Of a stretch of DNA of 64,000 nucleotides, positions 1 to 64,000 are shown one piece after another (the first letter of the stretch is position 1; each line of letters begins with the position of its first letter). A program made the position numbers and the translations under genes. Origin of the DNA: an uncultured Victivallales bacterium. Lineage in GTDB: Bacteria; Verrucomicrobiota; Lentisphaeria; Victivallales; UBA1829. Below the pieces are notes generated by a model. That model was not told the origin of the DNA and ran no database searches. It saw only the letters and a list, made by a program, of their open reading frames with translations. The DNA lies in assembly GCA_944390735.1 (NCBI GenBank), contig CALXRL010000039.1, positions 1 to 64,000 on the forward strand, in the 5' to 3' direction.

Positions 1-2
1 GG

Positions 3-3000
3 GAAAGCTCAAAACTGGGACTTCTCACCGCCCTGACTCTGCCTCACGCCGCCCAGTACAACTGGAATCTGGATGATCCGAAGGAAAACGCCCGTTACCG
101 CAGGCACGCGGAACATCTCATCCGCCGTTTTCAGAATCTTCCGGGGCTGGTCATGTATGCCATGACCCACAATGCCACGGGAGACATCGCGGATCAGAAT
201 CCCCTGAAAATGGGAATGCCGAACCCCTTTCCTGCAAACAACAATACCATGCAGGCTCTGAAAGCCGAAGCGATCGTCCGGGAACTGGATCCCGACAAAG
301 TGATCTATCATCACGCGGGCAGTCCCGGCAGCGGAATCTTCGGTGTGAACTGCTATCTGAACTGGGCGCCCGTTCAGGAACGCGGCGACTGGTTCGAACA
401 CTGGGAAAAACACGGCACGCGCCCGCTGATGCTGAGCGAATGGGGACTGCCGCACCGCGCAAGCTACTCCAGTTTCCGCGGAGGAGCGGGCATCTGGTTC
501 CGAAAAAATCCGCAGTGCTTCTGGGTCGAGGAATACAACGCCGAACATCTTGGGGAAGAGGCGTACCGTCTGACGCAGGATCATCTGGATTTTCTCGAAA
601 TGCAGACGAAAAACACAGGAAACAAACCGATCTATTTCTCTCTGGACGGAGACAAACTGCTGCGGACCTGTCAGACGGTTCTTGAGGAATTCGTCGGAGA
701 GAATCTCCCGGCGTTCCGGATCCGCGGACTCTCCTCCATCGCGCCGTGGGACTTCTCGTGGTTCTGGGATAAACAGGAGCCGCAATGGATCTCCGTCGAC
801 AATCCGGATGCGTTCCGGAATCTGAAAAGACCCGGCATCTCGCCGGACCGCTTCCACACGCCCGGAACCCGATTCGCATGGCAAGAAACAGACGGAACAG
901 GATCATGGAAACTCACAAACCTCGGCAAAACCGTAGCGGCGGCCTTTGCGGACCGTCTCGCCATGATCGCCGGAAAGACGGGAGACTTCTCCGAAAAAGG
1001 ACATAATTTCCGTCCGGGCGAAACGGTGCAGAAGCAGCTGCTGGTCGTCAACGATTCCCGGGAAACGCTCCGCGTCCTCTGCAAAGCGTCCGTTCCCGAG
1101 CTGAATTTGAAACAGGAAAAAGAGCTTACGATCCCGACCGGGAAGCGGGACTCCATGCCGATCTCCTTCCGGATTCCGGAAAAGTTCACGGGAAAAACCG
1201 TGCGTCTGAACGCGGAATTCCACTTCCCCGACGGCTCACGCACGACCGATACGATGAGTTTCGAGATCATTCCGCGCATCGGAAAGCTGACGATTCGCGG
1301 AGTCGGTCTCTACGATCCCGAAGGCAGTGCGGCTCCGCTTCTGAAGGCTCTCGGACAGACCTTCCGGCCCGTCCGGACGCAGCGGGATCTTGCCGGACTC
1401 TCTCTTCTTGTCATCGGCCGGAAAGGCATGAAGAAGTTCCCGTTCAAACTGGCGGAAATGGTCGAACACGGACTCAAACTTCTTGTTCTGGAACAGGAGC
1501 ATGAAGATCTGCTTCGGATGGGCTTCCGTACAAACATTCAGGGACTGCGCAAGGTTTTTGCGCTTTCTCCGGAATTCCGGACCCTTCACTGGTGGCGCGG
1601 CTCGTCGACTCTGACCGGACCGTATCTGGAGCTGCCCGAGCATGAAAGCGGTTATCCCTCGTGGAAATTCTGCGACATGTACAGCAGTCGTGTCTGGCGG
1701 TCCGGCAACCGCGGAAATGTCTGCAGCACCCTGATCGAAAAAGCTCCGGCGGGAAATTTCCTCCCGCTGATGCAGGGCGGATTCGATCTCCAATACGCGC
1801 CGCTTCTGGAGATGAAAACCGGAAAAGGGGTCGTTCTCTTCTGCCAGCTGGATGTGTCGGGAAGAACGGAATCGGAACCGGAATCGCTCGTCCTCCTCCG
1901 GAAGGCGCTGACTCATCTGGAACTAGAGAAAGCACACGCGACGCGGCCGGTCGGCTACCGGGGCGGACCCGAGGGAAAAGAACTCCTGAAAAAACTGAAT
2001 ATCGCCTTTTCGGAAACAGAAGCGCTTCCTTCCGGCGCTCTCCTGACAACGGGCCCCGGCGCGAAACTTGCGGATCTGAAGGAGCAAATCGAAAACGGAC
2101 TCGATGTCCTTGCCGTCGCGCCGGAGAAGGAGGAACTGGAACGTCTTCTTCCTGCGGGAACGCCCCTTGTTTCGGGACGCTTCTTTCCCGCCGCAACTCC
2201 GGGACTTCGGAAACATCCGGAATTTGCGGGAATCTCCCAGGCGGATCTGCACTGGAGAAAACCGATTCCGCTCTCGTTCGACCCGGCGGGAGACGGAGGT
2301 CGCGCACTGCGGATTTTCCGGATCGGAAAAGGACGCCTGATCGTCTGCCTTTCTGCCCCCTGGATGTTCGAGGAACAGGAATTTCAATACAGAAGTTCGG
2401 GACGGCGAAGCGCATTTCTGATCTCGCGCCTGCTTCGGAATCTCGGTGCGCCCGATGCCTCCTCCTGCGCGATCATGTTCGACAAAGATTATCTGGCAAA
2501 CCGGGGAATCGAACTGAAAAACGGCTGGAAAGGAGTCGCCGATCCGCAGAAGACCGGTCGCAAAAACGGATTCTGGAAACCGGCGTTCCAAATGGGAAAA
2601 GAGTGGCGGAGCGTCCAGGTCAACAACACCTTTGAATCGCAGTTCCGAGATCTGCAGAACTATGACGGCTTCTTCTGGTACCGCCTTCCGTTCGACCTGA
2701 AAGGAAAGGTGCTTCCGGATCAGGAGTATCTTCTCAACATTCCCGCCGTGGATGACGAATCCTGGTGCTGGCTCAACGGACAGTTCCTCGGCGAGCTCTC
2801 CGCCCGCACCAATCCGAAGGACTACTGGTATGCAAAACGCACCCACCGCTTCCCGGGAAATCTGCTGAAGGCCCGAAACAACACGCTGGTCATTCTCTGC
2901 AACGACCTGCGGAACACCGGAGGAATCTGGGGCGTTCCGCAGATCCGGTGCGGAAACGGTCTCCGTCTCTACACGGACACCCCGGTCGCCGATGACAACC

Positions 3001-3023
3001 CCTATCGGTACTGCCGCTGGTAA
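3..3023 (+). CDS. Glycoside hydrolase, clan GH-A / GH2-like, 5' end outside window
   Basis: The reading frame is open from base 3, so the true start lies upstream. The visible part (about 1006 codons) begins inside a TIM-barrel-like catalytic region. The motif PLMLSEWG, with its Glu codon at 438-440, looks like the nucleophile strand of GH2-type enzymes. The C-terminal part (about 2600-3000) resembles a GH2-type jelly-roll sugar-binding domain, with WYRLPFDL followed by WCWLNGQFLGE. At the place where an acid/base Asn-Glu pair is usual, the sequence reads VMYAMTHNATGD (from about 153), with no Glu. The enzyme may therefore be atypical or the acid/base may lie elsewhere. Family assignment is by fold-level resemblance only; the substrate is unknown. 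The middle (1300-2400) resembles a glutamine-amidotransferase/ThuA-like or beta-sandwich region and could not be assigned firmly. Confidence 0.7.
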   Translation, partial: ESSKLGLLTALTLPHAAQYNWNLDDPKENARYRRHAEHLIRRFQNLPGLVMYAMTHNATGDIADQNPLKMGMPNPFPANNNTMQALKAEAIVRELDPDKVIYHHAGSPGSGIFGVNCYLNWAPVQERGDWFEHWEKHGTRPLMLSEWGLPHRASYSSFRGGAGIWFRKNPQCFWVEEYNAEHLGEEAYRLTQDHLDFLEMQTKNTGNKPIYFSLDGDKLLRTCQTVLEEFVGENLPAFRIRGLSSIAPWDFSWFWDKQEPQWISVDNPDAFRNLKRPGISPDRFHTPGTRFAWQETDGTGSWKLTNLGKTVAAAFADRLAMIAGKTGDFSEKGHNFRPGETVQKQLLVVNDSRETLRVLCKASVPELNLKQEKELTIPTGKRDSMPISFRIPEKFTGKTVRLNAEFHFPDGSRTTDTMSFEIIPRIGKLTIRGVGLYDPEGSAAPLLKALGQTFRPVRTQRDLAGLSLLVIGRKGMKKFPFKLAEMVEHGLKLLVLEQEHEDLLRMGFRTNIQGLRKVFALSPEFRTLHWWRGSSTLTGPYLELPEHESGYPSWKFCDMYSSRVWRSGNRGNVCSTLIEKAPAGNFLPLMQGGFDLQYAPLLEMKTGKGVVLFCQLDVSGRTESEPESLVLLRKALTHLELEKAHATRPVGYRGGPEGKELLKKLNIAFSETEALPSGALLTTGPGAKLADLKEQIENGLDVLAVAPEKEELERLLPAGTPLVSGRFFPAATPGLRKHPEFAGISQADLHWRKPIPLSFDPAGDGGRALRIFRIGKGRLIVCLSAPWMFEEQEFQYRSSGRRSAFLISRLLRNLGAPDASSCAIMFDKDYLANRGIELKNGWKGVADPQKTGRKNGFWKPAFQMGKEWRSVQVNNTFESQFRDLQNYDGFFWYRLPFDLKGKVLPDQEYLLNIPAVDDESWCWLNGQFLGELSARTNPKDYWYAKRTHRFPGNLLKARNNTLVILCNDLRNTGGIWGVPQIRCGNGLRLYTDTPVADDNPYRYCRW

Positions 3024-3194
3024 GTTTCCCTTCTCCGAAGCTCCCGTGCCGAGGCCGCCCTGACCGGCACGGGGGTCGTTCCGATCTCGAGCGGAGAACA
3101 CAGCAGGAACACATCGCATCCGCCCTGTTCCCATTTGCATTTCCACGCTCCCGATGCTAGATTATTATTTCAGAACTGGAAAGGAGGAATCACC

Positions 3195-3431
3195 ATGACC
3201 CTTTTTACCCTTTCATCCGACAAACCGATCCGGATCCGGCGGATTCTGCGGCTACTCGCGTTTCCGGCACTGCTTGCGCTGTTTGCACTTACCGCAACCG
3301 GATGTGCGGATCATCCCCATCACCGGCCACCTCCGCCGAGACATGAAATGCGCCCGCACCATCCGCCTCCGCCGCCGCACGAAGGACGTACTCACCGTCC
3401 GCCTCCGCCGCGGGAAATGCCTCCACGCTGA
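3195..3431 (+). CDS. Small His/Pro-rich lipoprotein
   Basis: 78 residues. ATG 3195 is preferred over the upstream in-frame codon at 3135 because AAGGAGG (3180-3186) sits 8 bases before it. Residues 18-36 form a hydrophobic segment ending in the lipobox TATGC with Cys37, so the product should be lipidated. The mature part is almost entirely Pro, His and Arg, in repeats such as PHHPPPPPHE. His clusters of this kind can bind Zn, Ni or Cu, but that is inference. A hairpin terminator follows directly. No homologue family was recognised. Confidence 0.75.
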   Translation: MTLFTLSSDKPIRIRRILRLLAFPALLALFALTATGCADHPHHRPPPPRHEMRPHHPPPPPHEGRTHRPPPPREMPPR

Positions 3432-3444
3432 TTTTATGAATTAC

Positions 3445-3482
3445 GGCGGGAACGGGTCTCTTCCCGTTTCCGCCCCCGCGTT
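3445..3482 (+). terminator. Hairpin terminator after the lipoprotein
   Basis: A 12-bp stem with one mismatch (GGCGGGAACGGG with CCCGTTTCCGCC) and a 6-base loop. It is followed by a GC stretch and only a short T tract, so termination efficiency is uncertain. Confidence 0.5.
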
Positions 3483-3896
3483 TTCCTGTCATGAGGGGAA
3501 ACGTCCCGTTCGGCCCTTCAAAGAGCACTCTCCTTCTCGTGAAATCGGCGGAGTCCTTCCGCTCTCATTCCGAAGTCCGCCTACCCCGACACAGGCTGAA
3601 AGGGAACTGGAATTTTTCGGAAATGGAATCAACGTGCTCCGAAGCCTCACAACGTCCGCCGGAAATGTTCCCCGTCGGAAAAGATATCCTCCTCGGTTCC
3701 ATATCTCCGCCTCCCCTGCCCGCCGGATCTTTTCCGCATCGCTCCTGATCTTTTTACACGCGAACATCCCCTTCGCCTGGGAATCCGCCTGATCCACCGG
3801 CACGACATGTTCCCATCTCCAGAGGCGTCCCTCTGATCTCACCTCTCCAGCCACCCTTCCCTCTGAAAAAAATTAAAAAAAAGGGAAAAAAAGGAC

Positions 3897-3925
3897 TTGC
3901 TTCATCAGGATACCTAACATATAAT
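3897..3925 (+). promoter_or_regulatory. Sigma-70-like promoter of the regulator-pseudopilin-glycosidase operon
   Basis: TTGCTT at 3897-3902, 17-base spacer, perfect TATAAT at 3920-3925, 32 bases before the regulator start. The two downstream genes have no comparable promoter, so this probably drives all three. Confidence 0.65.
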
Positions 3926-3957
3926 AAAAATAGACCAAAGAAAAAATCGGAGTTACC

Positions 3958-5013
3958 ATGCAGAAGAAAGCCCAGAAACGCGATCAGCTTTATGAAACGC
4001 TGAAAAACGCAATTACCGGAGGGACCTATGCTCCGGGAACTCAGCTGCCGAAAGAGGTGGAATTTGCGGAACAGCTCGGGGTCTCCCGCAAAACGCTCCG
4101 TCACGCACTGGAACGACTCGAGGAAGATCATCTGATCGAACGACTCAGAAGCAAGGGGACCTTTGTCCGCTTCCGCCGTTATCTGGTGCTTGCAGACAAC
4201 AATCAGGATGTCTCTCTTCCCTACAACTACATTGTTCCGGGCATCATCCGGGGAGCCGAACGGACCGGATGCGCGGTATCCATCTGTGCGTTTTCCGAAC
4301 TTGAAAATCTGACGGAGGAGCAGGTCACCGCCGGTATTCTGGAACAGCGGAACGCGGGCTGCATCGTCATCACCAATAAAATTGATGAAAATACGCGGAT
4401 CTACCGGCAGCTGAAGCACCTGCCACTTCCGGTGGTGCTGGCGCACGGGCATCCGGCGGATCACAGTTTCACCCGCTGGCCGACCGTCGCCTATGAGGAG
4501 CAGGCGGCATGGCGCGCGGCCTTTGTGCATCTGAAGGAACTGGGACATCGCCGAGTGGCCGCCGGCTCTCACCGCAGCGATCTGAAGGAAATCCGAGGCT
4601 GGAAACGAGAGGCCTTTCTCTCCATGCTCGCAGAAATCGGACTGGATCCCGATCCCTCCCTTCTCTTTTCGCTGAATGTCAGAGGGGAAAACGCGGATTC
4701 GGCCATGCACCGTCTCTTCCGGGAGCAGAAGCCGCCGACCGCGATCGTCTGTTACAGCGATTTCTGGGCGCCGCACATCTACCGCAGTCTGGAAAAAATG
4801 AATCTGCGCATCCCCGAGGACGTCTCCGTCATGGGATTCTGCGGCGCCCCGATGGGCCGTTATCTTTCTCCAACACTTTCCACCATTGATCTTCAATACG
4901 AACAGACCGGCGAACGGGCATTGCAAATGCTTCTGGAACCCGGACATTCGCCGCTGGAAATCGTCGATTTCAAATTGACGGTCCGGAAAAGCACGATGAA
5001 ACAGAACTCTTGA
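3958..5013 (+). CDS. GntR-HTH / LacI-type sugar-responsive repressor
   Basis: 351 residues. Residues 5-72 are a GntR winged helix (TYAPGTQLPKEVEFAEQLGVSR, then a KTLRHALERLEE recognition helix). Residues about 85-345 resemble the periplasmic-binding-protein-like effector domain of LacI/AraR regulators, including DVSVMGFCGAPMG and the C-terminal LSTIDLQYEQTGERA. This architecture is known from AraR-like regulators that bind a sugar and release DNA. The gene sits first in an operon with a pseudopilin (32 bases downstream) and a secreted glycosidase, so it most likely controls that glycan-use unit and itself. The start ATG has only a weak upstream GGAG. The effector sugar is not predictable from the sequence. 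Confidence 0.88.
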   Translation: MQKKAQKRDQLYETLKNAITGGTYAPGTQLPKEVEFAEQLGVSRKTLRHALERLEEDHLIERLRSKGTFVRFRRYLVLADNNQDVSLPYNYIVPGIIRGAERTGCAVSICAFSELENLTEEQVTAGILEQRNAGCIVITNKIDENTRIYRQLKHLPLPVVLAHGHPADHSFTRWPTVAYEEQAAWRAAFVHLKELGHRRVAAGSHRSDLKEIRGWKREAFLSMLAEIGLDPDPSLLFSLNVRGENADSAMHRLFREQKPPTAIVCYSDFWAPHIYRSLEKMNLRIPEDVSVMGFCGAPMGRYLSPTLSTIDLQYEQTGERALQMLLEPGHSPLEIVDFKLTVRKSTMKQNS

Positions 5014-5045
5014 AAATATAACGCATTCAGGAAAGGATGATGAAA

Positions 5046-5819
5046 ATGAAAGCAATTCAAAAACAAAAGGAAACTCCGGCAGCGGCGCATGCGGAAAGAA
5101 AAAAGAGTTCCAGTTTCACATTAATAGAACTCCTGGTTGTCATCTCCATTATCGCCATTCTTGCTTCGATGCTTCTTCCTGCGCTCAACAAGGCGCGGAT
5201 GAAGGCGCGAAGCGCCAGTTGTTCCTCGAATCTGAAGAATGTCGGTTTGGCGCTTCTCTCCTACAGCAGCGATTTCGATGATTTCATGGTCCTTCCCTGT
5301 CAGGGGGACATGCCGGGACAGGGAAGCTACGATACCGATCGCTGGCACATGGTTCTCTGGAACTGCGGTTATCTGAAAATGGACAAGGTGCTCTATTGTC
5401 CCGAAGCGGCCGGCAGGAGAAATGTGAATTACGCCAGCAATCATACCTACCCCTGGTGGAAAACGGGGAATGTGTACGGAGTCAACCGGGCGACGTTCGT
5501 TTACAACTGGAGCACCAAACGCAGAATCAAGCTGCCGGAAGTGAAACGCCCGACGAGCCGGATCTATGCGGCAGACAGCATTTCCGGCGTGGAGACGGCC
5601 AATTACATGAACCACTCTCTTGACGTTTCCAGGACCAGCAGCGACAACGCCGTTTTCTTTCCTTATCACGAAATGAACTGCAACATCCTCTGGGTCGATG
5701 GACACCTCTCCTCCATCCGTGCCGCAACGCCGACACGCACAGGAGTCTGGGATGTGCTTCCACTGAATCCCAAATATCCCAACGGATGGGGAAAAACCCT
5801 CTATCTATACAACGACTAA
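5046..5819 (+). CDS. Type II secretion-like pseudopilin with H-X9-DG signature
   Basis: 257 residues from ATG 5046. In-frame ATGs at 5037 and 5040 are too close to the ribosome binding site AGGAAAGG (5029-5036). A prepilin peptidase site precedes [19 protein letters not shown], the standard methylated hydrophobic N-terminal helix. The C-terminal part contains His, nine residues, then Asp-Gly ([12 protein letters not shown]), the H-X9-DG signature of a pseudopilin family that is expanded in Planctomycetes, Verrucomicrobia and Lentisphaerae. The body is beta-rich with several Cys and Trp. It is expected to be processed and displayed at the inner membrane or in a pseudopilus. Lying between a sugar-type regulator and a secreted glycosidase, it may take part in secreting or positioning that enzyme, which is inference. 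Confidence 0.88.
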
Positions 5820-5836
5820 CCACAGGAAATCAACGT

Positions 5837-7978
5837 ATGTTCATGCACAAAACACTCCTTTCTGCTCTTCTTCTGAGTGTGTTTTCCGTTCTCCACGGAA
5901 CGGAAAAGAACTCCAGGCTTCTCTTCGACTTTTCCGGAATGCAGGCCGGAATCCGGAAAATGGGAACCAGCCGTTATGAGATCAAAGATGGAACGCTGAG
6001 GCTTCACGTTCCGCCGGACAGTCCGAAATGGTCCGGAATTCTGCTGAAAGATCCCTCCGGAAAGGGGTTCTTCACCCGGGGATATTCCGCAATCGCTTTT
6101 GATGTCCAAAACCGGACAGACGATTTCTCCGGAGAACTCCAGGTGGAACTGATCTGCCTCGGATCCAATCAGAAATGGCGCTATCGGAGCAAAGGGGGAA
6201 TCGCTCTGCGGCCGAATGAGAAATTTACCTGCCGGGTTCCTTTCTACCGGGATCACGGCGGAAAACTCAAGGATCCGATGGTGAGTACCGGAATATACAA
6301 GGCATTGGATGGATATCCGGGATCCACGGAGAGTCAGCGCAGTCATCTGGACCGCATCGACGAGATCCGGATCTTTGTCAACGCGGCGGGATGGCGCGGA
6401 AAGGAGCATCGGTTCGAGCTGTCGAACATCCGTCTGGAACACCCGGTTGCGCCGCTTGAGCCGGAGCTTTCCGACCCGTCGAAATTCTTCCCCTGCATCG
6501 ACGCTTTCGGACAATACAGACATGCCGGGCACCGCTCTCCGATCCGCACCGACCGGGAACTGCGCGAAACGGCCCGGCAGGAACTGGTCCGCCTGAAAAA
6601 GACAAAACCGAATCCGGAATGGACAATTTACGGCGGCTGGAAGAACGGTCCCTCCTTCCCGGCGACCGGACATTTTCATCCCCGCAAGCATCAGGGCAAA
6701 TGGTATCTGATTGATCCGGAAGGCAAACTTTACTGGGGTCATGGCGTTCAGGGAATCCGCTGGACGGACACGACTCCCGTCACCCGTCGCGAACACTGGT
6801 TCGAGAAACTTCCTCCGAAAAACGATCCTCTCTACGCCCCCTGCTGGCTCACGGAACACAGCGGAGCCGACTGGTACGCGAAAACAAAAGGGAAACTGAC
6901 CTCCTTCAACTTCAATCTGCGCAATCTGATTGCCAAATACGGGAAGGCCTATCCCGAAGAGTTCATCCGGACAACCGCGCTGCGCTTACCCGCATGGGGA
7001 CTGAATCTGATCGGGGTCAACAGCTACCTTCCGCTGACACGCGATGCCAGGATTCCGTACATTCACAATCTCGGCGGACGCCGGCCGAAATTCCGGAACG
7101 GCGGAGGAGTCTTCTTCGACGTCTTCGATCCGCTCTATCCGCAGAATCTGAAAGCGGAATTCACCGGCAGATACGCCTTCTCGCTTCAGGATCCCTTCTG
7201 CATCGGCTACTGCATCGACAATGAGGTCAAATGGGGAAATGCCAACCGTTTTGCCGCGGACGTCATCCGCTCCCCTGCCACGCAACCGGCCAAAAAAGCG
7301 TTTCTGGACCATCTGAAAAAGAAGTACCGCGACAACCTGACCGCATTCAATCAGGCGTGGAAATCCGATTTCAAAACCTGGAACGATTTCCTGACAAAAA
7401 CGGATCCGCCCGGCACGAAACAGGCTCTGAACGACCTCACCGCGTTCAATGACGAGATCATCCGCACCTACTTCAAAATCAATCGCGAGGTTCTGAAGCA
7501 GTGTGCGCCGCGGAAACTGTATCTGGGATCGAGAATGCACGACTATCCGGTCCGGGTCATGCGGCTTGCCGCGCCGTATCTGGATGTCATTTCGCTGAAT
7601 CTGTATCGCCATTCGGTTGCGGATCTCTCCCTTCCGAAACCGCTGGACAAGCCCGTTCTTGTCACGGAGTACCATTTCGGTCTGATGGACGGGGGCATTC
7701 CCGCGGGCGGCATTCAATCCTGCGCGAGCCGGGAAGACCGGAAACACGCCTATTCGCGCTATGTGGAAAGCGCGCTTTCCAATCCGCAGATTATCGGAGT
7801 CACCTACTTCCAGTGGCTGAACCAGAGTCCCGTCGGTCGCTATCAGGACGGGGAAAACTTCTACTGCGGCTTTGTCGATGTCACCGACCGTCCTGAACCG
7901 GAACTGGTCGAAGCGGCCGCGGAGCTCGGCAGGAATCTTTACCGCTGGAGACTCGAGGGAATTTCTTCCGAACGCTGA
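5837..7978 (+). CDS. Secreted agarase/GH50-like glycoside hydrolase
   Basis: 713 residues from ATG 5837, which is preceded by CAGGAAAT. This start gives a clean signal peptide (MFMHKTLLSALLLSVFSVLHG), unlike the upstream in-frame codon at 5786 inside the pseudopilin gene. An N-terminal beta-sandwich of about 200 residues is followed by a TIM barrel opening with KWYLIDPEGKLYWGHG, typical of GH50 agarase-like enzymes. The likely acid/base is Glu463 in YCIDNEVKWG and the likely nucleophile is Glu611 in VLVTEYHFG. The gene lies 17 bases after the pseudopilin stop, in the same operon. Agarose itself need not be the substrate, since related gut enzymes act on host or plant galactans. GH42 is the main alternative family. 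Confidence 0.8.
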   Translation: MFMHKTLLSALLLSVFSVLHGTEKNSRLLFDFSGMQAGIRKMGTSRYEIKDGTLRLHVPPDSPKWSGILLKDPSGKGFFTRGYSAIAFDVQNRTDDFSGELQVELICLGSNQKWRYRSKGGIALRPNEKFTCRVPFYRDHGGKLKDPMVSTGIYKALDGYPGSTESQRSHLDRIDEIRIFVNAAGWRGKEHRFELSNIRLEHPVAPLEPELSDPSKFFPCIDAFGQYRHAGHRSPIRTDRELRETARQELVRLKKTKPNPEWTIYGGWKNGPSFPATGHFHPRKHQGKWYLIDPEGKLYWGHGVQGIRWTDTTPVTRREHWFEKLPPKNDPLYAPCWLTEHSGADWYAKTKGKLTSFNFNLRNLIAKYGKAYPEEFIRTTALRLPAWGLNLIGVNSYLPLTRDARIPYIHNLGGRRPKFRNGGGVFFDVFDPLYPQNLKAEFTGRYAFSLQDPFCIGYCIDNEVKWGNANRFAADVIRSPATQPAKKAFLDHLKKKYRDNLTAFNQAWKSDFKTWNDFLTKTDPPGTKQALNDLTAFNDEIIRTYFKINREVLKQCAPRKLYLGSRMHDYPVRVMRLAAPYLDVISLNLYRHSVADLSLPKPLDKPVLVTEYHFGLMDGGIPAGGIQSCASREDRKHAYSRYVESALSNPQIIGVTYFQWLNQSPVGRYQDGENFYCGFVDVTDRPEPELVEAAAELGRNLYRWRLEGISSER

Positions 7979-7993
7979 CGGTTCGGAAGAAAA

Positions 7994-8027
7994 CGGCGGA
8001 ATTCCGGAACAATCCGGATTTCCGCCG
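7994..8027. terminator. Convergent hairpin between glycosidase and SGNH genes
   Basis: 15-bp stem with one mismatch (CGGCGGAATTCCGGA with TCCGGATTTCCGCCG) around an ACAA loop, between two convergent genes. It lacks a T run on the plus side, so it may act by stalling or as mRNA 3'-end protection. Confidence 0.5.
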
Positions 8028-8040
8028 CCGATTCCATTTC

Positions 8041-8499
8041 CTATTTCAGAGAGTTGAGCGACGCGGAAAACTCATTGCCCGCGCTTCCCGCGTGAACCTT
8101 GAGCAGCAGTTCATTCTCCCCTTTTTTCAATTCAATTGGAATCATCATGGGCTCGCGGACTCCGCCGTGCATCGAGTCATACACTTTCAGGAGTTTTCCG
8201 TTCAGCCAGATTTTGCCGAAATAATCCAGAGTCACGCCGAGAAAGAGTTTCCGCTCGGATTCGCATCGGATCGTGGTCCGGACATAATGGACGCCGCGGT
8301 TTTTCAGTCCCGTTCTCCGGAAGAGATCGACCAGAGTCTCCCCGCCCGAGAGTTTTTTCCAGACGGCATCCGTTTTTCCGCTTCCGGGCTCCGGCGGGTA
8401 CACCGTGTTCAGCGCGGGTGTCGGCCCGTTCACGCAGAGATGCTCCGCGCCGTAGGGCCCCGAGAGCTCCCAGACTTCTGCCGGAAGAGGTTCCGTCAC
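8041..8499 (-). CDS. C-terminal sugar-binding-like domain, -1 frame continuation of the SGNH gene
   Basis: About 150 residues resembling a galactose-binding jelly roll: GVHYVRTTIRC, FGKIWLNGKLLKVYD, then KGENELLLKVHAG, the pattern of accessory domains on glycan hydrolases. The frame is -1 relative to the SGNH gene at 8496-9620 and joins it at an A6 run. There is no signal peptide and no ribosome binding site of its own. A GTG at 8499 overlaps the upstream stop (GTGA), so coupled re-initiation is possible. One extra A in the run would fuse both parts into a single 526-residue protein with signal peptide, SGNH domain and binding domain. That is the simplest picture of the ancestral gene. Confidence 0.65.
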   Translation of the reverse strand: MTEPLPAEVWELSGPYGAEHLCVNGPTPALNTVYPPEPGSGKTDAVWKKLSGGETLVDLFRRTGLKNRGVHYVRTTIRCESERKLFLGVTLDYFGKIWLNGKLLKVYDSMHGGVREPMMIPIELKKGENELLLKVHAGSAGNEFSASLNSLK

Positions 8500-9620
8500 C
8501 AGACGCGACGTGAATTTTTTCCCGGCACCGGACTTCCCCCGTTCCTCGAACCGCCCGCCGTCAGAAGATAGGCCAGATGCACCGGATTTTCCCCTTCGGG
8601 CACCTGAATGCTGAGCATATGTTCGCCCGGGGCCAGGTTGTCGGCCAGGATCACGGCGGAATAGCCGTAACGCGTATTGGTCCGGATCTCCTTCGGGAAC
8701 GCGCCGTCGACGGAGGCAAGGAATTTTCCGTATTTCGGACTCATGGCGAACATCACGCCGACCGCCGTTCCCCGGAACGGCAGGTGCATTTCGGCCTTCT
8801 TTCCGGTGGATCGAACCGTTCCCAGAAGAAACATGTCCCACCAGTGTCCGACCGAAAAGGTTCTGACCCATCCTTTTTTCTCCGGAAAGGTCTGCATATC
8901 GGCATCCAGAAGAAGCGGTTCTGCGCTCATCGGCTCCGGCAGCGTTCCGGAGACCGAAGCATTGGGATCCGGCGATTTGCGCGCACGCTCTGCAAACGGA
9001 GTCAGTTTTTCGGCAATCACTTTTCCGTAAAAGGCGTGTCCCTTCCGGTTCGGATGAACGGAGTCGCCCATCAGACTCTCCCAGGGAATGCGGTTTTGGG
9101 AAAGATGGGAATCGAGCGCGACTTGAAAGTCGATTTCCAGCAGTCCGTAATGATTCGCCACGGCGTGATGGCGCGCACGGTTGGATTTGTTTTTGGCGGC
9201 GGTCTCCAGAAACACCACCGCCGGAGGACGCGGCAGATTTTTCAGACGAACGACAATGGATTCCAGATAGCGGATCGTGCGTTCATCCCCCATGCCGCCG
9301 TCGTTCACGGCAAACTCCAGGAACACAAGATCGGGCTGACGGGCAATGACATCCCGCCGGAGACGGAACACCCCGAGCGCGCTTCCCGTTGCACTCATTC
9401 CGACATTGTGAACGAGCACCGGACTCTTCGGAAAGGTGTTTTCCAGCCACTCCCCGATCCATCCTTTTCCATCCTGCGTGATGGATCCGCCGATCACCAC
9501 CACACGCAAGGGCGCACCGGCAGCCGCCCGGCGGAACACGGCTTCCACATCCTCTCCGGGCCGCGCCGGAAGAACTGTGCACACCAATCCCAAAAGAACA
9601 AACAGCAGAATCGATTTCAT
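8496..9620 (-). CDS. Secreted SGNH/GDSL hydrolase (esterase-like)
   Basis: 374 residues, with N-terminal signal peptide MKSILLFVLLGLVCTVLPARP. Block I is VVIGGSIT with the catalytic Ser. Block II-like NVGMSATGS, block III-like FLEFAVNDGG and block V DSVHPNRKG (catalytic Asp/His) are all present, so the hydrolase domain looks active. A beta-rich domain follows (about residues 225-355). The frame ends soon after HLAYLLTAGGSRN at a TGA, while homology-like sequence continues in the -1 frame. The ATG overlaps the stop of the AsmA-like gene (ATGA), so the two are translationally coupled. The likely role is removing acyl groups from cell-surface or dietary polysaccharide. Confidence 0.82.
   Translation of the reverse strand: MKSILLFVLLGLVCTVLPARPGEDVEAVFRRAAAGAPLRVVVIGGSITQDGKGWIGEWLENTFPKSPVLVHNVGMSATGSALGVFRLRRDVIARQPDLVFLEFAVNDGGMGDERTIRYLESIVVRLKNLPRPPAVVFLETAAKNKSNRARHHAVANHYGLLEIDFQVALDSHLSQNRIPWESLMGDSVHPNRKGHAFYGKVIAEKLTPFAERARKSPDPNASVSGTLPEPMSAEPLLLDADMQTFPEKKGWVRTFSVGHWWDMFLLGTVRSTGKKAEMHLPFRGTAVGVMFAMSPKYGKFLASVDGAFPKEIRTNTRYGYSAVILADNLAPGEHMLSIQVPEGENPVHLAYLLTAGGSRNGGSPVPGKNSRRVW
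8514..8523 (-). other. Candidate -1 slippery sequence / homopolymer frameshift
   Basis: On the minus strand the bases read GGGAAAAAAT. In the SGNH frame the codons are GGA AAA AAT, giving the heptamer A AAA AAT, an X XXY YYZ slippery pattern. A purine-rich GGGGGAAG lies about 14 bases upstream. No strong downstream hairpin was found. It could equally be a one-base deletion or a sequencing error in a run that was originally A7. Confidence 0.5.
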
Positions 9621-12600
9621 TTTTTCTTTCTCCCCCGGAAGAGCTTCAGCAGCCCATCCACATTTTTCACGGTATTTTCCAGATTGTCCGGATCCAGCAG
9701 ATTTTTCAGATTGTCCTGAGCGAACCGGCTCAGAAACGCCTTGAAGTCCGGCTCGGGCCGACGGATAGTTCCGCCGATCTTCATGGGAATCACCAGAATT
9801 CCGAGATTCAGTGACGCGGCAAGATCCAGTTTTTCATTCAGAAGATGAATGGTGCCGTTTACGGATTCGCTTTTGAGCGTCCCCCCTTCCAGCAGGATCT
9901 TGTTCAAAGTGACCACACCGCCGGAAACATGACCATCGAACGAGCCGCGGGTGAATTCGACATTTTTCGATCCGTCAAGAATGCCCGCCACGTTGTCGCG
10001 GAGGGTTTTCAGGTCGCCTGTTACGGCATCGGAGTTCAGCGCGTCGGTCAGTCCCGGAATCGCCTTCAGCGGAATGACCGGCAGTTTCAAAGCGTTGATT
10101 TTCTCCGCCGAAAGAAGCGGGAAGGAAAGATCCGAAACGGTTCCGCGGAATGTTCCCTTCAGATGTTTCTTCCAGTTTCCGGGTGTGATCCCTTTGCCTT
10201 CCAGCTGGATGTCCACGGAGGAGAGAGCACCCGTCACGCCCGGATCCTCCCCTTTCATCGCGGCTCTGACCAGAGGAGGAAGCTGAAGATTCCGCAGGGA
10301 AAGAAGAAGTCCGTACCCCCAGCCGTCCCTCGGAGCGGCATCCAGAAAGAAGCGGAGCTGGACGGGAGAGCCGTTCGCGGTGAGCTTCAGATTTTCCGCC
10401 TGAATCCGGCTGCAGTCGATTTCCAGCGGACCATGAAGCGCCAGAAGAAGATCCCCGGTATACTGGACCTTTTCCAAAGCAAATTCATACACGCCGTCGA
10501 AGGCGGAGAAATCCATCGGAGTTGGTTCCTTCGGCAAAGCACCGGACGCGCCGGAAGATGCGGGCGCAGGGGGAGCCGCCGGAGCGGAAGATGGCGGCGC
10601 GGAAGGCGCAGACGCAGGGGGAGCCGCCGGAGCAGGGGAAGTTTTCCCGGAGGAAGCGTTGTCCGCATTCAGAAGAAGAGCTAGTTTCTGAAGTTTTTCC
10701 GCATCGATGAATTTGGACGAGATCCGAATCCGGTTTTTCGCGGTTCCGAGATCCGGATCGAAGCGGAGAGAGCCTCCGAGATTGAGATCCAAGAAATCGC
10801 GATGCTGTTCGGAAGCGGCCAGGGAAAGAGCGTCGATCCGGAGCGTGTTTTCCTCCAGCGCCAGCGTGGTGCCGAACGCAAGCTCCAGAGGCTGATCCGC
10901 ACCGGTCAGGGCAAGAGAACCGACGGATCCGGAAACGGAGAGCGTCTGAAGTTCCTTCTTCTCCCGGGTCCACTTTGCATTCATTTCCGAGCGGAAGCTC
11001 CGGATCGGAAGCGTCCTGAGTTTCCGGAACGGCAGGACGGCGAGCGAGCGTTCATTCCATTCGGAAACGGCGGCCTCCGCCGACATCGGCGTTCCCCTTC
11101 CGAGATCCGGCGCGGAAAATTTCAGATCGGCGACGAGGAATCGGTTCCGATTCGTCTCTCCGGTCAGGTGAAAGGATTCCGTCACCACACCCAGGGGGCT
11201 CAGGGTCAGATTCAGGGAAAAGAGCGTCGAAAGATTCACCGGATCCGCCGGCAGATCCCCCAAAGTCGATGCGAATTGATTCAGCGAGGCGCTTCCGCGC
11301 AGAGCGAATCCCGAGTTTCCGGACGGCTGCGCCGTCAGATCCAGAGCGAGAATTCCGGATTTCACCGGCAGACGGTCCGGAGCTTTCAGCACGCCCGCAA
11401 GCTGCGCCAGATCCAGATTTCCGGCCCGGAGTCGCAGGGAACCGGTACCGGAGAATGCCCGGGAGCGAAGATCATACTTCCAGTTGAAATCGGGAGAGGT
11501 TTCCGCGGTAAGGGTCCGTTTTCCGCTGTTGTCGCGAAGAAGGAAACGGAAGTTCCGGAACTGAAGATCGCTGTCCGCTTTCCAGGCGTTCAGGGAAAAA
11601 TTCGACCCGATGGAACGGAGATCTCCAAAGAGCGAGTCCGCGCTCAGTTCGGCCTTTCCTTCCGCGGTGACCGCGTTCCCGGACTCGGCGAGAGAGGCGG
11701 TCAAATCTGCGGTCAGCGAGACGTTTTTCCATGCGTTTCCGGTGCAGACCCGGACCATCGTGTCCAGCAGAGCCGAACGGGAGGTTTTCAGCGAAGCGGA
11801 AACGCTTCCGGACCAGGAGGTCTGGTTGAGATTCCCCTCGATTCGGGCATTCAGCACCTCGGCGCCCGTACCGTCCCGGACGGACAGGGAGGAGGAGCGC
11901 ACCAGGAACCGTCCGTCGTTCCATGCGGCATTCAGACGCATGGAAAACGCCGCGGCGACCGGAGGAATCCCTTTGCCGGAGAGATTCATGCTTCCCGAGG
12001 CGAATTCCACGTCGATTCCTGTCGGCATCAGGGAATTCTCCCCCAGCTCCAGACGGACCGTTCCCGAAACCGGAGTCCGCGAAATCTCCATCAGACCGGA
12101 CCTCATGCCGAAAAGAGACTCGAAGCGGAGGGAGGCGCGTCCCGACGGCACCACATCCGTACAGAAGATGGAGAGTCCGGAAAATTCGTAACGGGTGCCG
12201 TCGGCCGTGCGGAATATCAGCGAAGCATCCGTCAGTTCCGCCTTCCGGACAAGGATCCCGTGAGAGGAGTTCGAACTGCCCGGGGAGCTCGTTATCCCCC
12301 TGGATTCGTTCCCAGACGGTCCGGAGACGGAAGGGGTGCTCCGAACCGGGGAACGCCCTCCGGCGGAGCGCGCCGCCGGAGGATTCGCCGATCCGCCGGA
12401 TGGCACCGCGTTTCCGGAGGCGTCATATTCCAGAGCGACTCCGGCAACCCGGAGTTCGGATACCGTCAGACGCCGGGAGACAAGAAATGTGAGCGGATCG
12501 GCAGCCAGCGAAACGGACTTTGCCTCGACGTTGCATCCCGGCATCTTCACGCGGACATTTTCTGCACAAAATGTCGGCTGGGAGAAGAGCGAAAGCGCAG

Positions 12601-12763
12601 CCTGTTCCGCCTGCACCTCCACCCCCGTTCGCTCCTTGACCATCGGCAGCCAGAAAGTCCGGATCGCGAACGGAGAAAGCAGAAGATTGTATGCCAAGAC
12701 CAGCAGCAGAAGAATTCCGGCGGCGATTCCGGCAACAAGGAGTCGTTTTTTCGGACGAGTCAT
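9617..12763 (-). CDS. AsmA-like / translocation-assembly-type envelope protein
   Basis: 1048 residues from ATG 12763, which has GGGGGGA upstream; an in-frame ATG at 12799 would overlap the previous gene. One N-terminal transmembrane helix (LLVAGIAAGILLLLVLAYNLLL) anchors a very long, repetitive beta-rich periplasmic region typical of AsmA/TamB/YhdP-like proteins, which bridge the envelope and move phospholipids. A Pro/Ala/Ser-rich linker lies near residues 690-740, before the C-terminal AsmA-like part (GSFDGHVSGGVVTLNKILLEGG and similar). It sits between a zinc-ribbon gene (19 bases upstream) and the SGNH hydrolase (overlapping stop). The family assignment is firm at the level of fold and layout; the exact subgroup is not. 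Confidence 0.8.
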   Translation of the reverse strand: MTRPKKRLLVAGIAAGILLLLVLAYNLLLSPFAIRTFWLPMVKERTGVEVQAEQAALSLFSQPTFCAENVRVKMPGCNVEAKSVSLAADPLTFLVSRRLTVSELRVAGVALEYDASGNAVPSGGSANPPAARSAGGRSPVRSTPSVSGPSGNESRGITSSPGSSNSSHGILVRKAELTDASLIFRTADGTRYEFSGLSIFCTDVVPSGRASLRFESLFGMRSGLMEISRTPVSGTVRLELGENSLMPTGIDVEFASGSMNLSGKGIPPVAAAFSMRLNAAWNDGRFLVRSSSLSVRDGTGAEVLNARIEGNLNQTSWSGSVSASLKTSRSALLDTMVRVCTGNAWKNVSLTADLTASLAESGNAVTAEGKAELSADSLFGDLRSIGSNFSLNAWKADSDLQFRNFRFLLRDNSGKRTLTAETSPDFNWKYDLRSRAFSGTGSLRLRAGNLDLAQLAGVLKAPDRLPVKSGILALDLTAQPSGNSGFALRGSASLNQFASTLGDLPADPVNLSTLFSLNLTLSPLGVVTESFHLTGETNRNRFLVADLKFSAPDLGRGTPMSAEAAVSEWNERSLAVLPFRKLRTLPIRSFRSEMNAKWTREKKELQTLSVSGSVGSLALTGADQPLELAFGTTLALEENTLRIDALSLAASEQHRDFLDLNLGGSLRFDPDLGTAKNRIRISSKFIDAEKLQKLALLLNADNASSGKTSPAPAAPPASAPSAPPSSAPAAPPAPASSGASGALPKEPTPMDFSAFDGVYEFALEKVQYTGDLLLALHGPLEIDCSRIQAENLKLTANGSPVQLRFFLDAAPRDGWGYGLLLSLRNLQLPPLVRAAMKGEDPGVTGALSSVDIQLEGKGITPGNWKKHLKGTFRGTVSDLSFPLLSAEKINALKLPVIPLKAIPGLTDALNSDAVTGDLKTLRDNVAGILDGSKNVEFTRGSFDGHVSGGVVTLNKILLEGGTLKSESVNGTIHLLNEKLDLAASLNLGILVIPMKIGGTIRRPEPDFKAFLSRFAQDNLKNLLDPDNLENTVKNVDGLLKLFRGRKKK

Positions 12764-12782
12764 CGCAGGAATCCCCCCGTCA

Positions 12783-13031
12783 TCACTGAGGTTTGACAAA
12801 GAGCGGGAATTCCACGGCGGTCACAGCGGCCCCGCAGAGGGGACAGCGCGACGGGAGCTGCGTAACCGCGCGTCCGAGTCTGGGCGCGGCGGAATCCGCG
12901 GGAAGTTCGCCGTCGAACAGGGTGACGAATTCATGCCAGGCGCAGGCCGTGCACTTCACGTTGAAGACTCGAACCGTTTTGCTCTGTTTCAACTGCTCCG
13001 TCGGAGACGGACGATTTGTTTTGATGGCCAT
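12783..13031 (-). CDS. Small zinc-ribbon protein
   Basis: 82 residues from ATG 13031, chosen because AAAGGAGGG lies just before it. A longer in-frame extension has low-complexity composition and no start signal. Two Cys pairs, VKCTAC and RCPLCG, about 45 residues apart, form a rubredoxin/zinc-ribbon-like site, with His in ACAWHEF nearby. No enzymatic motif is seen. It is probably cytoplasmic and is first in an operon with the AsmA-like gene. The function is unknown; a DNA, RNA or protein-binding adaptor is likely. Confidence 0.75.
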   Translation of the reverse strand: MAIKTNRPSPTEQLKQSKTVRVFNVKCTACAWHEFVTLFDGELPADSAAPRLGRAVTQLPSRCPLCGAAVTAVEFPLFVKPQ

Positions 13032-13086
13032 GCTGCGACCCTCCTTTTCTGAATTTTTCGGATGTTTTTGTGTCCTTTTCTTGGAT

Positions 13087-13114
13087 AAGATAGACAGAAA
13101 ACCCGGTATTTCAA
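13087..13114 (-). promoter_or_regulatory. Sigma-70-like promoter of the zinc-ribbon/AsmA/SGNH operon
   Basis: On the minus strand TTGAAA, 16-base spacer, TATCTT, about 55 bases before the ATG. Confidence 0.5.
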
Positions 13115-13143
13115 TAAAAAAAAGATTTTTTTTGCAGGATTGC

Positions 13144-13171
13144 TTGTATTTGGGGAAACGCAGTGTATTAT
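13144..13171 (+). promoter_or_regulatory. Possible promoter of the RRM gene
   Basis: TTGTAT, 16-base spacer, TATTAT. If used, it gives the RRM mRNA a leader of almost 400 bases. Confidence 0.35.
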
Positions 13172-13569
13172 AGTTAATGTTGTTGAATTCCGGGCAATGA
13201 TGGTCGATTGAAATCATTTTCCGGTCTTTCGGCGGTTTCATTTTTCGGGGTGAACCGGAAAAATGGATGTGCAGACCAGTTGTGTCTCTGAAATGAAAAC
13301 AGTTGATGTTATTTTGTCGATGTCTGTTGATCCTCATTGAGTTTCCCACACGGGGTGATTTCCCGCCAGCAAGTTCGAACTCTGAAACGCATTGCTCAAA
13401 AGAGCGTTCCGCTGTTTTTGTTCCGGGACGGCGGACTGCGCCGCGGAATGGTTCATGCACACTTCCGGATGCGGCTGGATCCTCACGCTCCGGGGCGTCA
13501 TGACGCCAGCGGCAACGGCAGAGAAGCGAGGATAAAAAAAGGGCCGAAGGGTCCGGAAAAGGTTGCAGA
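13172..13569 (+). other. Long non-coding leader upstream of the RRM gene
   Basis: About 400 bases with no supported gene and no match to 6S, SRP, tmRNA or RNase P RNA signatures that I know. It contains a 14-bp perfect palindrome GGCGTCATGACGCC (13494-13507) and several GC-rich self-complementary stretches. The composition shifts from AT-rich to GC-rich towards the gene. It may be a regulatory 5' leader. Confidence 0.4.
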
Positions 13570-13860
13570 ATGAAAATTTATGTCGGAAACATGCCGTACG
13601 CCATGACGGAAGATGAACTCAGAACTCTCTTCGAGCAGTACGGGACAGTTGCAAGCGCGAGTCTCGCGATCGACCGCGAAACACGCAGAGTCAGAGGCTT
13701 CGGTTTTGTGGAGATGCCCGATGCCGGCGAAGCCAACGCGGCGATCAGCGCTCTCAACGGCCAGGAACAGGGCGGCCGCAAACTGGTGGTCAATGAAGCC
13801 CGTCCCCGGGAGGATCGTCCCCGCGGAGCACGGCCCTTCAACCGCGCACCCCGCGCCTGA
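13570..13860 (+). CDS. Single RRM RNA-binding protein
   Basis: 96 residues, a single RNA recognition motif. RNP-2 is IYVGNM (residues 3-8) and RNP-1 is RGFGFVEM (residues 42-49), both with the aromatic residues that stack on RNA. A short Arg/Pro-rich tail follows (PREDRPRGARPFNRAPRA). Such small proteins are common in Cyanobacteria and the PVC group, where they act as cytoplasmic RNA chaperones, often in the cold. The gene stands alone, with a strong terminator after it. Confidence 0.93.
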   Translation: MKIYVGNMPYAMTEDELRTLFEQYGTVASASLAIDRETRRVRGFGFVEMPDAGEANAAISALNGQEQGGRKLVVNEARPREDRPRGARPFNRAPRA

Positions 13861-13886
13861 CCGCCTTTTCGCATTTCTGAAATCAA

Positions 13887-13922
13887 AAACGGCGCCGTTT
13901 TTCCGACGGTGCCGTTTTTTTC
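13887..13922 (+). terminator. Rho-independent terminator of the RRM gene
   Basis: Stem AACGGCGCCGT with ACGGTGCCGTT (one mismatch), followed by a run of at least seven T. Confidence 0.85.
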
Positions 13923-14045
13923 TCCCCTCGTTTCCGAACCTTTCATGAAAATTCAGTACGCATCTCATTGAAAAGAAACAAAAGAACTCTATATTGATCT
14001 GAAAAAGCGTTCTACCGTTTTCATCAGCAAAAAGGAGATGATTTG

Positions 14046-15248
14046 ATGAAACTGAATTTTCCGCGTTTCCGTACGGCAGCTCTGCTGCTTCTTTGTTCCA
14101 TGGTGTTTCCGCTTTCCGCGGCGGATTCGACTGGAGAAATCCGCTCCGCCTATCCGGTGCCCCCGAAAGTGGATGGGGCAAAACTGGCGCAACGCCCGCA
14201 GACGGGAACTCCGCGAAACATCATTCTGATCATCGGAGACGGAATGGGACGGGAGGTTCTGAATCTGGCCTCCCTCTACGCCTGCGGAGAACCGGGCAGA
14301 CTTCCGATTGACCAGTTTCCCGTGCACGGGCTGGTCCGAACCGCCTCGGCAAACAGCAGGGTTACCGACTCCGCCGCCAGCGGAACGGCTCTCGCCGGCG
14401 GATACAAGACCAACAACGGCATGATCGGGAAAACACCCGACAAGGTCTCCAGAAAGAGCTTTGCCATTCTAGCCCGGGATGCCGGAAAAAGCATCGGCAT
14501 TCTGACGACGGATGCCCTCACGGGAGCCACGCCCGCCGCGTTTCTCGCCCATGCGGATCACCGCAGCCAGTCGGAAACGATCGCCTCGGACATTGCCGCC
14601 TCCCGGAGTATGATTCTCATCGGCTCCGATCCGAAAACCTTCCTTCCGAAGAAGGAGGGAGGACGCCGGACAGACGGTCGGAATCTTCTTGCCGAACTCC
14701 GGCGCGCAGGCTACCGGGAGGCCGCCACTCCGGAAGCGCTGAAAAACCTCCCTGCCGGAACCCCCGCTTACGGATTTCTCTCCGACTGGAGCAGCACCGA
14801 CCTTCTCTCCCGTTTTGCCGCATCTGCGTTTGAAAAGCTCAACGCCTCCGCCAACGGATTCTTTCTGATGATCGAAGGGCACTTCCCGGACAAAGGCGGA
14901 CATGCGAACAATCCGGATCTGAGTCTCAACGGCGCGCTGATGAACCATTTCCTTGCCAAAGCGGCGCTGGATTTTGCCTGGAATCATCCGGACACGCTGG
15001 TGGTCGTCACGGCCGATCACGAAACCGGCGGCGTCAGCGTTGCGGCCAACAAGGCGAATTTGCGCAAACCGCATCTGCTCTACACGACAAAAAATCATAC
15101 CGGAACCCCTGTCGGCGTCTATGCGTTCGGACCGGGATCCGCCCGATTCAATGCCATTCTCGAAAATACGGATCTTCCCCGCATCTTTGCGGAATTCTGG
15201 AACATCAAACTGGATCTGCCGAAACAGGAGATTCCCCCAAAACGCTGA
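14046..15248 (+). CDS. Secreted alkaline phosphatase
   Basis: 400 residues from ATG 14046, with AAGGAG at 14032-14037; the codon at 14043 is TTG. The N-terminal signal peptide runs to FPLSAADS. The alkaline phosphatase superfamily is clear: metal site NIILIIGDGMG, nucleophile Ser in VTDSAASGTALAGG, FLMIEGHFPDKGGHAN, and C-terminal metal ligands in VVVTADHETGG. The enzyme would hydrolyse phosphate monoesters in the periplasm using two Zn and one Mg. The gene is monocistronic, with a bidirectional terminator after it. No Pho box was recognised. Confidence 0.93.
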   Translation: MKLNFPRFRTAALLLLCSMVFPLSAADSTGEIRSAYPVPPKVDGAKLAQRPQTGTPRNIILIIGDGMGREVLNLASLYACGEPGRLPIDQFPVHGLVRTASANSRVTDSAASGTALAGGYKTNNGMIGKTPDKVSRKSFAILARDAGKSIGILTTDALTGATPAAFLAHADHRSQSETIASDIAASRSMILIGSDPKTFLPKKEGGRRTDGRNLLAELRRAGYREAATPEALKNLPAGTPAYGFLSDWSSTDLLSRFAASAFEKLNASANGFFLMIEGHFPDKGGHANNPDLSLNGALMNHFLAKAALDFAWNHPDTLVVVTADHETGGVSVAANKANLRKPHLLYTTKNHTGTPVGVYAFGPGSARFNAILENTDLPRIFAEFWNIKLDLPKQEIPPKR

Positions 15249-15292
15249 AAACGGAAGATTCTCCGGATTTTGCGACCGTCCTTTCCTCCACA

Positions 15293-15332
15293 AAAAAACG
15301 GCGTTCCGTTTTTCTCCGGGAACGCCGTTTTT
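15293..15332. terminator. Bidirectional terminator between phosphatase and mutarotase genes
   Basis: Perfect 11-bp stem AACGGCGTTCC with GGAACGCCGTT, flanked by A and T runs, between convergent genes. Confidence 0.85.
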
Positions 15333-15352
15333 CCAGTGGAAATCAGCCGGAA

Positions 15353-16177
15353 TCAGACAAGCGAAATGATCGTTTTCAGGGTCTGTTTCTCACCGGCCTT
15401 CAGAATGCGGAAGTCGTTTCCGACGTTCGCCGATTCAATGCAGACCATGCCATTGTACTCCCGATCGCCGAAATCGGGGAGACGGCGGGACTTGGCCACC
15501 CACGGATTCCAGACAACCGTCGACATGGATCCCTCTTTCGCCACATGAATCTTCTTTTCAAAAGCGGGATCGTCGATGACGCACTCCGCGTGGGAGTGGT
15601 CGTAAATGCGGTCGGTTTCCGCGCGGAACTCAATGGGCCCCTCCTGATGATGACGGGTGGAGGTCAGCGTGTCGATGTACTCCGCGCCCTCCAGACCGCG
15701 CACCCGGATCGAACTGATGTTGGAGATCGAGAAATAGGAATGCAGCGCCTGGGTCAGACGGAACTCCTCCGGCCCGAGATTGGTGGTGGTCAGTTCCACG
15801 GTCAGCTTGTCCGCGACCGTGACCGTCACATCGGCAATCAGATTTTCATACGCGAACGCCTCGAATTTGACAACGGTGGAGGCCGGATCGGAAACGCTCT
15901 CCTTGAGCGCCCATTCGTTGATGCGCGCGACCCCGTGCGCCGGCTCCTGCGCAGGACCGAACCACGGCCAGCAGACCGGAATTCCTCCGCGGATCGGTTT
16001 TCCGGGTTCCGCCCAGCTTTCTTCGGAAAGCCAGAGCACTTCACGCTCACCGGCGGGCCGATAGGAAAGCACATGCGCGCCATGCAGGGCGATTTTCGCC
16101 TCGGCGGCATCGTTGCGGATCTGCAGGATCGGAAGGTTCTTCCACGTCTCAAGTTTCAAAGATGATGTTTCTATCAT
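15353..16177 (-). CDS. D-hexose-6-phosphate mutarotase-like protein (YeaD family)
   Basis: 274 residues. It belongs to the aldose-1-epimerase fold, in the short YeaD-type group: LHGAHVLSYRP near the N-terminus, IRGGIPVCWPWFGP, the His of PAHGVARINEW, then ALHSYFSIS and the C-terminal MVCIESANVGND. Members interconvert alpha and beta anomers of glucose-6-phosphate and related hexose phosphates in the cytoplasm. The ribosome binding site AGGGG is 7 bases before the ATG. It diverges from metH across 85 bases. Confidence 0.88.
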   Translation of the reverse strand: MIETSSLKLETWKNLPILQIRNDAAEAKIALHGAHVLSYRPAGEREVLWLSEESWAEPGKPIRGGIPVCWPWFGPAQEPAHGVARINEWALKESVSDPASTVVKFEAFAYENLIADVTVTVADKLTVELTTTNLGPEEFRLTQALHSYFSISNISSIRVRGLEGAEYIDTLTSTRHHQEGPIEFRAETDRIYDHSHAECVIDDPAFEKKIHVAKEGSMSTVVWNPWVAKSRRLPDFGDREYNGMVCIESANVGNDFRILKAGEKQTLKTIISLV

Positions 16178-16193
16178 AATTTTCCCCTTTCAT

Positions 16194-16247
16194 CCGTTGA
16201 AAATTCCTCTGGAAAGAATATAGTAGGAAGTTCGTATTATTCAACGG
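16194..16247 (+). promoter_or_regulatory. metH promoter with flanking inverted repeat
   Basis: TTGAAA (16197-16202), 16-base spacer, TATAGT (16219-16224), ending 38 bases before metH. An 8-bp inverted repeat, CCGTTGAA (16194-16201) and TTCAACGG (16240-16247), overlaps the -35 box and the likely early transcript. It may be an operator or an mRNA hairpin. Confidence 0.5.
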
Positions 16248-16262
16248 AAAAGGCGACCGAAT

Positions 16263-19200
16263 ATGGCAAAAAATTGTAAAAATATCCGAGAAATCCTTCA
16301 AAAACGCATTCTTGTGCTCGACGGGGCCATGGGAACCATGCTCCAGGCGCAGGGACTGACCGACTCCGATTTCAACCGCGGAATCTTCGCGAATCATCCC
16401 GTTCCGCTGAAGGGGGACAACGACGTTCTCTGCATCACCCGTCCCGACGCGGTAAAGGCCGTGCACAAGGCCTATCTGGATGCGGGCGCGGATATCATCG
16501 AAACCAACACGTTCAACTCCAACGCAGTCTCGCAGGCGGACTACGGACTTCAGGATCATGTTTACGAACTGGCATACGCCGGTGCGAAAATCGCCCGGGA
16601 AGCCGCCGACGCGGCCGAAGCGGCCCATCCGGAAAAACCCCGTTTCGTCGCCGGAAGCATGGGGCCGACCGGACGCACCGCCTCGATGTCACCCTCGGTC
16701 GACGATCCCGCCGCACGGAACATCACCTTCGATGAACTTGCCGCGACCTATCAGCTTCAGGCGGAGGCGCTGATCGACGGAGGCGCGGATCTGCTGCTGG
16801 TCGAAACCATCTTCGACACCCTCAACGCCAAGGCCGCCGTCTATGGAATTCAGAAGGCGATGGCGTCGCGGAAAATCCGCATTCCGGTGATGCTCTCCGC
16901 GACTCTCAGCGACGCCAGCGGACGAATGCTGGCCGGACAGAATGCGGAAGCGTTTCTGATCTCGGTTCTCCATACGGAGGAGCTGCTGTCGGTGGGCTTC
17001 AACTGTGCTCTCGGAGCCGAGGAGATGCGTCCGCATCTGGCGGAACTTGCGGCCTGCGCGCCCTGTCTGGTCAGCGCCCATCCGAACGCGGGACTGCCCG
17101 ACGTCTTCGGGAAATATGCTCAGACGCCGGAACAGATGGGACGCATCATCGGATCATTCGCGAAGAGCGGACTGCTCAACATTGTCGGCGGCTGCTGCGG
17201 CACCACGCCGGGTCACATTGCCGGAATTGCCGAAGCGGTCGCGGGAGTTGCGCCGCGCGTGCCGCCGGTCCGGAAGCCGTGTCTGCGACTGTCGGGACTG
17301 GATCCCTTCCAGGCGACCGGCGACATGAATTTCATCAACATCGGAGAACGCACCAATGTGGCGGGCTCCCGCAAATTTCTGAATCTGATCAAGGCGGGAA
17401 ACATGCCGGAGGCGATGGCCGTCGCGCGCCAGCAGATCGAAAACGGAGCGTCCATCATCGACGTCAACATGGATGACGCCATGCTCGACTCCGTCGCCGC
17501 GATGAAGCGTTTTCTTCTCTATCTGGCTTCGGAGCCGGAAATCGCGCGCGTGCCGGTGATGGTGGACTCCTCCAACTGGGAGGTGGTGCAGACGGCACTG
17601 CGCTGTCTTCAGGGAAAGAGCATCGTCAACTCCATCAGTCTGAAGGAGGGGGAGGAGGCGTTTCTCGAAAAGGCGAAGGAGATTCACCGTCTCGGAGCGG
17701 CGATCCTGGTCATGGCGTTCGACGAAAACGGTCAGGCCGACACCCTCTCCCGCCGAATCGACGTCTGCCGGCGCTCCTACGACCTGCTCACCCGGAAAGC
17801 CGGAATCGCGCCCGAGGACATCGTCTTCGATCCGAACATCTTCGCCATCGCCACCGGAATGAAGGAGCATGACAATTACGCCGTCGACTTTCTGGAGGCG
17901 GTCAGATATCTTCACAAAAACATGCCGCTGTGCGGAATCAGCGGAGGAGTGAGCAACGTCTCCTTCTCGTTCCGCGGAAATGATACGGTCCGCGGGGCGA
18001 TCCACACGGTCTTTCTGAAACACGCCGTCGAAGCGGGGATGACGATGGGGATCGTCAACGCGGGACAGCTCGGCGTATATGAGGAGCTGGATCCCGACCT
18101 TCGCGCGGCGGCGGAAGCGGTCGTCCTGAACACCGATCCGGCGGCGGCGGAAAAACTCATTGCCATCGCATCGGGTCTGAAAACGGAGGCGAAGCAGACG
18201 GCACTCGTCGAAGAGTGGCGCAGCCAGCCGCTGGCGGAACGCATCGCGCTTGCGCTGGTCAAGGGTGACGACTCCCACGTCCGGGAGGATATGGCGGAAG
18301 CGCTCCGCTCCTCCCTTTCCCCCATGCAGATCGTGGAGGGCCCGCTGATGGACGGCATGGCAAAGGTCGGAGAGCTCTTCTCCTCCGGACGCATGTTCCT
18401 GCCCCAGGTGGTCAAAAGCGCCCGTGTGATGAAGCGCTCCGTGGCGGAACTCATGCCGGCAATTGAAGAGGCAAAGGGAAAAGGGGAAGCGGGACGCTCT
18501 CCCGTTGTCGTGCTGGCAACCGTCAAGGGCGATGTGCACGACATCGGAAAAAACATTGTCTCCGTGGTTCTCCAGTGCAACAACTGCCATGTGATCGACC
18601 TCGGCGTGATGGTTCCCGCCGCGGAGATTGTCCATGCGGCCGTGGAGCACCATGCCGATCTCATCGGCCTGAGCGGACTGATTACACCTTCGCTGGACGA
18701 GATGATTCACGTGGTCTCCGAACTGGAACGGCGCGGACTGAACATTCCGGTGCTCGTCGGCGGAGCCGCCACTTCCAAACTGCATACGGCGTTGAAGATC
18801 CAGCCGGCCTACCCGGGACCGGTTGTCTATACGCGCGACGCCTCCGCGCTGGTTCCGGTGGTCGGCGCCCTGATGAATCCGGAAAAACGCGGCCCCTTCC
18901 TCGACCGCCTCCGCGCCGAATATGCGGAACTCACCGACGCCGTCGAACACCGCGGGGAAGAGCTTGTTCCCATCGGGGAAGCACGGAAAAGAGCGGTCAG
19001 ACACCCCTGGAAAAACGAACCGCCCGCGGAGCCGGGCATCCATGCCTTCCGCCTCACCGTCAAAGAGATGGAACCCTGGATCGACTGGGACGGTTTCACC
19101 AGGAGCTGGGATCTGCCTTCCGGCGATCAGCACACCCGCGATCTCATCCGTGAAGCCGGAGAGCTCCTTGTCGCAAGCCGGATGTATGCGGAGTGCGTCT

Positions 19201-19850
19201 GCGGAATCTTCCCGGCGGAGAGCCGCGGAGACGCCATCCGGATCCGAAAAGGAAACGACACTCAATGGATTCTCTTTCCGACCCTGCGGCAGCAGGGGGC
19301 GAAAAGTGAATGGGCATCCCTCGCCGATTTCGTCTCCGAGGAACACTCGGGAACGCCCGACTGGATCGGCGCCCTCGCCGTCGCCGTGCACGGAGCGGAG
19401 GAGGAGGCCCGCGCCTTCACCGATTCCGGAGACGACTATTCCGCCCTGCTGCTGAAGTCTCTTGCGAACCGTCTTGCGGAAGCCGCGGCGGAGATTGTCC
19501 ATGCCAGAATCCGACAGATCTACTGGGGCTATGAATCCGCACCGCATCCTTCCATCGCGGAGATGCTGAAGAACCGATATCGCGGAATCCGTCCGGCGCC
19601 GGGATATCCGACGCTGCCGGATCATACGCTGAAACAGGAGATCTTCGACCTTCTCGGGGCACGAACCGCCTGCAAAATGGAACTGACGGAAAATTTCATG
19701 ATGATTCCTCAATCCTCCGTCTGCGCCCTGGTGCTGGCGAATCCGGAAGCGCGCTGTTTCGCCGTCGGGAAAATCGCGGAGGACCAGTTCGCAGAATACG
19801 CCGGACTCCGTCCCTTCCCCGCGGAGAAACTCAGACAATGGATCTCCTGA
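16263..19850 (+). CDS. metH: Cobalamin-dependent methionine synthase
   Basis: 1195 residues, close to the usual full length, transferring methyl from methyl-tetrahydrofolate to homocysteine through cobalamin. Domains in order: homocysteine/zinc domain (about 10-320; LVLDGAMGTMLQAQGL, zinc Cys in FNCALG and GGCCGTTPGH); pterin domain (about 350-610; FINIGERTNVAGSRKF); B12 cap and Rossmann domain (about 650-890), with cobalt-binding His in DVHDIGKNIV; and AdoMet reactivation domain (about 930-1195; GIRPAPGYPTLPDH). In E. coli the last motif has Cys where this has Thr-Leu. A B12 riboswitch is not present in the 85-base leader. The downstream FadR-type gene begins 22 bases after the stop. Confidence 0.97.
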   Translation: MAKNCKNIREILQKRILVLDGAMGTMLQAQGLTDSDFNRGIFANHPVPLKGDNDVLCITRPDAVKAVHKAYLDAGADIIETNTFNSNAVSQADYGLQDHVYELAYAGAKIAREAADAAEAAHPEKPRFVAGSMGPTGRTASMSPSVDDPAARNITFDELAATYQLQAEALIDGGADLLLVETIFDTLNAKAAVYGIQKAMASRKIRIPVMLSATLSDASGRMLAGQNAEAFLISVLHTEELLSVGFNCALGAEEMRPHLAELAACAPCLVSAHPNAGLPDVFGKYAQTPEQMGRIIGSFAKSGLLNIVGGCCGTTPGHIAGIAEAVAGVAPRVPPVRKPCLRLSGLDPFQATGDMNFINIGERTNVAGSRKFLNLIKAGNMPEAMAVARQQIENGASIIDVNMDDAMLDSVAAMKRFLLYLASEPEIARVPVMVDSSNWEVVQTALRCLQGKSIVNSISLKEGEEAFLEKAKEIHRLGAAILVMAFDENGQADTLSRRIDVCRRSYDLLTRKAGIAPEDIVFDPNIFAIATGMKEHDNYAVDFLEAVRYLHKNMPLCGISGGVSNVSFSFRGNDTVRGAIHTVFLKHAVEAGMTMGIVNAGQLGVYEELDPDLRAAAEAVVLNTDPAAAEKLIAIASGLKTEAKQTALVEEWRSQPLAERIALALVKGDDSHVREDMAEALRSSLSPMQIVEGPLMDGMAKVGELFSSGRMFLPQVVKSARVMKRSVAELMPAIEEAKGKGEAGRSPVVVLATVKGDVHDIGKNIVSVVLQCNNCHVIDLGVMVPAAEIVHAAVEHHADLIGLSGLITPSLDEMIHVVSELERRGLNIPVLVGGAATSKLHTALKIQPAYPGPVVYTRDASALVPVVGALMNPEKRGPFLDRLRAEYAELTDAVEHRGEELVPIGEARKRAVRHPWKNEPPAEPGIHAFRLTVKEMEPWIDWDGFTRSWDLPSGDQHTRDLIREAGELLVASRMYAECVCGIFPAESRGDAIRIRKGNDTQWILFPTLRQQGAKSEWASLADFVSEEHSGTPDWIGALAVAVHGAEEEARAFTDSGDDYSALLLKSLANRLAEAAAEIVHARIRQIYWGYESAPHPSIAEMLKNRYRGIRPAPGYPTLPDHTLKQEIFDLLGARTACKMELTENFMMIPQSSVCALVLANPEARCFAVGKIAEDQFAEYAGLRPFPAEKLRQWIS

Positions 19851-19872
19851 TCCACTCATTTCGGGAGTGCCC

Positions 19873-20613
19873 ATGAATCGGAAAAGCAGACAGCAAACGC
19901 TGACGGAACAGCTCATCGGCCAGATCACCGGCTATATCCGCGAGAACGGACTCCGGAGCGGAGATCCGCTCCCGACCGAGTCGGAAATGGTGAAACGATT
20001 CGGAGTTTCCCGCGTCGCTCTTCGCGAAGCCTTCTGCTATCTGAAGGCGCTGGGACTGATCGTTTCGCGCCGCGGCAGCTGTCTCCGGGTCGCCAATCCG
20101 GGAATGGCGGATGTGGTGGAAAGCGTCATCTCCAGAGTCTGTCTTCCGGAAGCGAACATTGTTCACGAGCTCTTTGAACTGCGCCGGACCCTGGAGCTGG
20201 GCTGCATCGCCGACGCCGTGGAAAACGCCTCGGAAGCCGATCTGCGCACCATGGAAGCCGCCCGTCGGGAATTCGAGCGCCTCGCCGCGGAAACGCCCCC
20301 CGACGGAGCTCTGCTGGACGAGGCGGAAGTCAAATTCCATTACGCCCTCTTTTCCCCCGCCGGATGCCGCATTCTCGGTGTGGTTCAGGCGGCACTGCGC
20401 GAATTCTTCCATCTGAAGGTCACCCAGCCGCAGGACGCCCTCTGGTACAGTCGGGAAAAACTCCGGCAGCTCTGTTCCGAACACAAAGCCATTGCCGACG
20501 CCTTTCTCGCCCGCTCGCCGGAAGCCGCCTTCACCGCGCTCCGGCTCCATCTGAACAGCAAAACCTATGCGTCCGGCGCGCCGCTCCCGCAGAAAAACGG
20601 AGAACGCTCTTGA
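19873..20613 (+). CDS. FadR/GntR-family transcriptional regulator
   Basis: 246 residues from ATG 19873, with CGGGAG just upstream. Residues 10-75 are a GntR winged helix (SGDPLPTESEMVKRFGVSR then VALREAFCYLKALGLI). Residues about 100-225 form an all-alpha FCD/FadR-type effector domain (LFELRRTLELGCI, EVKFHYALF, HKAIADAF). FCD regulators bind carboxylates such as gluconate, galactonate, lactate or pyruvate. It precedes a metallo-hydrolase and a sugar epimerase-like gene with overlapping or close starts, so it probably regulates them. The effector is unknown. Confidence 0.9.
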   Translation: MNRKSRQQTLTEQLIGQITGYIRENGLRSGDPLPTESEMVKRFGVSRVALREAFCYLKALGLIVSRRGSCLRVANPGMADVVESVISRVCLPEANIVHELFELRRTLELGCIADAVENASEADLRTMEAARREFERLAAETPPDGALLDEAEVKFHYALFSPAGCRILGVVQAALREFFHLKVTQPQDALWYSREKLRQLCSEHKAIADAFLARSPEAAFTALRLHLNSKTYASGAPLPQKNGERS

Positions 20614-21758
20614 AAAGGATTCGAAAAATCATGCTGCTGACCGCTCTGCTTCTTGCCGGCCTCATCGCCCTGCTCTGCATTCTGACGGCCTGCGCCCTGC
20701 ATTCGCAGTTCGGAGCTCTGCCGGAGGAAGCGGAAATCCGGCGCTTCCAGACCCTTCCGAACTACTCCAACGGCCAGTTTCACAATCTGGAATCCGTTCA
20801 CATGAACGTGAAAAAACTGGCAAGAAAACCGGGGTTCTTCCGATTTCTGCTGGATTCCTCCAACGCGCCGGAATCGGAACTGCCCGCCGTTCGCCTGACG
20901 CGGAACTCCTTCGCTTCGAAACCGGGAGAGTTCAACGTCACATGGCTCGGGCACTCCATGCTGATCGTTGAACTTGCGGGAAGGCGTTTTCTGACCGATC
21001 CGGTCTTCGGCAACGCCGCGCCGGTCCCGTTCGTTGTCCGGCGCTACTGCGACTCCCCGCTGCCGCGCGAAGAGCTTCCGCCGCTGGACTTCATCCTCAT
21101 TTCGCACGATCACTACGACCATCTGGAATATGCGACGATCCGCTTTTTCCGGAATTCGGATGTCCCGTTTGTCGTTCCGCTCGGAGTCGGAGCGATCCTG
21201 CGGGGCTGGGGCATCGCGCCGGAACGCATCCGCGAACTGAACTGGAACGACTCCATCATGCTGAACGAAATCCGCATCACCGCTCTGACGAATCGTCACT
21301 TCTCCGGCAGAAGGCTTGGGAATCGGAATCGGACGCTCTGGGCTTCCTTTCTCTTCGAGGGCGGCGGGAAAAAGATCTATTTCGGAGCCGACGGAGGATA
21401 CGGAAAGCATTTCCGGGAAATCGGAACCCGATACGGCCCGTTTGATCTGACCTGTCTCGAAATCGACGCCTGGAATGAGCGCTGGCCGCACAATCATCTG
21501 TTTCCGGACGAGGTCATACAGGCCCAGATGGATCTGCGGGGAAAACGTCTTCTCCCGATTCACTGGGGCGTCTTCGACCTTGCCATGCACCCATGGGACG
21601 AATCCATCGGGAAGGTCCGCTCCCTTGCGGAGCAGAAGCGTCTTCTGCTGCTGACCCCGAAAATGGGAGAACGCATCCAGCCGGAATCCGCTCGGACGAC
21701 TCCGTGGTGGACATCCCCCTCCCCCCGCGACGCTGAACTTACCAAAAAGGAGAATTGA
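20610..21758 (+). CDS. Membrane-anchored metallo-beta-lactamase-fold hydrolase (NAPE-PLD/UlaG-like)
   Basis: About 382 residues. The start is probably TTG 20610, overlapping the previous stop and preceded by GGAGA; ATG 20631 is the alternative. The N-terminus has a hydrophobic stretch ending in LTAC (Cys28 from TTG), a plausible lipobox. The metallo-hydrolase core is clear: TWLGHSMLIVELAGRRFLTDP, metal motif HDHYDHLEY, FGADGGYGKHF and LPIHWGVF. This pattern matches N-acylphosphatidylethanolamine phospholipase D-like and UlaG-like enzymes that use two metal ions. The substrate could be a phospholipid or a lactone; the sequence does not decide. The stop overlaps the leader of the next gene. Confidence 0.85.
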   Translation: MKRIRKIMLLTALLLAGLIALLCILTACALHSQFGALPEEAEIRRFQTLPNYSNGQFHNLESVHMNVKKLARKPGFFRFLLDSSNAPESELPAVRLTRNSFASKPGEFNVTWLGHSMLIVELAGRRFLTDPVFGNAAPVPFVVRRYCDSPLPREELPPLDFILISHDHYDHLEYATIRFFRNSDVPFVVPLGVGAILRGWGIAPERIRELNWNDSIMLNEIRITALTNRHFSGRRLGNRNRTLWASFLFEGGGKKIYFGADGGYGKHFREIGTRYGPFDLTCLEIDAWNERWPHNHLFPDEVIQAQMDLRGKRLLPIHWGVFDLAMHPWDESIGKVRSLAEQKRLLLLTPKMGERIQPESARTTPWWTSPSPRDAELTKKEN

Positions 21759-21760
21759 CC

Positions 21761-22651
21761 ATGATCCGTTATGCCGTCTCCATGTCCGCTGTCGGCGAAA
21801 ACCTGACCGAAGCCTGGCTGCCCGCCTTCCGGAACGCCCGCATCCGGAATATCGAAGTCATCATCCGGAGCTTTCTGGGATCGGACGAACAGGCTCGGAC
21901 CAATCTGAAACTCTTCCGCCGAATGCTGGAGGAAGAGGTGATCCGGATCGAAAGCTCCCATCTTCCCTTCGCGCCCTCCGAAGAGTGGGAAATCTCGCTG
22001 CCGGAGGAAAGCCGCCGGAAGATTGTGATCGACAACATCCGGAAACTTGCAGACCGTCATCCCTGTCTCTTCCGGAAAAATCTGACGGTTCATCCGAGTC
22101 TGGAACCCATCCGGGAGGAGGAACGGCAGCTCCGCATCCGCCAGGCCTGCCGCAGCATCGAGGATCTTCTCCCGCTCACGGAAAAACTCGGGCTCTCGTT
22201 GAATGTGGAGTTCCTCCCCCGCACCTGCATCGGCAACCGGGAGGAGGATCTGCTGGAAATCACCTCCAAATTCAAACCCGAAGAGATCGGCATCTGCATG
22301 GACGTCAATCATGCGATGGGCCGTTATGCGGAACTTCCGCGGATCATCGAAACGCTCGCTCCGCGCATCCGGACGTTCCATCTCTCGGACTACGACGGCG
22401 TGGATGAACGACACTGGTACATCGGACAGGGACTCATCGACTGGCGCGCCGTCATGCAGAAAATCCGCGCCATCGACCATGATCTGCTTCTGATCTTCGA
22501 AACCCGCTGCCGGCTTCAGGGCGGCGACTGGGGCCGTCCTCCCGCGGATCCCTCCTTCGCGCTCCATCAGGCGGAACGGGACGCCTTCTTCCTTGAAAAC
22601 TGTCACACGATTCTCGCCGGATTCGACACCTTCCGCGTCCCGGGCAACTGA
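21761..22651 (+). CDS. Xylose-isomerase-like sugar phosphate epimerase/isomerase
   Basis: 296 residues, ATG 21761 with AAAAAGGAGA 8 bases upstream. TIM barrel of the AP-endonuclease-2/xylose isomerase type. Metal-ligand candidates are Glu in NVEFLPRTCI, Asp/His in CMDVNHAMGRYA, His in RTFHLSDYDG with the following Asp, and Glu in LLIFETRC. It is probably a cytoplasmic sugar or polyol isomerase/epimerase. It forms a unit with the FadR-type regulator and the MBL-fold hydrolase. The substrate is not predictable. Confidence 0.8.
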   Translation: MIRYAVSMSAVGENLTEAWLPAFRNARIRNIEVIIRSFLGSDEQARTNLKLFRRMLEEEVIRIESSHLPFAPSEEWEISLPEESRRKIVIDNIRKLADRHPCLFRKNLTVHPSLEPIREEERQLRIRQACRSIEDLLPLTEKLGLSLNVEFLPRTCIGNREEDLLEITSKFKPEEIGICMDVNHAMGRYAELPRIIETLAPRIRTFHLSDYDGVDERHWYIGQGLIDWRAVMQKIRAIDHDLLLIFETRCRLQGGDWGRPPADPSFALHQAERDAFFLENCHTILAGFDTFRVPGN

Positions 22652-22839
22652 CAAAAAACCCGTTCCGGCGATCCCGGGGAAAAAGACCTTTCCCTCTTTT
22701 CCCCCTCCCGCTCCGGAAGAACCGTTCCACCTCCGGGGCCCCTCTCCGGAAGGAACGTTCGAGCTCGGAGGAAATGTCCTCCTTCGCCCCCGTCCGGAGA
22801 GAAGAATCCGGAAAAGTGCAAAGGAAAACGAAGCGGAAT

Positions 22840-23577
22840 TTACATGGCGAATTTCTCGCCGAGATAGACGGCGCGGGCCTCCGGATTGTTCACCAGATAA
22901 TCCCGGTCTCCCTCGCAGAGAATCTTTCCTTCGCTCATCAGATAGGCCCGGTCGACGCAGGAGAGCGTCTCGCGCACATTGTGGTCGGTAATTAGAATGC
23001 CGAGGTTTTTCTGTTTCAGCTGTTCGATGATCTGCTGCACCTCGTAAACGGAGATCGGGTCCACTCCGCTGAACGGCTCATCAAGCAGAATAAAGGAGGG
23101 ATTCGTCACAAGAGCACGGGTGATTTCCAGACGGCGGCGTTCGCCGCCGCTCAAAGTCATGGCCTTCTGCTTGGCGAGATGCGAAAGTTCCAGTTCGTTC
23201 AGCAGACGGGCAAGACGCTCCTTCCGCTCCTTGCGGGAAATCGCCAGTGTTTCAAGAATCGCCATGATATTCTGCTCCACGGTGAGCTTCCGGAAGATCG
23301 AAGGATCCTGCGCGAGATATCCCATTCCCATGCGGGCGCGGACATACATCGGCTCCTGGGAGACATCGACGCCTTTGAAAATAATGGTTCCTTCATCGGG
23401 TTTAATCAGCCCCATAATCATATAGAAGCTGGTTGTTTTTCCGGCTCCGTTGGGCCCGAGCAGTCCGACGACCTCTCCGCTACGCACATTGATGTTGACA
23501 TCGTAAACAACGGTTCTTCCCTTGTAGGATTTTTTCAATCCCCGGGCGTCCATCAGCAATTCATCGTTTTCAGGCAT
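22840..23577 (-). CDS. lptB: LPS export ABC transporter ATPase LptB
   Basis: 245 residues from ATG 23577. Walker A is GPNGAGKTTS, signature LSGGERRRLEI, Walker B FILLDEPFSGVDP, and switch His in ITDHNVRE. The VREYL-like C-terminal region and overall similarity match LptB, which powers LPS extraction from the inner membrane with LptF/G. It is the last gene of kdsA-kdsC-lptC-lptA-lptB, 14 bases after lptA. The permease partner is probably the LptF/G gene at 44.0-45.2 kb or a copy outside the window. Confidence 0.95.
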   Translation of the reverse strand: MPENDELLMDARGLKKSYKGRTVVYDVNINVRSGEVVGLLGPNGAGKTTSFYMIMGLIKPDEGTIIFKGVDVSQEPMYVRARMGMGYLAQDPSIFRKLTVEQNIMAILETLAISRKERKERLARLLNELELSHLAKQKAMTLSGGERRRLEITRALVTNPSFILLDEPFSGVDPISVYEVQQIIEQLKQKNLGILITDHNVRETLSCVDRAYLMSEGKILCEGDRDYLVNNPEARAVYLGEKFAM

Positions 23578-23591
23578 GATCGGTTCCCGCG

Positions 23592-24248
23592 TTATTTCTG
23601 TAAGGACTTGGAATCGAAATCGGTCGTCGTGGCGGTGGCGTTGACGATGGTGATGCGTTCCGATTCGGTGTACAGCGTAATCTTCTCTCCCTGAATCCGG
23701 GATTTTCCCTTGATGACAATCGGCTTGTCCATGAGTTCGATCGTTCCCTCGGCCACATTGTAAACCGCTTTTCCGGCGAGCGCCTTCTGCTCCTCGCCGC
23801 TCGAAAGAAGCGCCTTGCGGGTGATGACCACATCCTCCACACACTCGATGCGGGAAAGTTTTTTCCCGGCGACCGGATCCTCTTCCGCCGCGGGTTCCTT
23901 CGCGTTCGCGCTTTCCTTTGTCCCGGAGGCGCCTTTTGTCTCCGCGGTCTTCGGGGATCCGCCCTCCGGTTTCGCGGAAGCTGCGGGCTCCTTCTTTTCA
24001 TCGACGAGGAAAATGGTCATTTTCCGGCAGGTGATGGTCATCTCCGGATCATCGACCACGACATTCCCCATGAAAGTGGCCCGGTTGTTTGCAATGTCGA
24101 TATCCATGGCGTCGGCATTGATGACGGTCGGAGTTTCCTTGCGGTCGACGCGTCCGGCCTTCGACGAATTGAACAGGGAAAGCTGGGCGAAGACGGGAAG
24201 CTGCGCCAGCAGAAACAGGGCGGATGCGATCAGAACGGTTTTTTTCAT
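23592..24248 (-). CDS. lptA: Periplasmic LPS-bridge protein LptA (OstA domain)
   Basis: 218 residues with a signal peptide (MKKTVLIASALFLLAQLPVFA). The OstA/LptA beta-jelly roll starts at INADAMDIDIANNRATFMGN and continues with NVAEGTIELMD and GEKITLYTESERITI. LptA oligomers carry LPS across the periplasm. A low-complexity Ala/Lys/Glu/Ser stretch of about 45 residues (about 83-128) interrupts the domain. It is unusual for LptA and probably loops out. The ATG overlaps the lptC stop (ATGA). Confidence 0.88.
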   Translation of the reverse strand: MKKTVLIASALFLLAQLPVFAQLSLFNSSKAGRVDRKETPTVINADAMDIDIANNRATFMGNVVVDDPEMTITCRKMTIFLVDEKKEPAASAKPEGGSPKTAETKGASGTKESANAKEPAAEEDPVAGKKLSRIECVEDVVITRKALLSSGEEQKALAGKAVYNVAEGTIELMDKPIVIKGKSRIQGEKITLYTESERITIVNATATTTDFDSKSLQK

Positions 24249-24826
24249 TTTGCCTCTTTCGGTTTGGTTGTTTTTTCCGGAGAATGCTTCCCGGTCCGCT
24301 GCCGGACCCCCGGACGAATGATCACTTTCACTTTGCTGCGGATGTGGACGAATTTCTTCTCGTATTCCGCATCGAAGCCGACCCCTTGAATGTCCATTTC
24401 ACGGGAACGGAGTTCCGTCAGAGAGTCGCCCCGCAGCATCTTCGTATTTTTATCGTACACCGCGCTCTCGGACGTGATGAACGCCTGCGAATGCGGATAT
24501 TTTTTCCAGAACTCCTTCACTTCGCCTGCTCCGGCGCCGAACGGATACATCGGCTGGTTCAGAATCGGCTTGACTTCGGAAATGTCGTGGACATCCTTTT
24601 TGACAATGTCGAGAATCGGCTTTTTCAGATTGATGAACGCCCCGAGATTCTCCGCCCGCTTCCCGTAAAGAATAAACTGAAGCCGTCCTCCCCGGCGATA
24701 TTCCGGAAGAGCAAAATCCTCCATCGCCGCCGAGGTTCCGGTGTCCTGCGCGAACACCCCTCCGACAGCAAGCAGGAGCCCGACGACCGTCAAAGATCGA
24801 AATATTTCTGCATTAAAGAATCCCAT
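24245..24826 (-). CDS. lptC: LPS export protein LptC-like
   Basis: 193 residues from ATG 24826, which lies inside the 3' end of kdsC. One N-terminal signal or anchor segment ([16 protein letters not shown]) and a beta-rich periplasmic part ending in DIQGVGFDAEYEKKFVHIRS. This is the conserved LptC motif in which the GxGhxhd strand precedes lptA-like folding. LptC couples the LptB/F/G complex to LptA. Weak sequence similarity is usual for this family; position in the operon supports the call. Its basic C-terminal tail is longer than in E. coli. Confidence 0.8.
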   Translation of the reverse strand: MGFFNAEIFRSLTVVGLLLAVGGVFAQDTGTSAAMEDFALPEYRRGGRLQFILYGKRAENLGAFINLKKPILDIVKKDVHDISEVKPILNQPMYPFGAGAGEVKEFWKKYPHSQAFITSESAVYDKNTKMLRGDSLTELRSREMDIQGVGFDAEYEKKFVHIRSKVKVIIRPGVRQRTGKHSPEKTTKPKEAK

Positions 24827-25317
24827 TTGCCCTGCTCTTTCAATAAAAGTTCGATCGCCTCGCGCACCGCCCCCTGTCCGCCCGCGTGCCGGGTCCGGTA
24901 ATCCGCCACGCGGTCCAGTTCCGGAACGCCATCCCCTACGACAACGGAAAAACCGCAAAGTTCCATCGGCCGCGCATCCACGACGTCATCCCCGATGTAC
25001 ATGCACTCCTCCGGCTTGAGGTTCCGCTCCCGGAAAATCCGCTGAATGCCTTCCTGCTTGTCCAGGATTCCGGAGTAGACAAAATCCATCTGCAGGTCGC
25101 GCATGCGGATGTTGTTGGCGTCACAGGCGCGTCCGGAAAGAACGCCCGTCCGGATCCCGGCGCGCTGCGCCAGACGGATGCCGTGTCCGTCGCGGACATG
25201 GAAGAATTTGATCTCCTGTTCGGACCCGCCGCCGTAGCCGATGCGCCCGTCCGTGAGAACGCCGTCGATATCGAAAATCACGGTTGTGACGCGCTGAATT
25301 TTCTCATGCAATGTCAT
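24790..25317 (-). CDS. kdsC: KDO-8-phosphate phosphatase
   Basis: 175 residues, the usual KdsC length for this C0-type HAD enzyme. Motif I is [15 protein letters not shown] with both catalytic Asp, motif II Ser in TGVLSGR, Lys in GILDKQEG, and motif [14 protein letters not shown]. It removes the phosphate of KDO-8-P to give KDO in the cytoplasm. It starts 14 bases inside kdsA. Confidence 0.96.
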
Positions 25318-26113
25318 GGATCTGCTTCACTTTCTGCAAAAGTTGTCCCGCATCCTTCAGGGGGAGCGAATTGGCTCCGTCGGAAAGGGCCTTGTCGGGA
25401 TTCGGATGCACCTCCATGAAAATGGCGTCGATTCCCACCGCCGCGGCCGCGCGGGCCAGCACCGGAATGAACTGCCGCTGTCCTCCGGAACAGCTGCCCA
25501 GTCCTCCGGGAAGCTGCACGGAATGGGTCGCGTCGAACACGACCGGAACATCCAGCGCGCGCATGGTCGGCAGTCCCCGGAAATCCACCGTAAGATTGTG
25601 ATAGCCGAACGTGGTTCCCCGTTCGGTCAGCAGAATGCCGCGGCATCCCGCGCCGCGCAGCTTGTCGACCACGCCCTTCATATCCTCCGGCGCCAGGAAC
25701 TGTCCCTTCTTGACGTTGACCGGAAGCCCCGTCGCGGCGGACGCCAGAAGCAGATCCGTCTGCCGGCACAGGAACGCCGGAATCTGAAGCAGATCCACCA
25801 CGTCGGCCGCGACCTCCGCCTGCCATGATTCGTGAATATCGGTCACCACCGGCACGCGGAAACGCTTCTTCACCGCCGCGAGAATTTCCAGTCCCTTGTC
25901 AATGCCGGGCCCCCGGAACGACGACCCGGACGAACGGTTCGCCTTGTCGAACGAGGCCTTGAACACATACCCGAGCGAGAGTTTCCGGCAGACCTCCGTC
26001 ATCTGTTCCGCAACCTCCAGACACAGCTCCAGAGATTCCGCCACACAGGGGCCGGCAAGCACGGCCAGATTTCCCGACCCGATTTCCACACTTCCAACAG
26101 TTGCGATCTGCAT
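25304..26113 (-). CDS. kdsA: KDO-8-phosphate synthase
   Basis: 269 residues from ATG 26113, which has GGAGGAG 5 bases upstream. It condenses arabinose-5-phosphate with phosphoenolpyruvate. Motifs: [53 protein letters not shown], and [14 protein letters not shown] Cys in LAGPC suggests a metal-dependent class is possible. First gene of the LPS operon. Confidence 0.97.
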
Positions 26114-26141
26114 AGGTCTCCTCCATATTCTGTCAACGTGT

Positions 26142-26170
26142 AATATAAAGCACAAACCGCGGAAACGCAA
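26142..26170 (-). promoter_or_regulatory. Promoter of the kdsA-lptB operon
   Basis: Minus strand TTGCGT, 17-base spacer, TATATT, about 30 bases before the kdsA start. Confidence 0.55.
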
Positions 26171-26192
26171 CCTGTTTTTCTCGTTTTCGGTC

Positions 26193-26221
26193 TTGAATCT
26201 TGCATCGGAACACGGTATTGT
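26193..26221 (+). promoter_or_regulatory. Promoter of the aminotransferase gene
   Basis: TTGAAT, 17-base spacer, TATTGT, ending 27 bases before the ATG. Confidence 0.45.
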
Positions 26222-26248
26222 AATAAAAAAACGAAAAGGATTTTGATT

Positions 26249-27439
26249 ATGAGTCTTGTCAGTTCGGAAATCAACGGATACATGGCGAATTCCTCCTGGA
26301 TCAGAAAAATGTTCGAGGCGGGAATCGAGCTGAAGAAAAAATACGGGGAGGACGCGGTCTGCGACTTCAGTCTGGGCAATCCGGATCTGCCGCCTCCGCC
26401 AACGGTCAAACAGGCGCTGTTCGAAATTGCGCAGAATGCGGACAAACCTTTTGCTCTCGGCTACATGCCGAACGCCGGATTCTCCGACGTGCGCGAAATT
26501 GTGGCAAAGAAAGTCACCGAGGAACAGAATACGCCCATCACCGGTTCGCACATCATCATGTCCTGCGGAGCCGCGGGAGGACTGAACGCCCTCTTCCGCG
26601 CAATCCTTCAGCCCGGAGACGAGGTGATCTGTCCCTCGCCCTATTTCGTCGAATACGCCTTCTACGCGGGCAACTACGGGGCGAAACTGCTTCCCGTCGC
26701 CTCCCGCGATTTCACGTTTGAACTGGATGTGGACGGACTCATCGCCGCGGTCACGCCGCGCACCCGCGCCGTCATTCTGAATTCCCCCCACAACCCCACC
26801 GGACAGATCTACTCCCGCAGGGAACTGGAGGAGTTCGGCTCGCGTCTTCTGGAAGCGGCCAGGAAAAACGGCCGGGAGATCTGCCTCATCGCGGATGAAC
26901 CCTACCGGTTCCTCAACTTCGATTCCGTGGAGATTCCGTCGCTCTTCTCGGTCTATCCGGACAGCGTTGTCATCGGATCCTACTCCAAGAATCTCTCCCT
27001 TGCCGGGGAGCGGATCGGCTATGTGGCGGTTAATCCGGCGATGGAGTGCGCAAATGAACTGCTGAAAGCCCTTACCTTGACAACCCGGATCCTCGGATTC
27101 GTCAACGCGCCGAACGTCGCACAGCAGATTCTGAAGCACTGTGTCAACAGCCAGGTCGATCTGGAGATCTACCGCGAACGCCGGGCGGCCATGGCAAAGG
27201 TTCTCACCGATGCGGGAATCGAATACACCATGCCCCGCGGCGCCTTCTATTTCTTCCCGCGTTCGCCTCTCGCGGACGAGGGCAAATTCATTGAAAAACT
27301 CGTCGAGGAGCGGATTCTCGCCGTTCCCGGACGCGGATTCGGCTGTCCCGGCTATTTCCGCCTGGCCTTCTGTGTCGGAAAAGAGATCATCGAACGGTCC
27401 GCCGAAGGATTCAAACGCGCGGTCCGGGCCTGCCGCTGA
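26249..27439 (+). CDS. Class I PLP-dependent aminotransferase
   Basis: 396 residues from ATG 26249, with AAAAGGA upstream; an in-frame TTG at 26243 is too close to that site. Fold-type I aminotransferase. Motifs: [54 protein letters not shown], and the PLP lysine in [18 protein letters not shown]. It is close to aspartate/alanine aminotransferases of the I-gamma group and may act on aspartate, alanine or aromatic amino acids. It diverges from kdsA with a 135-base shared promoter region. Confidence 0.9.
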
Positions 27440-27621
27440 CCCTTCGTTTTTTCAAAGGGGGAGGATCCTTCTCCTCCCCTGCCCTCCTCCCCGGAAACAA
27501 ACGGGGAGTTTTCCTCGGATTGTCCGCGGACGGCCGGACAGGACGGAAAAACCGTTTTCATTCTTCCGCCGCCATCCCTCCCCGCGGCACCGAAAAAGAG
27601 GAATCATTTTCCGTTTCCGGC

Positions 27622-27650
27622 TTGCATCGGAGACAAAAAAATGATATAGT
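27622..27650 (+). promoter_or_regulatory. Promoter of the AspT-type aminotransferase
   Basis: TTGCAT, 17-base spacer, TATAGT, 61 bases before the start codon. Confidence 0.55.
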
Positions 27651-27711
27651 ATCGTTTGTCAAGATTTCAGAACAATCAACGCGCAGAAGAACTAACAACA
27701 GGACAACGAAC

Positions 27712-28986
27712 ATGAACGCGGTCAACTACACCACTTTGTCAAAGGAGCAATTGCAGGCATGCAAAGCTGAACTGGAAGAAGAATATGCCGGGTATGTCAA
27801 GCAGAATCTGAAACTCGACATGTCGCGCGGAAAACCCGCCGGCACGCAGCTTGACCTCACCAACGGAGTCCTTGATGCGCTCGACAACTACAAGACCGCC
27901 GACGGAACCGATGCGCGAAACTACGGTCTTCTCGACGGCATTCCCGAAGCCAAAGCCCTTTTCTCCGAACTTCTGAACATTCCGAAGGAGAAACTGATCA
28001 TCGGCGGCAACTCCAGTCTGAACATGATGTATGATTCCGTGGTGCGCCTCTACATTTTCGGAACGCACGGACACACGCCGTGGGGCAAACTGCCGAAAAT
28101 CAAATTCCTCTGCCCGAGTCCGGGATACGACCGCCATTTCGGAATCTGCGAAGACCTCGGCATCGAAATGATCACCATCCCGATGCTGGAGGACGGGCCC
28201 GATATGGACATGGTGGAAAAACTTGCCGCGGAAGATGATCTGGTCAAAGGAATCTGGTGCGTGCCCCTCTATTCCAATCCGCAGGGGATCTGTTACAGCG
28301 ACAAGGTGGTGGAGCGCCTCGCCTCCATGAAGGCGGCGCCCGATTTCCGCATCTTCTGGGACAACGCCTACGGGGTCCATCACATCTATTCGGAAGAGAA
28401 AGTCGCCGATATCTTCGAAGCGTGCGAAAAGGCCGGCAATCCGGACCGTCCCATCTACTTCTTCTCGACCTCCAAGATCACCTTCCCCGGCGCGGGTGTC
28501 GCACTTCTGGCCTCCAGCGTCTCCAACATCGCCGAGATCAAAAAGCATATGAGCATTCAGACCATCGGACCGGACAAGCTCAACCAGCTCCGCACCATCC
28601 GCTATCTGAAGAATGCGGATGGCGTCCGGGAGCACATGAAGAAACTTGCCGCGGAACTGCGTCCGAAATTCGACATCGTCCTGAACACCCTTCAGCGCGA
28701 ACTCGGCGGAACGGGACTGGCAACCTGGACCAAGCCCAAAGGGGGATACTTCATCGCGATCGACACGCTTGACAACTGTGCAAAAGAAACCGTTGATCTC
28801 GCGAAAAAGGCGGGCGTCGTCCTGACCGGCGCGGGAGCCACCTTCCCCTATAAACGCGATCCGCGCGACAGAAACATCCGGATTGCTCCGACCTATCCGA
28901 CCGTCGGCGAACTCCAAAAAGCAATCGAGCTCTTCTGCGTCTGCGTAAAACTGGCCGGAGTCAACAAACTGCTCGAAAGCAGATAA
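27712..28986 (+). CDS. Aminotransferase of the Aminotran_MocR / class Ic aspartate aminotransferase group
   Basis: 424 residues from ATG 27712. It opens with LKLDMSRGKPAGTQLDLTNG and NYGLLDGIPEAKALFSELL, typical of the short-branch bacterial aspartate aminotransferase group first known in Corynebacterium. LYSNPQGICYS replaces the usual NP(H/N)NPTG, and the PLP lysine is in FFSTSKITFPGAGVAL. It should transaminate aspartate and 2-oxoglutarate. Sequence-wise it is quite distinct from the aminotransferase just upstream, so this is not a tandem duplication. A strong terminator follows. Confidence 0.88.
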   Translation: MNAVNYTTLSKEQLQACKAELEEEYAGYVKQNLKLDMSRGKPAGTQLDLTNGVLDALDNYKTADGTDARNYGLLDGIPEAKALFSELLNIPKEKLIIGGNSSLNMMYDSVVRLYIFGTHGHTPWGKLPKIKFLCPSPGYDRHFGICEDLGIEMITIPMLEDGPDMDMVEKLAAEDDLVKGIWCVPLYSNPQGICYSDKVVERLASMKAAPDFRIFWDNAYGVHHIYSEEKVADIFEACEKAGNPDRPIYFFSTSKITFPGAGVALLASSVSNIAEIKKHMSIQTIGPDKLNQLRTIRYLKNADGVREHMKKLAAELRPKFDIVLNTLQRELGGTGLATWTKPKGGYFIAIDTLDNCAKETVDLAKKAGVVLTGAGATFPYKRDPRDRNIRIAPTYPTVGELQKAIELFCVCVKLAGVNKLLESR

Positions 28987-29010
28987 CCGGAACGGAAATG
29001 CTTCTTTCCG

Positions 29011-29043
29011 GGACCGCCCCCTTTTCCGGGCGGTCCTTTTTTC
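29011..29043 (+). terminator. Rho-independent terminator
   Basis: Perfect 9-bp stem GGACCGCCC with GGGCGGTCC followed by six T. Confidence 0.9.
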
Positions 29044-29058
29044 TGGCCGGAAACAGAA

Positions 29059-29087
29059 GAAAAAAAAGGACGGCGTCGCCGCCGTCC
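29059..29087 (-). terminator. Rho-independent terminator of the channel gene
   Basis: On the minus strand GGACGGCG and CGCCGTCC form a stem followed by a run of eight T. Confidence 0.85.
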
Positions 29088-29119
29088 TCCGAATCGGAAT
29101 TCCGGAACGAGCTCCGGAA

Positions 29120-30610
29120 TTATTCCTTTCGATCCAGTTTGCGGATCCACTCTTCGAGTTTCTTTGCCGCAATCTCCCGTCCGCCGAGACCGAACGCAAG
29201 AGCCGCTCCGACACAGACCGCGCCGAGCAGAAGCAGAAACGCCATTTCCACAATGGCTCCGCCGATGTTCATGTTGTTGATCGCAATCGCGCCGGTGAAG
29301 ACCAGCACGGCAATGCGCACAATCATGGAGAGCGTGTCGCTTCCCTTTCCCCGGACCGCGTCAGCCGCGAGATTCGAAAGATAGATGCCGACCAGCAGAA
29401 CAATGATCCCGATGATAATGTTGCCGCCGAACACCAGGAAGGTCCGCAGCAGAGCGGAAAACGAATCGAAATTCAGAATGTCGGACGCCATGATCAGCGC
29501 GAAGAAAATAATCGCGACAAAGGAGATCTTTCCGACCACCACCGACGGCAGGGAGGAGTTCTCCTCATCCTTCGCCTTGAATCCGAGAGTCGCCATCAGT
29601 TTGTTGAACCCGAAGTTCTCCAGGATCTGCGCCACGATGCCGGAAACGAATCCGCCGATCAGGAACGCGAGGAAAATCAGCAGAGCCGCTCCGAGAATGT
29701 CGCCGGCCGCATTCAGAAGTTTGCTGAAGAATCCGGCCACCGAATCGGAAAGCGCCTGAATCCGCAGCGCCGTCAGAGACGAGATCACAACCGGAATCGC
29801 AACCAGCACATAGGCGACGATCCCCACCATGGAGGAAATTCCCCTGTCTCCGAAGACCTTGGACACCCCCGCCTTCTTTCCGAGTTCATCCAGACGGGAA
29901 ACCTGAATCAGTCCGGTCACCGCCTTCCGCACAATCTTCGCCGCCAGAAGACCGACAAACAGAATCGCCGCCGCCGCAATCAGATTCGGCACATATTCCA
30001 GAATTCTGGTAAACATCTGCTGAATCGGATCCGTGATCCCGTTGATCTTCAGCGCACGCAGAATCGAGGGCAGGAAGAACAGAAGCACCACCCAGTAGAC
30101 AACGCCGGCAACCACTTCACTGGCCGGCTTTCCATCCGCCTTCATCTCCAGACATGCGGCGAATTTCCGATCGAAATCCATCATTTTCATAAGGGTTTTC
30201 GATCCGTACTTGAGCGCCGTGGCAACCAGCCACGCCAGGAACGCCAGAATCGCCGCACCGATGATGTTGGCTCCATATTCGGTCAAGGTCCCGACGAAAA
30301 CCTTGATCGGCTCCGCCGCCTGCGTCAGATTCATCGCGGTCAGACAGCCGAGAATCGCAAGCAGAAGAATCAGATAATAGACGATCCGTCCCAGCACTTT
30401 GCCGATGTTCGACGGCGGCAGCTCCGTTCCATCCGGCAGACACTCCTCGATACGTTTGTTCAGGGCAAAGCGGTCAACCAGTTTCACCACCTGCCCGGAT
30501 ACCAGAACCGCGACAAGCCAGCCGACCAGAAGCACCAGCAGCCCCCAGATGATGTTGAGAACATTGCTCTCCACAATCATTTTCCAGATGTTTTGGAAGA
30601 ATTCTTCCAT
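29120..30610 (-). CDS. Conserved-TM-helix mechanosensitive channel-like membrane protein
   Basis: 496 residues with GGAGGAGGAG before the ATG. About ten or eleven transmembrane helices arranged in repeated units, such as VLNIIWGLLVLLVGWLVAVL, ANIIGAAILAFLAWLVATAL, VPNLIAAAAILFVGLLAAKI, ILGAALLIFLAFLIGGFVSG and GNIIIGIIVLLVGIYLSNLA. These are the conserved TM-helix repeats found in MscS-related and Mg/Co efflux-like proteins. The beta domain of MscS was not recognised, so channel activity is inferred from the helices only. Located 79 bases after the antiporter gene, on the same strand. Confidence 0.8.
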   Translation of the reverse strand: MEEFFQNIWKMIVESNVLNIIWGLLVLLVGWLVAVLVSGQVVKLVDRFALNKRIEECLPDGTELPPSNIGKVLGRIVYYLILLLAILGCLTAMNLTQAAEPIKVFVGTLTEYGANIIGAAILAFLAWLVATALKYGSKTLMKMMDFDRKFAACLEMKADGKPASEVVAGVVYWVVLLFFLPSILRALKINGITDPIQQMFTRILEYVPNLIAAAAILFVGLLAAKIVRKAVTGLIQVSRLDELGKKAGVSKVFGDRGISSMVGIVAYVLVAIPVVISSLTALRIQALSDSVAGFFSKLLNAAGDILGAALLIFLAFLIGGFVSGIVAQILENFGFNKLMATLGFKAKDEENSSLPSVVVGKISFVAIIFFALIMASDILNFDSFSALLRTFLVFGGNIIIGIIVLLVGIYLSNLAADAVRGKGSDTLSMIVRIAVLVFTGAIAINNMNIGGAIVEMAFLLLLGAVCVGAALAFGLGGREIAAKKLEEWIRKLDRKE

Positions 30611-30689
30611 TTCTCCTCCTCCTTGTTGTTTTTTTATGATATGGCCGACCGCTTCCGGATCCTGTGCCGAAGGCGGCCGGCATGCGTTG

Positions 30690-32198
30690 TTATTCCTCGG
30701 AAGGCACGCCCAGCACTTTTCCCGTCTGAGCGAGAACGGCCGGGGAACCGAGGATCATCAAAGCGTCGTTGACCATGATTTCCGTGTTTCCATGAGGCAC
30801 CACGAATCCGCCGCCCCGGCGGATCAGCAGAACCAGCGCTCCGGCGGGAAGTCCCAGCGTGGCAAGCGTTTTGCCGATGAACGGAGCTCCGGGCAGAACT
30901 TCAAACTCCCGGGTATCCCCGTCCAGATTCCCCGTGTTCTCGAACTCCAGCGGCACCCGCGGATGGATCCGAAGCGGCAGATCCAGATGCAGCGCCTTCG
31001 CCACCGGCATGATCGTCATTCCCTGAAGAACCACCGAAGTCAAAACGATGAAGAAGACAATGTGGAAAAGAAGCATATGCTGTTCCAGTCCCGCCACCCA
31101 GGGAAAGGTCGCCAGCATGACGGGCGCGCCGCCGCGCAGTCCCACCCAGGAGACCAGCAACCGCTCATTGTAGGTGAACGGACTGCCGAACATGCAGAGA
31201 AAAACCGCCAGCGGACGGGCCACGATCATCAGAAACGCCGCCACAATCAAGCCGATATACCGGGCATCCCACACCATGCTCGGCGTTGCCAGCAGTCCGA
31301 GCATCGTGAACAGCACCACCTGCATCAGCCAGGCCATTCCGTCGTGGAAGCGCCCGAGACCGTTATGGTAGATGAACTTGCTGTTGCCCATGACCAGCCC
31401 CGTCACATAGATCGCCATGAAACCGTTGCCCTGGAAGAGCTCCGTGCAGCCGAACGAGAGGAACACCGTCGCCACTCCCAGCACATAATAAAGACCATCG
31501 TATTCAAAATTGATTTTGTTGAAGAGCCAGACGGCCATTTTTCCCCACGCGATTCCCAGAATCAGTCCCAGCGTCATGCGCATCAGGAAACTGGGGAAAA
31601 TCTGCCAGTACACGGAGAAGCTGGTCGGCGTTCCGCTCTTCGTTTCCGCAATGGCGATCGGAATCAGGAAAACCGTCAGGAATGCCGCCATCGGATCGTT
31701 GCTCCCCGATTCGAATTCCAGAAGCGGCTGAAGCTTCCCGCGCAGACTCACGCTCTTCGACCGCAGAATGGAAAACACCGCCGCCGCATCGGTCGACGAA
31801 ACAATCGACCCCAGAAGCAGACACCACGACAGAGGAATGGTTCTCCCCGGCAGCTGCCAGCGGAAGAAAAAATACGTAAACAGCCCGACAAACAGCGCTG
31901 TCAGCAGCACTCCCAGACTCGAAAGCACCCCTCCGTATCCCACCACACTCTTCACCGACGACCATTTCGTGTCGAATCCCCCCGAAAACAGAATAAACGC
32001 CATCGCAATGCTTCCGATGACATTCGCGATCTGCGGATCCTCAAAAGGAATATGTCCGATTCCTTCCGAACCGGCCAGCATCCCGACCCCTAAAAACACC
32101 ACGAGAACCGGCATGTTGATCCACGACGACAGCTTGCTCGCGCACGCGCATGCCAGAATTAGAATTGCAAGAATTGTCAAACCCTGATAAAGTTCCAT
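30690..32198 (-). CDS. nhaP2: K+/H+ (Na+/H+) antiporter, CPA1 family with RCK_C domain
   Basis: 502 residues from ATG 32198, with AGGAT 8 bases upstream. About 12-13 transmembrane helices; the ion-exchange motif GSIVSSTDAAAVFSIL has the paired polar and Asp residues of the CPA1/NhaP group, followed by LEFESGSNDPMAAFL. The C-terminal 80 residues form a TrkA-C/RCK_C-like domain (LPAGALVLLIRRGGGFVVP), as in NhaP2/CvrA. It would exchange cytoplasmic K+ or Na+ for H+ and help in osmotic and pH balance, in line with the neighbouring channel gene. Confidence 0.9.
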   Translation of the reverse strand: MELYQGLTILAILILACACASKLSSWINMPVLVVFLGVGMLAGSEGIGHIPFEDPQIANVIGSIAMAFILFSGGFDTKWSSVKSVVGYGGVLSSLGVLLTALFVGLFTYFFFRWQLPGRTIPLSWCLLLGSIVSSTDAAAVFSILRSKSVSLRGKLQPLLEFESGSNDPMAAFLTVFLIPIAIAETKSGTPTSFSVYWQIFPSFLMRMTLGLILGIAWGKMAVWLFNKINFEYDGLYYVLGVATVFLSFGCTELFQGNGFMAIYVTGLVMGNSKFIYHNGLGRFHDGMAWLMQVVLFTMLGLLATPSMVWDARYIGLIVAAFLMIVARPLAVFLCMFGSPFTYNERLLVSWVGLRGGAPVMLATFPWVAGLEQHMLLFHIVFFIVLTSVVLQGMTIMPVAKALHLDLPLRIHPRVPLEFENTGNLDGDTREFEVLPGAPFIGKTLATLGLPAGALVLLIRRGGGFVVPHGNTEIMVNDALMILGSPAVLAQTGKVLGVPSEE

Positions 32199-32224
32199 AC
32201 TTATGATCCTGTCTCTGTTCCATC

Positions 32225-32656
32225 TCAACCGGCTCCTGCCGGCGCTTGACTGCAAAATCCCCCCGGAGGCGTCCCGAACTTTCCGTTCCGGCAGCAGAGC
32301 TCCGGCCCCGCTCGTTTGAACGCTCCCCCCGTCTGTTCCGCTTTTCCCGCGCTCCGGAGACACCTCCCCGGCGGAAGAGCCTCCAGAAGCCATGCGGAAG
32401 GAAACGCCGGGGCGGATGGCGGAAAATCAGCGGAAACGCGTTCATCCGGAATCATCGAAGACGAGGAAAGCAGACCCTGCACATTCCGGTTCCATCCCGG
32501 GAATTTCCGTGCGGACCGGACCGCTCCCTCCGTCATTTCCGGATCTCCGGATTTCCGGGCAGAGGGAAGCCCCTCTTCTCCATTCTGAGAAAAACAGAGC
32601 AGAGCAAGAAGCGGAAGAACAAGAAAAATCAAACGTAAGCTCTTGATTTTCTTCAT
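32225..32656 (-). CDS. Small secreted protein of unknown function
   Basis: 143 residues. The strong ribosome binding site GGGGGGAGGAG is 6 bases before ATG 32656, and the first 24 residues form a signal peptide ending near FSQNG. The mature part is Pro, Ala, Gly and Arg-rich with no domain that I recognise, and has two adjacent Cys near the end (ELCCRNG). It ends 26 bases before the antiporter start and may be cotranscribed with it. Codon composition is GC-rich, so chance openness of the frame is possible, but start signals and signal peptide support it. Confidence 0.55.
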   Translation of the reverse strand: MKKIKSLRLIFLVLPLLALLCFSQNGEEGLPSARKSGDPEMTEGAVRSARKFPGWNRNVQGLLSSSSMIPDERVSADFPPSAPAFPSAWLLEALPPGRCLRSAGKAEQTGGAFKRAGPELCCRNGKFGTPPGGFCSQAPAGAG

Positions 32657-32810
32657 GACAACTCCTCCCCCCGCTGTTTCAAGTTGCTCTCTATTCTACC
32701 ATTTCTTTCCCGAAAATCAAGATTCCGCAAACAAAAAAAAACAAAGATTTTCCACTTGTTTTATTCCGGTGAAAATGAAATTCGGAAGAATACGTAAATT
32801 TTTCACAATA

Positions 32811-32829
32811 AGTGTCAATTCCCGACACT
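32811..32829. promoter_or_regulatory. Inverted repeat, candidate operator
   Basis: AGTGTC, 7 bases, GACACT, perfect, just upstream of the -35 box of the GH38-like gene. Confidence 0.35.
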
Positions 32830-32835
32830 CGCAGC

Positions 32836-32864
32836 TTGAAATCTTCCCTTTTCCGAATTAAATT
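32836..32864 (+). promoter_or_regulatory. Promoter of the GH38-like gene
   Basis: TTGAAA, 17-base spacer, TAAATT, 66 bases before the ATG. Confidence 0.45.
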
Positions 32865-32930
32865 AAGCTGGCTTGAATCAGGCCCGTTTTTCAGGAACAG
32901 CAGGATAAAACTTTTCGGACAACCTCAGAA

Positions 32931-34808
32931 ATGAAAAAAATCAATATCATCTTTAAGACGCATCTGGACATCGGCTTTACAGATACCGCAGCCAAGGTCA
33001 AGAAGAAATATTTCAACAAGTTTATCAAAAGGGCGATCAAGACCTCCGATTATTTTCGAAACACACCGGGAAATTTCCGCTATGTCTGGACGGTCGGTTC
33101 CTGGCTGATCTACGAGTTTCTCAAACGGGCGGACTCGGAAAAACGCCGCATGCTCGAAGAGGCGATTGAACGCGGAGACATTGTCTGGCACGCCCTGCCT
33201 TTCACCATGCACAGCGAACTGGCCGATGACTCCCTCTTCCGTTACGGCATCTCCCTTTCCAAAGAACTCGACAAACGATTCCATAAAAGAACGATCGCGG
33301 CGAAGCTCACCGATGTTCCGGGCCATACGCGGGCCATTATCGCTCCTCTTGCGGACGCCGGAATCAAACTGCTTCATATCGGCATCAATCCCGCCTCCGC
33401 CATGCCGGATGTTCCGCCCGTGTTCCGCTGGAGGGATTCCGGCGGAAAGGAGATTCTCGTGGTCTATCAATCTCAGTACGGAGACGCCATTGATCTCGGA
33501 GATTGCGAATACGTCATCGAAATGACCGGCGACAACGTGGGGCCTCATCAGCCCGCGGCCGTCAAACGGATTCTGAAACGCTATCCGGATGCGAAGGTCC
33601 AGAGCGCCACGCTGAACGATCTGGCAAGGAAACTGCTGAAAAAAATCGACAGCTACCCGGTCATCACCTCCGAAATCGGCGACACCTGGATTCACGGAAT
33701 CGGAAGCGATCCGAAAAAGGTCGCGGATTTCAAGGAACTTCTCCGTCTCCGGAACTCCTGGAAAGAGGATTTCCCGGAGAAAGGCGACTTCTCCCGTCTC
33801 CTGCTCGAAGCGGCGGAACACACCTGGGGCCTGGATGAGAAAACCCATTACGTCGCCCCCCGCGCCTGGACCCCGAAAAAACTGAAAACGGCCGCCGCGC
33901 GCAAGTTCGCCTCCTCCTGGAGGGAAAAGCGCAAGCTCCTCAAGAAAGCCATGGATGCGCTTCCTCCGGAAAAACGGATGGAAGCGATCCGTGCAACAAA
34001 GAAAATCCGTCCGTTCGAGTCCATCTATCTGGATCGGTGCGTGACGGAAAACACCGTTTTTGAAAACAAGTTCTTCCGGATCGAAATTGATCCAGACCGC
34101 GCCTGCGCGGAATCCATCTATCTGAAAGCAAACAAGTTCGAATTCAAGAACTCCGGACTCCTCCGCGAGGAGAACTTCACGCGGGAGGATTACGACCGCT
34201 TCCGTGAACAGTATCTCCGGCTGCCTGACGTTCCCTGGGCGATTCATGATTTCACCAAACCGGATCTTCCCGCGGACCTGGAAAAAAATACGGAAATCGG
34301 GTTTTCCACCCGGATTCATGAAACCGTCTGGGGTCACGGATCGCGGATCACCCTCTGCACCAACCGTTTTCCCGGATTCCGCAGGATTGAAATCGAATAT
34401 GTGCTTCTGGATTACTCCAATGAACTCGAAGTCCGAGTCCGCTGGTTCGGAAAGCAGCCGGAACGACTGCCTCATGCGCTCTGGTGCTCCTTCGCCTCCT
34501 CGAAATCCAGAAGCAGATATGCGTTCCGGAAAATGAACGAATGGGTGGATCCGGCGGATGTCGTCAGCCGCGGCGCCCGGACGCTCCACGCCGTCGAAGA
34601 GGTCGTCATAGACGGAAAAGTCTTGCTGGCCAATCTGGACTCTCCGCTGGTCGCCCCCGGAAAACCCGCGCTTCTGAATTTCCATAACAGAAAACCCGAT
34701 CTGAAGGGCGGCGTGCATTTCAACCTCTACAACAATGTCTGGGGAACCAACTTCCCGATGTGGTTCGGGGACAATATGCTGTTCCGTTACCGGATCAAGG
34801 CGCTCTGA
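32931..34808 (+). CDS. GH38-like / DUF5054-type glycoside hydrolase
   Basis: 625 residues, cytoplasmic (no signal peptide). The N-terminal HLDIGFTD matches the metal-binding His-x-Asp motif at the start of GH38 alpha-mannosidase domains. WTVGSWLIYEFL, ALPFTMHSELAD, KLTDVPGHTRAII and the TSEIGDTWIHGIGSDPKK region continue a (beta/alpha)7-like barrel, followed by helices and a beta-sandwich ending in WFGDNMLFRYRI. This layout is the one grouped as DUF5054 relatives of GH38, for which no activity is established as far as I know. A mannosidase-type activity is inference. Placed beside an AraC regulator and a sialidase. Confidence 0.7.
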   Translation: MKKINIIFKTHLDIGFTDTAAKVKKKYFNKFIKRAIKTSDYFRNTPGNFRYVWTVGSWLIYEFLKRADSEKRRMLEEAIERGDIVWHALPFTMHSELADDSLFRYGISLSKELDKRFHKRTIAAKLTDVPGHTRAIIAPLADAGIKLLHIGINPASAMPDVPPVFRWRDSGGKEILVVYQSQYGDAIDLGDCEYVIEMTGDNVGPHQPAAVKRILKRYPDAKVQSATLNDLARKLLKKIDSYPVITSEIGDTWIHGIGSDPKKVADFKELLRLRNSWKEDFPEKGDFSRLLLEAAEHTWGLDEKTHYVAPRAWTPKKLKTAAARKFASSWREKRKLLKKAMDALPPEKRMEAIRATKKIRPFESIYLDRCVTENTVFENKFFRIEIDPDRACAESIYLKANKFEFKNSGLLREENFTREDYDRFREQYLRLPDVPWAIHDFTKPDLPADLEKNTEIGFSTRIHETVWGHGSRITLCTNRFPGFRRIEIEYVLLDYSNELEVRVRWFGKQPERLPHALWCSFASSKSRSRYAFRKMNEWVDPADVVSRGARTLHAVEEVVIDGKVLLANLDSPLVAPGKPALLNFHNRKPDLKGGVHFNLYNNVWGTNFPMWFGDNMLFRYRIKAL

Positions 34809-35000
34809 GAGTACGGCTCCCAAAGGGGGAAAGAGGCATCCGGAAAGACGGAATCGTCCGGAGCCGTCCCGATCTGCCGTTTCGAACGATGCGGAAAGGG
34901 GGGACTCTCCGGAACACCCCATCGGCATGGAGCCGCTTCCCTGCGGACTCGGAAAAGCGGAAACGTTCCGCCGGATTTCCATTTCCGTACCTTCCGGAAT

Positions 35001-35891
35001 TCACTGTTTTGGTTCCCTCTTTTTTTCGGGGATCGGATCCGCCGGGAGTCGCCGGTTTGCGACCCGGTACCGTCCGGGGGAAGAACCCGTGATCTCCCGG
35101 AAACGGCGGATGAAGTAGACTTCGCATCCGAACCCGCACTCTTCGGCGATCTGCTTCACAGGAGCATCCGTTTCGGAGAGAAGATATTTTGCGCGGGCAA
35201 TCCGGCAGGCGGCAATGGAGTCCTGAAGCGACCGCCGGGCATACTGATGAAAAAGCTGCGACACATACGACGGATGCAGATGAAAATATGCGGCGATGTC
35301 CTCCCGTCCGATCGGCTCGGAAAAGTGATACTCCACAAAGTTGCGGATTTTCTCAAAGGTCATGGCGCCTTTTCCGGCATGGGGAAGCTCCTTGCGCACT
35401 TCACGTTCCGCGAGTCTGGCGATGAGGCGGACGAGCGGCGGGGCGAGAAGCGGATCGCCCGGATCCTCCAGTGATTTCAGCAGGGCGAACGCGGTCTCGA
35501 CGGAATCCGGCAGCGTCGTATGAAACCAGTCGTTTTCCGGCCACGGATGGTGCCCCTGATTGCCCCGGATGTGGTAGTGAACCAGACGAAGATAGCCTCC
35601 GCGCGGAATCATGCAGAAAAATTCATGGCGGTCAAGAAAGGAGGCGTACTCCCAGATGTGTTTTCCGATCAGATAAAAATCCCCCGCTTCCAGCCGGACG
35701 GTTCTCAATTCCCCGTTCAGAGACATGGGTTCGTTTTTGACTCCGTCGAGCACGATCAGAAGCCGGTCGTAGGGTTGAAGATTGAGACATCGCTGCGTCT
35801 TTGCCCTGCCGTCCGGCCGATAGAAGCGCTTCAGAACCAGCTCCTTCTGAAGAAAGGAGAGCGTTTCCAGAATTTTTTCCCGCATTTCCAT
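35001..35891 (-). CDS. AraC-family transcriptional regulator
   Basis: 296 residues. An N-terminal cupin-like sensor region (about 20-130; YDRLLIVLDGVKN, RLEAGDFYLIG) is followed by a C-terminal double HTH (about 190-285) with GREDIAAYFHLHPSYVSQLFHQYAR and VKQIAEECGFGCEVYFIRRFREITGSSPGRYR. The second HTH has the usual GF..xYF.R.F..G.sP signature. It diverges from the sialidase, separated by 112 bases that hold the sialidase promoter, so it likely activates that gene in response to a sugar. ATG 35891 or 35885 could be used. Confidence 0.9.
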   Translation of the reverse strand: MEMREKILETLSFLQKELVLKRFYRPDGRAKTQRCLNLQPYDRLLIVLDGVKNEPMSLNGELRTVRLEAGDFYLIGKHIWEYASFLDRHEFFCMIPRGGYLRLVHYHIRGNQGHHPWPENDWFHTTLPDSVETAFALLKSLEDPGDPLLAPPLVRLIARLAEREVRKELPHAGKGAMTFEKIRNFVEYHFSEPIGREDIAAYFHLHPSYVSQLFHQYARRSLQDSIAACRIARAKYLLSETDAPVKQIAEECGFGCEVYFIRRFREITGSSPGRYRVANRRLPADPIPEKKREPKQ

Positions 35892-35930
35892 AAACCTGAC
35901 AATCCGTATGGTAATCTTACTTTTTTTCTA

Positions 35931-35959
35931 TTGCGGAAGAGGTATCGTTTTGCTATAAT
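35931..35959 (+). promoter_or_regulatory. Sialidase promoter
   Basis: TTGCGG, 17-base spacer, TATAAT, directly followed by TAAGACAAA. The weak -35 box fits activator dependence. Confidence 0.55.
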
Positions 35960-36003
35960 ATAAGACAAAAGTTATATTCTTCAACAACAGAAGGAGAAGA
36001 AAA

Positions 36004-37152
36004 ATGAGTTTCACGTATCAAAGTCTGGATCCCGTTCCGGTCACGAAGCCGACGGAGCGCAATCTGAGAGCGAGCCGGACGTTTCAGGGGATTCCCGGAA
36101 TCGCGGTGCTGCCGTCGGGACGCATTTTCGCCGTCTGGTACGCCGGCGGACACACGGAATTCACGGAAAACTTCGTGATGATGGTTGTCAGCGATGACCA
36201 GGGGGCAAGCTGGAGCGACGCGGTCGCGGTTGTGGACCCGCCCTCGCCGGATGTCCGCGCCTTCGACTCCACCTTCTGGATCGCCCCCGACGGACGCTTT
36301 TTCTGGTTCTGGACCCAGTCCAGCGACTGGTTCGACGGCATCGGAGGAGTCTGGTACTCCATTCTGGAGAATCCGGAAGCGGCGCCGTCGGATTTCCGCT
36401 TCACCCCGCCGGTGCGCATCGCCAACGGGATCATGATGAACAAACCGACCGTCCTCTCCGACGGCACCTGGGCGCTGCCCGTCAGCGTCTGGACCGGCGA
36501 ACGCTACAAAAAACACGATTCGCTCGGCGTCGTGCAGGGCTGCTGCATGGTCGTTTCCAGAGACGGCGGAAAAAGTTTCCAGCTCCGCGGACGCATCGAC
36601 CTCAGCCAAGTCGAAGGCGGTCCCTGCTTCGATGAACACTGCTTTGTGGAACATCTCGACTCCTCCATTGAATGCTACATCCGGGTCAACCGGGGCGTCG
36701 CGACCAGCATTTCCCGCGATGGAGGCGCCACCTGGAGCAAGCCGGAACTCTCCGACACAATTCTGGGACCGAACTCCCGAATGTACGCATTCCGCCTCCG
36801 CTCCGGACGGATCCTGATGATCAACAACGACACAACCAACCGTCCCCGGGAAGACAAGGACTGGCGCACTCGGGAACGCATGACCGCCTATCTCTCCGAC
36901 GACGACGGAAAAACCTGGCCGCATACCCTTCTGCTCGATGAACGCAACGCGGTCTCCTATCCCGATGCCCAGCAGACCGCCGACGGCACCCTCTACATCA
37001 TCTACGATCACGAGCGCACCAAAGGCGGCGACATTCTCATGGCGCGCATCACCGAAGCCGATATTCTGGCAGGAAAACTGCTTTCCCCGGGATCCCGGCT
37101 CCAAATTCCGATTGACCACACCCGAAGCGTTCCGGAAACACCGGAAAAATAA
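36004..37152 (+). CDS. Cytoplasmic exo-sialidase-like BNR protein
   Basis: 382 residues, AGAAGGAGA before the ATG. Six-bladed propeller of the sialidase superfamily, with four Asp-box-like turns: SDDQGASWSD, SRDGGKSFQ, SRDGGATWSK and SDDDGKTWP. Arg residues in NLRASRTFQG, CYIRVNRG and NSRMYAFRLRSGR could form the carboxylate-binding triad. No signal peptide, so it would act on imported glycans. Related BNR proteins include sialidases that are inactive on sialic acid or act on other keto acids, so the substrate is inferred. Followed by a strong terminator. Confidence 0.8.
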   Translation: MSFTYQSLDPVPVTKPTERNLRASRTFQGIPGIAVLPSGRIFAVWYAGGHTEFTENFVMMVVSDDQGASWSDAVAVVDPPSPDVRAFDSTFWIAPDGRFFWFWTQSSDWFDGIGGVWYSILENPEAAPSDFRFTPPVRIANGIMMNKPTVLSDGTWALPVSVWTGERYKKHDSLGVVQGCCMVVSRDGGKSFQLRGRIDLSQVEGGPCFDEHCFVEHLDSSIECYIRVNRGVATSISRDGGATWSKPELSDTILGPNSRMYAFRLRSGRILMINNDTTNRPREDKDWRTRERMTAYLSDDDGKTWPHTLLLDERNAVSYPDAQQTADGTLYIIYDHERTKGGDILMARITEADILAGKLLSPGSRLQIPIDHTRSVPETPEK

Positions 37153-37181
37153 CTTTTCCGCGGATCTTCGGACCGCTCTCC

Positions 37182-37214
37182 ACGCCCCCGGAGCCGTTCT
37201 CCGGGGGCGTTTTT
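37182..37214 (+). terminator. Rho-independent terminator of the sialidase gene
   Basis: Perfect 12-bp stem ACGCCCCCGGAG with CTCCGGGGGCGT, CCGTT loop, then five T. Confidence 0.9.
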
Positions 37215-37279
37215 CACTCAAAAGACCTTCCGCACCCCCTTCCCCGGGACTTTTTTTCCCTTTCCGAAAGAAATTTCAC

Positions 37280-40478
<3,199 letters not shown>

Positions 40479-40505
40479 CTTAACAGAAAGGCTTTGCGAA
40501 TACCG

Positions 40506-41321
40506 ATGATGAAACTGGAAAAGAAAATGATGCTCTGGAGCACCCCGAAAACGGCTCCGGACGGACCGGATCAGAACTTCCAACCCTACCTGGAACCCTA
40601 TCTTCTTCCCGGAGACACCGTGCGCGGATGCGTCCTTGTCCTTCCCGGCGGCGGATACGGAGCCAGAGCGCCGCACGAGGGCGCGCCGATCGCGGAACGA
40701 TTCAACCGCCTCGGATTCCATGCGTTTGTTCTTCAGTACCGGGTGGCGCCATGGCGCTATCCGGCGCCGCAGGAGGATGCCCTCAGAGCGATCAAGATCA
40801 TCCGGACCCATGCAAAGGAATGGAACATCAAGCCGGACAAAATCGCCATTCTCGGATTTTCCGCCGGCGGACATCTCGCCTGCTCCACCGGCATTGTCTA
40901 CAACGAGGTCAAAGCGGACAACGGCGATGAGTGCGATGCGGCCTCCGCCCGTCCCGATGCCGAAATTCTCTGCTATCCGGTCATCACGGGTGTGCCCGGA
41001 AAGGGACACATGGGCTCCTTCGAAAATCTGCTCGGGAAAGAGGTGCCGCGGGAAGAGTATCTGACCTATTCCTGGGAACGGCGCGTCCGCCCGGACACCC
41101 CGCCGGCCTTCCTCTGGCATACCGCGGAGGATACCGGAGTGCCGGTGGAAAACTCGCTGGAGTACGCTCTTGCCCTCCGACAGCAGAAAATCCCGTTTGC
41201 TGTTCACATTTTCCCCAATGGACCGCACGGAGTCGGTCTCGCGGACAACCGCCCCGGACTCGAAGATGTCACCGTCTGGCCTGAACTCGCCGGAACCTGG
41301 CTGAAAAAAATGGAGTTTTAA
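40506..41321 (+). CDS. Alpha/beta-hydrolase esterase, tandem copy 1
   Basis: 271 residues. Alpha/beta-hydrolase of the acetyl(xylan) esterase / BD-FAE-like group: oxyanion-type VLPGGGYGARAPHEG, nucleophile Ser119 in ILGFSAGGHLA, Asp in LWHTAEDTGVPVENS and His in GPHGVGLAD. Cytoplasmic. Start codons ATG 40506 or 40509 are both possible; a TTG at 40494 sits too close to AAAGG. Lies 27 bases after lacZ. Likely removes O-acetyl or other acyl groups that block glycosidases. Sequence is very similar to the next gene. Confidence 0.87.
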   Translation: MMKLEKKMMLWSTPKTAPDGPDQNFQPYLEPYLLPGDTVRGCVLVLPGGGYGARAPHEGAPIAERFNRLGFHAFVLQYRVAPWRYPAPQEDALRAIKIIRTHAKEWNIKPDKIAILGFSAGGHLACSTGIVYNEVKADNGDECDAASARPDAEILCYPVITGVPGKGHMGSFENLLGKEVPREEYLTYSWERRVRPDTPPAFLWHTAEDTGVPVENSLEYALALRQQKIPFAVHIFPNGPHGVGLADNRPGLEDVTVWPELAGTWLKKMEF

Positions 41322-41324
41322 CGG

Positions 41325-42140
41325 ATGAAACCTCAGGAAAAAATCATGCTGTGGAGTGACGCCAAAAGGACTCCCGATGGCGCCGTTGGAGAATTTCAGC
41401 CCTTTCTGGAACCCTATCTCCTTCCCGGAGACAAGGTGCGCGGCTGCGTCATTGTCTGTCCCGGAGGCGGCTATACCATCCGCGCGCCCCATGAAGGAGC
41501 TCCCATTGCGGAAAAATTCAATGCCATGGGATTCCATGCGTTTGTCCTTCAGTACCGGGTGGCGCCGTACGTCTATCCCGCACCGCAGGAAGATGCGCTC
41601 CGGGCGATCAAACTGATCCGCACTCATGCGGAAGAATGGGGAATCAAAGCGAATAAAATCGCCATTCTCGGCTTCTCCGCCGGGGGACATCTCGCCTGCT
41701 CCGCCGGAGTGCTTTATGACGAGGTCCCGGCGAACAACGCGGATGAATGCGATGCGGCCTCCGCTCGTCCCGATGCGGAAATCCTCTGCTATGCGGTCAT
41801 CTCGGCTGGAACGCCTTACGCCAATCTCGGTTCATTCCAGAACCTCTTCGGGACTCAGACGCCTTCCGACGCGGAACTGGAAATGGTCGCCTGTGAAAAA
41901 CATGTCGACGCCGATACACCTCCGGCCTTCCTCTGGCATACCGCGGAGGATGCAACCGTTGCGGTGGAAAACTCGTTGAACTACGCCCTGGCTCTGCACC
42001 GGAATAAGATTCCCTTCGCCGTTCACATCTTCCCCGACGGTCCGCACGGAATCGGTCTCGCGGACAACCGTCCCGGACTCGAAGATGTCACCATCTGGCC
42101 CGATCTCGCCGGAACCTGGCTGAAAAAAATGGACTTCTAA
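41325..42140 (+). CDS. Alpha/beta-hydrolase esterase, tandem copy 2
   Basis: 271 residues, starting 3 bases after the stop of copy 1, with no strong ribosome binding site of its own (translational coupling likely). Same layout, with VCPGGGYTIRAPHEG, nucleophile Ser in ILGFSAGGHLACSAG, Asp in LWHTAEDATVAVENS and His in GPHGIGLAD. The two proteins look roughly two-thirds identical by eye. The most divergent part is the cap region after CDAASARPDAEILCY, which often sets acyl preference. Confidence 0.87.
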   Translation: MKPQEKIMLWSDAKRTPDGAVGEFQPFLEPYLLPGDKVRGCVIVCPGGGYTIRAPHEGAPIAEKFNAMGFHAFVLQYRVAPYVYPAPQEDALRAIKLIRTHAEEWGIKANKIAILGFSAGGHLACSAGVLYDEVPANNADECDAASARPDAEILCYAVISAGTPYANLGSFQNLFGTQTPSDAELEMVACEKHVDADTPPAFLWHTAEDATVAVENSLNYALALHRNKIPFAVHIFPDGPHGIGLADNRPGLEDVTIWPDLAGTWLKKMDF

Positions 42141-42153
42141 CACGGAGGATCCC

Positions 42154-43182
42154 ATGACTCAATCGGTAAAATGGATCGACTTCAGAACCATCGGGCTGGA
42201 AGGTCAGGCCTGGCAGGATCAAACGTTCGAATCAAACTACGACCGAATCCCCGCGGCCGCAAAACAATCCATCCCCGACCTCGTCTGGAGAAATTCCCTT
42301 TCTCCAACGGGCATGAGCATCTCTTTCATCACGGATTCTCCAACCATTTTCATCCGAAGAAAATTCGAATCCACTCAGATGGAAGAACGAAATTTCAATA
42401 ACTGCTCCTTCAGCGGCTTCGACCTCTACGCCGAACACAATGGGTCCCTCCGATGGGTCTGCACAACAAACCACAAATACGGCAATTCCGATGAGTATCC
42501 GCTCAACATGGACCCCATCCATGGACGATACACCTATCGACTCTATCTGCCATGCAGAAACAGACTTCTGAAAGCCGAACTCGGAATCGAAAACGGCGCT
42601 TTCTTCCAGCCCGTCCCCCCCAGACCCGAAAAAGACGCCATCGTCTATTACGGATCTTCCATCATCCACGGGGCCTACTCCTCTCACGCAGGACTCTGCA
42701 CTCCCGCATGGCTCGGAAGAAAACTGAACCGTCCGACTTATAATCTCGGTTTCTCCGGCGCGGCAAGAATGGAACTCGAAGTCGCCGATCTGCTCGGAAC
42801 CCTCAACCCCGCAGTCTTCGTCCTCGACCCCATGCCGAACATGGGCTTGAACGAAATCAAACTCCGCGCAAAAGATTTCCTGAAACAACTGCGAAAACTC
42901 AAACCCAAAACCCCGTTCCTCCTCGTCGAAGACGCCCCCAAAACAAACGGCTGGATCTTCCACGAAAAACTCGATGACAACCGGAAACGCTGGCACACCA
43001 TGCGGAAAATCTGCAAGGAACTCTACAACGAAGGAGAAAATAATATCTATTATCTGAAAGGGAATTTCCTCTTCGGCTCCGACGGAGAAGCCAGCGTCGA
43101 CAGCGTTCATCCCGGCGATCTCGGCTACCTGCGTATGACCGAACGCCTCTATCCCGTCCTGAAAAAAATCCTCGAACATTAA
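42154..43182 (+). CDS. SGNH hydrolase with N-terminal jelly-roll domain
   Basis: 342 residues, ACGGAGGA 6 bases before ATG 42154. Residues about 1-155 form a beta-rich SGNH_hydro_N-like domain; residues 160-342 are an SGNH hydrolase: block I IVYYGSSIIHGAYSS (catalytic Ser169), NLGFSGAARMELEVADLL, and block V DSVHPGDLGYLRM with Asp and His. The block III region reads LDPMPNMGLN. Last gene of the lacZ operon. A cytoplasmic deacylase acting on glycans is likely. No signal peptide. Confidence 0.85.
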   Translation: MTQSVKWIDFRTIGLEGQAWQDQTFESNYDRIPAAAKQSIPDLVWRNSLSPTGMSISFITDSPTIFIRRKFESTQMEERNFNNCSFSGFDLYAEHNGSLRWVCTTNHKYGNSDEYPLNMDPIHGRYTYRLYLPCRNRLLKAELGIENGAFFQPVPPRPEKDAIVYYGSSIIHGAYSSHAGLCTPAWLGRKLNRPTYNLGFSGAARMELEVADLLGTLNPAVFVLDPMPNMGLNEIKLRAKDFLKQLRKLKPKTPFLLVEDAPKTNGWIFHEKLDDNRKRWHTMRKICKELYNEGENNIYYLKGNFLFGSDGEASVDSVHPGDLGYLRMTERLYPVLKKILEH

Positions 43183-43301
43183 CAATCTGTAAAATCATTG
43201 AACCGCCATCCTCTATCCTGTTCTTCTTCAGCAGGATAGAGGATGATTCCGCTCAAATCAGTCGAAAACCTGCTTAGCGCCTTTCTCCTGCTTTGCTTCC
43301 T

Positions 43302-43390
43302 GTTTCGGGTTCCTGCTTCGGGGGCTTTTTCGTTGGTGGCTGCTCGCCCCCAACACCCCTCGGCAGGACCATCGGCCCTGCACCCATCGC
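43302..43390 (+). repeat. Left arm of an 89-bp inverted repeat
   Basis: Matches the reverse complement of 43654-43742 at 86 of 89 positions. Includes GGGGGCTTTTTCGTTGGTGG and CCCCTCGGCAGGACC. Lies in an 858-base stretch without genes (43183-44040). Confidence 0.93.
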
Positions 43391-43655
43391 CGAAATTTGA
43401 AATTTCGGCTTCCCGTTTTTTCCGGCACTTGCCGGGCAAAGGGCAAACCGAATGGTTCGCCCTCTGCACTCCCTGCTCCTTTTTCCCCGATGCCATCATT
43501 TTTCGCCGACAAGGATAAAGGAAAACTCTGGCTGGCTATTTTCCTGCAACGTGGATACGCCGAAAAGGATGAGGGGGTCCAGGGGGAAAACCTTCGCTTG
43601 GCCCCCTGGTCGACAGGTGTCGAAACACTCACAGGAGCAAAAATTCAATTTTTGC
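43389..43655. other. Strongly structured spacer between the inverted repeat arms
   Basis: Holds a chain of hairpins: 43389-43409 (GCCGAAATT/AATTTCGGC, 9 bp), 43422-43435 (CCGGCA/TGCCGG), 43441-43462 (GGGC-AACC stem, GAAT loop), 43579-43609 (CCAGGGGG/CCCCCTGG), 43611-43622 (CGACA/TGTCG) and 43637-43655 (GCAAAAATT/AATTTTTGC). The first and last sit at the equivalent inner ends of the two arms. No coding gene is supported. Confidence 0.75.
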
Positions 43656-43742
43656 GACGGGTGCAGGGCCTATGGTCCTGCCGAGGGGTGTTGGGGGCGA
43701 GCAGCCACCAACGAAAAAGCCCCCGAAGCAGAAACCCGAAAC
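43654..43742 (-). repeat. Right arm of the 89-bp inverted repeat
   Basis: Reverse-complement partner of 43302-43390 with three mismatches. The sequence beyond it (to about 44040) holds no recognisable gene or promoter. Confidence 0.93.
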
Positions 43743-44040
43743 GAGAAACCACCGACAAAAAAAACACGAAATGGAGTTCAGCAGGTTGATTCCGAGTTCG
43801 CATCAGCGCCAGACGCCGGAGGATTCGATTCCGCGTTTCACATCCGGAATCCCGGCGCAGTCGCAGGGATCGCGGAGTTCGTCGATGAGACAGGTCCTGG
43901 AGCATCTTACGCATTCAAGACAGCGTTGATTCTATTTCAGTTTTCTTATGTTGAATTCCGTTTATTGCTGAAAAGGGAGAGCGAAAAAAATTTCCGTGCC
44001 TTCGCTGTTTGAATTCTTTGTCTGCTCCGCATGGAGGAGC

Positions 44041-45150
44041 CTATCGCCGGGCGATGCGGAAAATATAGATGGCCCCGAAGATCTGGTAAAGCGCCGGAGG
44101 AATCCAGACGATATACTGCGGGAACATCCATGGAGTGGATTTCAGGGAGTCGGACACCAGGACCGATCCGAAATAGAGTCCGGCGAGCAGCACGCTCATG
44201 AAGAGACCGATGGAGGTTTCCCGTCGGGAGGTCCGGATAGCCATGGGCAGTCCGAGCAGCAGAAAAGCCATCGGAGCCAGCGCCAGAGCCACTCGCTGAT
44301 TGAGTTCCGTTTCGATCTCGCAGATCCGCTCGGTGGAGTTGCGCTTTCGTTCAATGATGGAGCGGGCGTAGAGTCCCTCATATCCCAGATGCTTGTCGCG
44401 AAGGGCAATGCGTTTCCGGTTGAACTCCTTTCCGTATTCCAGGGTGAATTTCATCTCTTTTCCGAAGGTTCTTCTGGGATGTTCGTCGTTGTTGTTCTCA
44501 TAAGCGATGATTGTGGCGTTTTCCAGAATGATATCCATTTTCTGAGCGACCTTGTCGACGACGATTTTTCCGGAAGAAGCGGTCACATCCTGTTCGATCC
44601 GTTTGGCGTCCTTGCTGAGATTGTAGACCTGGATGCCTTTGATTTCCCCGGTTTCGGGGTTTTTCTGATCGATGTACATGCTGAGGTTGTCGAATTCGAT
44701 CGGGATTCCGGGTTCGAAGAGGGCAAGGGGATGATCCACCGCCACGCTCTTCACCACGACCTGCGCCTTGCCGAGATAGCGCGGCCCCACATCCAGCTGG
44801 AGATAGAGACAAAGACAGGTCAGAGCAAACGTCAGCATGATGATCGGCGCCACGATCTGCAGGATGGAGACGCCGCATGCGCGCATGGCCGTGATTTCGT
44901 TATCCGCGGAAAGTCTTCCGAACACCAGCATGATGGAGACCAGAGCGGCCCAGGGAATTGTAAACGCGAGGGCAATCGGCAGCACATACATCATGAACAG
45001 CATGGCCGTGGAGATGTTCACTCCGTTGGAGATGTATTCAAAGACCTTCACGAGCCGCGCGCCGGTCATGCCGAATGTCAGAACGCCCATCGCCATGAGG
45101 AAGGTGAAAAGGAAGTTTTTGGCTACATAAAAATTCAAAGTTTTGAGCAT
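44041..45150 (-). CDS. LptF/LptG-family LPS export permease
   Basis: 369 residues. N-terminal transmembrane helices (KNFLFTFLMAMGVLTFGMTGARL, VLPIALAFTIPWAALVSIMLVFG with the conserved RLSADNEITAMRACG cytoplasmic loop), a periplasmic beta domain (about 120-265), and three C-terminal helices (VALALAPMAFLLLGLPMAI and on). This is the YjgP/YjgQ layout. It would pair with LptB to extract LPS. Only one such permease is in the window; the partner must lie elsewhere or the protein works as a homodimer. Confidence 0.9.
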   Translation of the reverse strand: MLKTLNFYVAKNFLFTFLMAMGVLTFGMTGARLVKVFEYISNGVNISTAMLFMMYVLPIALAFTIPWAALVSIMLVFGRLSADNEITAMRACGVSILQIVAPIIMLTFALTCLCLYLQLDVGPRYLGKAQVVVKSVAVDHPLALFEPGIPIEFDNLSMYIDQKNPETGEIKGIQVYNLSKDAKRIEQDVTASSGKIVVDKVAQKMDIILENATIIAYENNNDEHPRRTFGKEMKFTLEYGKEFNRKRIALRDKHLGYEGLYARSIIERKRNSTERICEIETELNQRVALALAPMAFLLLGLPMAIRTSRRETSIGLFMSVLLAGLYFGSVLVSDSLKSTPWMFPQYIVWIPPALYQIFGAIYIFRIARR

Positions 45151-45350
45151 CTTGCAATCCTGTAAAAAGGTTCTGGAATGATCCGGTCCTATAATTTAGC
45201 ACGCATTCGCGGGTTTAAAAGTGAAAAAAACGAGAAAAAACGATGAATCTTCATCCGAAAATAAAAGTTGCTCTGGCAAATTTGAAAAAATGCGCTATGT
45301 TATATCTTCGGTATTTCCAATTTATGGTCATTAAAATATGGAGACGCACC

Positions 45351-46433
45351 ATGAGAGTAGTAAACTTCAGTGCTGGGCCGGCAATGCTGCCGACGGTCGT
45401 AATGGAACGCGCGCAAGCGGAATTCTGTGACTACAAGGGATCGGGCTGCGGTGTGATGGAACACTCTCACAGAGGACCGCTGTTCGACGAGATCATTGCA
45501 CGGGCCATCAGCAACGTCCGGGAAATTCTCGGCGTGTCCGATGACTATGATGTGGTCTTCATTCAGGGCGGCGCGAGCCTTCAGTTCGCCATGATCCCGA
45601 TGAACTTCATGAAACCCGGCGGATATGCGGAATACGCGGACACCGGCACCTGGTCCTCCAAGGCCATGAAGGAGGCCAAACTTTTCGGAGATGTCAAAGT
45701 CATCGCCTCCAGCAAAGAGGACAAATACAGATACATCCCCGCTCTGGACACCTGGCAGCCTTCCACCGCGGAAGCCTCCTATCTGCACATCACGAGCAAC
45801 AACACGATCTACGGAACGCAGTATCACGAGTTCCCGAAAGCGAATTCGCCGCTGATCGCCGACATGTCCAGCGACATCATGTCCCGCAAATTCGACATGA
45901 ACCAGTTCGGAATGGTCTATGCCGGCGCACAGAAGAATCTCGGCCCCAGCGGACTTGCGCTGGTCATCATCCGCAAGGATCTGATCTCCAGAACCCCGGC
46001 GAACGTGCCGACCATGCTCCGGTATGAGACCTACACCGCCAACAACTCCCTGTACAACACACCGCCGACCTACGGCATCTACATGCTCGCCCTGGTGACC
46101 GACTGGGTCAAGGAAGTCGGCGGAATTGACGCCATTGAGAAGATCAACAACGCCAAGGCGGCCGCGCTTTACAGCGCCATCGACGCCTCCAACGGATACT
46201 ACAACTGCCCGGTCCGTCCCGACAGCCGTTCCAGAATGAACGTGGTCTTCCGTCTTCCCAGCGAGGAACTCGAAGCGAAGTTCGTGAAGGAAGCGAAAGC
46301 CGCTGGAATGATCGGCCTGAAGGGTCACCGTTCCGTCGGCGGCATCCGCGCCAGCATCTACAACGCCGTCCCGATGGAAGGCGTCGAAAAGCTGGTCAAC
46401 TTCATGAACGACTTCAAAAAAGCGAACGGCTGA
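45351..46433 (+). CDS. serC: Phosphoserine aminotransferase
   Basis: 360 residues from ATG 45351, preceded by GGAG. Motifs: VNFSAGPAMLP at the N-terminus, GVMEHSHRGPLF, VVFIQGGASLQFAMIP, ADMSSDIMSR, the PLP lysine in YAGAQKNLGPSG, and C-terminal LKGHRSVGGIRASIYNAV. Converts 3-phosphohydroxypyruvate and glutamate to phosphoserine for serine (and pyridoxal phosphate) synthesis. A frame extension upstream to 45243 lacks conservation and a binding site. Confidence 0.97.
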   Translation: MRVVNFSAGPAMLPTVVMERAQAEFCDYKGSGCGVMEHSHRGPLFDEIIARAISNVREILGVSDDYDVVFIQGGASLQFAMIPMNFMKPGGYAEYADTGTWSSKAMKEAKLFGDVKVIASSKEDKYRYIPALDTWQPSTAEASYLHITSNNTIYGTQYHEFPKANSPLIADMSSDIMSRKFDMNQFGMVYAGAQKNLGPSGLALVIIRKDLISRTPANVPTMLRYETYTANNSLYNTPPTYGIYMLALVTDWVKEVGGIDAIEKINNAKAAALYSAIDASNGYYNCPVRPDSRSRMNVVFRLPSEELEAKFVKEAKAAGMIGLKGHRSVGGIRASIYNAVPMEGVEKLVNFMNDFKKANG

Positions 46434-46499
46434 GTCCGTCCGCACCGGATTCTGCCGGAGGATTTCCTGCTTCCGGCGGGATTCATTTGATTTTAGAAA

Positions 46500-46534
46500 A
46501 ACACGGTGCATATTACCGCACATGCACCGTGTTT
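46500..46534. terminator. Hairpin terminator after serC
   Basis: Perfect 12-bp stem AACACGGTGCAT with ATGCACCGTGTT, 10-base loop, short T tract on the plus strand. Confidence 0.65.
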
Positions 46535-46595
46535 CTGTCTGGATACAAAACCCTGAATCACGGATTCAGGACCTCAGCTTCGGGAGGACGTCAAC

Positions 46596-47522
46596 ATGCT
46601 TCAGAAATATTCCGTGATGAACGGCCGGATTGTTCAGGGAACGGAAGGCTCCATTCAGATTGAAGTTTATATCATGCCGGACGAAGCGGAGCGGGCCAGG
46701 CTCATCAACGACTATGAGATGAATGAGCACACCATCGCCTCCTCCATCGACCCCGATGAAACTCCGCGAATCGAATTCGAGGACAATCATACCGCCATCA
46801 TCGTCAAATATCCGAAGAACTATTCCGCGGACGACAATTTTCTCTTCCGCGTCAAATCCATGGGAATTTTCGTTTTTCAGGAAAAAGTCATCATCATTAT
46901 CGACGAATATGTTCCCCTGTTCACCGGCAAGATCGCCAACAACGTCCATACGGTTCAGGACGTCATCATGAAAACCCTTCTGCTGACGATCCGCCACTTT
47001 GAGAGCCATCTGCGCGTCATCAACATGTGCAGTGACGAGCTGGAACACGCCATCGTCAACTCCCAGGACGGCAAGGAGCTCCTGAACATGTTCACGCTGG
47101 AAAAAGGACTGGTCTACTATGTGAACGCGCTCAATGGAAACCGCCGTGTGATCGAACGCATGCGGGCCGCCGCCATCAAACTCGGATTCACCGAGGAAAA
47201 TATTGAACTTCTGGAGGACATCTCCATTGAAAACCGTCAGTTTCTGGATCAGGCGGAAGTCTATTCGCAGGTTCTCTCCGGCATGATGGACGCCAGAGCC
47301 TCGATCGTCAACAACAATTTGAATGTCATGATGAAAAACATGAACGCCGTGATGATCGCCATTGCGATTCCGACGTTCATCACCGGCATCGGGGGAATGT
47401 CGGAATTCACTGCCATGTTCGGCTCCGACTACCGGACCGTCTATCCCGTCATTGTGCTTGTGATGATTCTCATCGGGATCGTCACGTTCTGGATCACGAA
47501 GTTCCTGGCGAAGCGGACCTGA
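46596..47522 (+). CDS. CorA-like magnesium/divalent cation transporter with altered GMN motif
   Basis: 308 residues, GGGAGG before the ATG. A cytoplasmic alpha/beta domain (1-120), long helices (about 125-245; RVINMCSDELEHAI, ENRQFLDQAEVYSQVLSGMMDAR), then two C-terminal transmembrane helices (MNAVMIAIAIPTFITGIG and VYPVIVLVMILIGIVTFWITKFL). This is the CorA pentamer layout. The pore motif, nearly always Gly-Met-Asn, reads GGMSEF here, with Ser for Asn. Converges with the ABC-F gene, stops 5 bases apart. Confidence 0.85.
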   Translation: MLQKYSVMNGRIVQGTEGSIQIEVYIMPDEAERARLINDYEMNEHTIASSIDPDETPRIEFEDNHTAIIVKYPKNYSADDNFLFRVKSMGIFVFQEKVIIIIDEYVPLFTGKIANNVHTVQDVIMKTLLLTIRHFESHLRVINMCSDELEHAIVNSQDGKELLNMFTLEKGLVYYVNALNGNRRVIERMRAAAIKLGFTEENIELLEDISIENRQFLDQAEVYSQVLSGMMDARASIVNNNLNVMMKNMNAVMIAIAIPTFITGIGGMSEFTAMFGSDYRTVYPVIVLVMILIGIVTFWITKFLAKRT

Positions 47523-47527
47523 GGGAA

Positions 47528-49504
47528 TCAGACCTCCCGGATTTCCCTGTATTCCTTCATCAGGAGTTCCAGAGCTTCGGCGTCGGTTTCCCATCGGGCC
47601 GACGCCTCTTCGATTTTCCGCTCCAGAAGACTGAGATTCTTCTGAAGGGCGGCGAAATCGGTGCCTTCCGAGGGTGCGGAAAGGCGGGCGATGATCTCCG
47701 ACTTTTCCGCTTCCGCCTCCTCAATGGTCTTTTCCAGATCGGCGACGGAGCGTTCCAGACGTTTTTTATCTCTGGAGAGTTCGGCTCTTCTGGCGGCCCG
47801 CTCCTTGCGCCTCTCCTTCTGGGAGTCGGAGGAGACGGGCACGGAAGAGGTCGCGGACGCGCCCTGTTTCTCCTCCGTTTTCTGTGAAAGGAGCTGAATG
47901 CGCTCCCGATAATAGTCGTATGTGCCCGGATAGCGGGTCACATGGTGATCGCGGACCTCCAGAATGACGTTGGCGGCTCCGCGCAGGAATTCCACATCAT
48001 GACTGACCATGCAGACCGTTCCCTGATAATCGTGGAGCGACTGCTGAAGCGCCTCTCTTGCGGCGATGTCCAGATGGGTGGTGGGTTCGTCCAGCACCAG
48101 GAAATTCGGGGGATTGACAAAAATTCGCGCGAAACAGAGACGGATTTTCTCTCCGCCGCTGAGAACCTTGCAGAGTTTTCCCGCATCGTCACCGGAAAAG
48201 CCGAACGCGCCGACGATCTCACGCACCCTCTGACCGGTGACATCCGGCGCCGCCGCCTGCTTCACCACATCGTAGACGCTCATTTCCGGCGGCAGCAGCT
48301 CCGCGAACTCCTGAGCCTGATATCCGACGATCACCTTGTGTCCCGGCACCCGGATTCCTTCGCTGGGCTCCAGTCGTCCGGCGAGGATCTTGAGCAGCGT
48401 GGTCTTTCCCGCTCCGTTGTATCCGATGATCCCGACCTTTTCGCCGCGTTCGATGCGCAGATTCACCTCGCTGAGAATGGTCTTTCCCGGTTCATAGGCG
48501 TGGGAGACCCCTTCCAGCCGGACGGTCTCGACTCCCGAATGCGGTGGCGGCGGAATGCGGATCGTCCCTTTGAAATGCAGATCGTCCGGCACATCCACAT
48601 CCTCGATGCGGTCGAGCATCTTGATCCAGGACTGCACCTGCGACGCCTTCGTCGCCTTGGAACGGAAGCGATCGATGTTGCGTTCCAGCTGCTCCTTCCG
48701 CCGTTCGATGTTGGATGCGGCAGCCTCGGCATGGCGCCGTCTCTCCTCGCGTTCGCGGATGTAGTACTGATAATTGCCGGGATAGCGTGTGATTTTTCCG
48801 TTGTTCACCTCCAGCGTGACGTCGGTCAGAGAATTCAGGAGGAAACGGTCGTGAGAGATCAGCATCAGCGTGCCTTCGAAAAGCTTCAGCCGGCGCTGGA
48901 GCCATTCGACCGCCGGAATATCCAGATAGTTGGAAGGCTCGTCGAGCAGCAGAATATCGGGTTCACCGAGCAGTGTCCGCGCCATGCACGCGCGCATCTG
49001 CCACCCTCCGCTGAAGTCGCCCATCTGACGCTCCAGATCCTCTTCGCGGAACCCGAGTCCCGCAAGCGCGGCGGCGGCCCGGTGCCGGATCTCATATCCG
49101 CCGAGATGCTCAAAGGTCGTCTGGAGATGTCCGAGTTCCTTCAGAATCTCGTTCTGGGAACGGTCCGCGGTCCGCCCCTGCGCAAGCAGGGTCTCCAGTT
49201 CGCGCATCCGCTCCTGAAGTTTCGGCAGCTCCCCCGACGCCGCCGCGACATAGGAGATCAGCGGTTCCTCCGCCCGGAAGAAATCCAGCTGCTGATGCAG
49301 AAGTCCGATCCGCGCCTTCTGCGGAACCGTGATCTCCCCCTTGTCGGCGGAGAGTTCGCCGCAGATCATCGCAAACAGCGTGCTTTTGCCGGAACCGTTG
49401 GGCCCGACGACGCCGGCACGTTCGCCTTTTTCCACTCGAAACGAGGCGTCATTGAAAATGTCTCTTGCCCCGTAGCTCTTAAAAACGTTTTTAAAATCAA
49501 TCAT
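47528..49504 (-). CDS. ABC-F ATPase (Uup/YheS-like)
   Basis: 658 residues with two ATP-binding cassettes and no transmembrane segment. First cassette: GPNGSGKST, signature FSGGWQMRACMARTLL, Walker B DILLLDEPSNYLDI. Second: GYNGAGKTT, LSGGEKIRLCFARIF, LVLDEPTTHLDI. The inter-cassette linker is a charged helix (YIREREERRRHAEAAASNIERRK), and the last 110 residues form a coiled coil, as in Uup/ABCF3. Such proteins act on the ribosome and adjust translation or 50S assembly; antibiotic protection is possible in some groups. Confidence 0.92.
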   Translation of the reverse strand: MIDFKNVFKSYGARDIFNDASFRVEKGERAGVVGPNGSGKSTLFAMICGELSADKGEITVPQKARIGLLHQQLDFFRAEEPLISYVAAASGELPKLQERMRELETLLAQGRTADRSQNEILKELGHLQTTFEHLGGYEIRHRAAAALAGLGFREEDLERQMGDFSGGWQMRACMARTLLGEPDILLLDEPSNYLDIPAVEWLQRRLKLFEGTLMLISHDRFLLNSLTDVTLEVNNGKITRYPGNYQYYIREREERRRHAEAAASNIERRKEQLERNIDRFRSKATKASQVQSWIKMLDRIEDVDVPDDLHFKGTIRIPPPPHSGVETVRLEGVSHAYEPGKTILSEVNLRIERGEKVGIIGYNGAGKTTLLKILAGRLEPSEGIRVPGHKVIVGYQAQEFAELLPPEMSVYDVVKQAAAPDVTGQRVREIVGAFGFSGDDAGKLCKVLSGGEKIRLCFARIFVNPPNFLVLDEPTTHLDIAAREALQQSLHDYQGTVCMVSHDVEFLRGAANVILEVRDHHVTRYPGTYDYYRERIQLLSQKTEEKQGASATSSVPVSSDSQKERRKERAARRAELSRDKKRLERSVADLEKTIEEAEAEKSEIIARLSAPSEGTDFAALQKNLSLLERKIEEASARWETDAEALELLMKEYREIREV

Positions 49505-49581
49505 CTTTGTTTCCGAAAGTTTGCAGACGGAAACATTACTCCTTTTTTTCCGGAATTCAATTCCCGAATCCCCCTTCGGAC

Positions 49582-49611
49582 AAAAAAAATCCCGCCCGAA
49601 GGCGGGATTCC
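49582..49611 (-). terminator. Rho-independent terminator of the fucosidase gene
   Basis: Minus strand AATCCCGCC, TTCG tetraloop, GGCGGGATT, then a T run of eight. Confidence 0.9.
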
Positions 49612-49642
49612 GTTCCCGGAGGAAATGTTTTTCTTCTACTTT

Positions 49643-50932
49643 CTACTTCAGGAAAATCTCGATCACAGGCACTTCCGTATTCGGTTTGAGAACGGGAAGT
49701 TCGAATGTGACCGCCGCGTCGGGAGTCTCGCTGTTCAGATTGTTGTGCACTCCGGAGGAGGCATCCCGCATCTTGACTTCGCTTCCATCATGCAGGAACT
49801 GCGCATAGGCGATTTTCCCGGCAAGTCCGGCAAGATGAATGTGCTTGAACGGCCAGTTGAGAATATGCAGATACAGCGTCTTCTCCGCTTTGTTGTAGGT
49901 ATAGCGGCAATCCGCGGGAGCGACGAGTCCTTCGGGCGCGGGACCGCAGTTGTAAATGGAGCGTCCGTTGTATTTCATCCAGTCGGCGTAGGCCTTCAGA
50001 CAGTTGACGGCCCGATAGTCCAGATAACCGCGGCTGGTCGGCCCCACATTCATCAGAAGATTGCCGTTGCGGCTGACATGATTGATGAGCATGTCGATGC
50101 ACTGCTTCGGCGACTTCCAGGTCTGCTCGTCGCGATGGTATCCCCAGGAACCGGAGAAGGTCTGACAGCCCTCCCAGACAAGGAGATTGCCCTTCTCATC
50201 CCGGAGCGGTTCGTCCGGAACGAACTGTTCCGGCGTATGAATGTCGCCCTCCCCGGGGAGATCCAGCCGGTTGTCGAGAATGATCTCCGGCTGAAGGGAA
50301 CGGATCATTTTGACAAGCGCTTCGGATTCCCAGTCGTTGTGATCCTTGCCGGAGCCGTCCTCGCGCGGATAGGAGAAGTCGAACCAGAGGATGTCGACTT
50401 TTCCGTAGTTGGTCAGCAGTTCCGTGACCTGATTGCGCATATATTCGGCATAGCGCTTCATGCTGCGGCCCTTGTTGAGCTCCTCGCGGTTCGGCGCCTC
50501 GCGAAGAGGATGGATGCAGTCGATGGTGAAATCCGGATGGTGCCAGTCGATCAGCGAGTAGTAGAAGCCGACCCGCAGTCCCTCCGCGCGGAAGGCGTCG
50601 ACCACTTCCCGCAGAAGATCACGGCCGCATTTCGTGTTGGTGACTTTGTAATCGGTATATTTCGAATCCCACATGCAGAAGCCCTCGTGGTGCTTCGTGG
50701 TGATGACGAAATATTTCATTCCGGCTTCCCGCGCCGCTTTCGCCCACTCCTTCGGATTGAAAAGATCGGGATTGAAATGATCGAAATATTTCTGATAATC
50801 CTCGTTGGAAATCAGTTCGCGGTTCCGGACCCATTCGTGCCGAGCCGGCATGGAGTAGAGTCCCCAGTGAATGAACATGCCGAAACGGTCCTTGACGAAC
50901 CATTCCGTATTTCCGCTTCCGTACTTGCCCAT
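49643..50932 (-). CDS. Cytoplasmic alpha-L-fucosidase, GH29
   Basis: 429 residues without signal peptide. GH29 barrel: FGMFIHWGLYSMPARHEW, KYFVITTKHHEGFCMWDS, GFYYSLIDWHHPDF, and nucleophile Asp185 in VDILWFDFSYP. The C-terminal part has NLLMNVGPTSRGYLD and a beta-sandwich. Length and motifs fit the bacterial single-domain type. Removes terminal L-fucose from imported glycans, working with the sialidase and LacZ elsewhere in the window. Driven by a consensus promoter. Confidence 0.95.
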   Translation of the reverse strand: MGKYGSGNTEWFVKDRFGMFIHWGLYSMPARHEWVRNRELISNEDYQKYFDHFNPDLFNPKEWAKAAREAGMKYFVITTKHHEGFCMWDSKYTDYKVTNTKCGRDLLREVVDAFRAEGLRVGFYYSLIDWHHPDFTIDCIHPLREAPNREELNKGRSMKRYAEYMRNQVTELLTNYGKVDILWFDFSYPREDGSGKDHNDWESEALVKMIRSLQPEIILDNRLDLPGEGDIHTPEQFVPDEPLRDEKGNLLVWEGCQTFSGSWGYHRDEQTWKSPKQCIDMLINHVSRNGNLLMNVGPTSRGYLDYRAVNCLKAYADWMKYNGRSIYNCGPAPEGLVAPADCRYTYNKAEKTLYLHILNWPFKHIHLAGLAGKIAYAQFLHDGSEVKMRDASSGVHNNLNSETPDAAVTFELPVLKPNTEVPVIEIFLK

Positions 50933-50996
50933 AAAAAATCCTTTTTTTTGTGTGATTGCCGGCGGTCAGACCCCTTCTGCGCCGCTGTCTGATATA

Positions 50997-51025
50997 ATTA
51001 TAAGACAAATTATGAAGATTGTCAA
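50997..51025 (-). promoter_or_regulatory. Perfect-consensus sigma-70 promoter of the fucosidase
   Basis: Minus strand TTGACA, 17-base spacer, TATAAT: both boxes exact. The region contains TAAGACAAA on the plus strand, a word also found beside the sialidase promoter. Confidence 0.75.
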
Positions 51026-51157
51026 TCCGAAAAATATGAAGAAATGGTGTTTATCTATGAAGAAAATCACCGCTGTTCCCGTTTCGTTCCGGAGCGGCGA
51101 AGCGCCCGGAACGCATTTGAAAAGGAATCATGGAGTTCCCTCCGGTTTTCCCGTGAC

Positions 51158-52519
51158 TTACTTCCCGATGCAGAAGCGCGAGAAGATCTCTTCGAGCACG
51201 TCCACCGAGGCGGTCTCCCCCGTGATGGATGCAATCTGTTCGATTGCGTGACGGAGATTCGCCGCGGCCAGTTCATAGGATTCCCGCCGGATCTCGCAGA
51301 CGGTTCGTTCCAGGGAGTCGAGAGCCTCCTCCAGAAGGAGCGCGTGCCGGGCGGAGACGGCGCATTCCGGTTCGGTTCTGTCGTTGTTTTTCCAGACGGC
51401 CTGCTCAAAGAGATCGAGCAGCTTGTCGATCCCCTCCCCTGTTCTGGCGGAAACGGCCGCGGAAGGTCTTCCCGTGTCCGGGATGACAAACGGCCCCGGC
51501 AGAAGATCGGTTTTGTTCCAGACCACGATGGTTTCGGCGTTCTGCGGGACCGTCTCGCGCATCCGCCGGAGATCGTCGTCGGAGGTGGCGGAGGCGTCGA
51601 AGAGCCAGAAGACGATTTCGGCGCCGGCCAGCGTCGTGCGGCTCCGTTTGATTCCCAGGTTCTCGATGACATCATCGGTCTGTTCCCGGATCCCCGCGGT
51701 GTCGGTGAGGTCGACCGTCACGCCGCGAAGGGACGCGGTTTCCCGCAGAGTGTCGCGCGTGGTTCCCGGGATCTGGGAGACGATGGCGCGATCATAGCCG
51801 AGAAGCGCGTTCAGGAGGCTGGATTTTCCGACATTCGGCGCTCCGGCGATCACGAGTTTCACTCCGTTGCGGAACACCGCCCCCGTCTCCCGGGAGGCGA
51901 GCAGTCCGCGCAGATCGGAGTCGATCTCCGAGAACTGCCGGAGAAGCGATTCCCGGGGTTCCCAGTCGAGATTTTCCTCGGGAAAGTCGAGTCTGGATTC
52001 GATTTCGGCAAGCAAATGCCGGAGCTGTCCGGAACAGGCGCGGATCCGGTTTCCCAGCGAACCGGAAAGCTGACGCTCGGCGATCCGGAGCGCGGATTCG
52101 GACCGGGCGGAAATCAGATCCGCAACGGCCTCGGCCTGCGTGAGATCCATTTTTCCGTTGAGGAAGGCGCGCCGGGTGAATTCGCCAGGTTCGGCGAGTC
52201 TGGCCCCGGCATGGAGGACCTGTTCGAGCATCCGTTTCGGCGCGAACTCGCCGCCGTGACACTGGATCTCGACGACATCCTCTCCGGTATAGCTTGCGGG
52301 TCCCGGCATGTAGACGGCCATGCAGGATTCCCCGCGGGATCCGTCTTCGCAGACGGCATGTCCAAACGTGAGTCTGCGCGGATGCCCGGCGCTGAGAGGC
52401 TGCCGGGAGCTCCAGACGCGGGAAGCTGCCGCAAGAGCTCCGGCTCCGGAAATGCGGATGATTGCCAGCGCGCCCCCCGGAGCGGTGCAAAGGGCGGCAA
52501 TCGTGTCGTTCTTTCTCAT
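51158..52519 (-). CDS. mnmE: tRNA modification GTPase MnmE
   Basis: 453 residues from ATG 52519. N-terminal folate-binding domain (ALCTAPGGALAIIRISG, PGEFTRRAFLNGKMDLTQAEAVADLI), inserted G domain (G1 GAPNVGKS at 226-233, GTTRDT, DTAGIR, NKTD), and C-terminal helical domain ending in the conserved CIGK with the essential Cys. With MnmG it makes cmnm5 at wobble U34 of tRNA. Usual length and order. Confidence 0.97.
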   Translation of the reverse strand: MRKNDTIAALCTAPGGALAIIRISGAGALAAASRVWSSRQPLSAGHPRRLTFGHAVCEDGSRGESCMAVYMPGPASYTGEDVVEIQCHGGEFAPKRMLEQVLHAGARLAEPGEFTRRAFLNGKMDLTQAEAVADLISARSESALRIAERQLSGSLGNRIRACSGQLRHLLAEIESRLDFPEENLDWEPRESLLRQFSEIDSDLRGLLASRETGAVFRNGVKLVIAGAPNVGKSSLLNALLGYDRAIVSQIPGTTRDTLRETASLRGVTVDLTDTAGIREQTDDVIENLGIKRSRTTLAGAEIVFWLFDASATSDDDLRRMRETVPQNAETIVVWNKTDLLPGPFVIPDTGRPSAAVSARTGEGIDKLLDLFEQAVWKNNDRTEPECAVSARHALLLEEALDSLERTVCEIRRESYELAAANLRHAIEQIASITGETASVDVLEEIFSRFCIGK

Positions 52520-52536
52520 ATTTTTTCCAATTCGGC

Positions 52537-52565
52537 TTGATTTACAATCCATTCGATAGTATATA
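52537..52565 (+). promoter_or_regulatory. Promoter of the TPR gene
   Basis: TTGATT, 17-base spacer, TATATT, 46 bases before the ATG. Overlaps the mnmE promoter on the other strand. Confidence 0.55.
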
Positions 52566-52591
52566 TTACAGTGAAACTTTAATTTTGTCAA
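52563..52591 (-). promoter_or_regulatory. Promoter of mnmE
   Basis: Minus strand TTGACA, 17-base spacer, TAATAT, ending 43 bases before the mnmE ATG. Confidence 0.55.
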
Positions 52592-52611
52592 AAGAGATGG
52601 AGCAATAATTT

Positions 52612-54036
52612 ATGCCGGTAACGAAAAAAAATATCACGGAGGTGTCTTCCGCGGTTCGTTCGGCCTACCAGAAGGCGCAGGACGTGCTCGCAAAAAACAG
52701 CCTGGATTACGGAATTGAACTTCTGAAGGGAATCGTGAAAAAGGAACCCGGATTCCTGGATGCGCGCGTCATGCTGCGGAAAGCGGAAAAAACAAAATAC
52801 GCCCACATGAGCGCGCTCGCAAAAGGTCTTGCCGCGATCCAGTGTCTCGGCCCCATCATGAAGGGGCGCGCCTTTGTGGCGAAGAAGCCGCTGGTGGCCC
52901 TCGGATGCGCGGAGGATGCGCTGGCCATCAACGTGGCGGCGACTCCGGCATATAAACTGCTTGCGGATGCGGCCAAGGTCTGTGAAGCGCCCTTCATCGC
53001 GGTGGAAGCCTACGAGGCGCTGGTCGACAAGGATCCGAAGAACGAGGCCAATCTGAAAACCCTTGCCGAACTCTACGAGGAGGACGGTCAGGGATTGAAG
53101 GTGCTGCACATCCGGCAGATCATTGCCAGCAAATATCCCGACAGTCTGGAAGCGCAGGCGGCCCTCCGCGCTGCGGCCGCGCTCGCGACCATGGAACAGG
53201 GCAAGTGGAACGAGGAGGGAAGCTCCGTGGCAAAGTCCGCAGCGGCGAAGAAGGACGACAAGGAGGTCCGCGACGACCGCATCATCCGCGCCGAAGAGGA
53301 TGTCAGAAACATGATCCACGTCTACGAAAAATCCGTTGCGGAAGGCGACGAATCCATCGACCTCCGGCGCAAACTTGCCGAACTTTATCAGCGCGACGGC
53401 CGCTTCCAGGATGCCATCGACACCTACAACTGGCTGGTCAAAAAGATCGGAACCCTCGACCCGACCATCGACAAGGCCATCGAAGAGTGCCATGTTGAAA
53501 TCGCCAATGCCAAAATCAAGGAACTCACCGATGCAAACGCTCCGCAGGAGGAGATCGACAAGGTCAAACACGAAATCAACCAATATCGTCTGGATCGCGC
53601 CGAGGACCGCGTGAGACTCTACCCGAACGACACGTCGATCCGCTTCGACCTTGCCTCCATCTACTGGGAGTTCCACATGATCGACAAGGCGCTGGAACAG
53701 TTCCAGCTGGCGCAGCGGAATCCGCAGAAACGTCTGCTTGCGATCGTCTACCTCGGCCGCTGCTTCGCGGAAAAGAAGCAGTACGACATGGCGGTGGAGC
53801 AGTTCGACAAGGCCATTTCCGAAATGCCGGTCATGGACAAGGACAAGATGAACGCCATCTACTTCCTCGGAGTCACCTGCGAAGCCATGGGCAACGACAA
53901 GCGGGCCATGGACTGCTTCAAGCAGATCTACTCCACCAACGTCAACTATCGCGATGTGGCGAAACGGATGGACGCCTATTACGCAAGGCTCAACGCAAAA
54001 CGCGAAGCCGAAAAAGCCGCGGGGAAAACCGCCTGA
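52612..54036 (+). CDS. Tetratricopeptide-repeat protein
   Basis: 474 residues, no signal peptide. Helical repeats through most of the length, e.g. DYGIELLKGIVKKEPGFLDA, DLRRKLAELYQRDGRFQDAI, SIRFDLASIYWEFHMIDKAL and RLLAIVYLGRCFAEKKQYDMA, with an internal charged linker (about 200-235; KSAAAKKDDKEVRDDR). It is a scaffold-type protein with no enzymatic motif. Similar lone TPR proteins are frequent in the PVC group. The partner is unknown. Confidence 0.8.
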   Translation: MPVTKKNITEVSSAVRSAYQKAQDVLAKNSLDYGIELLKGIVKKEPGFLDARVMLRKAEKTKYAHMSALAKGLAAIQCLGPIMKGRAFVAKKPLVALGCAEDALAINVAATPAYKLLADAAKVCEAPFIAVEAYEALVDKDPKNEANLKTLAELYEEDGQGLKVLHIRQIIASKYPDSLEAQAALRAAAALATMEQGKWNEEGSSVAKSAAAKKDDKEVRDDRIIRAEEDVRNMIHVYEKSVAEGDESIDLRRKLAELYQRDGRFQDAIDTYNWLVKKIGTLDPTIDKAIEECHVEIANAKIKELTDANAPQEEIDKVKHEINQYRLDRAEDRVRLYPNDTSIRFDLASIYWEFHMIDKALEQFQLAQRNPQKRLLAIVYLGRCFAEKKQYDMAVEQFDKAISEMPVMDKDKMNAIYFLGVTCEAMGNDKRAMDCFKQIYSTNVNYRDVAKRMDAYYARLNAKREAEKAAGKTA

Positions 54037-54062
54037 CCCTTCTCAGGGCACGCGGAACCGCC

Positions 54063-54100
54063 GGCCCGGAGGAATCAACCGATTCCGCCGGGCCTTTCTT
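54063..54100 (+). terminator. Terminator of the TPR gene
   Basis: 14-bp stem with one mismatch (GGCCCGG-GGAATC with GATTCC-CCGGGCC), AACC loop, then TTTCTT. Confidence 0.7.
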
Positions 54101-54275
54101 CTGGCTGAATCGGGAGAAAAATCCGGATCGGCGCGCCGGGCGTCATCCGGGAGGGAGAAAGGAAGGCGGATGCGGTCAAAATAATTCCGTGATCCGCTAT
54201 CCGTCGGCTTGATTTCTCGATTTTGTGTGTGATATTACAGGATGACAACCAGAGAACAGGCGATGGAGAGCGGGA

Positions 54276-54935
54276 ATGTCTAAAATTTCTTACGTTTCAG
54301 GGAATCTTCACAGGATCAGCGATCAGCTGTCGGAAGCCTCCGCGAAAAAAACATCGGTTCCCGGCGAGGAGGCGGAAGTTCCCGTTCCGGAGTCCGCGGA
54401 GAAGGTCCCGCCGGCTCCGCCGCAGGAGGAGGTCCGCCCGGATTATGCCAAACTCCATCAGCACCTGAAACCCCGGCACGAGGAGCTGATCCGGCTGAAA
54501 CGCGACATTCATGCGCGCATTACCAGAAACCGGGCGCTCTATCTGGCGGAATCCGAAACCCTGCACCTGCGCAAAACGCAGCTGGACGGAGCGGTTGCGG
54601 GACTCGATGCCATCCGGGAAAAACTCGATGCGCGGGAAATCCCCGATTTCGCCGATCCGGAATTCAAGACAAAACTCGCCGATGCGCTGCGCGCCTTCGA
54701 AAACGCCCGGCTGGAAGAGATTCGAATCGGAGCGAAAATGGAAGGGTCCCGTTCCGCGGCACGGGAAGACGGGGGAAATCGCGGAAATGCCCCGGGCCTT
54801 CCGCTGGCGTCCCTGACGGGCTGGGAACTGTTCAAAAAAGGATTCGCATTTTTCCTGCCGCTGATTCTGGCGCTTCTGTTTTCCGCACTGCTTCTTGCGG
54901 CGGCATTCTTCGCCGCATGGAAAATCGCTTTCTGA
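54276..54935 (+). CDS. Coiled-coil protein with C-terminal membrane anchor
   Basis: 219 residues, GGAGAG before the ATG. A Pro/Glu-rich N-terminal tail (about 25-55) leads to a charged coiled-coil (60-150; ELIRLKRDIHARITRNRALY, ETLHLRKTQLDGAVAGLDAI), then one hydrophobic helix (FFLPLILALLFSALLLAAAFF) at the end. A cytoplasmic domain held to the inner membrane is likely. No family was recognised. It heads a compact four-gene group (54276-57019). Confidence 0.7.
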   Translation: MSKISYVSGNLHRISDQLSEASAKKTSVPGEEAEVPVPESAEKVPPAPPQEEVRPDYAKLHQHLKPRHEELIRLKRDIHARITRNRALYLAESETLHLRKTQLDGAVAGLDAIREKLDAREIPDFADPEFKTKLADALRAFENARLEEIRIGAKMEGSRSAAREDGGNRGNAPGLPLASLTGWELFKKGFAFFLPLILALLFSALLLAAAFFAAWKIAF

Positions 54936-54944
54936 CGGGTCGGC

Positions 54945-55154
54945 ATGAAGAAGGAGCAGTATCCCCATATTCCGGTCGACTACCTGAACGAGGGCAGAGA
55001 GCGGCGTCAGCTTACGAACTTTCTGCGAACGGGAAATTTCCGGAAGATCAGCGGGGAGAACATTCTGGGGGAACGGGTCCGCCGGCGCAGACGCATTCTT
55101 TATGTTCTGGTGATTCTTCTGCTTCTGACCGGGGGATGTTTCGCTTTCTTTTAA
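54945..55154 (+). CDS. Small membrane protein
   Basis: 69 residues, 9 bases after the previous stop. A basic region (RRRRR, about 46-50) is followed by one C-terminal transmembrane helix (ILYVLVILLLLTGGCFAFF). Tail-anchored, N-terminus in the cytoplasm. It resembles the end of the upstream protein in layout but not in sequence. No strong ribosome binding site; translational coupling is possible. Confidence 0.6.
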   Translation: MKKEQYPHIPVDYLNEGRERRQLTNFLRTGNFRKISGENILGERVRRRRRILYVLVILLLLTGGCFAFF

Positions 55155-55220
55155 CCGAATCACCGATCCCCGCGAAGCGTGGTATTCTCGGGGAGACGGA
55201 GCAAAATCAGGAAAGGCTTC

Positions 55221-56459
55221 ATGCGACTGTTTGAATCCGGCGACCGAATTGTGTTTCTCAGCACCCCCTTTTTCCGGGAGGACACTTTTGCGCGCTTGCT
55301 CCGGAATTTTTATTTTACCCGCTTTCCCGGGATCCGCCTGGAGACCTTCCAGAGCGTTCTTCCGCCCGGGAACGCGGAGCTAATGCAGACTCTGCTGAAG
55401 AAGGAGGTCATTGCCGGGGAGGTGACCGGAGCGGTTCTTCATTTCGATATTCGCGATTTTGCGCCGGATCCACACATGCTCTTTGCCCCCGGAGAGGCCG
55501 GACACGCTCAGCGGATCCAGGCGATGACACGCTATCACGATACGGTGGAAGACGCGGTGAAACGTCTGGCGGAGGCGGGAATTCCGGCACTGCTCCTCTC
55601 TCCGCTTCCGCCGGGGCGGAGCCGCCTCCGGTCCGGCGGACAAGCGGAGGGGGATGCGGACGATCTCGCCGACCGCTGTGTCGAAATCAGCGCCCGTCTT
55701 GCGGAATGCCACGGCATGGAATTTCTCGACGTTCTTGCGCCGATGCGGAAGCTCGCTGCCGCAATGCGCGAAAACACGGATGAGAGGCGGAAAGACGATC
55801 TGCGGAAAACGCCACCCGCTCCGGATGACGCCCCTCCGGATTTGCCGTCATACGCGGTCATGACCAGTCTGTTTCTGGAGGCGCAGAAGGCGCCGCGGCG
55901 GATCTTCAGCGCGGAACTCGGATTCTCCTGCGTGGAGGAGAACTGTTCCGTATCGGAAATCCGGATGGAGGAGTCCGGTCCCTCGTTTCATCTGACACTG
56001 TTTGCCCTGCCCTATCCGCCGTTCGAGGAGCGGGCGAAGGCGGACAGACGAATCGCCTTCTCCGAAAAATGGAACCATATGCGTCTTGCCGTCCGCGGGA
56101 TTTCCCGGGGCGTTTACACTCTGTTCGTGAACGGGGCCTGTTTTCAGGAGTTTTCCTCCGAAGAGCTGGAACAGGGGATCCGGCTGGATCTGAAATCGCC
56201 GCGCTCGGAAAGAATCGGGGAGCTGAACCGGATGTATGAAGATCTTCAAATTCAACTCCGCGGGCTTTCCCCGTGGAACCTCCGCGCAGCGGAAAAGGAG
56301 AGCCCGGACAAAACAGCCGCACGGGAGGAGTCCGGTTTTCAAACCGGGAATGGGGAGGAGGAGCTCCGGACGCGCCTCCGCATTCTCTCCGAAGAACTCC
56401 GGATCCCGTTCCGTCCGGACACCTGCAAACTGGAACTCAAACGAATCGGATGTCCATGA
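55221..56459 (+). CDS. SGNH-hydrolase-fold protein lacking the catalytic residues
   Basis: 412 residues from ATG 55221, with AGGAAAGG close upstream. The beginning, LFESGDRIVFLSTPFFRED, aligns with the common SGNH opening GDRIVFLGDSIT, but GDS is replaced by STP (residues 14-16). The middle (PALLLSPLPPG, ECHGMEFLDVLAPMR) and PSYAVMTSLFLEAQ keep the fold pattern, while the block V Asp-x-x-His is lost (APPDLPSY). It therefore looks like a pseudo-enzyme. The C-terminal half carries a beta domain and a charged Arg/Glu-rich tail with no recognisable family. The gene is intact, with no stops. Confidence 0.7.
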   Translation: MRLFESGDRIVFLSTPFFREDTFARLLRNFYFTRFPGIRLETFQSVLPPGNAELMQTLLKKEVIAGEVTGAVLHFDIRDFAPDPHMLFAPGEAGHAQRIQAMTRYHDTVEDAVKRLAEAGIPALLLSPLPPGRSRLRSGGQAEGDADDLADRCVEISARLAECHGMEFLDVLAPMRKLAAAMRENTDERRKDDLRKTPPAPDDAPPDLPSYAVMTSLFLEAQKAPRRIFSAELGFSCVEENCSVSEIRMEESGPSFHLTLFALPYPPFEERAKADRRIAFSEKWNHMRLAVRGISRGVYTLFVNGACFQEFSSEELEQGIRLDLKSPRSERIGELNRMYEDLQIQLRGLSPWNLRAAEKESPDKTAAREESGFQTGNGEEELRTRLRILSEELRIPFRPDTCKLELKRIGCP

Positions 56460-57019
56460 AACTGATTACGCCCTCCCCCAGCTATCGGCAGGAATATCTG
56501 GACGCCTGCCGCGAAACCTGGGGCCATGTCCACTCGACCTACATTCTCCACGATCCGTCCCAATACGATCTCTGGGGAAAGACCCTCTTTCAGCAGTTTG
56601 AGAACGAGCGCCGCGGAATCGGTCTGCCGGAAGGCTTTGTGCCATCGAGCACCTTCTGGCTGATCGAAAACGACCGCTTTCTCGGCAGCGGCAACATCCG
56701 TCATGTCCTGACGCCGGCCCTCCGGGAGTACGGCGGACAGATCGGCGATTTCATCCGCCTTTCCGAACGGGGAAAAGGATACGGAAGCGCACTGCTCCGT
56801 CTTCTCCTGTCCAAAGCGCTGGAGATGGGAATCCGCGAAACGCTGATCACCTGCGAGGCGGACAACGAACGCTCCCGCCGTCACATTGAATCGCTCCGCG
56901 AGCGGATCATCGCCGTGGAACGCGCCCTGGCCGATGTCGAAGGCCGCCGCAAGGAGGTGCTGCGCTATCACGTCCGCTGCTACGCTACGGCAGACGAGTC
57001 GAATCCGAAAACACGATGA
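56456..57019 (+). CDS. GNAT-family acetyltransferase
   Basis: 187 residues; ATG 56456 overlaps the previous stop (ATGA), ATG 56450 is an alternative. The N-terminal part has the layout of GNAT enzymes (PSSTFWLIENDRFLGSGNIRH), motif A IRLSERGKGYGSALLRLLLSKAL (CoA pyrophosphate loop RGKGYG) and TLITCEADNERSRR. After the core, residues 140-175 form an extra charged helix (SLRERIIAVERALADVEGRR). The acceptor is unknown; it could be the neighbouring pseudo-enzyme or a small molecule. Confidence 0.85.
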   Translation: MKLITPSPSYRQEYLDACRETWGHVHSTYILHDPSQYDLWGKTLFQQFENERRGIGLPEGFVPSSTFWLIENDRFLGSGNIRHVLTPALREYGGQIGDFIRLSERGKGYGSALLRLLLSKALEMGIRETLITCEADNERSRRHIESLRERIIAVERALADVEGRRKEVLRYHVRCYATADESNPKTR

Positions 57020-57112
57020 CACGGCAGACGCGCCCTCCCGCTCTCCGCGATCTTCCCTCGCTTTTCCGCCTTGCGCATCCGACCTTCCGGACTCTTCTCC
57101 TCCGGAAGTTTC

Positions 57113-57913
57113 TCAGGAGGCGTAGCAGTAGAGACAGCCATGGCGGCAGGTGTGATACGTTCCGATGTCACGGGATTGCACGCAGCAGCATTCCTTCCGC
57201 TGATTCCGATCCCGCCGGAAGGTCAAATGACGCCCTGTGATGCGCCGGATCAGTTCTCCGTCAATGCAGGCCGACGGTTCAATGCCCAGCGGCCGCAGAT
57301 CCAGCTTCTCGGCACAGGCGCGAAGGCGCAATCCCAGAGACGCTGCCGTCTCCTGCAGCGCCCCCGCGATCTCGCGTTTCACCGGATCCTCCGGGTCCGA
57401 AAACCCCGCACGGGCCAGCGCCGCGGCAGCTTTCCGGTAAAAGTCCGCAAAACTGATGACGCACTGCTCCGTATGCCCCGCGAGACGCTCCGCCAGACGA
57501 CGGAATTGGAGGGCATGATACCGCACATCAAACGAATCGGAAAACAAAATCGGATCGTATCGCCAGATCACCTTTTCCCGCCCGATGCGTTCCGATAAAT
57601 GGATGAAATCCGAAACCAGCTGTTTCCGATCCGGCACTCCCGGTTCCACATCGCGTCCATACGGCGTGAGAGTGAACTGGAAATAATAGCGGTATCCAAG
57701 ACGATCCAGCTCCGGAAGGAACGGAAAAAGCGGAGCCGGATTCTTGCTCCAGAAGACAATGCAGTCGATCTGTTCCGGCGTCAGCGGAATCCGGGAAACC
57801 TGTCCCGGACGGAAGGGGTTCCGGACCTCCGCATATCCGTTCCGAATGCATTTCATAAACCATTCCGGGAAAAACGCGGGCAGATCGGTTCTCCGGCTGG
57901 CGCTGAGAATCAT
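57113..57913 (-). CDS. DUF1848 protein with C-terminal radical-SAM-like Cys cluster
   Basis: 266 residues; the ATG overlaps the stop of the Bax1-like gene (ATGA). The first part is TIM-barrel-like: MILSASRRTDLPAFFPEWF, IDCIVFWSKNPAPL, YYFQFTLTPYG, KVIWRYDPILFSD. The extreme C-terminus ends in CX3CX2C (Cys256, 260, 263; HTCRHGCLYCYAS), preceded by CCC at 242-244 and RDIGTY. These features define DUF1848. The cluster resembles the radical-SAM [4Fe-4S] motif but sits at the wrong end, as if the domain were permuted. Function unknown. Context points to nucleic acid repair or modification. Confidence 0.85.
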   Translation of the reverse strand: MILSASRRTDLPAFFPEWFMKCIRNGYAEVRNPFRPGQVSRIPLTPEQIDCIVFWSKNPAPLFPFLPELDRLGYRYYFQFTLTPYGRDVEPGVPDRKQLVSDFIHLSERIGREKVIWRYDPILFSDSFDVRYHALQFRRLAERLAGHTEQCVISFADFYRKAAAALARAGFSDPEDPVKREIAGALQETAASLGLRLRACAEKLDLRPLGIEPSACIDGELIRRITGRHLTFRRDRNQRKECCCVQSRDIGTYHTCRHGCLYCYAS

Positions 57914-59142
57914 GCGAACGCCTCCAGAATCTTCCGCATCTTCTCCACCGGCGGAAAGTCGCGGAACAGAAAAATGCGCGACCCGAAAAGAGGATGCGAC
58001 TCGATCCGTTCCGCCAGAGTCGGATTGGAACTCAGGATCCGGCGCTCGATTCCCAGCACCAGCGACAGATCCGGATGTTTCTCCAGAAACGCCAGCCGCT
58101 CCGGAATCTGCCGGGAGTGCCATTTGTGAAACAGCTCCAGATACACCTTTTTCTCTCCATGCGTAAACGTAATGTCCGGAAACACAAACGACTGCCGGGG
58201 CCCGGCTTTCAGAAAAGGACTGTCGGAGGAGAGCGTCCACTCGGGCACCCGTTCGGCGAAAAGACGCGCAAACATCCGAACCTCCTCCGGAATATAGATT
58301 CCAAGCCGTCCGAACCGGTATGTCAGTCCGGAGGAATCATCCAGGGACAATTTCAGCTCTTTCCCGTTCAGCTTCAGGGCGCAGGCGAACTTCCAGCGGG
58401 ACAGCTGAAACAGCGCCGGCAGAAACGAGGCCAGCTGAAGACCGTATTTCGCGCCGCCGTCCAGGATGGAAGCGGGCCCGTCGATTTTCATCCGGACCGC
58501 CGAGGGCGTCCCCTCCTCCCATTTCGAACTGCTCGACACCTCCGCCAGCAGCCGGAAAAATTTCAGATATTTGAAGAAACGGCGCATCCGCGCTCCGTCA
58601 TGCTCCTCGATGGTCAGTTCCAAACTCTCCGCATACAGCACCAGCGACTGTACCAGCACCACATTGTATTTTTCCAGCAGAAGAGCCGGTGTCATTTTCG
58701 GAACCTCGGCAAGACGTTCGTAATCCGGCAGATCCGCATAGATGTTGTCGCTCAGCGGAAGCACCGTCTCTCCCGCTCCGGCGAACACCCGGGTGCGGAA
58801 ATCGGAAAAGGTCTCTTCTTCGGAGATACTCAAAATCAGGCGCGAAGAGCAGGAAAACAGCGTTCGGCGCATCGCCGCCCAGTCGCAGGAGGTGTCGCCG
58901 GAGAAGACACACATGTCGTCATAGAGTTTCCAGAGACCGCGCGCGAGTTTCAGATCCCGCTGCGAATTGATCCGCGGCTCCAGCGTCTCCAGAATCTCCG
59001 AACGGGGCGTCCCCTGAAAATCCTGATACGTTCTCACAACAGCGGCCGCAAAGGCAAGCAGTCCGCGATCGGCCGGATCAATGAACTGCGGCTTCACCCG
59101 TCCGGAAACCGTATGAAAACGCAGCAGCTCTTTTGTCAGCAT
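57910..59142 (-). CDS. DUF790 / Bax1-like nuclease, XPB partner
   Basis: 410 residues, GGAGG before the ATG, which lies 7 bases inside the XPB-like gene. Features of DUF790: EKYNVVLVQSLVLYAE, RFFKYLKFFRLLAE, then GPASILDGG followed by KYGLQLASFLPALFQLSRW, and a C-terminal nuclease-like stretch (about 310-350) with FPDITF and VYLELFHKWH. In archaea this family (Bax1) binds the XPB helicase and cuts DNA beside bubbles. Its overlap with an XPB-like gene supports the same pairing here. Asp323, Glu336 and Lys340 are candidate active-site residues. Confidence 0.85.
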   Translation of the reverse strand: MLTKELLRFHTVSGRVKPQFIDPADRGLLAFAAAVVRTYQDFQGTPRSEILETLEPRINSQRDLKLARGLWKLYDDMCVFSGDTSCDWAAMRRTLFSCSSRLILSISEEETFSDFRTRVFAGAGETVLPLSDNIYADLPDYERLAEVPKMTPALLLEKYNVVLVQSLVLYAESLELTIEEHDGARMRRFFKYLKFFRLLAEVSSSSKWEEGTPSAVRMKIDGPASILDGGAKYGLQLASFLPALFQLSRWKFACALKLNGKELKLSLDDSSGLTYRFGRLGIYIPEEVRMFARLFAERVPEWTLSSDSPFLKAGPRQSFVFPDITFTHGEKKVYLELFHKWHSRQIPERLAFLEKHPDLSLVLGIERRILSSNPTLAERIESHPLFGSRIFLFRDFPPVEKMRKILEAFA

Positions 59143-60539
59143 GAGAGTCCCTCCTCCGAATGGCGTCCGGCGTACGCCCGATGCTTCCGGCGACGCTCGC
59201 TGACGCCGATCTCGGACGTGCCCTCGCTGACCAGTTCATACAGAACCGCCTGCTTCCCCTCCGAAGCCCGCAGAATGCGTCCGAGCCGCTGGACATGCTC
59301 CCGGGAACTTCCGCTTCCGGAAACCACAATTCCCACCGAGGCCTCCGGCACATCCACCCCCTCGTTCAGCACCTTGCTCGTGACCAGCACCCGATATTCG
59401 CCGGAACGGAAACGATCCAGGAACTCCCGCCGCTCCCCGACCTTCGTCTTGTGCGTAATCACCGGAAAACAGAAGTGATTCCCTATGGCATACGCGGCAT
59501 CGTTGTCCGCCGTGAACAAAATCGTCCGTTCGCCGCGATGACGGATTAGAATCCGCCAGATCATCTCCAGTTTTCCCCTGCCGCAGCGCGCAATGGCCCG
59601 CTGTTTCAGATAGGCATTCATGGCGGCGCGTCCCCCGGGCCGGCGCGCCGCAAGCATGATGAACTGACTCCATGCGTCGCGCTCCTTGAAGTTGATTCCA
59701 TGCGCCCGGATAAAATCGGTATAGATCCTGCGCGAAGCGGTGTACTCCTCCAGCTCCTCCGCCGAGAGTTCCACGGCAACCCGACGGGTCTCGTAAGGAG
59801 CAAGAACACGCCCCTCCAGTTCGTCGATGAAAATTTCGCAGACCTTCGGACCGATCAGGTCGTTGAGAACGGCTTCCCCGCCATCCTCCCGTTCCGGCGT
59901 CGCGGTCAGCCCCAGACGATAGGGCGCAATCGCCATCGACGCGGCAAGACGATTCACCGGCCCCGGCAGATGGTGACACTCATCGAATACCACCATTCCA
60001 AATTTCGCCCCGATGAATTCCATGAAAATCACGGCGGAATCGTAGGTGCTGACCGTCACATCCCGAATCTCCCGGGCTCCGCCGCCGAGCATCCCGATCT
60101 CGATTCCCAGAAATTTCCGCAGGGAGGACGCCCACTGCTGAACCAGATCAATGGTCGGAGCAATCACCAGCGCGGATCTCCCCGCCGACAGAATCGCCAG
60201 CACGGCAAGGTAGCTTTTGCCCGATCCGGTCGGCATCACCACCATCCCCCGTCCGTGCGCTTTCTTCCAGGCGGCCAGTGCCCGGCTCTGATGCGCCATC
60301 GGACGAAATCCGTTCCGGAGCGTCAGGTTCAATTCGGAATACGCCCGGGCATGATCCTGCACCTCCCATCCGGCGGCATGCAGAACGCGCCGCAGCGGCG
60401 CATAGTCGCAGGCACGGGCGCGCCACAGCGACACGCGATCATCAAAACGCAGAAATGCAAGCGCCTCCGCCGGCGGCGGAACACCGCTGAAATCAAGAAG
60501 AAGCGTTCCCGCGTCGAATTCAATGGTCACAGACGACAC
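59136..60539 (-). CDS. XPB-like superfamily 2 DNA helicase
   Basis: 467 residues from a GTG at 60539, which has AAGGAGGT 8 bases upstream. An N-terminal region of about 80 residues resembles the XPB damage-recognition-like domain, followed by RPMAHQSRALAAW (Q motif), Walker A MPTGSGKS (102-109), DECH (186-189), TAT (212-214), the XPB-specific RED triplet (217-219), TSKVLNEGVDVPEAS and motif VI QRLGRILR (416-423). The RED triplet and the neighbour DUF790 gene point to XPB rather than to a UvrB, RecG or type I restriction helicase. Starts 29 bases after ilvH. Confidence 0.87.
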   Translation of the reverse strand: MSSVTIEFDAGTLLLDFSGVPPPAEALAFLRFDDRVSLWRARACDYAPLRRVLHAAGWEVQDHARAYSELNLTLRNGFRPMAHQSRALAAWKKAHGRGMVVMPTGSGKSYLAVLAILSAGRSALVIAPTIDLVQQWASSLRKFLGIEIGMLGGGAREIRDVTVSTYDSAVIFMEFIGAKFGMVVFDECHHLPGPVNRLAASMAIAPYRLGLTATPEREDGGEAVLNDLIGPKVCEIFIDELEGRVLAPYETRRVAVELSAEELEEYTASRRIYTDFIRAHGINFKERDAWSQFIMLAARRPGGRAAMNAYLKQRAIARCGRGKLEMIWRILIRHRGERTILFTADNDAAYAIGNHFCFPVITHKTKVGERREFLDRFRSGEYRVLVTSKVLNEGVDVPEASVGIVVSGSGSSREHVQRLGRILRASEGKQAVLYELVSEGTSEIGVSERRRKHRAYAGRHSEEGLSC

Positions 60540-60568
60540 CGCCGGACACCTCCTTCCCGTTTCCTCTC

Positions 60569-61078
60569 TTACGCCTTGCGGGACTCCTCCATGGTTCCCG
60601 GATTCTGCGAAATCGCAGTTCTTCCGCTGCGCGCCATCTCGATGATGCCGTATTCGGAAATCAGGGAAATGAAGTTCTCCACCTTCCGCGAGGAGCCCGA
60701 AAGCTCCAATGCAATCTCGTCCTTCAGGACCAGCGGGATCCGCGCGCCGAAGATTTCCACCAGATTCAGAATATCCGACCGGTTCTCCCTAGTCGCGCGA
60801 ACCTTCACCAGCACAAGTTCCCGTTCCACGAAATGATCGTTGTCAAGATCGACCACCGCTTCCACGTCGATGAGTTTCGTCAGCTGCTTTTCGATCTGTT
60901 CCAGCACGGCGTCGTCCCCGGTCGTGACGATCGTCATGCGGGAAAGCGCCGGATTATGCGTCCGGTTGACCGTCAGGGATTCAATATTGTAGCCGCGTCC
61001 GCTGAAAAGTCCCGCGATTCTCGCAAGTGCGCCGAACTTATTGGCAACCAGAACGGATATTGTGTGTTGTTCTTCCAT
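60569..61078 (-). CDS. ilvH: Acetolactate synthase small regulatory subunit
   Basis: 169 residues from ATG 61078, AGGAGA upstream. N-terminal ACT domain (HTISVLVANKFGALARIAGLFSGRGYNIESLTV) and C-terminal IlvH domain (ILNLVEIFGARIPLVLKDEI). It stimulates the large subunit and gives valine feedback control in branched-chain amino acid synthesis. The catalytic subunit (ilvB/ilvI) is not nearby. No attenuator is visible in the 53-base gap to waaF. Confidence 0.95.
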   Translation of the reverse strand: MEEQHTISVLVANKFGALARIAGLFSGRGYNIESLTVNRTHNPALSRMTIVTTGDDAVLEQIEKQLTKLIDVEAVVDLDNDHFVERELVLVKVRATRENRSDILNLVEIFGARIPLVLKDEIALELSGSSRKVENFISLISEYGIIEMARSGRTAISQNPGTMEESRKA

Positions 61079-61131
61079 TGTAAATCTCCTGTTGAAGTTT
61101 CTCTGTACAATAGCCCGGAATACGGAAAAAT

Positions 61132-62241
61132 TCAATGGCGGGGCGGAAGATCTTTCAGAACCTCCCAGACAAATTCCGGCGTCAGACTCCGGAAACACTC
61201 CCGGGTCCCTTTCGGACAGACGCGCCGGAAGCAGGGCGAGCACTCCTGCTTGTCGAACACGATCCGCCACCGTCCGGAGAGCGGCGAGGTCGCAATCGGA
61301 TCCGTGGACCCGAACGGAGCCACACCGGGAACGCCGAGCAGCGCCGCAAGATGCATCACACCGCTGTCATTCGCCACACACATCGCGGAATGCTTCAGGA
61401 TCAGCATCAGCTCCTCCAGCGAGGTTCTCCCCGATCCGTTCCAGACACGATCCGACGGCAGTCCCGCCAGAATCTCCTCCGCAATCGGCCGTTCGCCTTT
61501 CGACCCCAGCGCCACCACGAATCCATCCTTTTCACGAATCCACCTTTCCGCAACAGAGCGGAACGACGGAGCCGGCCAGCGCTTTGCCGCCCCGTACGCG
61601 GCTCCTCCCGCAACGGCCAGCAGACGCTCCTTCCCGAGCAGATCCGCCAGTTCCGGTGCCATCTCCTCCCGTCCGGTCAGATCCCGCATCTCCGGCAGCA
61701 CTCCATCCCAGGGCGCGGCGCCCAGCGCCTCCGCAATCGCCATGTATTTCGCCGCCTGATGCGGCCGGTTCAGCTCCGCGGTCCTCCGTTTCGGGAACGC
61801 ATACGACCGCTTCAAAAGCCAGCCCCGATTCCGCGCCTGCGCCCCGAACAGCATCGGTACGCGCGCCAGCTTCAGACTCAGCGCATCCCGGAATGAGTTG
61901 TTGAACAGCACCCCGACTCCCGGCAGAAGACGCTTCACCGCCTGACGCTCCTCCGACGACAGAAACGCATGCGGATTCGAAACCGGAATCACCCGGTCCA
62001 CACAGGCCATCGCCCGGAAAAGCGGCGCAATCCCACGCGGACACACCACAAACAGACCGCAGAACTCCGGCAGAAGCGATTTCAGCTGAAGAAGCGCCGG
62101 CAGTGACATGACCGCATCCCCAAGCCAGTTCGGAGAACGCACCACGATTCCGTCGCGCCACTTCTCCGCTCCGATCCGGAACGGCTCGAAGCGGAGCACT
62201 TCCCCCACCTCCGGAATCATCACACAACGATTGCCGCTCAT
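61132..62241 (-). CDS. waaF: Lipopolysaccharide heptosyltransferase II-like (GT9)
   Basis: 369 residues from ATG 62241, with AGGA just before. RSPNWLGDAVMSLPALLQLK is the hallmark start of WaaF. The donor part has KRWPAPSFRSVAERW, VALGSKGERPIAEEIL and HSAMCVANDSGVMHLAALLGVPGVAPFGSTDP, and a C-terminal Cys cluster (ECSPCFRRVCPKG) usual in this group. Adds the second heptose of the LPS inner core from an ADP-heptose donor at the inner membrane. An N-terminal extension of about 30 residues precedes the first strand. Confidence 0.9.
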   Translation of the reverse strand: MSGNRCVMIPEVGEVLRFEPFRIGAEKWRDGIVVRSPNWLGDAVMSLPALLQLKSLLPEFCGLFVVCPRGIAPLFRAMACVDRVIPVSNPHAFLSSEERQAVKRLLPGVGVLFNNSFRDALSLKLARVPMLFGAQARNRGWLLKRSYAFPKRRTAELNRPHQAAKYMAIAEALGAAPWDGVLPEMRDLTGREEMAPELADLLGKERLLAVAGGAAYGAAKRWPAPSFRSVAERWIREKDGFVVALGSKGERPIAEEILAGLPSDRVWNGSGRTSLEELMLILKHSAMCVANDSGVMHLAALLGVPGVAPFGSTDPIATSPLSGRWRIVFDKQECSPCFRRVCPKGTRECFRSLTPEFVWEVLKDLPPRH

Positions 62242-62317
62242 AAAATCCTGTTTCTCCGATGGAACATATTTTCTTCTCCCGTGTCTATCCTCAAGGAACT
62301 GAAAAAGGAGGTGCCAA

Positions 62318-62479
62318 ATGACGAAAAAGCCCAACCCCAGAAACAGACTCATCATCTCCAGGAAGAGGAAAGCCGACTTTTTCAATGGATTGGAACTCTA
62401 TATGAACGAGTACAAAAGGAAATTCCTCTCGACGCCGGAATCGAAACGATCCTCCGCCGCCGTCACAAGAGCATCCTGA
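62318..62479 (+). CDS. 53-residue basic protein (unannotatable, well-signalled start)
   Basis: Very short frame with a near-perfect Shine-Dalgarno (AAAAAGGAGGT, 62303-62312) five bases before ATG. The product is strongly basic: KKPNPRNRLIISRKRK at the N-terminus, then FFNGLELYMNEYKRKF and a Ser/Ala tail. It ends 5 bases before a rho-independent terminator, so transcription unit, start and end all fit a real gene. A ribosome or nucleic-acid-associated role is a guess from charge only. Confidence 0.65.
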   Translation: MTKKPNPRNRLIISRKRKADFFNGLELYMNEYKRKFLSTPESKRSSAAVTRAS

Positions 62480-62483
62480 GCAG

Positions 62484-62522
62484 AAAAAAAAGTCCTCGCC
62501 GCAACGGAGAGGACTTTTTTCC
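62484..62522. terminator. Bidirectional terminator
   Basis: Stem AAAGTCCTC with GAGGACTTT, A8 on the left and T6 on the right. It serves the small basic gene and the opposing PTS gene. Confidence 0.85.
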
Positions 62523-62534
62523 TTTTCCCGTTTC

Positions 62535-62996
62535 TTATTCTTCGCCCTTCGAAAGGGCCGCAATCACTTTCTTCTTGTTCTTCATCACTTCGAAGATCTC
62601 GTTGACGACCGCCGGATCCTTCAGTTTGGCGGAAACGCTTCCCAGCAGCCGGATGTAGGCATCCTGATCCCGCTCGTCCGCGGCGATGAACACAATCAGA
62701 CGGATCGGCTCATTGTCAAGACTCTTGTAATCCGAGATCGGATTCTTGCAGATTCCGACGATCACCAGCGGCACAGGGAACCCGGGAACACGGATATGGG
62801 GCAACGCAAGTCCGCGCCCGACTCCGGTCGTCATCATCTTCTCCCGTTTCCAGATCAGCTCTCTGAGCTGGGATTCATCCAGAGTGCATCTGGTGGTTGC
62901 CAGCGCTATGATTTCTTCAAGTACAGCCTTTTTTGTAGTGCCTTCAAGAACCAGGATACAATTTGTGTCTAGATACTTCAGAAATTCCGCTTTCAT
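62535..62996 (-). CDS. PTS EIIA (type 2, nitrogen-PTS-like) protein
   Basis: 153 residues. EIIA-2 fold: LREKMMTTGVGRGLALPHIRVPG-like stretch, where the His in LALPHIRV is the phosphorylated residue; LIVFIAADERDQDAYIRLLGSVSAKL follows. No transporter domains are fused, so a regulatory PtsN-type function is likely, or one EIIA part of a fructose/mannitol-type system encoded elsewhere. HPr and EI genes are not in the window. Confidence 0.88.
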   Translation of the reverse strand: MKAEFLKYLDTNCILVLEGTTKKAVLEEIIALATTRCTLDESQLRELIWKREKMMTTGVGRGLALPHIRVPGFPVPLVIVGICKNPISDYKSLDNEPIRLIVFIAADERDQDAYIRLLGSVSAKLKDPAVVNEIFEVMKNKKKVIAALSKGEE

Positions 62997-63126
62997 TTTT
63001 TCAACCTTTCTTTCGCGTTTGATCTGGATTCCCCTGAGTAAGGAAAAGTAGCATTTTTTTTCTCTTTTTCAAATGACTCCATTGCAATATTTTTCGAAAA
63101 CAGAACAATTTTTTCCGTTTTCCAAC

Positions 63127-63154
63127 TTGAAAATTCCGGAAAGCGAATTACATT
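63127..63154 (+). promoter_or_regulatory. tRNA-Thr promoter
   Basis: TTGAAA, 16-base spacer, TACATT, 17 bases before the tRNA. Confidence 0.5.
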
Positions 63155-63171
63155 AAGACTCCATTGAAGAT

Positions 63172-63247
63172 GCCAGTCTAGCTCAGTTGGTAGAGCAGCT
63201 CATTCGTAATGAGCAGGTCATCGGTTCAAGTCCGATGACTGGCTCCA
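63172..63247 (+). tRNA. tRNA-Thr, anticodon CGU
   Basis: 76 bases with encoded CCA. Acceptor stem GCCAGTC/GACTGGC (7 bp), D-arm GCTC/GAGC, anticodon stem GCTCA/TGAGC with loop TTCGTAA (anticodon CGT at positions 34-36, reading ACG), variable loop, T-arm with GGTTCAAGTCC. All positions fit the cloverleaf. Confidence 0.97.
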
Positions 63248-63442
63248 TTTTTTTGTTCCCGTCTTTATTTTATTTCCTGCTTGTTTTCGTCTTTTGATTT
63301 CCGGCAGAACAACGCCTTGGACAGTCCGAGAGCAGGGAATCAGGGTTTCTCCGATAAGGAAAAGAAAATTGAAAGCGCCGCCTTGCCCGCGCAGCGAGTC
63401 CCCGCAGCACTTCCGCAGCGAGTCCCCGACAGGAACAAAGGA

Positions 63443-64000
63443 TCACCGCCTCCAGAACGAGGGCAGAAGCACCACCAGAAGCGTGTAGAGTTCCAGACGT
63501 CCGATCACCATCGCAAAGGAAAGCAGATATTTCGCCGACGCACTCATCCAGCCGAACGTCACCGCGGGCCCCACCTGATCCAGCCCCGGACCGATGTTGC
63601 TGATGCAGGTGATCGAAGCGCTCAGCGCCGTCGTCACCTCCATTTCACACAACAACGGCAGCAGCAGCGCCACCGCGAAAAAGATCCCCATGTACAGAAA
63701 CACAAAGGCCAGCGTCTTGTTGATCGTCGCCTCGGGAAGCCGTTCCCCGTTCAGCCGGACGTCGGGAATCGAACGGGGGAAAATACAGCGCCGGATCTCC
63801 GAAACCGCATGCTTTCCCAGCAGAAGCGCCCGCACACATTTGATTCCTCCCGCCGTCGATCCCGCACACCCTCCGATAAACATCAGAAAGAACAGAATCA
63901 TAACAATTCCAGCCGGCCATGTGTTGTAATCCGCCGTGGAAAAGCCCGTCGACGTCACGATCGACACCACCTGAAACGCCGCATAGCGCAGCGACACCAG
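63443..64000 (-). CDS. trkH: TrkH/KtrB-type potassium uptake protein, 5' part outside the window
   Basis: The frame is open to the window edge, so the N-terminus is missing; about 185 residues are visible. Selectivity-loop-type segments VTSTGFSTADYNTWP and SASITCISNIGPGLDQVGPA, the inner-helix element GGCAGSTAGGIKCVR, and C-terminal SFAMVIGRLELYTLLVVLLPSFWRR are characteristic of TrkH. Transports K+ across the inner membrane with a TrkA/KtrA partner. The last helix is complete, and a short repeat-containing gap separates it from the tRNA. Confidence 0.93.
   Translation of the reverse strand: MVSLRYAAFQVVSIVTSTGFSTADYNTWPAGIVMILFFLMFIGGCAGSTAGGIKCVRALLLGKHAVSEIRRCIFPRSIPDVRLNGERLPEATINKTLAFVFLYMGIFFAVALLLPLLCEMEVTTALSASITCISNIGPGLDQVGPAVTFGWMSASAKYLLSFAMVIGRLELYTLLVVLLPSFWRR

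Follow-up and report, generated by a model that had tools for sequence, protein, structure and literature searches.

Inverted heterodimers of hairpin arrays in the intergenic DNA of a Victivallales genus, and their likeness to REP repeats

Palindromic repeats of the REP type have been described as dimers, including heterodimers (PMC3733652), and as REPINs (PMC3116915). For REP heterodimers a protection from removal has been suggested, and the same work describes CGTC repeats that have no dedicated transposase (PMC3733652). In insertion sequences the segment between the terminal inverted repeats can itself invert, as reported for ISWpi1 at 2 of 22 IS loci (PMC3004938). Template switching between inverted repeats has likewise been reported (PMC8604942), and template-switch mutagenesis at quasipalindromes is known (PMC7202029, PMC8604942). 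On the motifs treated below, or on such repeats in Victivallales or Verrucomicrobia, we found nothing specific in the literature.

The element described here was found in a stretch of 64,000 nucleotides (the window) from an uncultured gut bacterium of the Victivallales, the assembly of which amounts to 4.29 Mb in 100 contigs and is 92% complete. Its origin in a Victivallales genome also follows from the neighbouring gene serC, among whose relatives in public genomes is one at 91% identity from a Victivallales metagenome genome. We read it, with a probability of roughly 0.6, as belonging to a non-coding, non-autonomous, REPIN-like family of palindromic repeats that is old and vertically inherited, and whose arms have been made alike by recombination or template switching. 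For the question of how REP-like repeats spread and are kept up without a RAYT, this family offers a tractable case: each genome has few copies, four species have them at orthologous sites, flips and collapses can be seen, and in deep relatives the stems change and the linkers are constant.

Anatomy of the element and its gene setting

The element lies between a gene for a GDSL-type esterase (42154-43182, plus strand) and a gene for an LptF/LptG permease that converges with it (44041-45150, minus strand). No gene was called from 43183 to 44040, in agreement with the first-pass annotation, which had described an 858-bp gene-free stretch here, but the origin of the stretch is not purely non-coding, since immediately next to the element it contains the remains of a threonine synthase gene (thrC; 43761-43931, minus strand; tblastn E = 7e-13), marked by an internal stop and a deletion. 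At the same position genome G002 (L151) carries an intact thrC of 429 aa. The further remark that the region did not look like decayed coding sequence was therefore mistaken at the right end of the stretch. For the element itself a coding origin was rejected, neither of the two ORFs over its left part (one per strand) having a Pfam match. A known RNA identity was rejected as well: Rfam gave a tRNA alone in the window, no family scored above the gathering threshold for the element, and matches elsewhere were weak and below threshold. Over a related hairpin array at L220 (1402-1554, minus strand) the Pseudomonas sRNA P33 (RF02404) reached 30.6 bits, the cut-off being 45.

Of the 89 positions in each arm (43302-43390 and 43654-43742), 86 match, exactly as first reported, and the inverted repeat can be lengthened without gaps to 101 nt at 93% (43297-43397 / 43647-43747). 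At the inner ends sit the hairpins that we call H3, GCCGAAATTTGAAATTTCGGC on the left (43389-43409) and GCAAAAATTGAATTTTTGC on the right (43637-43655, minus strand); between them two base pairs are altered on both sides, which bears out the compensating changes first noted there. Additional hairpins had also been mentioned, and we counted five per half. A single strand of the element folds into a long stem topped with local hairpins, the fold of 43290-43755 having an energy of -172 kcal/mol against -80.5 +/- 5.5 for shuffled sequences (z = -16.6), with none of 100 shuffles as good.

Given the 101-nt inverted repeat and the dispersed copies, the whole element with its extended arms (43297-43747, no strand assigned) is described as an inverted heterodimer of hairpin arrays. 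Its core, GTTGG...CCAAC (43332-43712, likewise unstranded), is common to all four species of the genus, the arm symmetry of the copies in G001-G003 mostly ceasing outside GTTGG. Half A occupies 43332-43483 on the plus strand (covariance model match of 173 bits) and is made up of H1 (43332-43354), H2 (43363-43381), H3 (given above), H4 (43422-43435) and H5 (43436-43467). Half B is inverted, occupying 43563-43712 on the minus strand (159 bits), and its hairpins are H1 at 43690-43712, H2 at 43663-43681, H3 as given, H4 at 43610-43623 and H5 at 43579-43609. The halves are separated by a central, unstranded spacer (43484-43562), which is variable in length and sequence in the alignment of complete copies. 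Outside the core the left outer arm (43297-43331, plus strand) carries a species-specific extension, TTTCGGGTTCCTGCTTCGGGGGCTTTTTC, that is found in most copies of this genome and is missing or different in sister species; the right outer arm (43713-43747, minus strand) is its mirror.

H1 and H2 are identical in the two halves, and H3 to H5 occur as two types, A and B, of the same layout and different sequence. In the alignment of complete copies, every one consists of one A and one B in inverted orientation, with H1 outermost and the variable spacer in the centre.

Copies, shared sites and likeness of the arms

The first-pass annotation had called for a search for further copies, and these are present both in the same genome and in the other three species of the genus. 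Here 7 complete copies and 18 at contig ends make up a total of about 16-25, and the covariance model finds 40 half-element matches in this genome and 24, 13 and 5 in the three other species; in relatives outside the genus plain DNA comparison found essentially no copies. The copies measure 330-450 bp, are intergenic, dispersed and non-coding, and differ widely in number within the genus. The element accounts for many contig breaks in these metagenome assemblies.

Several candidates were set aside. A covariance model match at 56208-56379 was weak (15 bits) and was taken as chance. Apparent copies on G025:C163 (L091, L163; another genus) and on G002:C194 (L092, L153) share 99.8-100% identity in their flanks with sites of this genome, and were treated as lying on what are probably contaminant contigs instead of being true copies of those genomes. 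A plasmid or phage origin was rejected, there being no match to the element in phages and plasmids and none to the linker pattern (see below) in viral contigs. At L169 (G000:C26:24268) and L168 (G002:C36) we saw small palindromes standing alone, tipped by the H1 sequence and lacking inner arrays; these are possibly collapsed copies or independent small repeats.

Comparison of flanks showed that many sites are common to different species, and many have been inherited vertically. Among 14 shared sites, the half that faces a given gene is the same at 9 and swapped at 5, as read from short-read metagenome assemblies in which repeats may be misjoined, a proviso that also applies to the likeness of arms reported below. 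The swap between L004 and L096 was confirmed by both flanks, and that between L023 and L091 separates near-identical genomes. Some sister-species sites have no element, or only a small hairpin or remnant. At L093 (G003:C131) one flank is that of the L012 site and the other that of the L007 site, which suggests that two copies were rearranged with each other, or that the contig is misassembled.

Within the genome each array type is about 96% identical between copies, compared with about 90% between species. Because copies within the genome are only this much alike, very recent insertions are not among them. Within a single copy the two arms resemble each other more than arms taken from different copies do, with 29 of 5040 permutations as good. 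We infer that the family persists at present mainly through exchange between the two arms, by recombination or polymerase template switching; such exchange would keep the arms alike, flip the interior (compare PMC3004938 and PMC8604942), and sometimes collapse a copy to a small hairpin. The difference between A and B may at the same time keep the palindrome imperfect, and hence safe from hairpin nucleases such as SbcCD, in line with the suggestion made for heterodimers of REPs (PMC3733652).

It could be proposed instead that nothing ever transposed, and that template switching or recombination among existing intergenic palindromes, that is, mutational palindrome growth together with gene conversion, produced all that is seen. 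The homogenised arms are consistent with this proposal, and so are the outer arms: this genome's copies have extra symmetric ones, several with a second, more worn rung further out, giving a repeated, ladder-like arrangement, and in sister-species copies the symmetry mostly stops at GTTGG. The central G/C swaps found in the H3 loop also speak for it, and template-switch mutagenesis of quasipalindromes is established (PMC7202029, PMC8604942). On the other hand, the defined A and B make-up of all complete copies and the conserved linkers found across the phylum would be hard to obtain by undirected mutation, and dispersal to unrelated loci requires a copying step. We consider palindrome growth on its own to be very unlikely.

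Stem covariation and constant linkers

A covariation test on aligned copies, which had been put forward as a check, came out positive, the stems covarying both in the genus and beyond it. When 45 halves from the genus are aligned, pairing holds in 94.3% of cells, and changes on both sides are seen at nine pairs, which belong to H3, H4 and H5. Most of these nine are differences between A and B, and hence single events; one H3 pair is altered within type A, between species. H1 and H2 are invariant within the genus, and so hold no covariation information there.

A covariance model of the half found relatives in genus g3 (G005, G013, G025; E about 1e-9) and in genus g9 (G018, 2e-6); most other members of the family gave no match to it. 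In the 28 matches outside the genus, the alignment of which was fitted to the covariance model, changes on both sides were seen at 7 of 7 pairs in H1, 4 of 7 in H2 and 9 of 9 in H3. H2 covaries also when 15 hand-cut H1-H2 pieces are aligned by sequence only, 89.9% being paired as against 37-47% when the alignment is slid. Genus g3 (L200-L206, L210-L218) has two more types of hairpin array, with H2 of the form GCAGGTGT...ACACCTGC or GCAGGACT...AGTCCTGC; some of its loci are inverted pairs of both types and some are tandem.

While the stems change on both sides, the linkers ACCCC(T)CGG and ACCC, which are unpaired, remain constant. Outside the genus, a search pattern in which only the linkers and five base pairs were fixed matched six places, distributed over four genomes of the phylum, the reversed control giving 0 matches. 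At these places, sparse across the phylum and reaching into other families, the unconstrained interiors were again complementary.

Such strong changes on both sides, with linkers and loops conserved, raise the question of a selected structured RNA, in which the arrays would share transcripts with the genes beside them and influence mRNA stability, termination or regulation, selection on folding giving the covariation. The retention of sites across species and the exceptional fold energy are consistent with such a role. The same covariation pattern, however, can arise whether it is selected in RNA or emerges at the DNA level, structured RNA and structured DNA being indistinguishable here, and template switching also yields paired changes. 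Judged by flanking starts and stops, the neighbouring genes are convergent at three of the seven complete copies, tandem at three and divergent at one; the copies are not confined to the downstream side of genes. In a crude count of ORFs, gene 3' ends were not in excess on the sides facing copies (14 to 14), and a role as terminator was rejected for this reason. Given also that copy number varies so widely in the genus, that orientation flips without loss, and that no Rfam family reaches threshold, we regard a selected RNA as unlikely.

The search for a mover and the comparison with known repeats

The first-pass annotation had suggested a REPIN-type or small mobile element, and we did find short palindromic units arranged as inverted dimers, non-coding, intergenic, dispersed and in many copies, as in REPs and REPINs. 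The remaining marks of such an element were not seen. PF01797 (Y1/RAYT) is absent from the window's genome (92% complete) and from G002, and the locus that was read among Y1 matches elsewhere, in G001, is an ordinary-looking IS200 without these repeats; a strict RAYT-driven REPIN was rejected on these grounds. The alignments were inspected for a GTAG or CGTC tag at the hairpin foot and none was seen, and neither a cognate transposase nor an insertion polymorphic within a species was found. No target-site duplication is visible beside copies with asymmetric flanks, the only empty sites being cross-species ones with diverged flanks, nor did any same-species genome show a clean empty site. An attempt to place the exact insertion point from the cross-species empty sites was abandoned, as their flanks are too diverged.

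Long terminal inverted repeats, the want of coding capacity (no ORF with a known domain), a length of 330-450 bp and dispersed intergenic copies would also fit a classical MITE, moved through its terminal inverted repeats by a DDE-type transposase. The lack of a visible target-site duplication where flanks are asymmetric argues against this, as do ends that differ between species past GTTGG. A search of the genome with the arms returned only hairpin-array copies and small palindromes, and so no full-length parent with the same ends; with 18 copies ending at contig breaks, a longer parent on missing contigs could have escaped it. Taken together, we find a classical MITE quite improbable.

We therefore return to the REPIN-like repeat family. 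A copying step is needed because the element has reached many loci, and, if REPINs are a guide, this would most likely be the work of an enzyme that acts on folded single strands. In the past such an enzyme would have spread the copies, working in trans on the fold, with the hairpins and the ACCC-type linkers as its recognition features. Against this reading it must be said that no candidate enzyme was found, no target duplication, and no very recent insertion.

What we claim as new is modest: the family adds one more form to the dispersed palindromic repeats already known, and arrays defined by their linkers stand a fair chance of being a class in their own right. It is possible, and we offer it tentatively, that a phylum-wide class of palindromic repeats exists apart from the GTAG and CGTC REPs, defined by its linkers (hairpin-ACCCC[T]CGG-hairpin-ACCC-hairpin), with complementary stems that change freely, arranged as inverted heterodimers, and spread by a putative non-RAYT enzyme.

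Among known systems, MITEs resemble the element in being non-autonomous, dispersed, a few hundred bp long and bounded by terminal inverted repeats, but the element has internal hairpin arrays with covarying stems, and no target duplication, parent transposon or transposase was found for it. ISWpi1 (PMC3004938) shares with it the flipping of the interior between terminal inverted repeats at fixed loci; the element has no transposase gene, and flips were seen at 5 of 14 shared sites compared with 2 of 22 loci in ISWpi1. Compared with REPs and REPINs the element is large (about 380-450 bp) and has five hairpins in each half where these have one, with the linkers ACCCC(T)CGG and ACCC in place of a GTAG or CGTC tag, with a low copy number (tens), and with no RAYT in this genome. 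It is like REP dimers and REPINs (PMC3733652, PMC3116915) in being built from short non-coding palindromes between genes, with conservation in the unpaired residues and variation in the stems, in forming inverted dimers that are often heterodimers, in leaving solo remnants, and in being dispersed without coding for its own movement.
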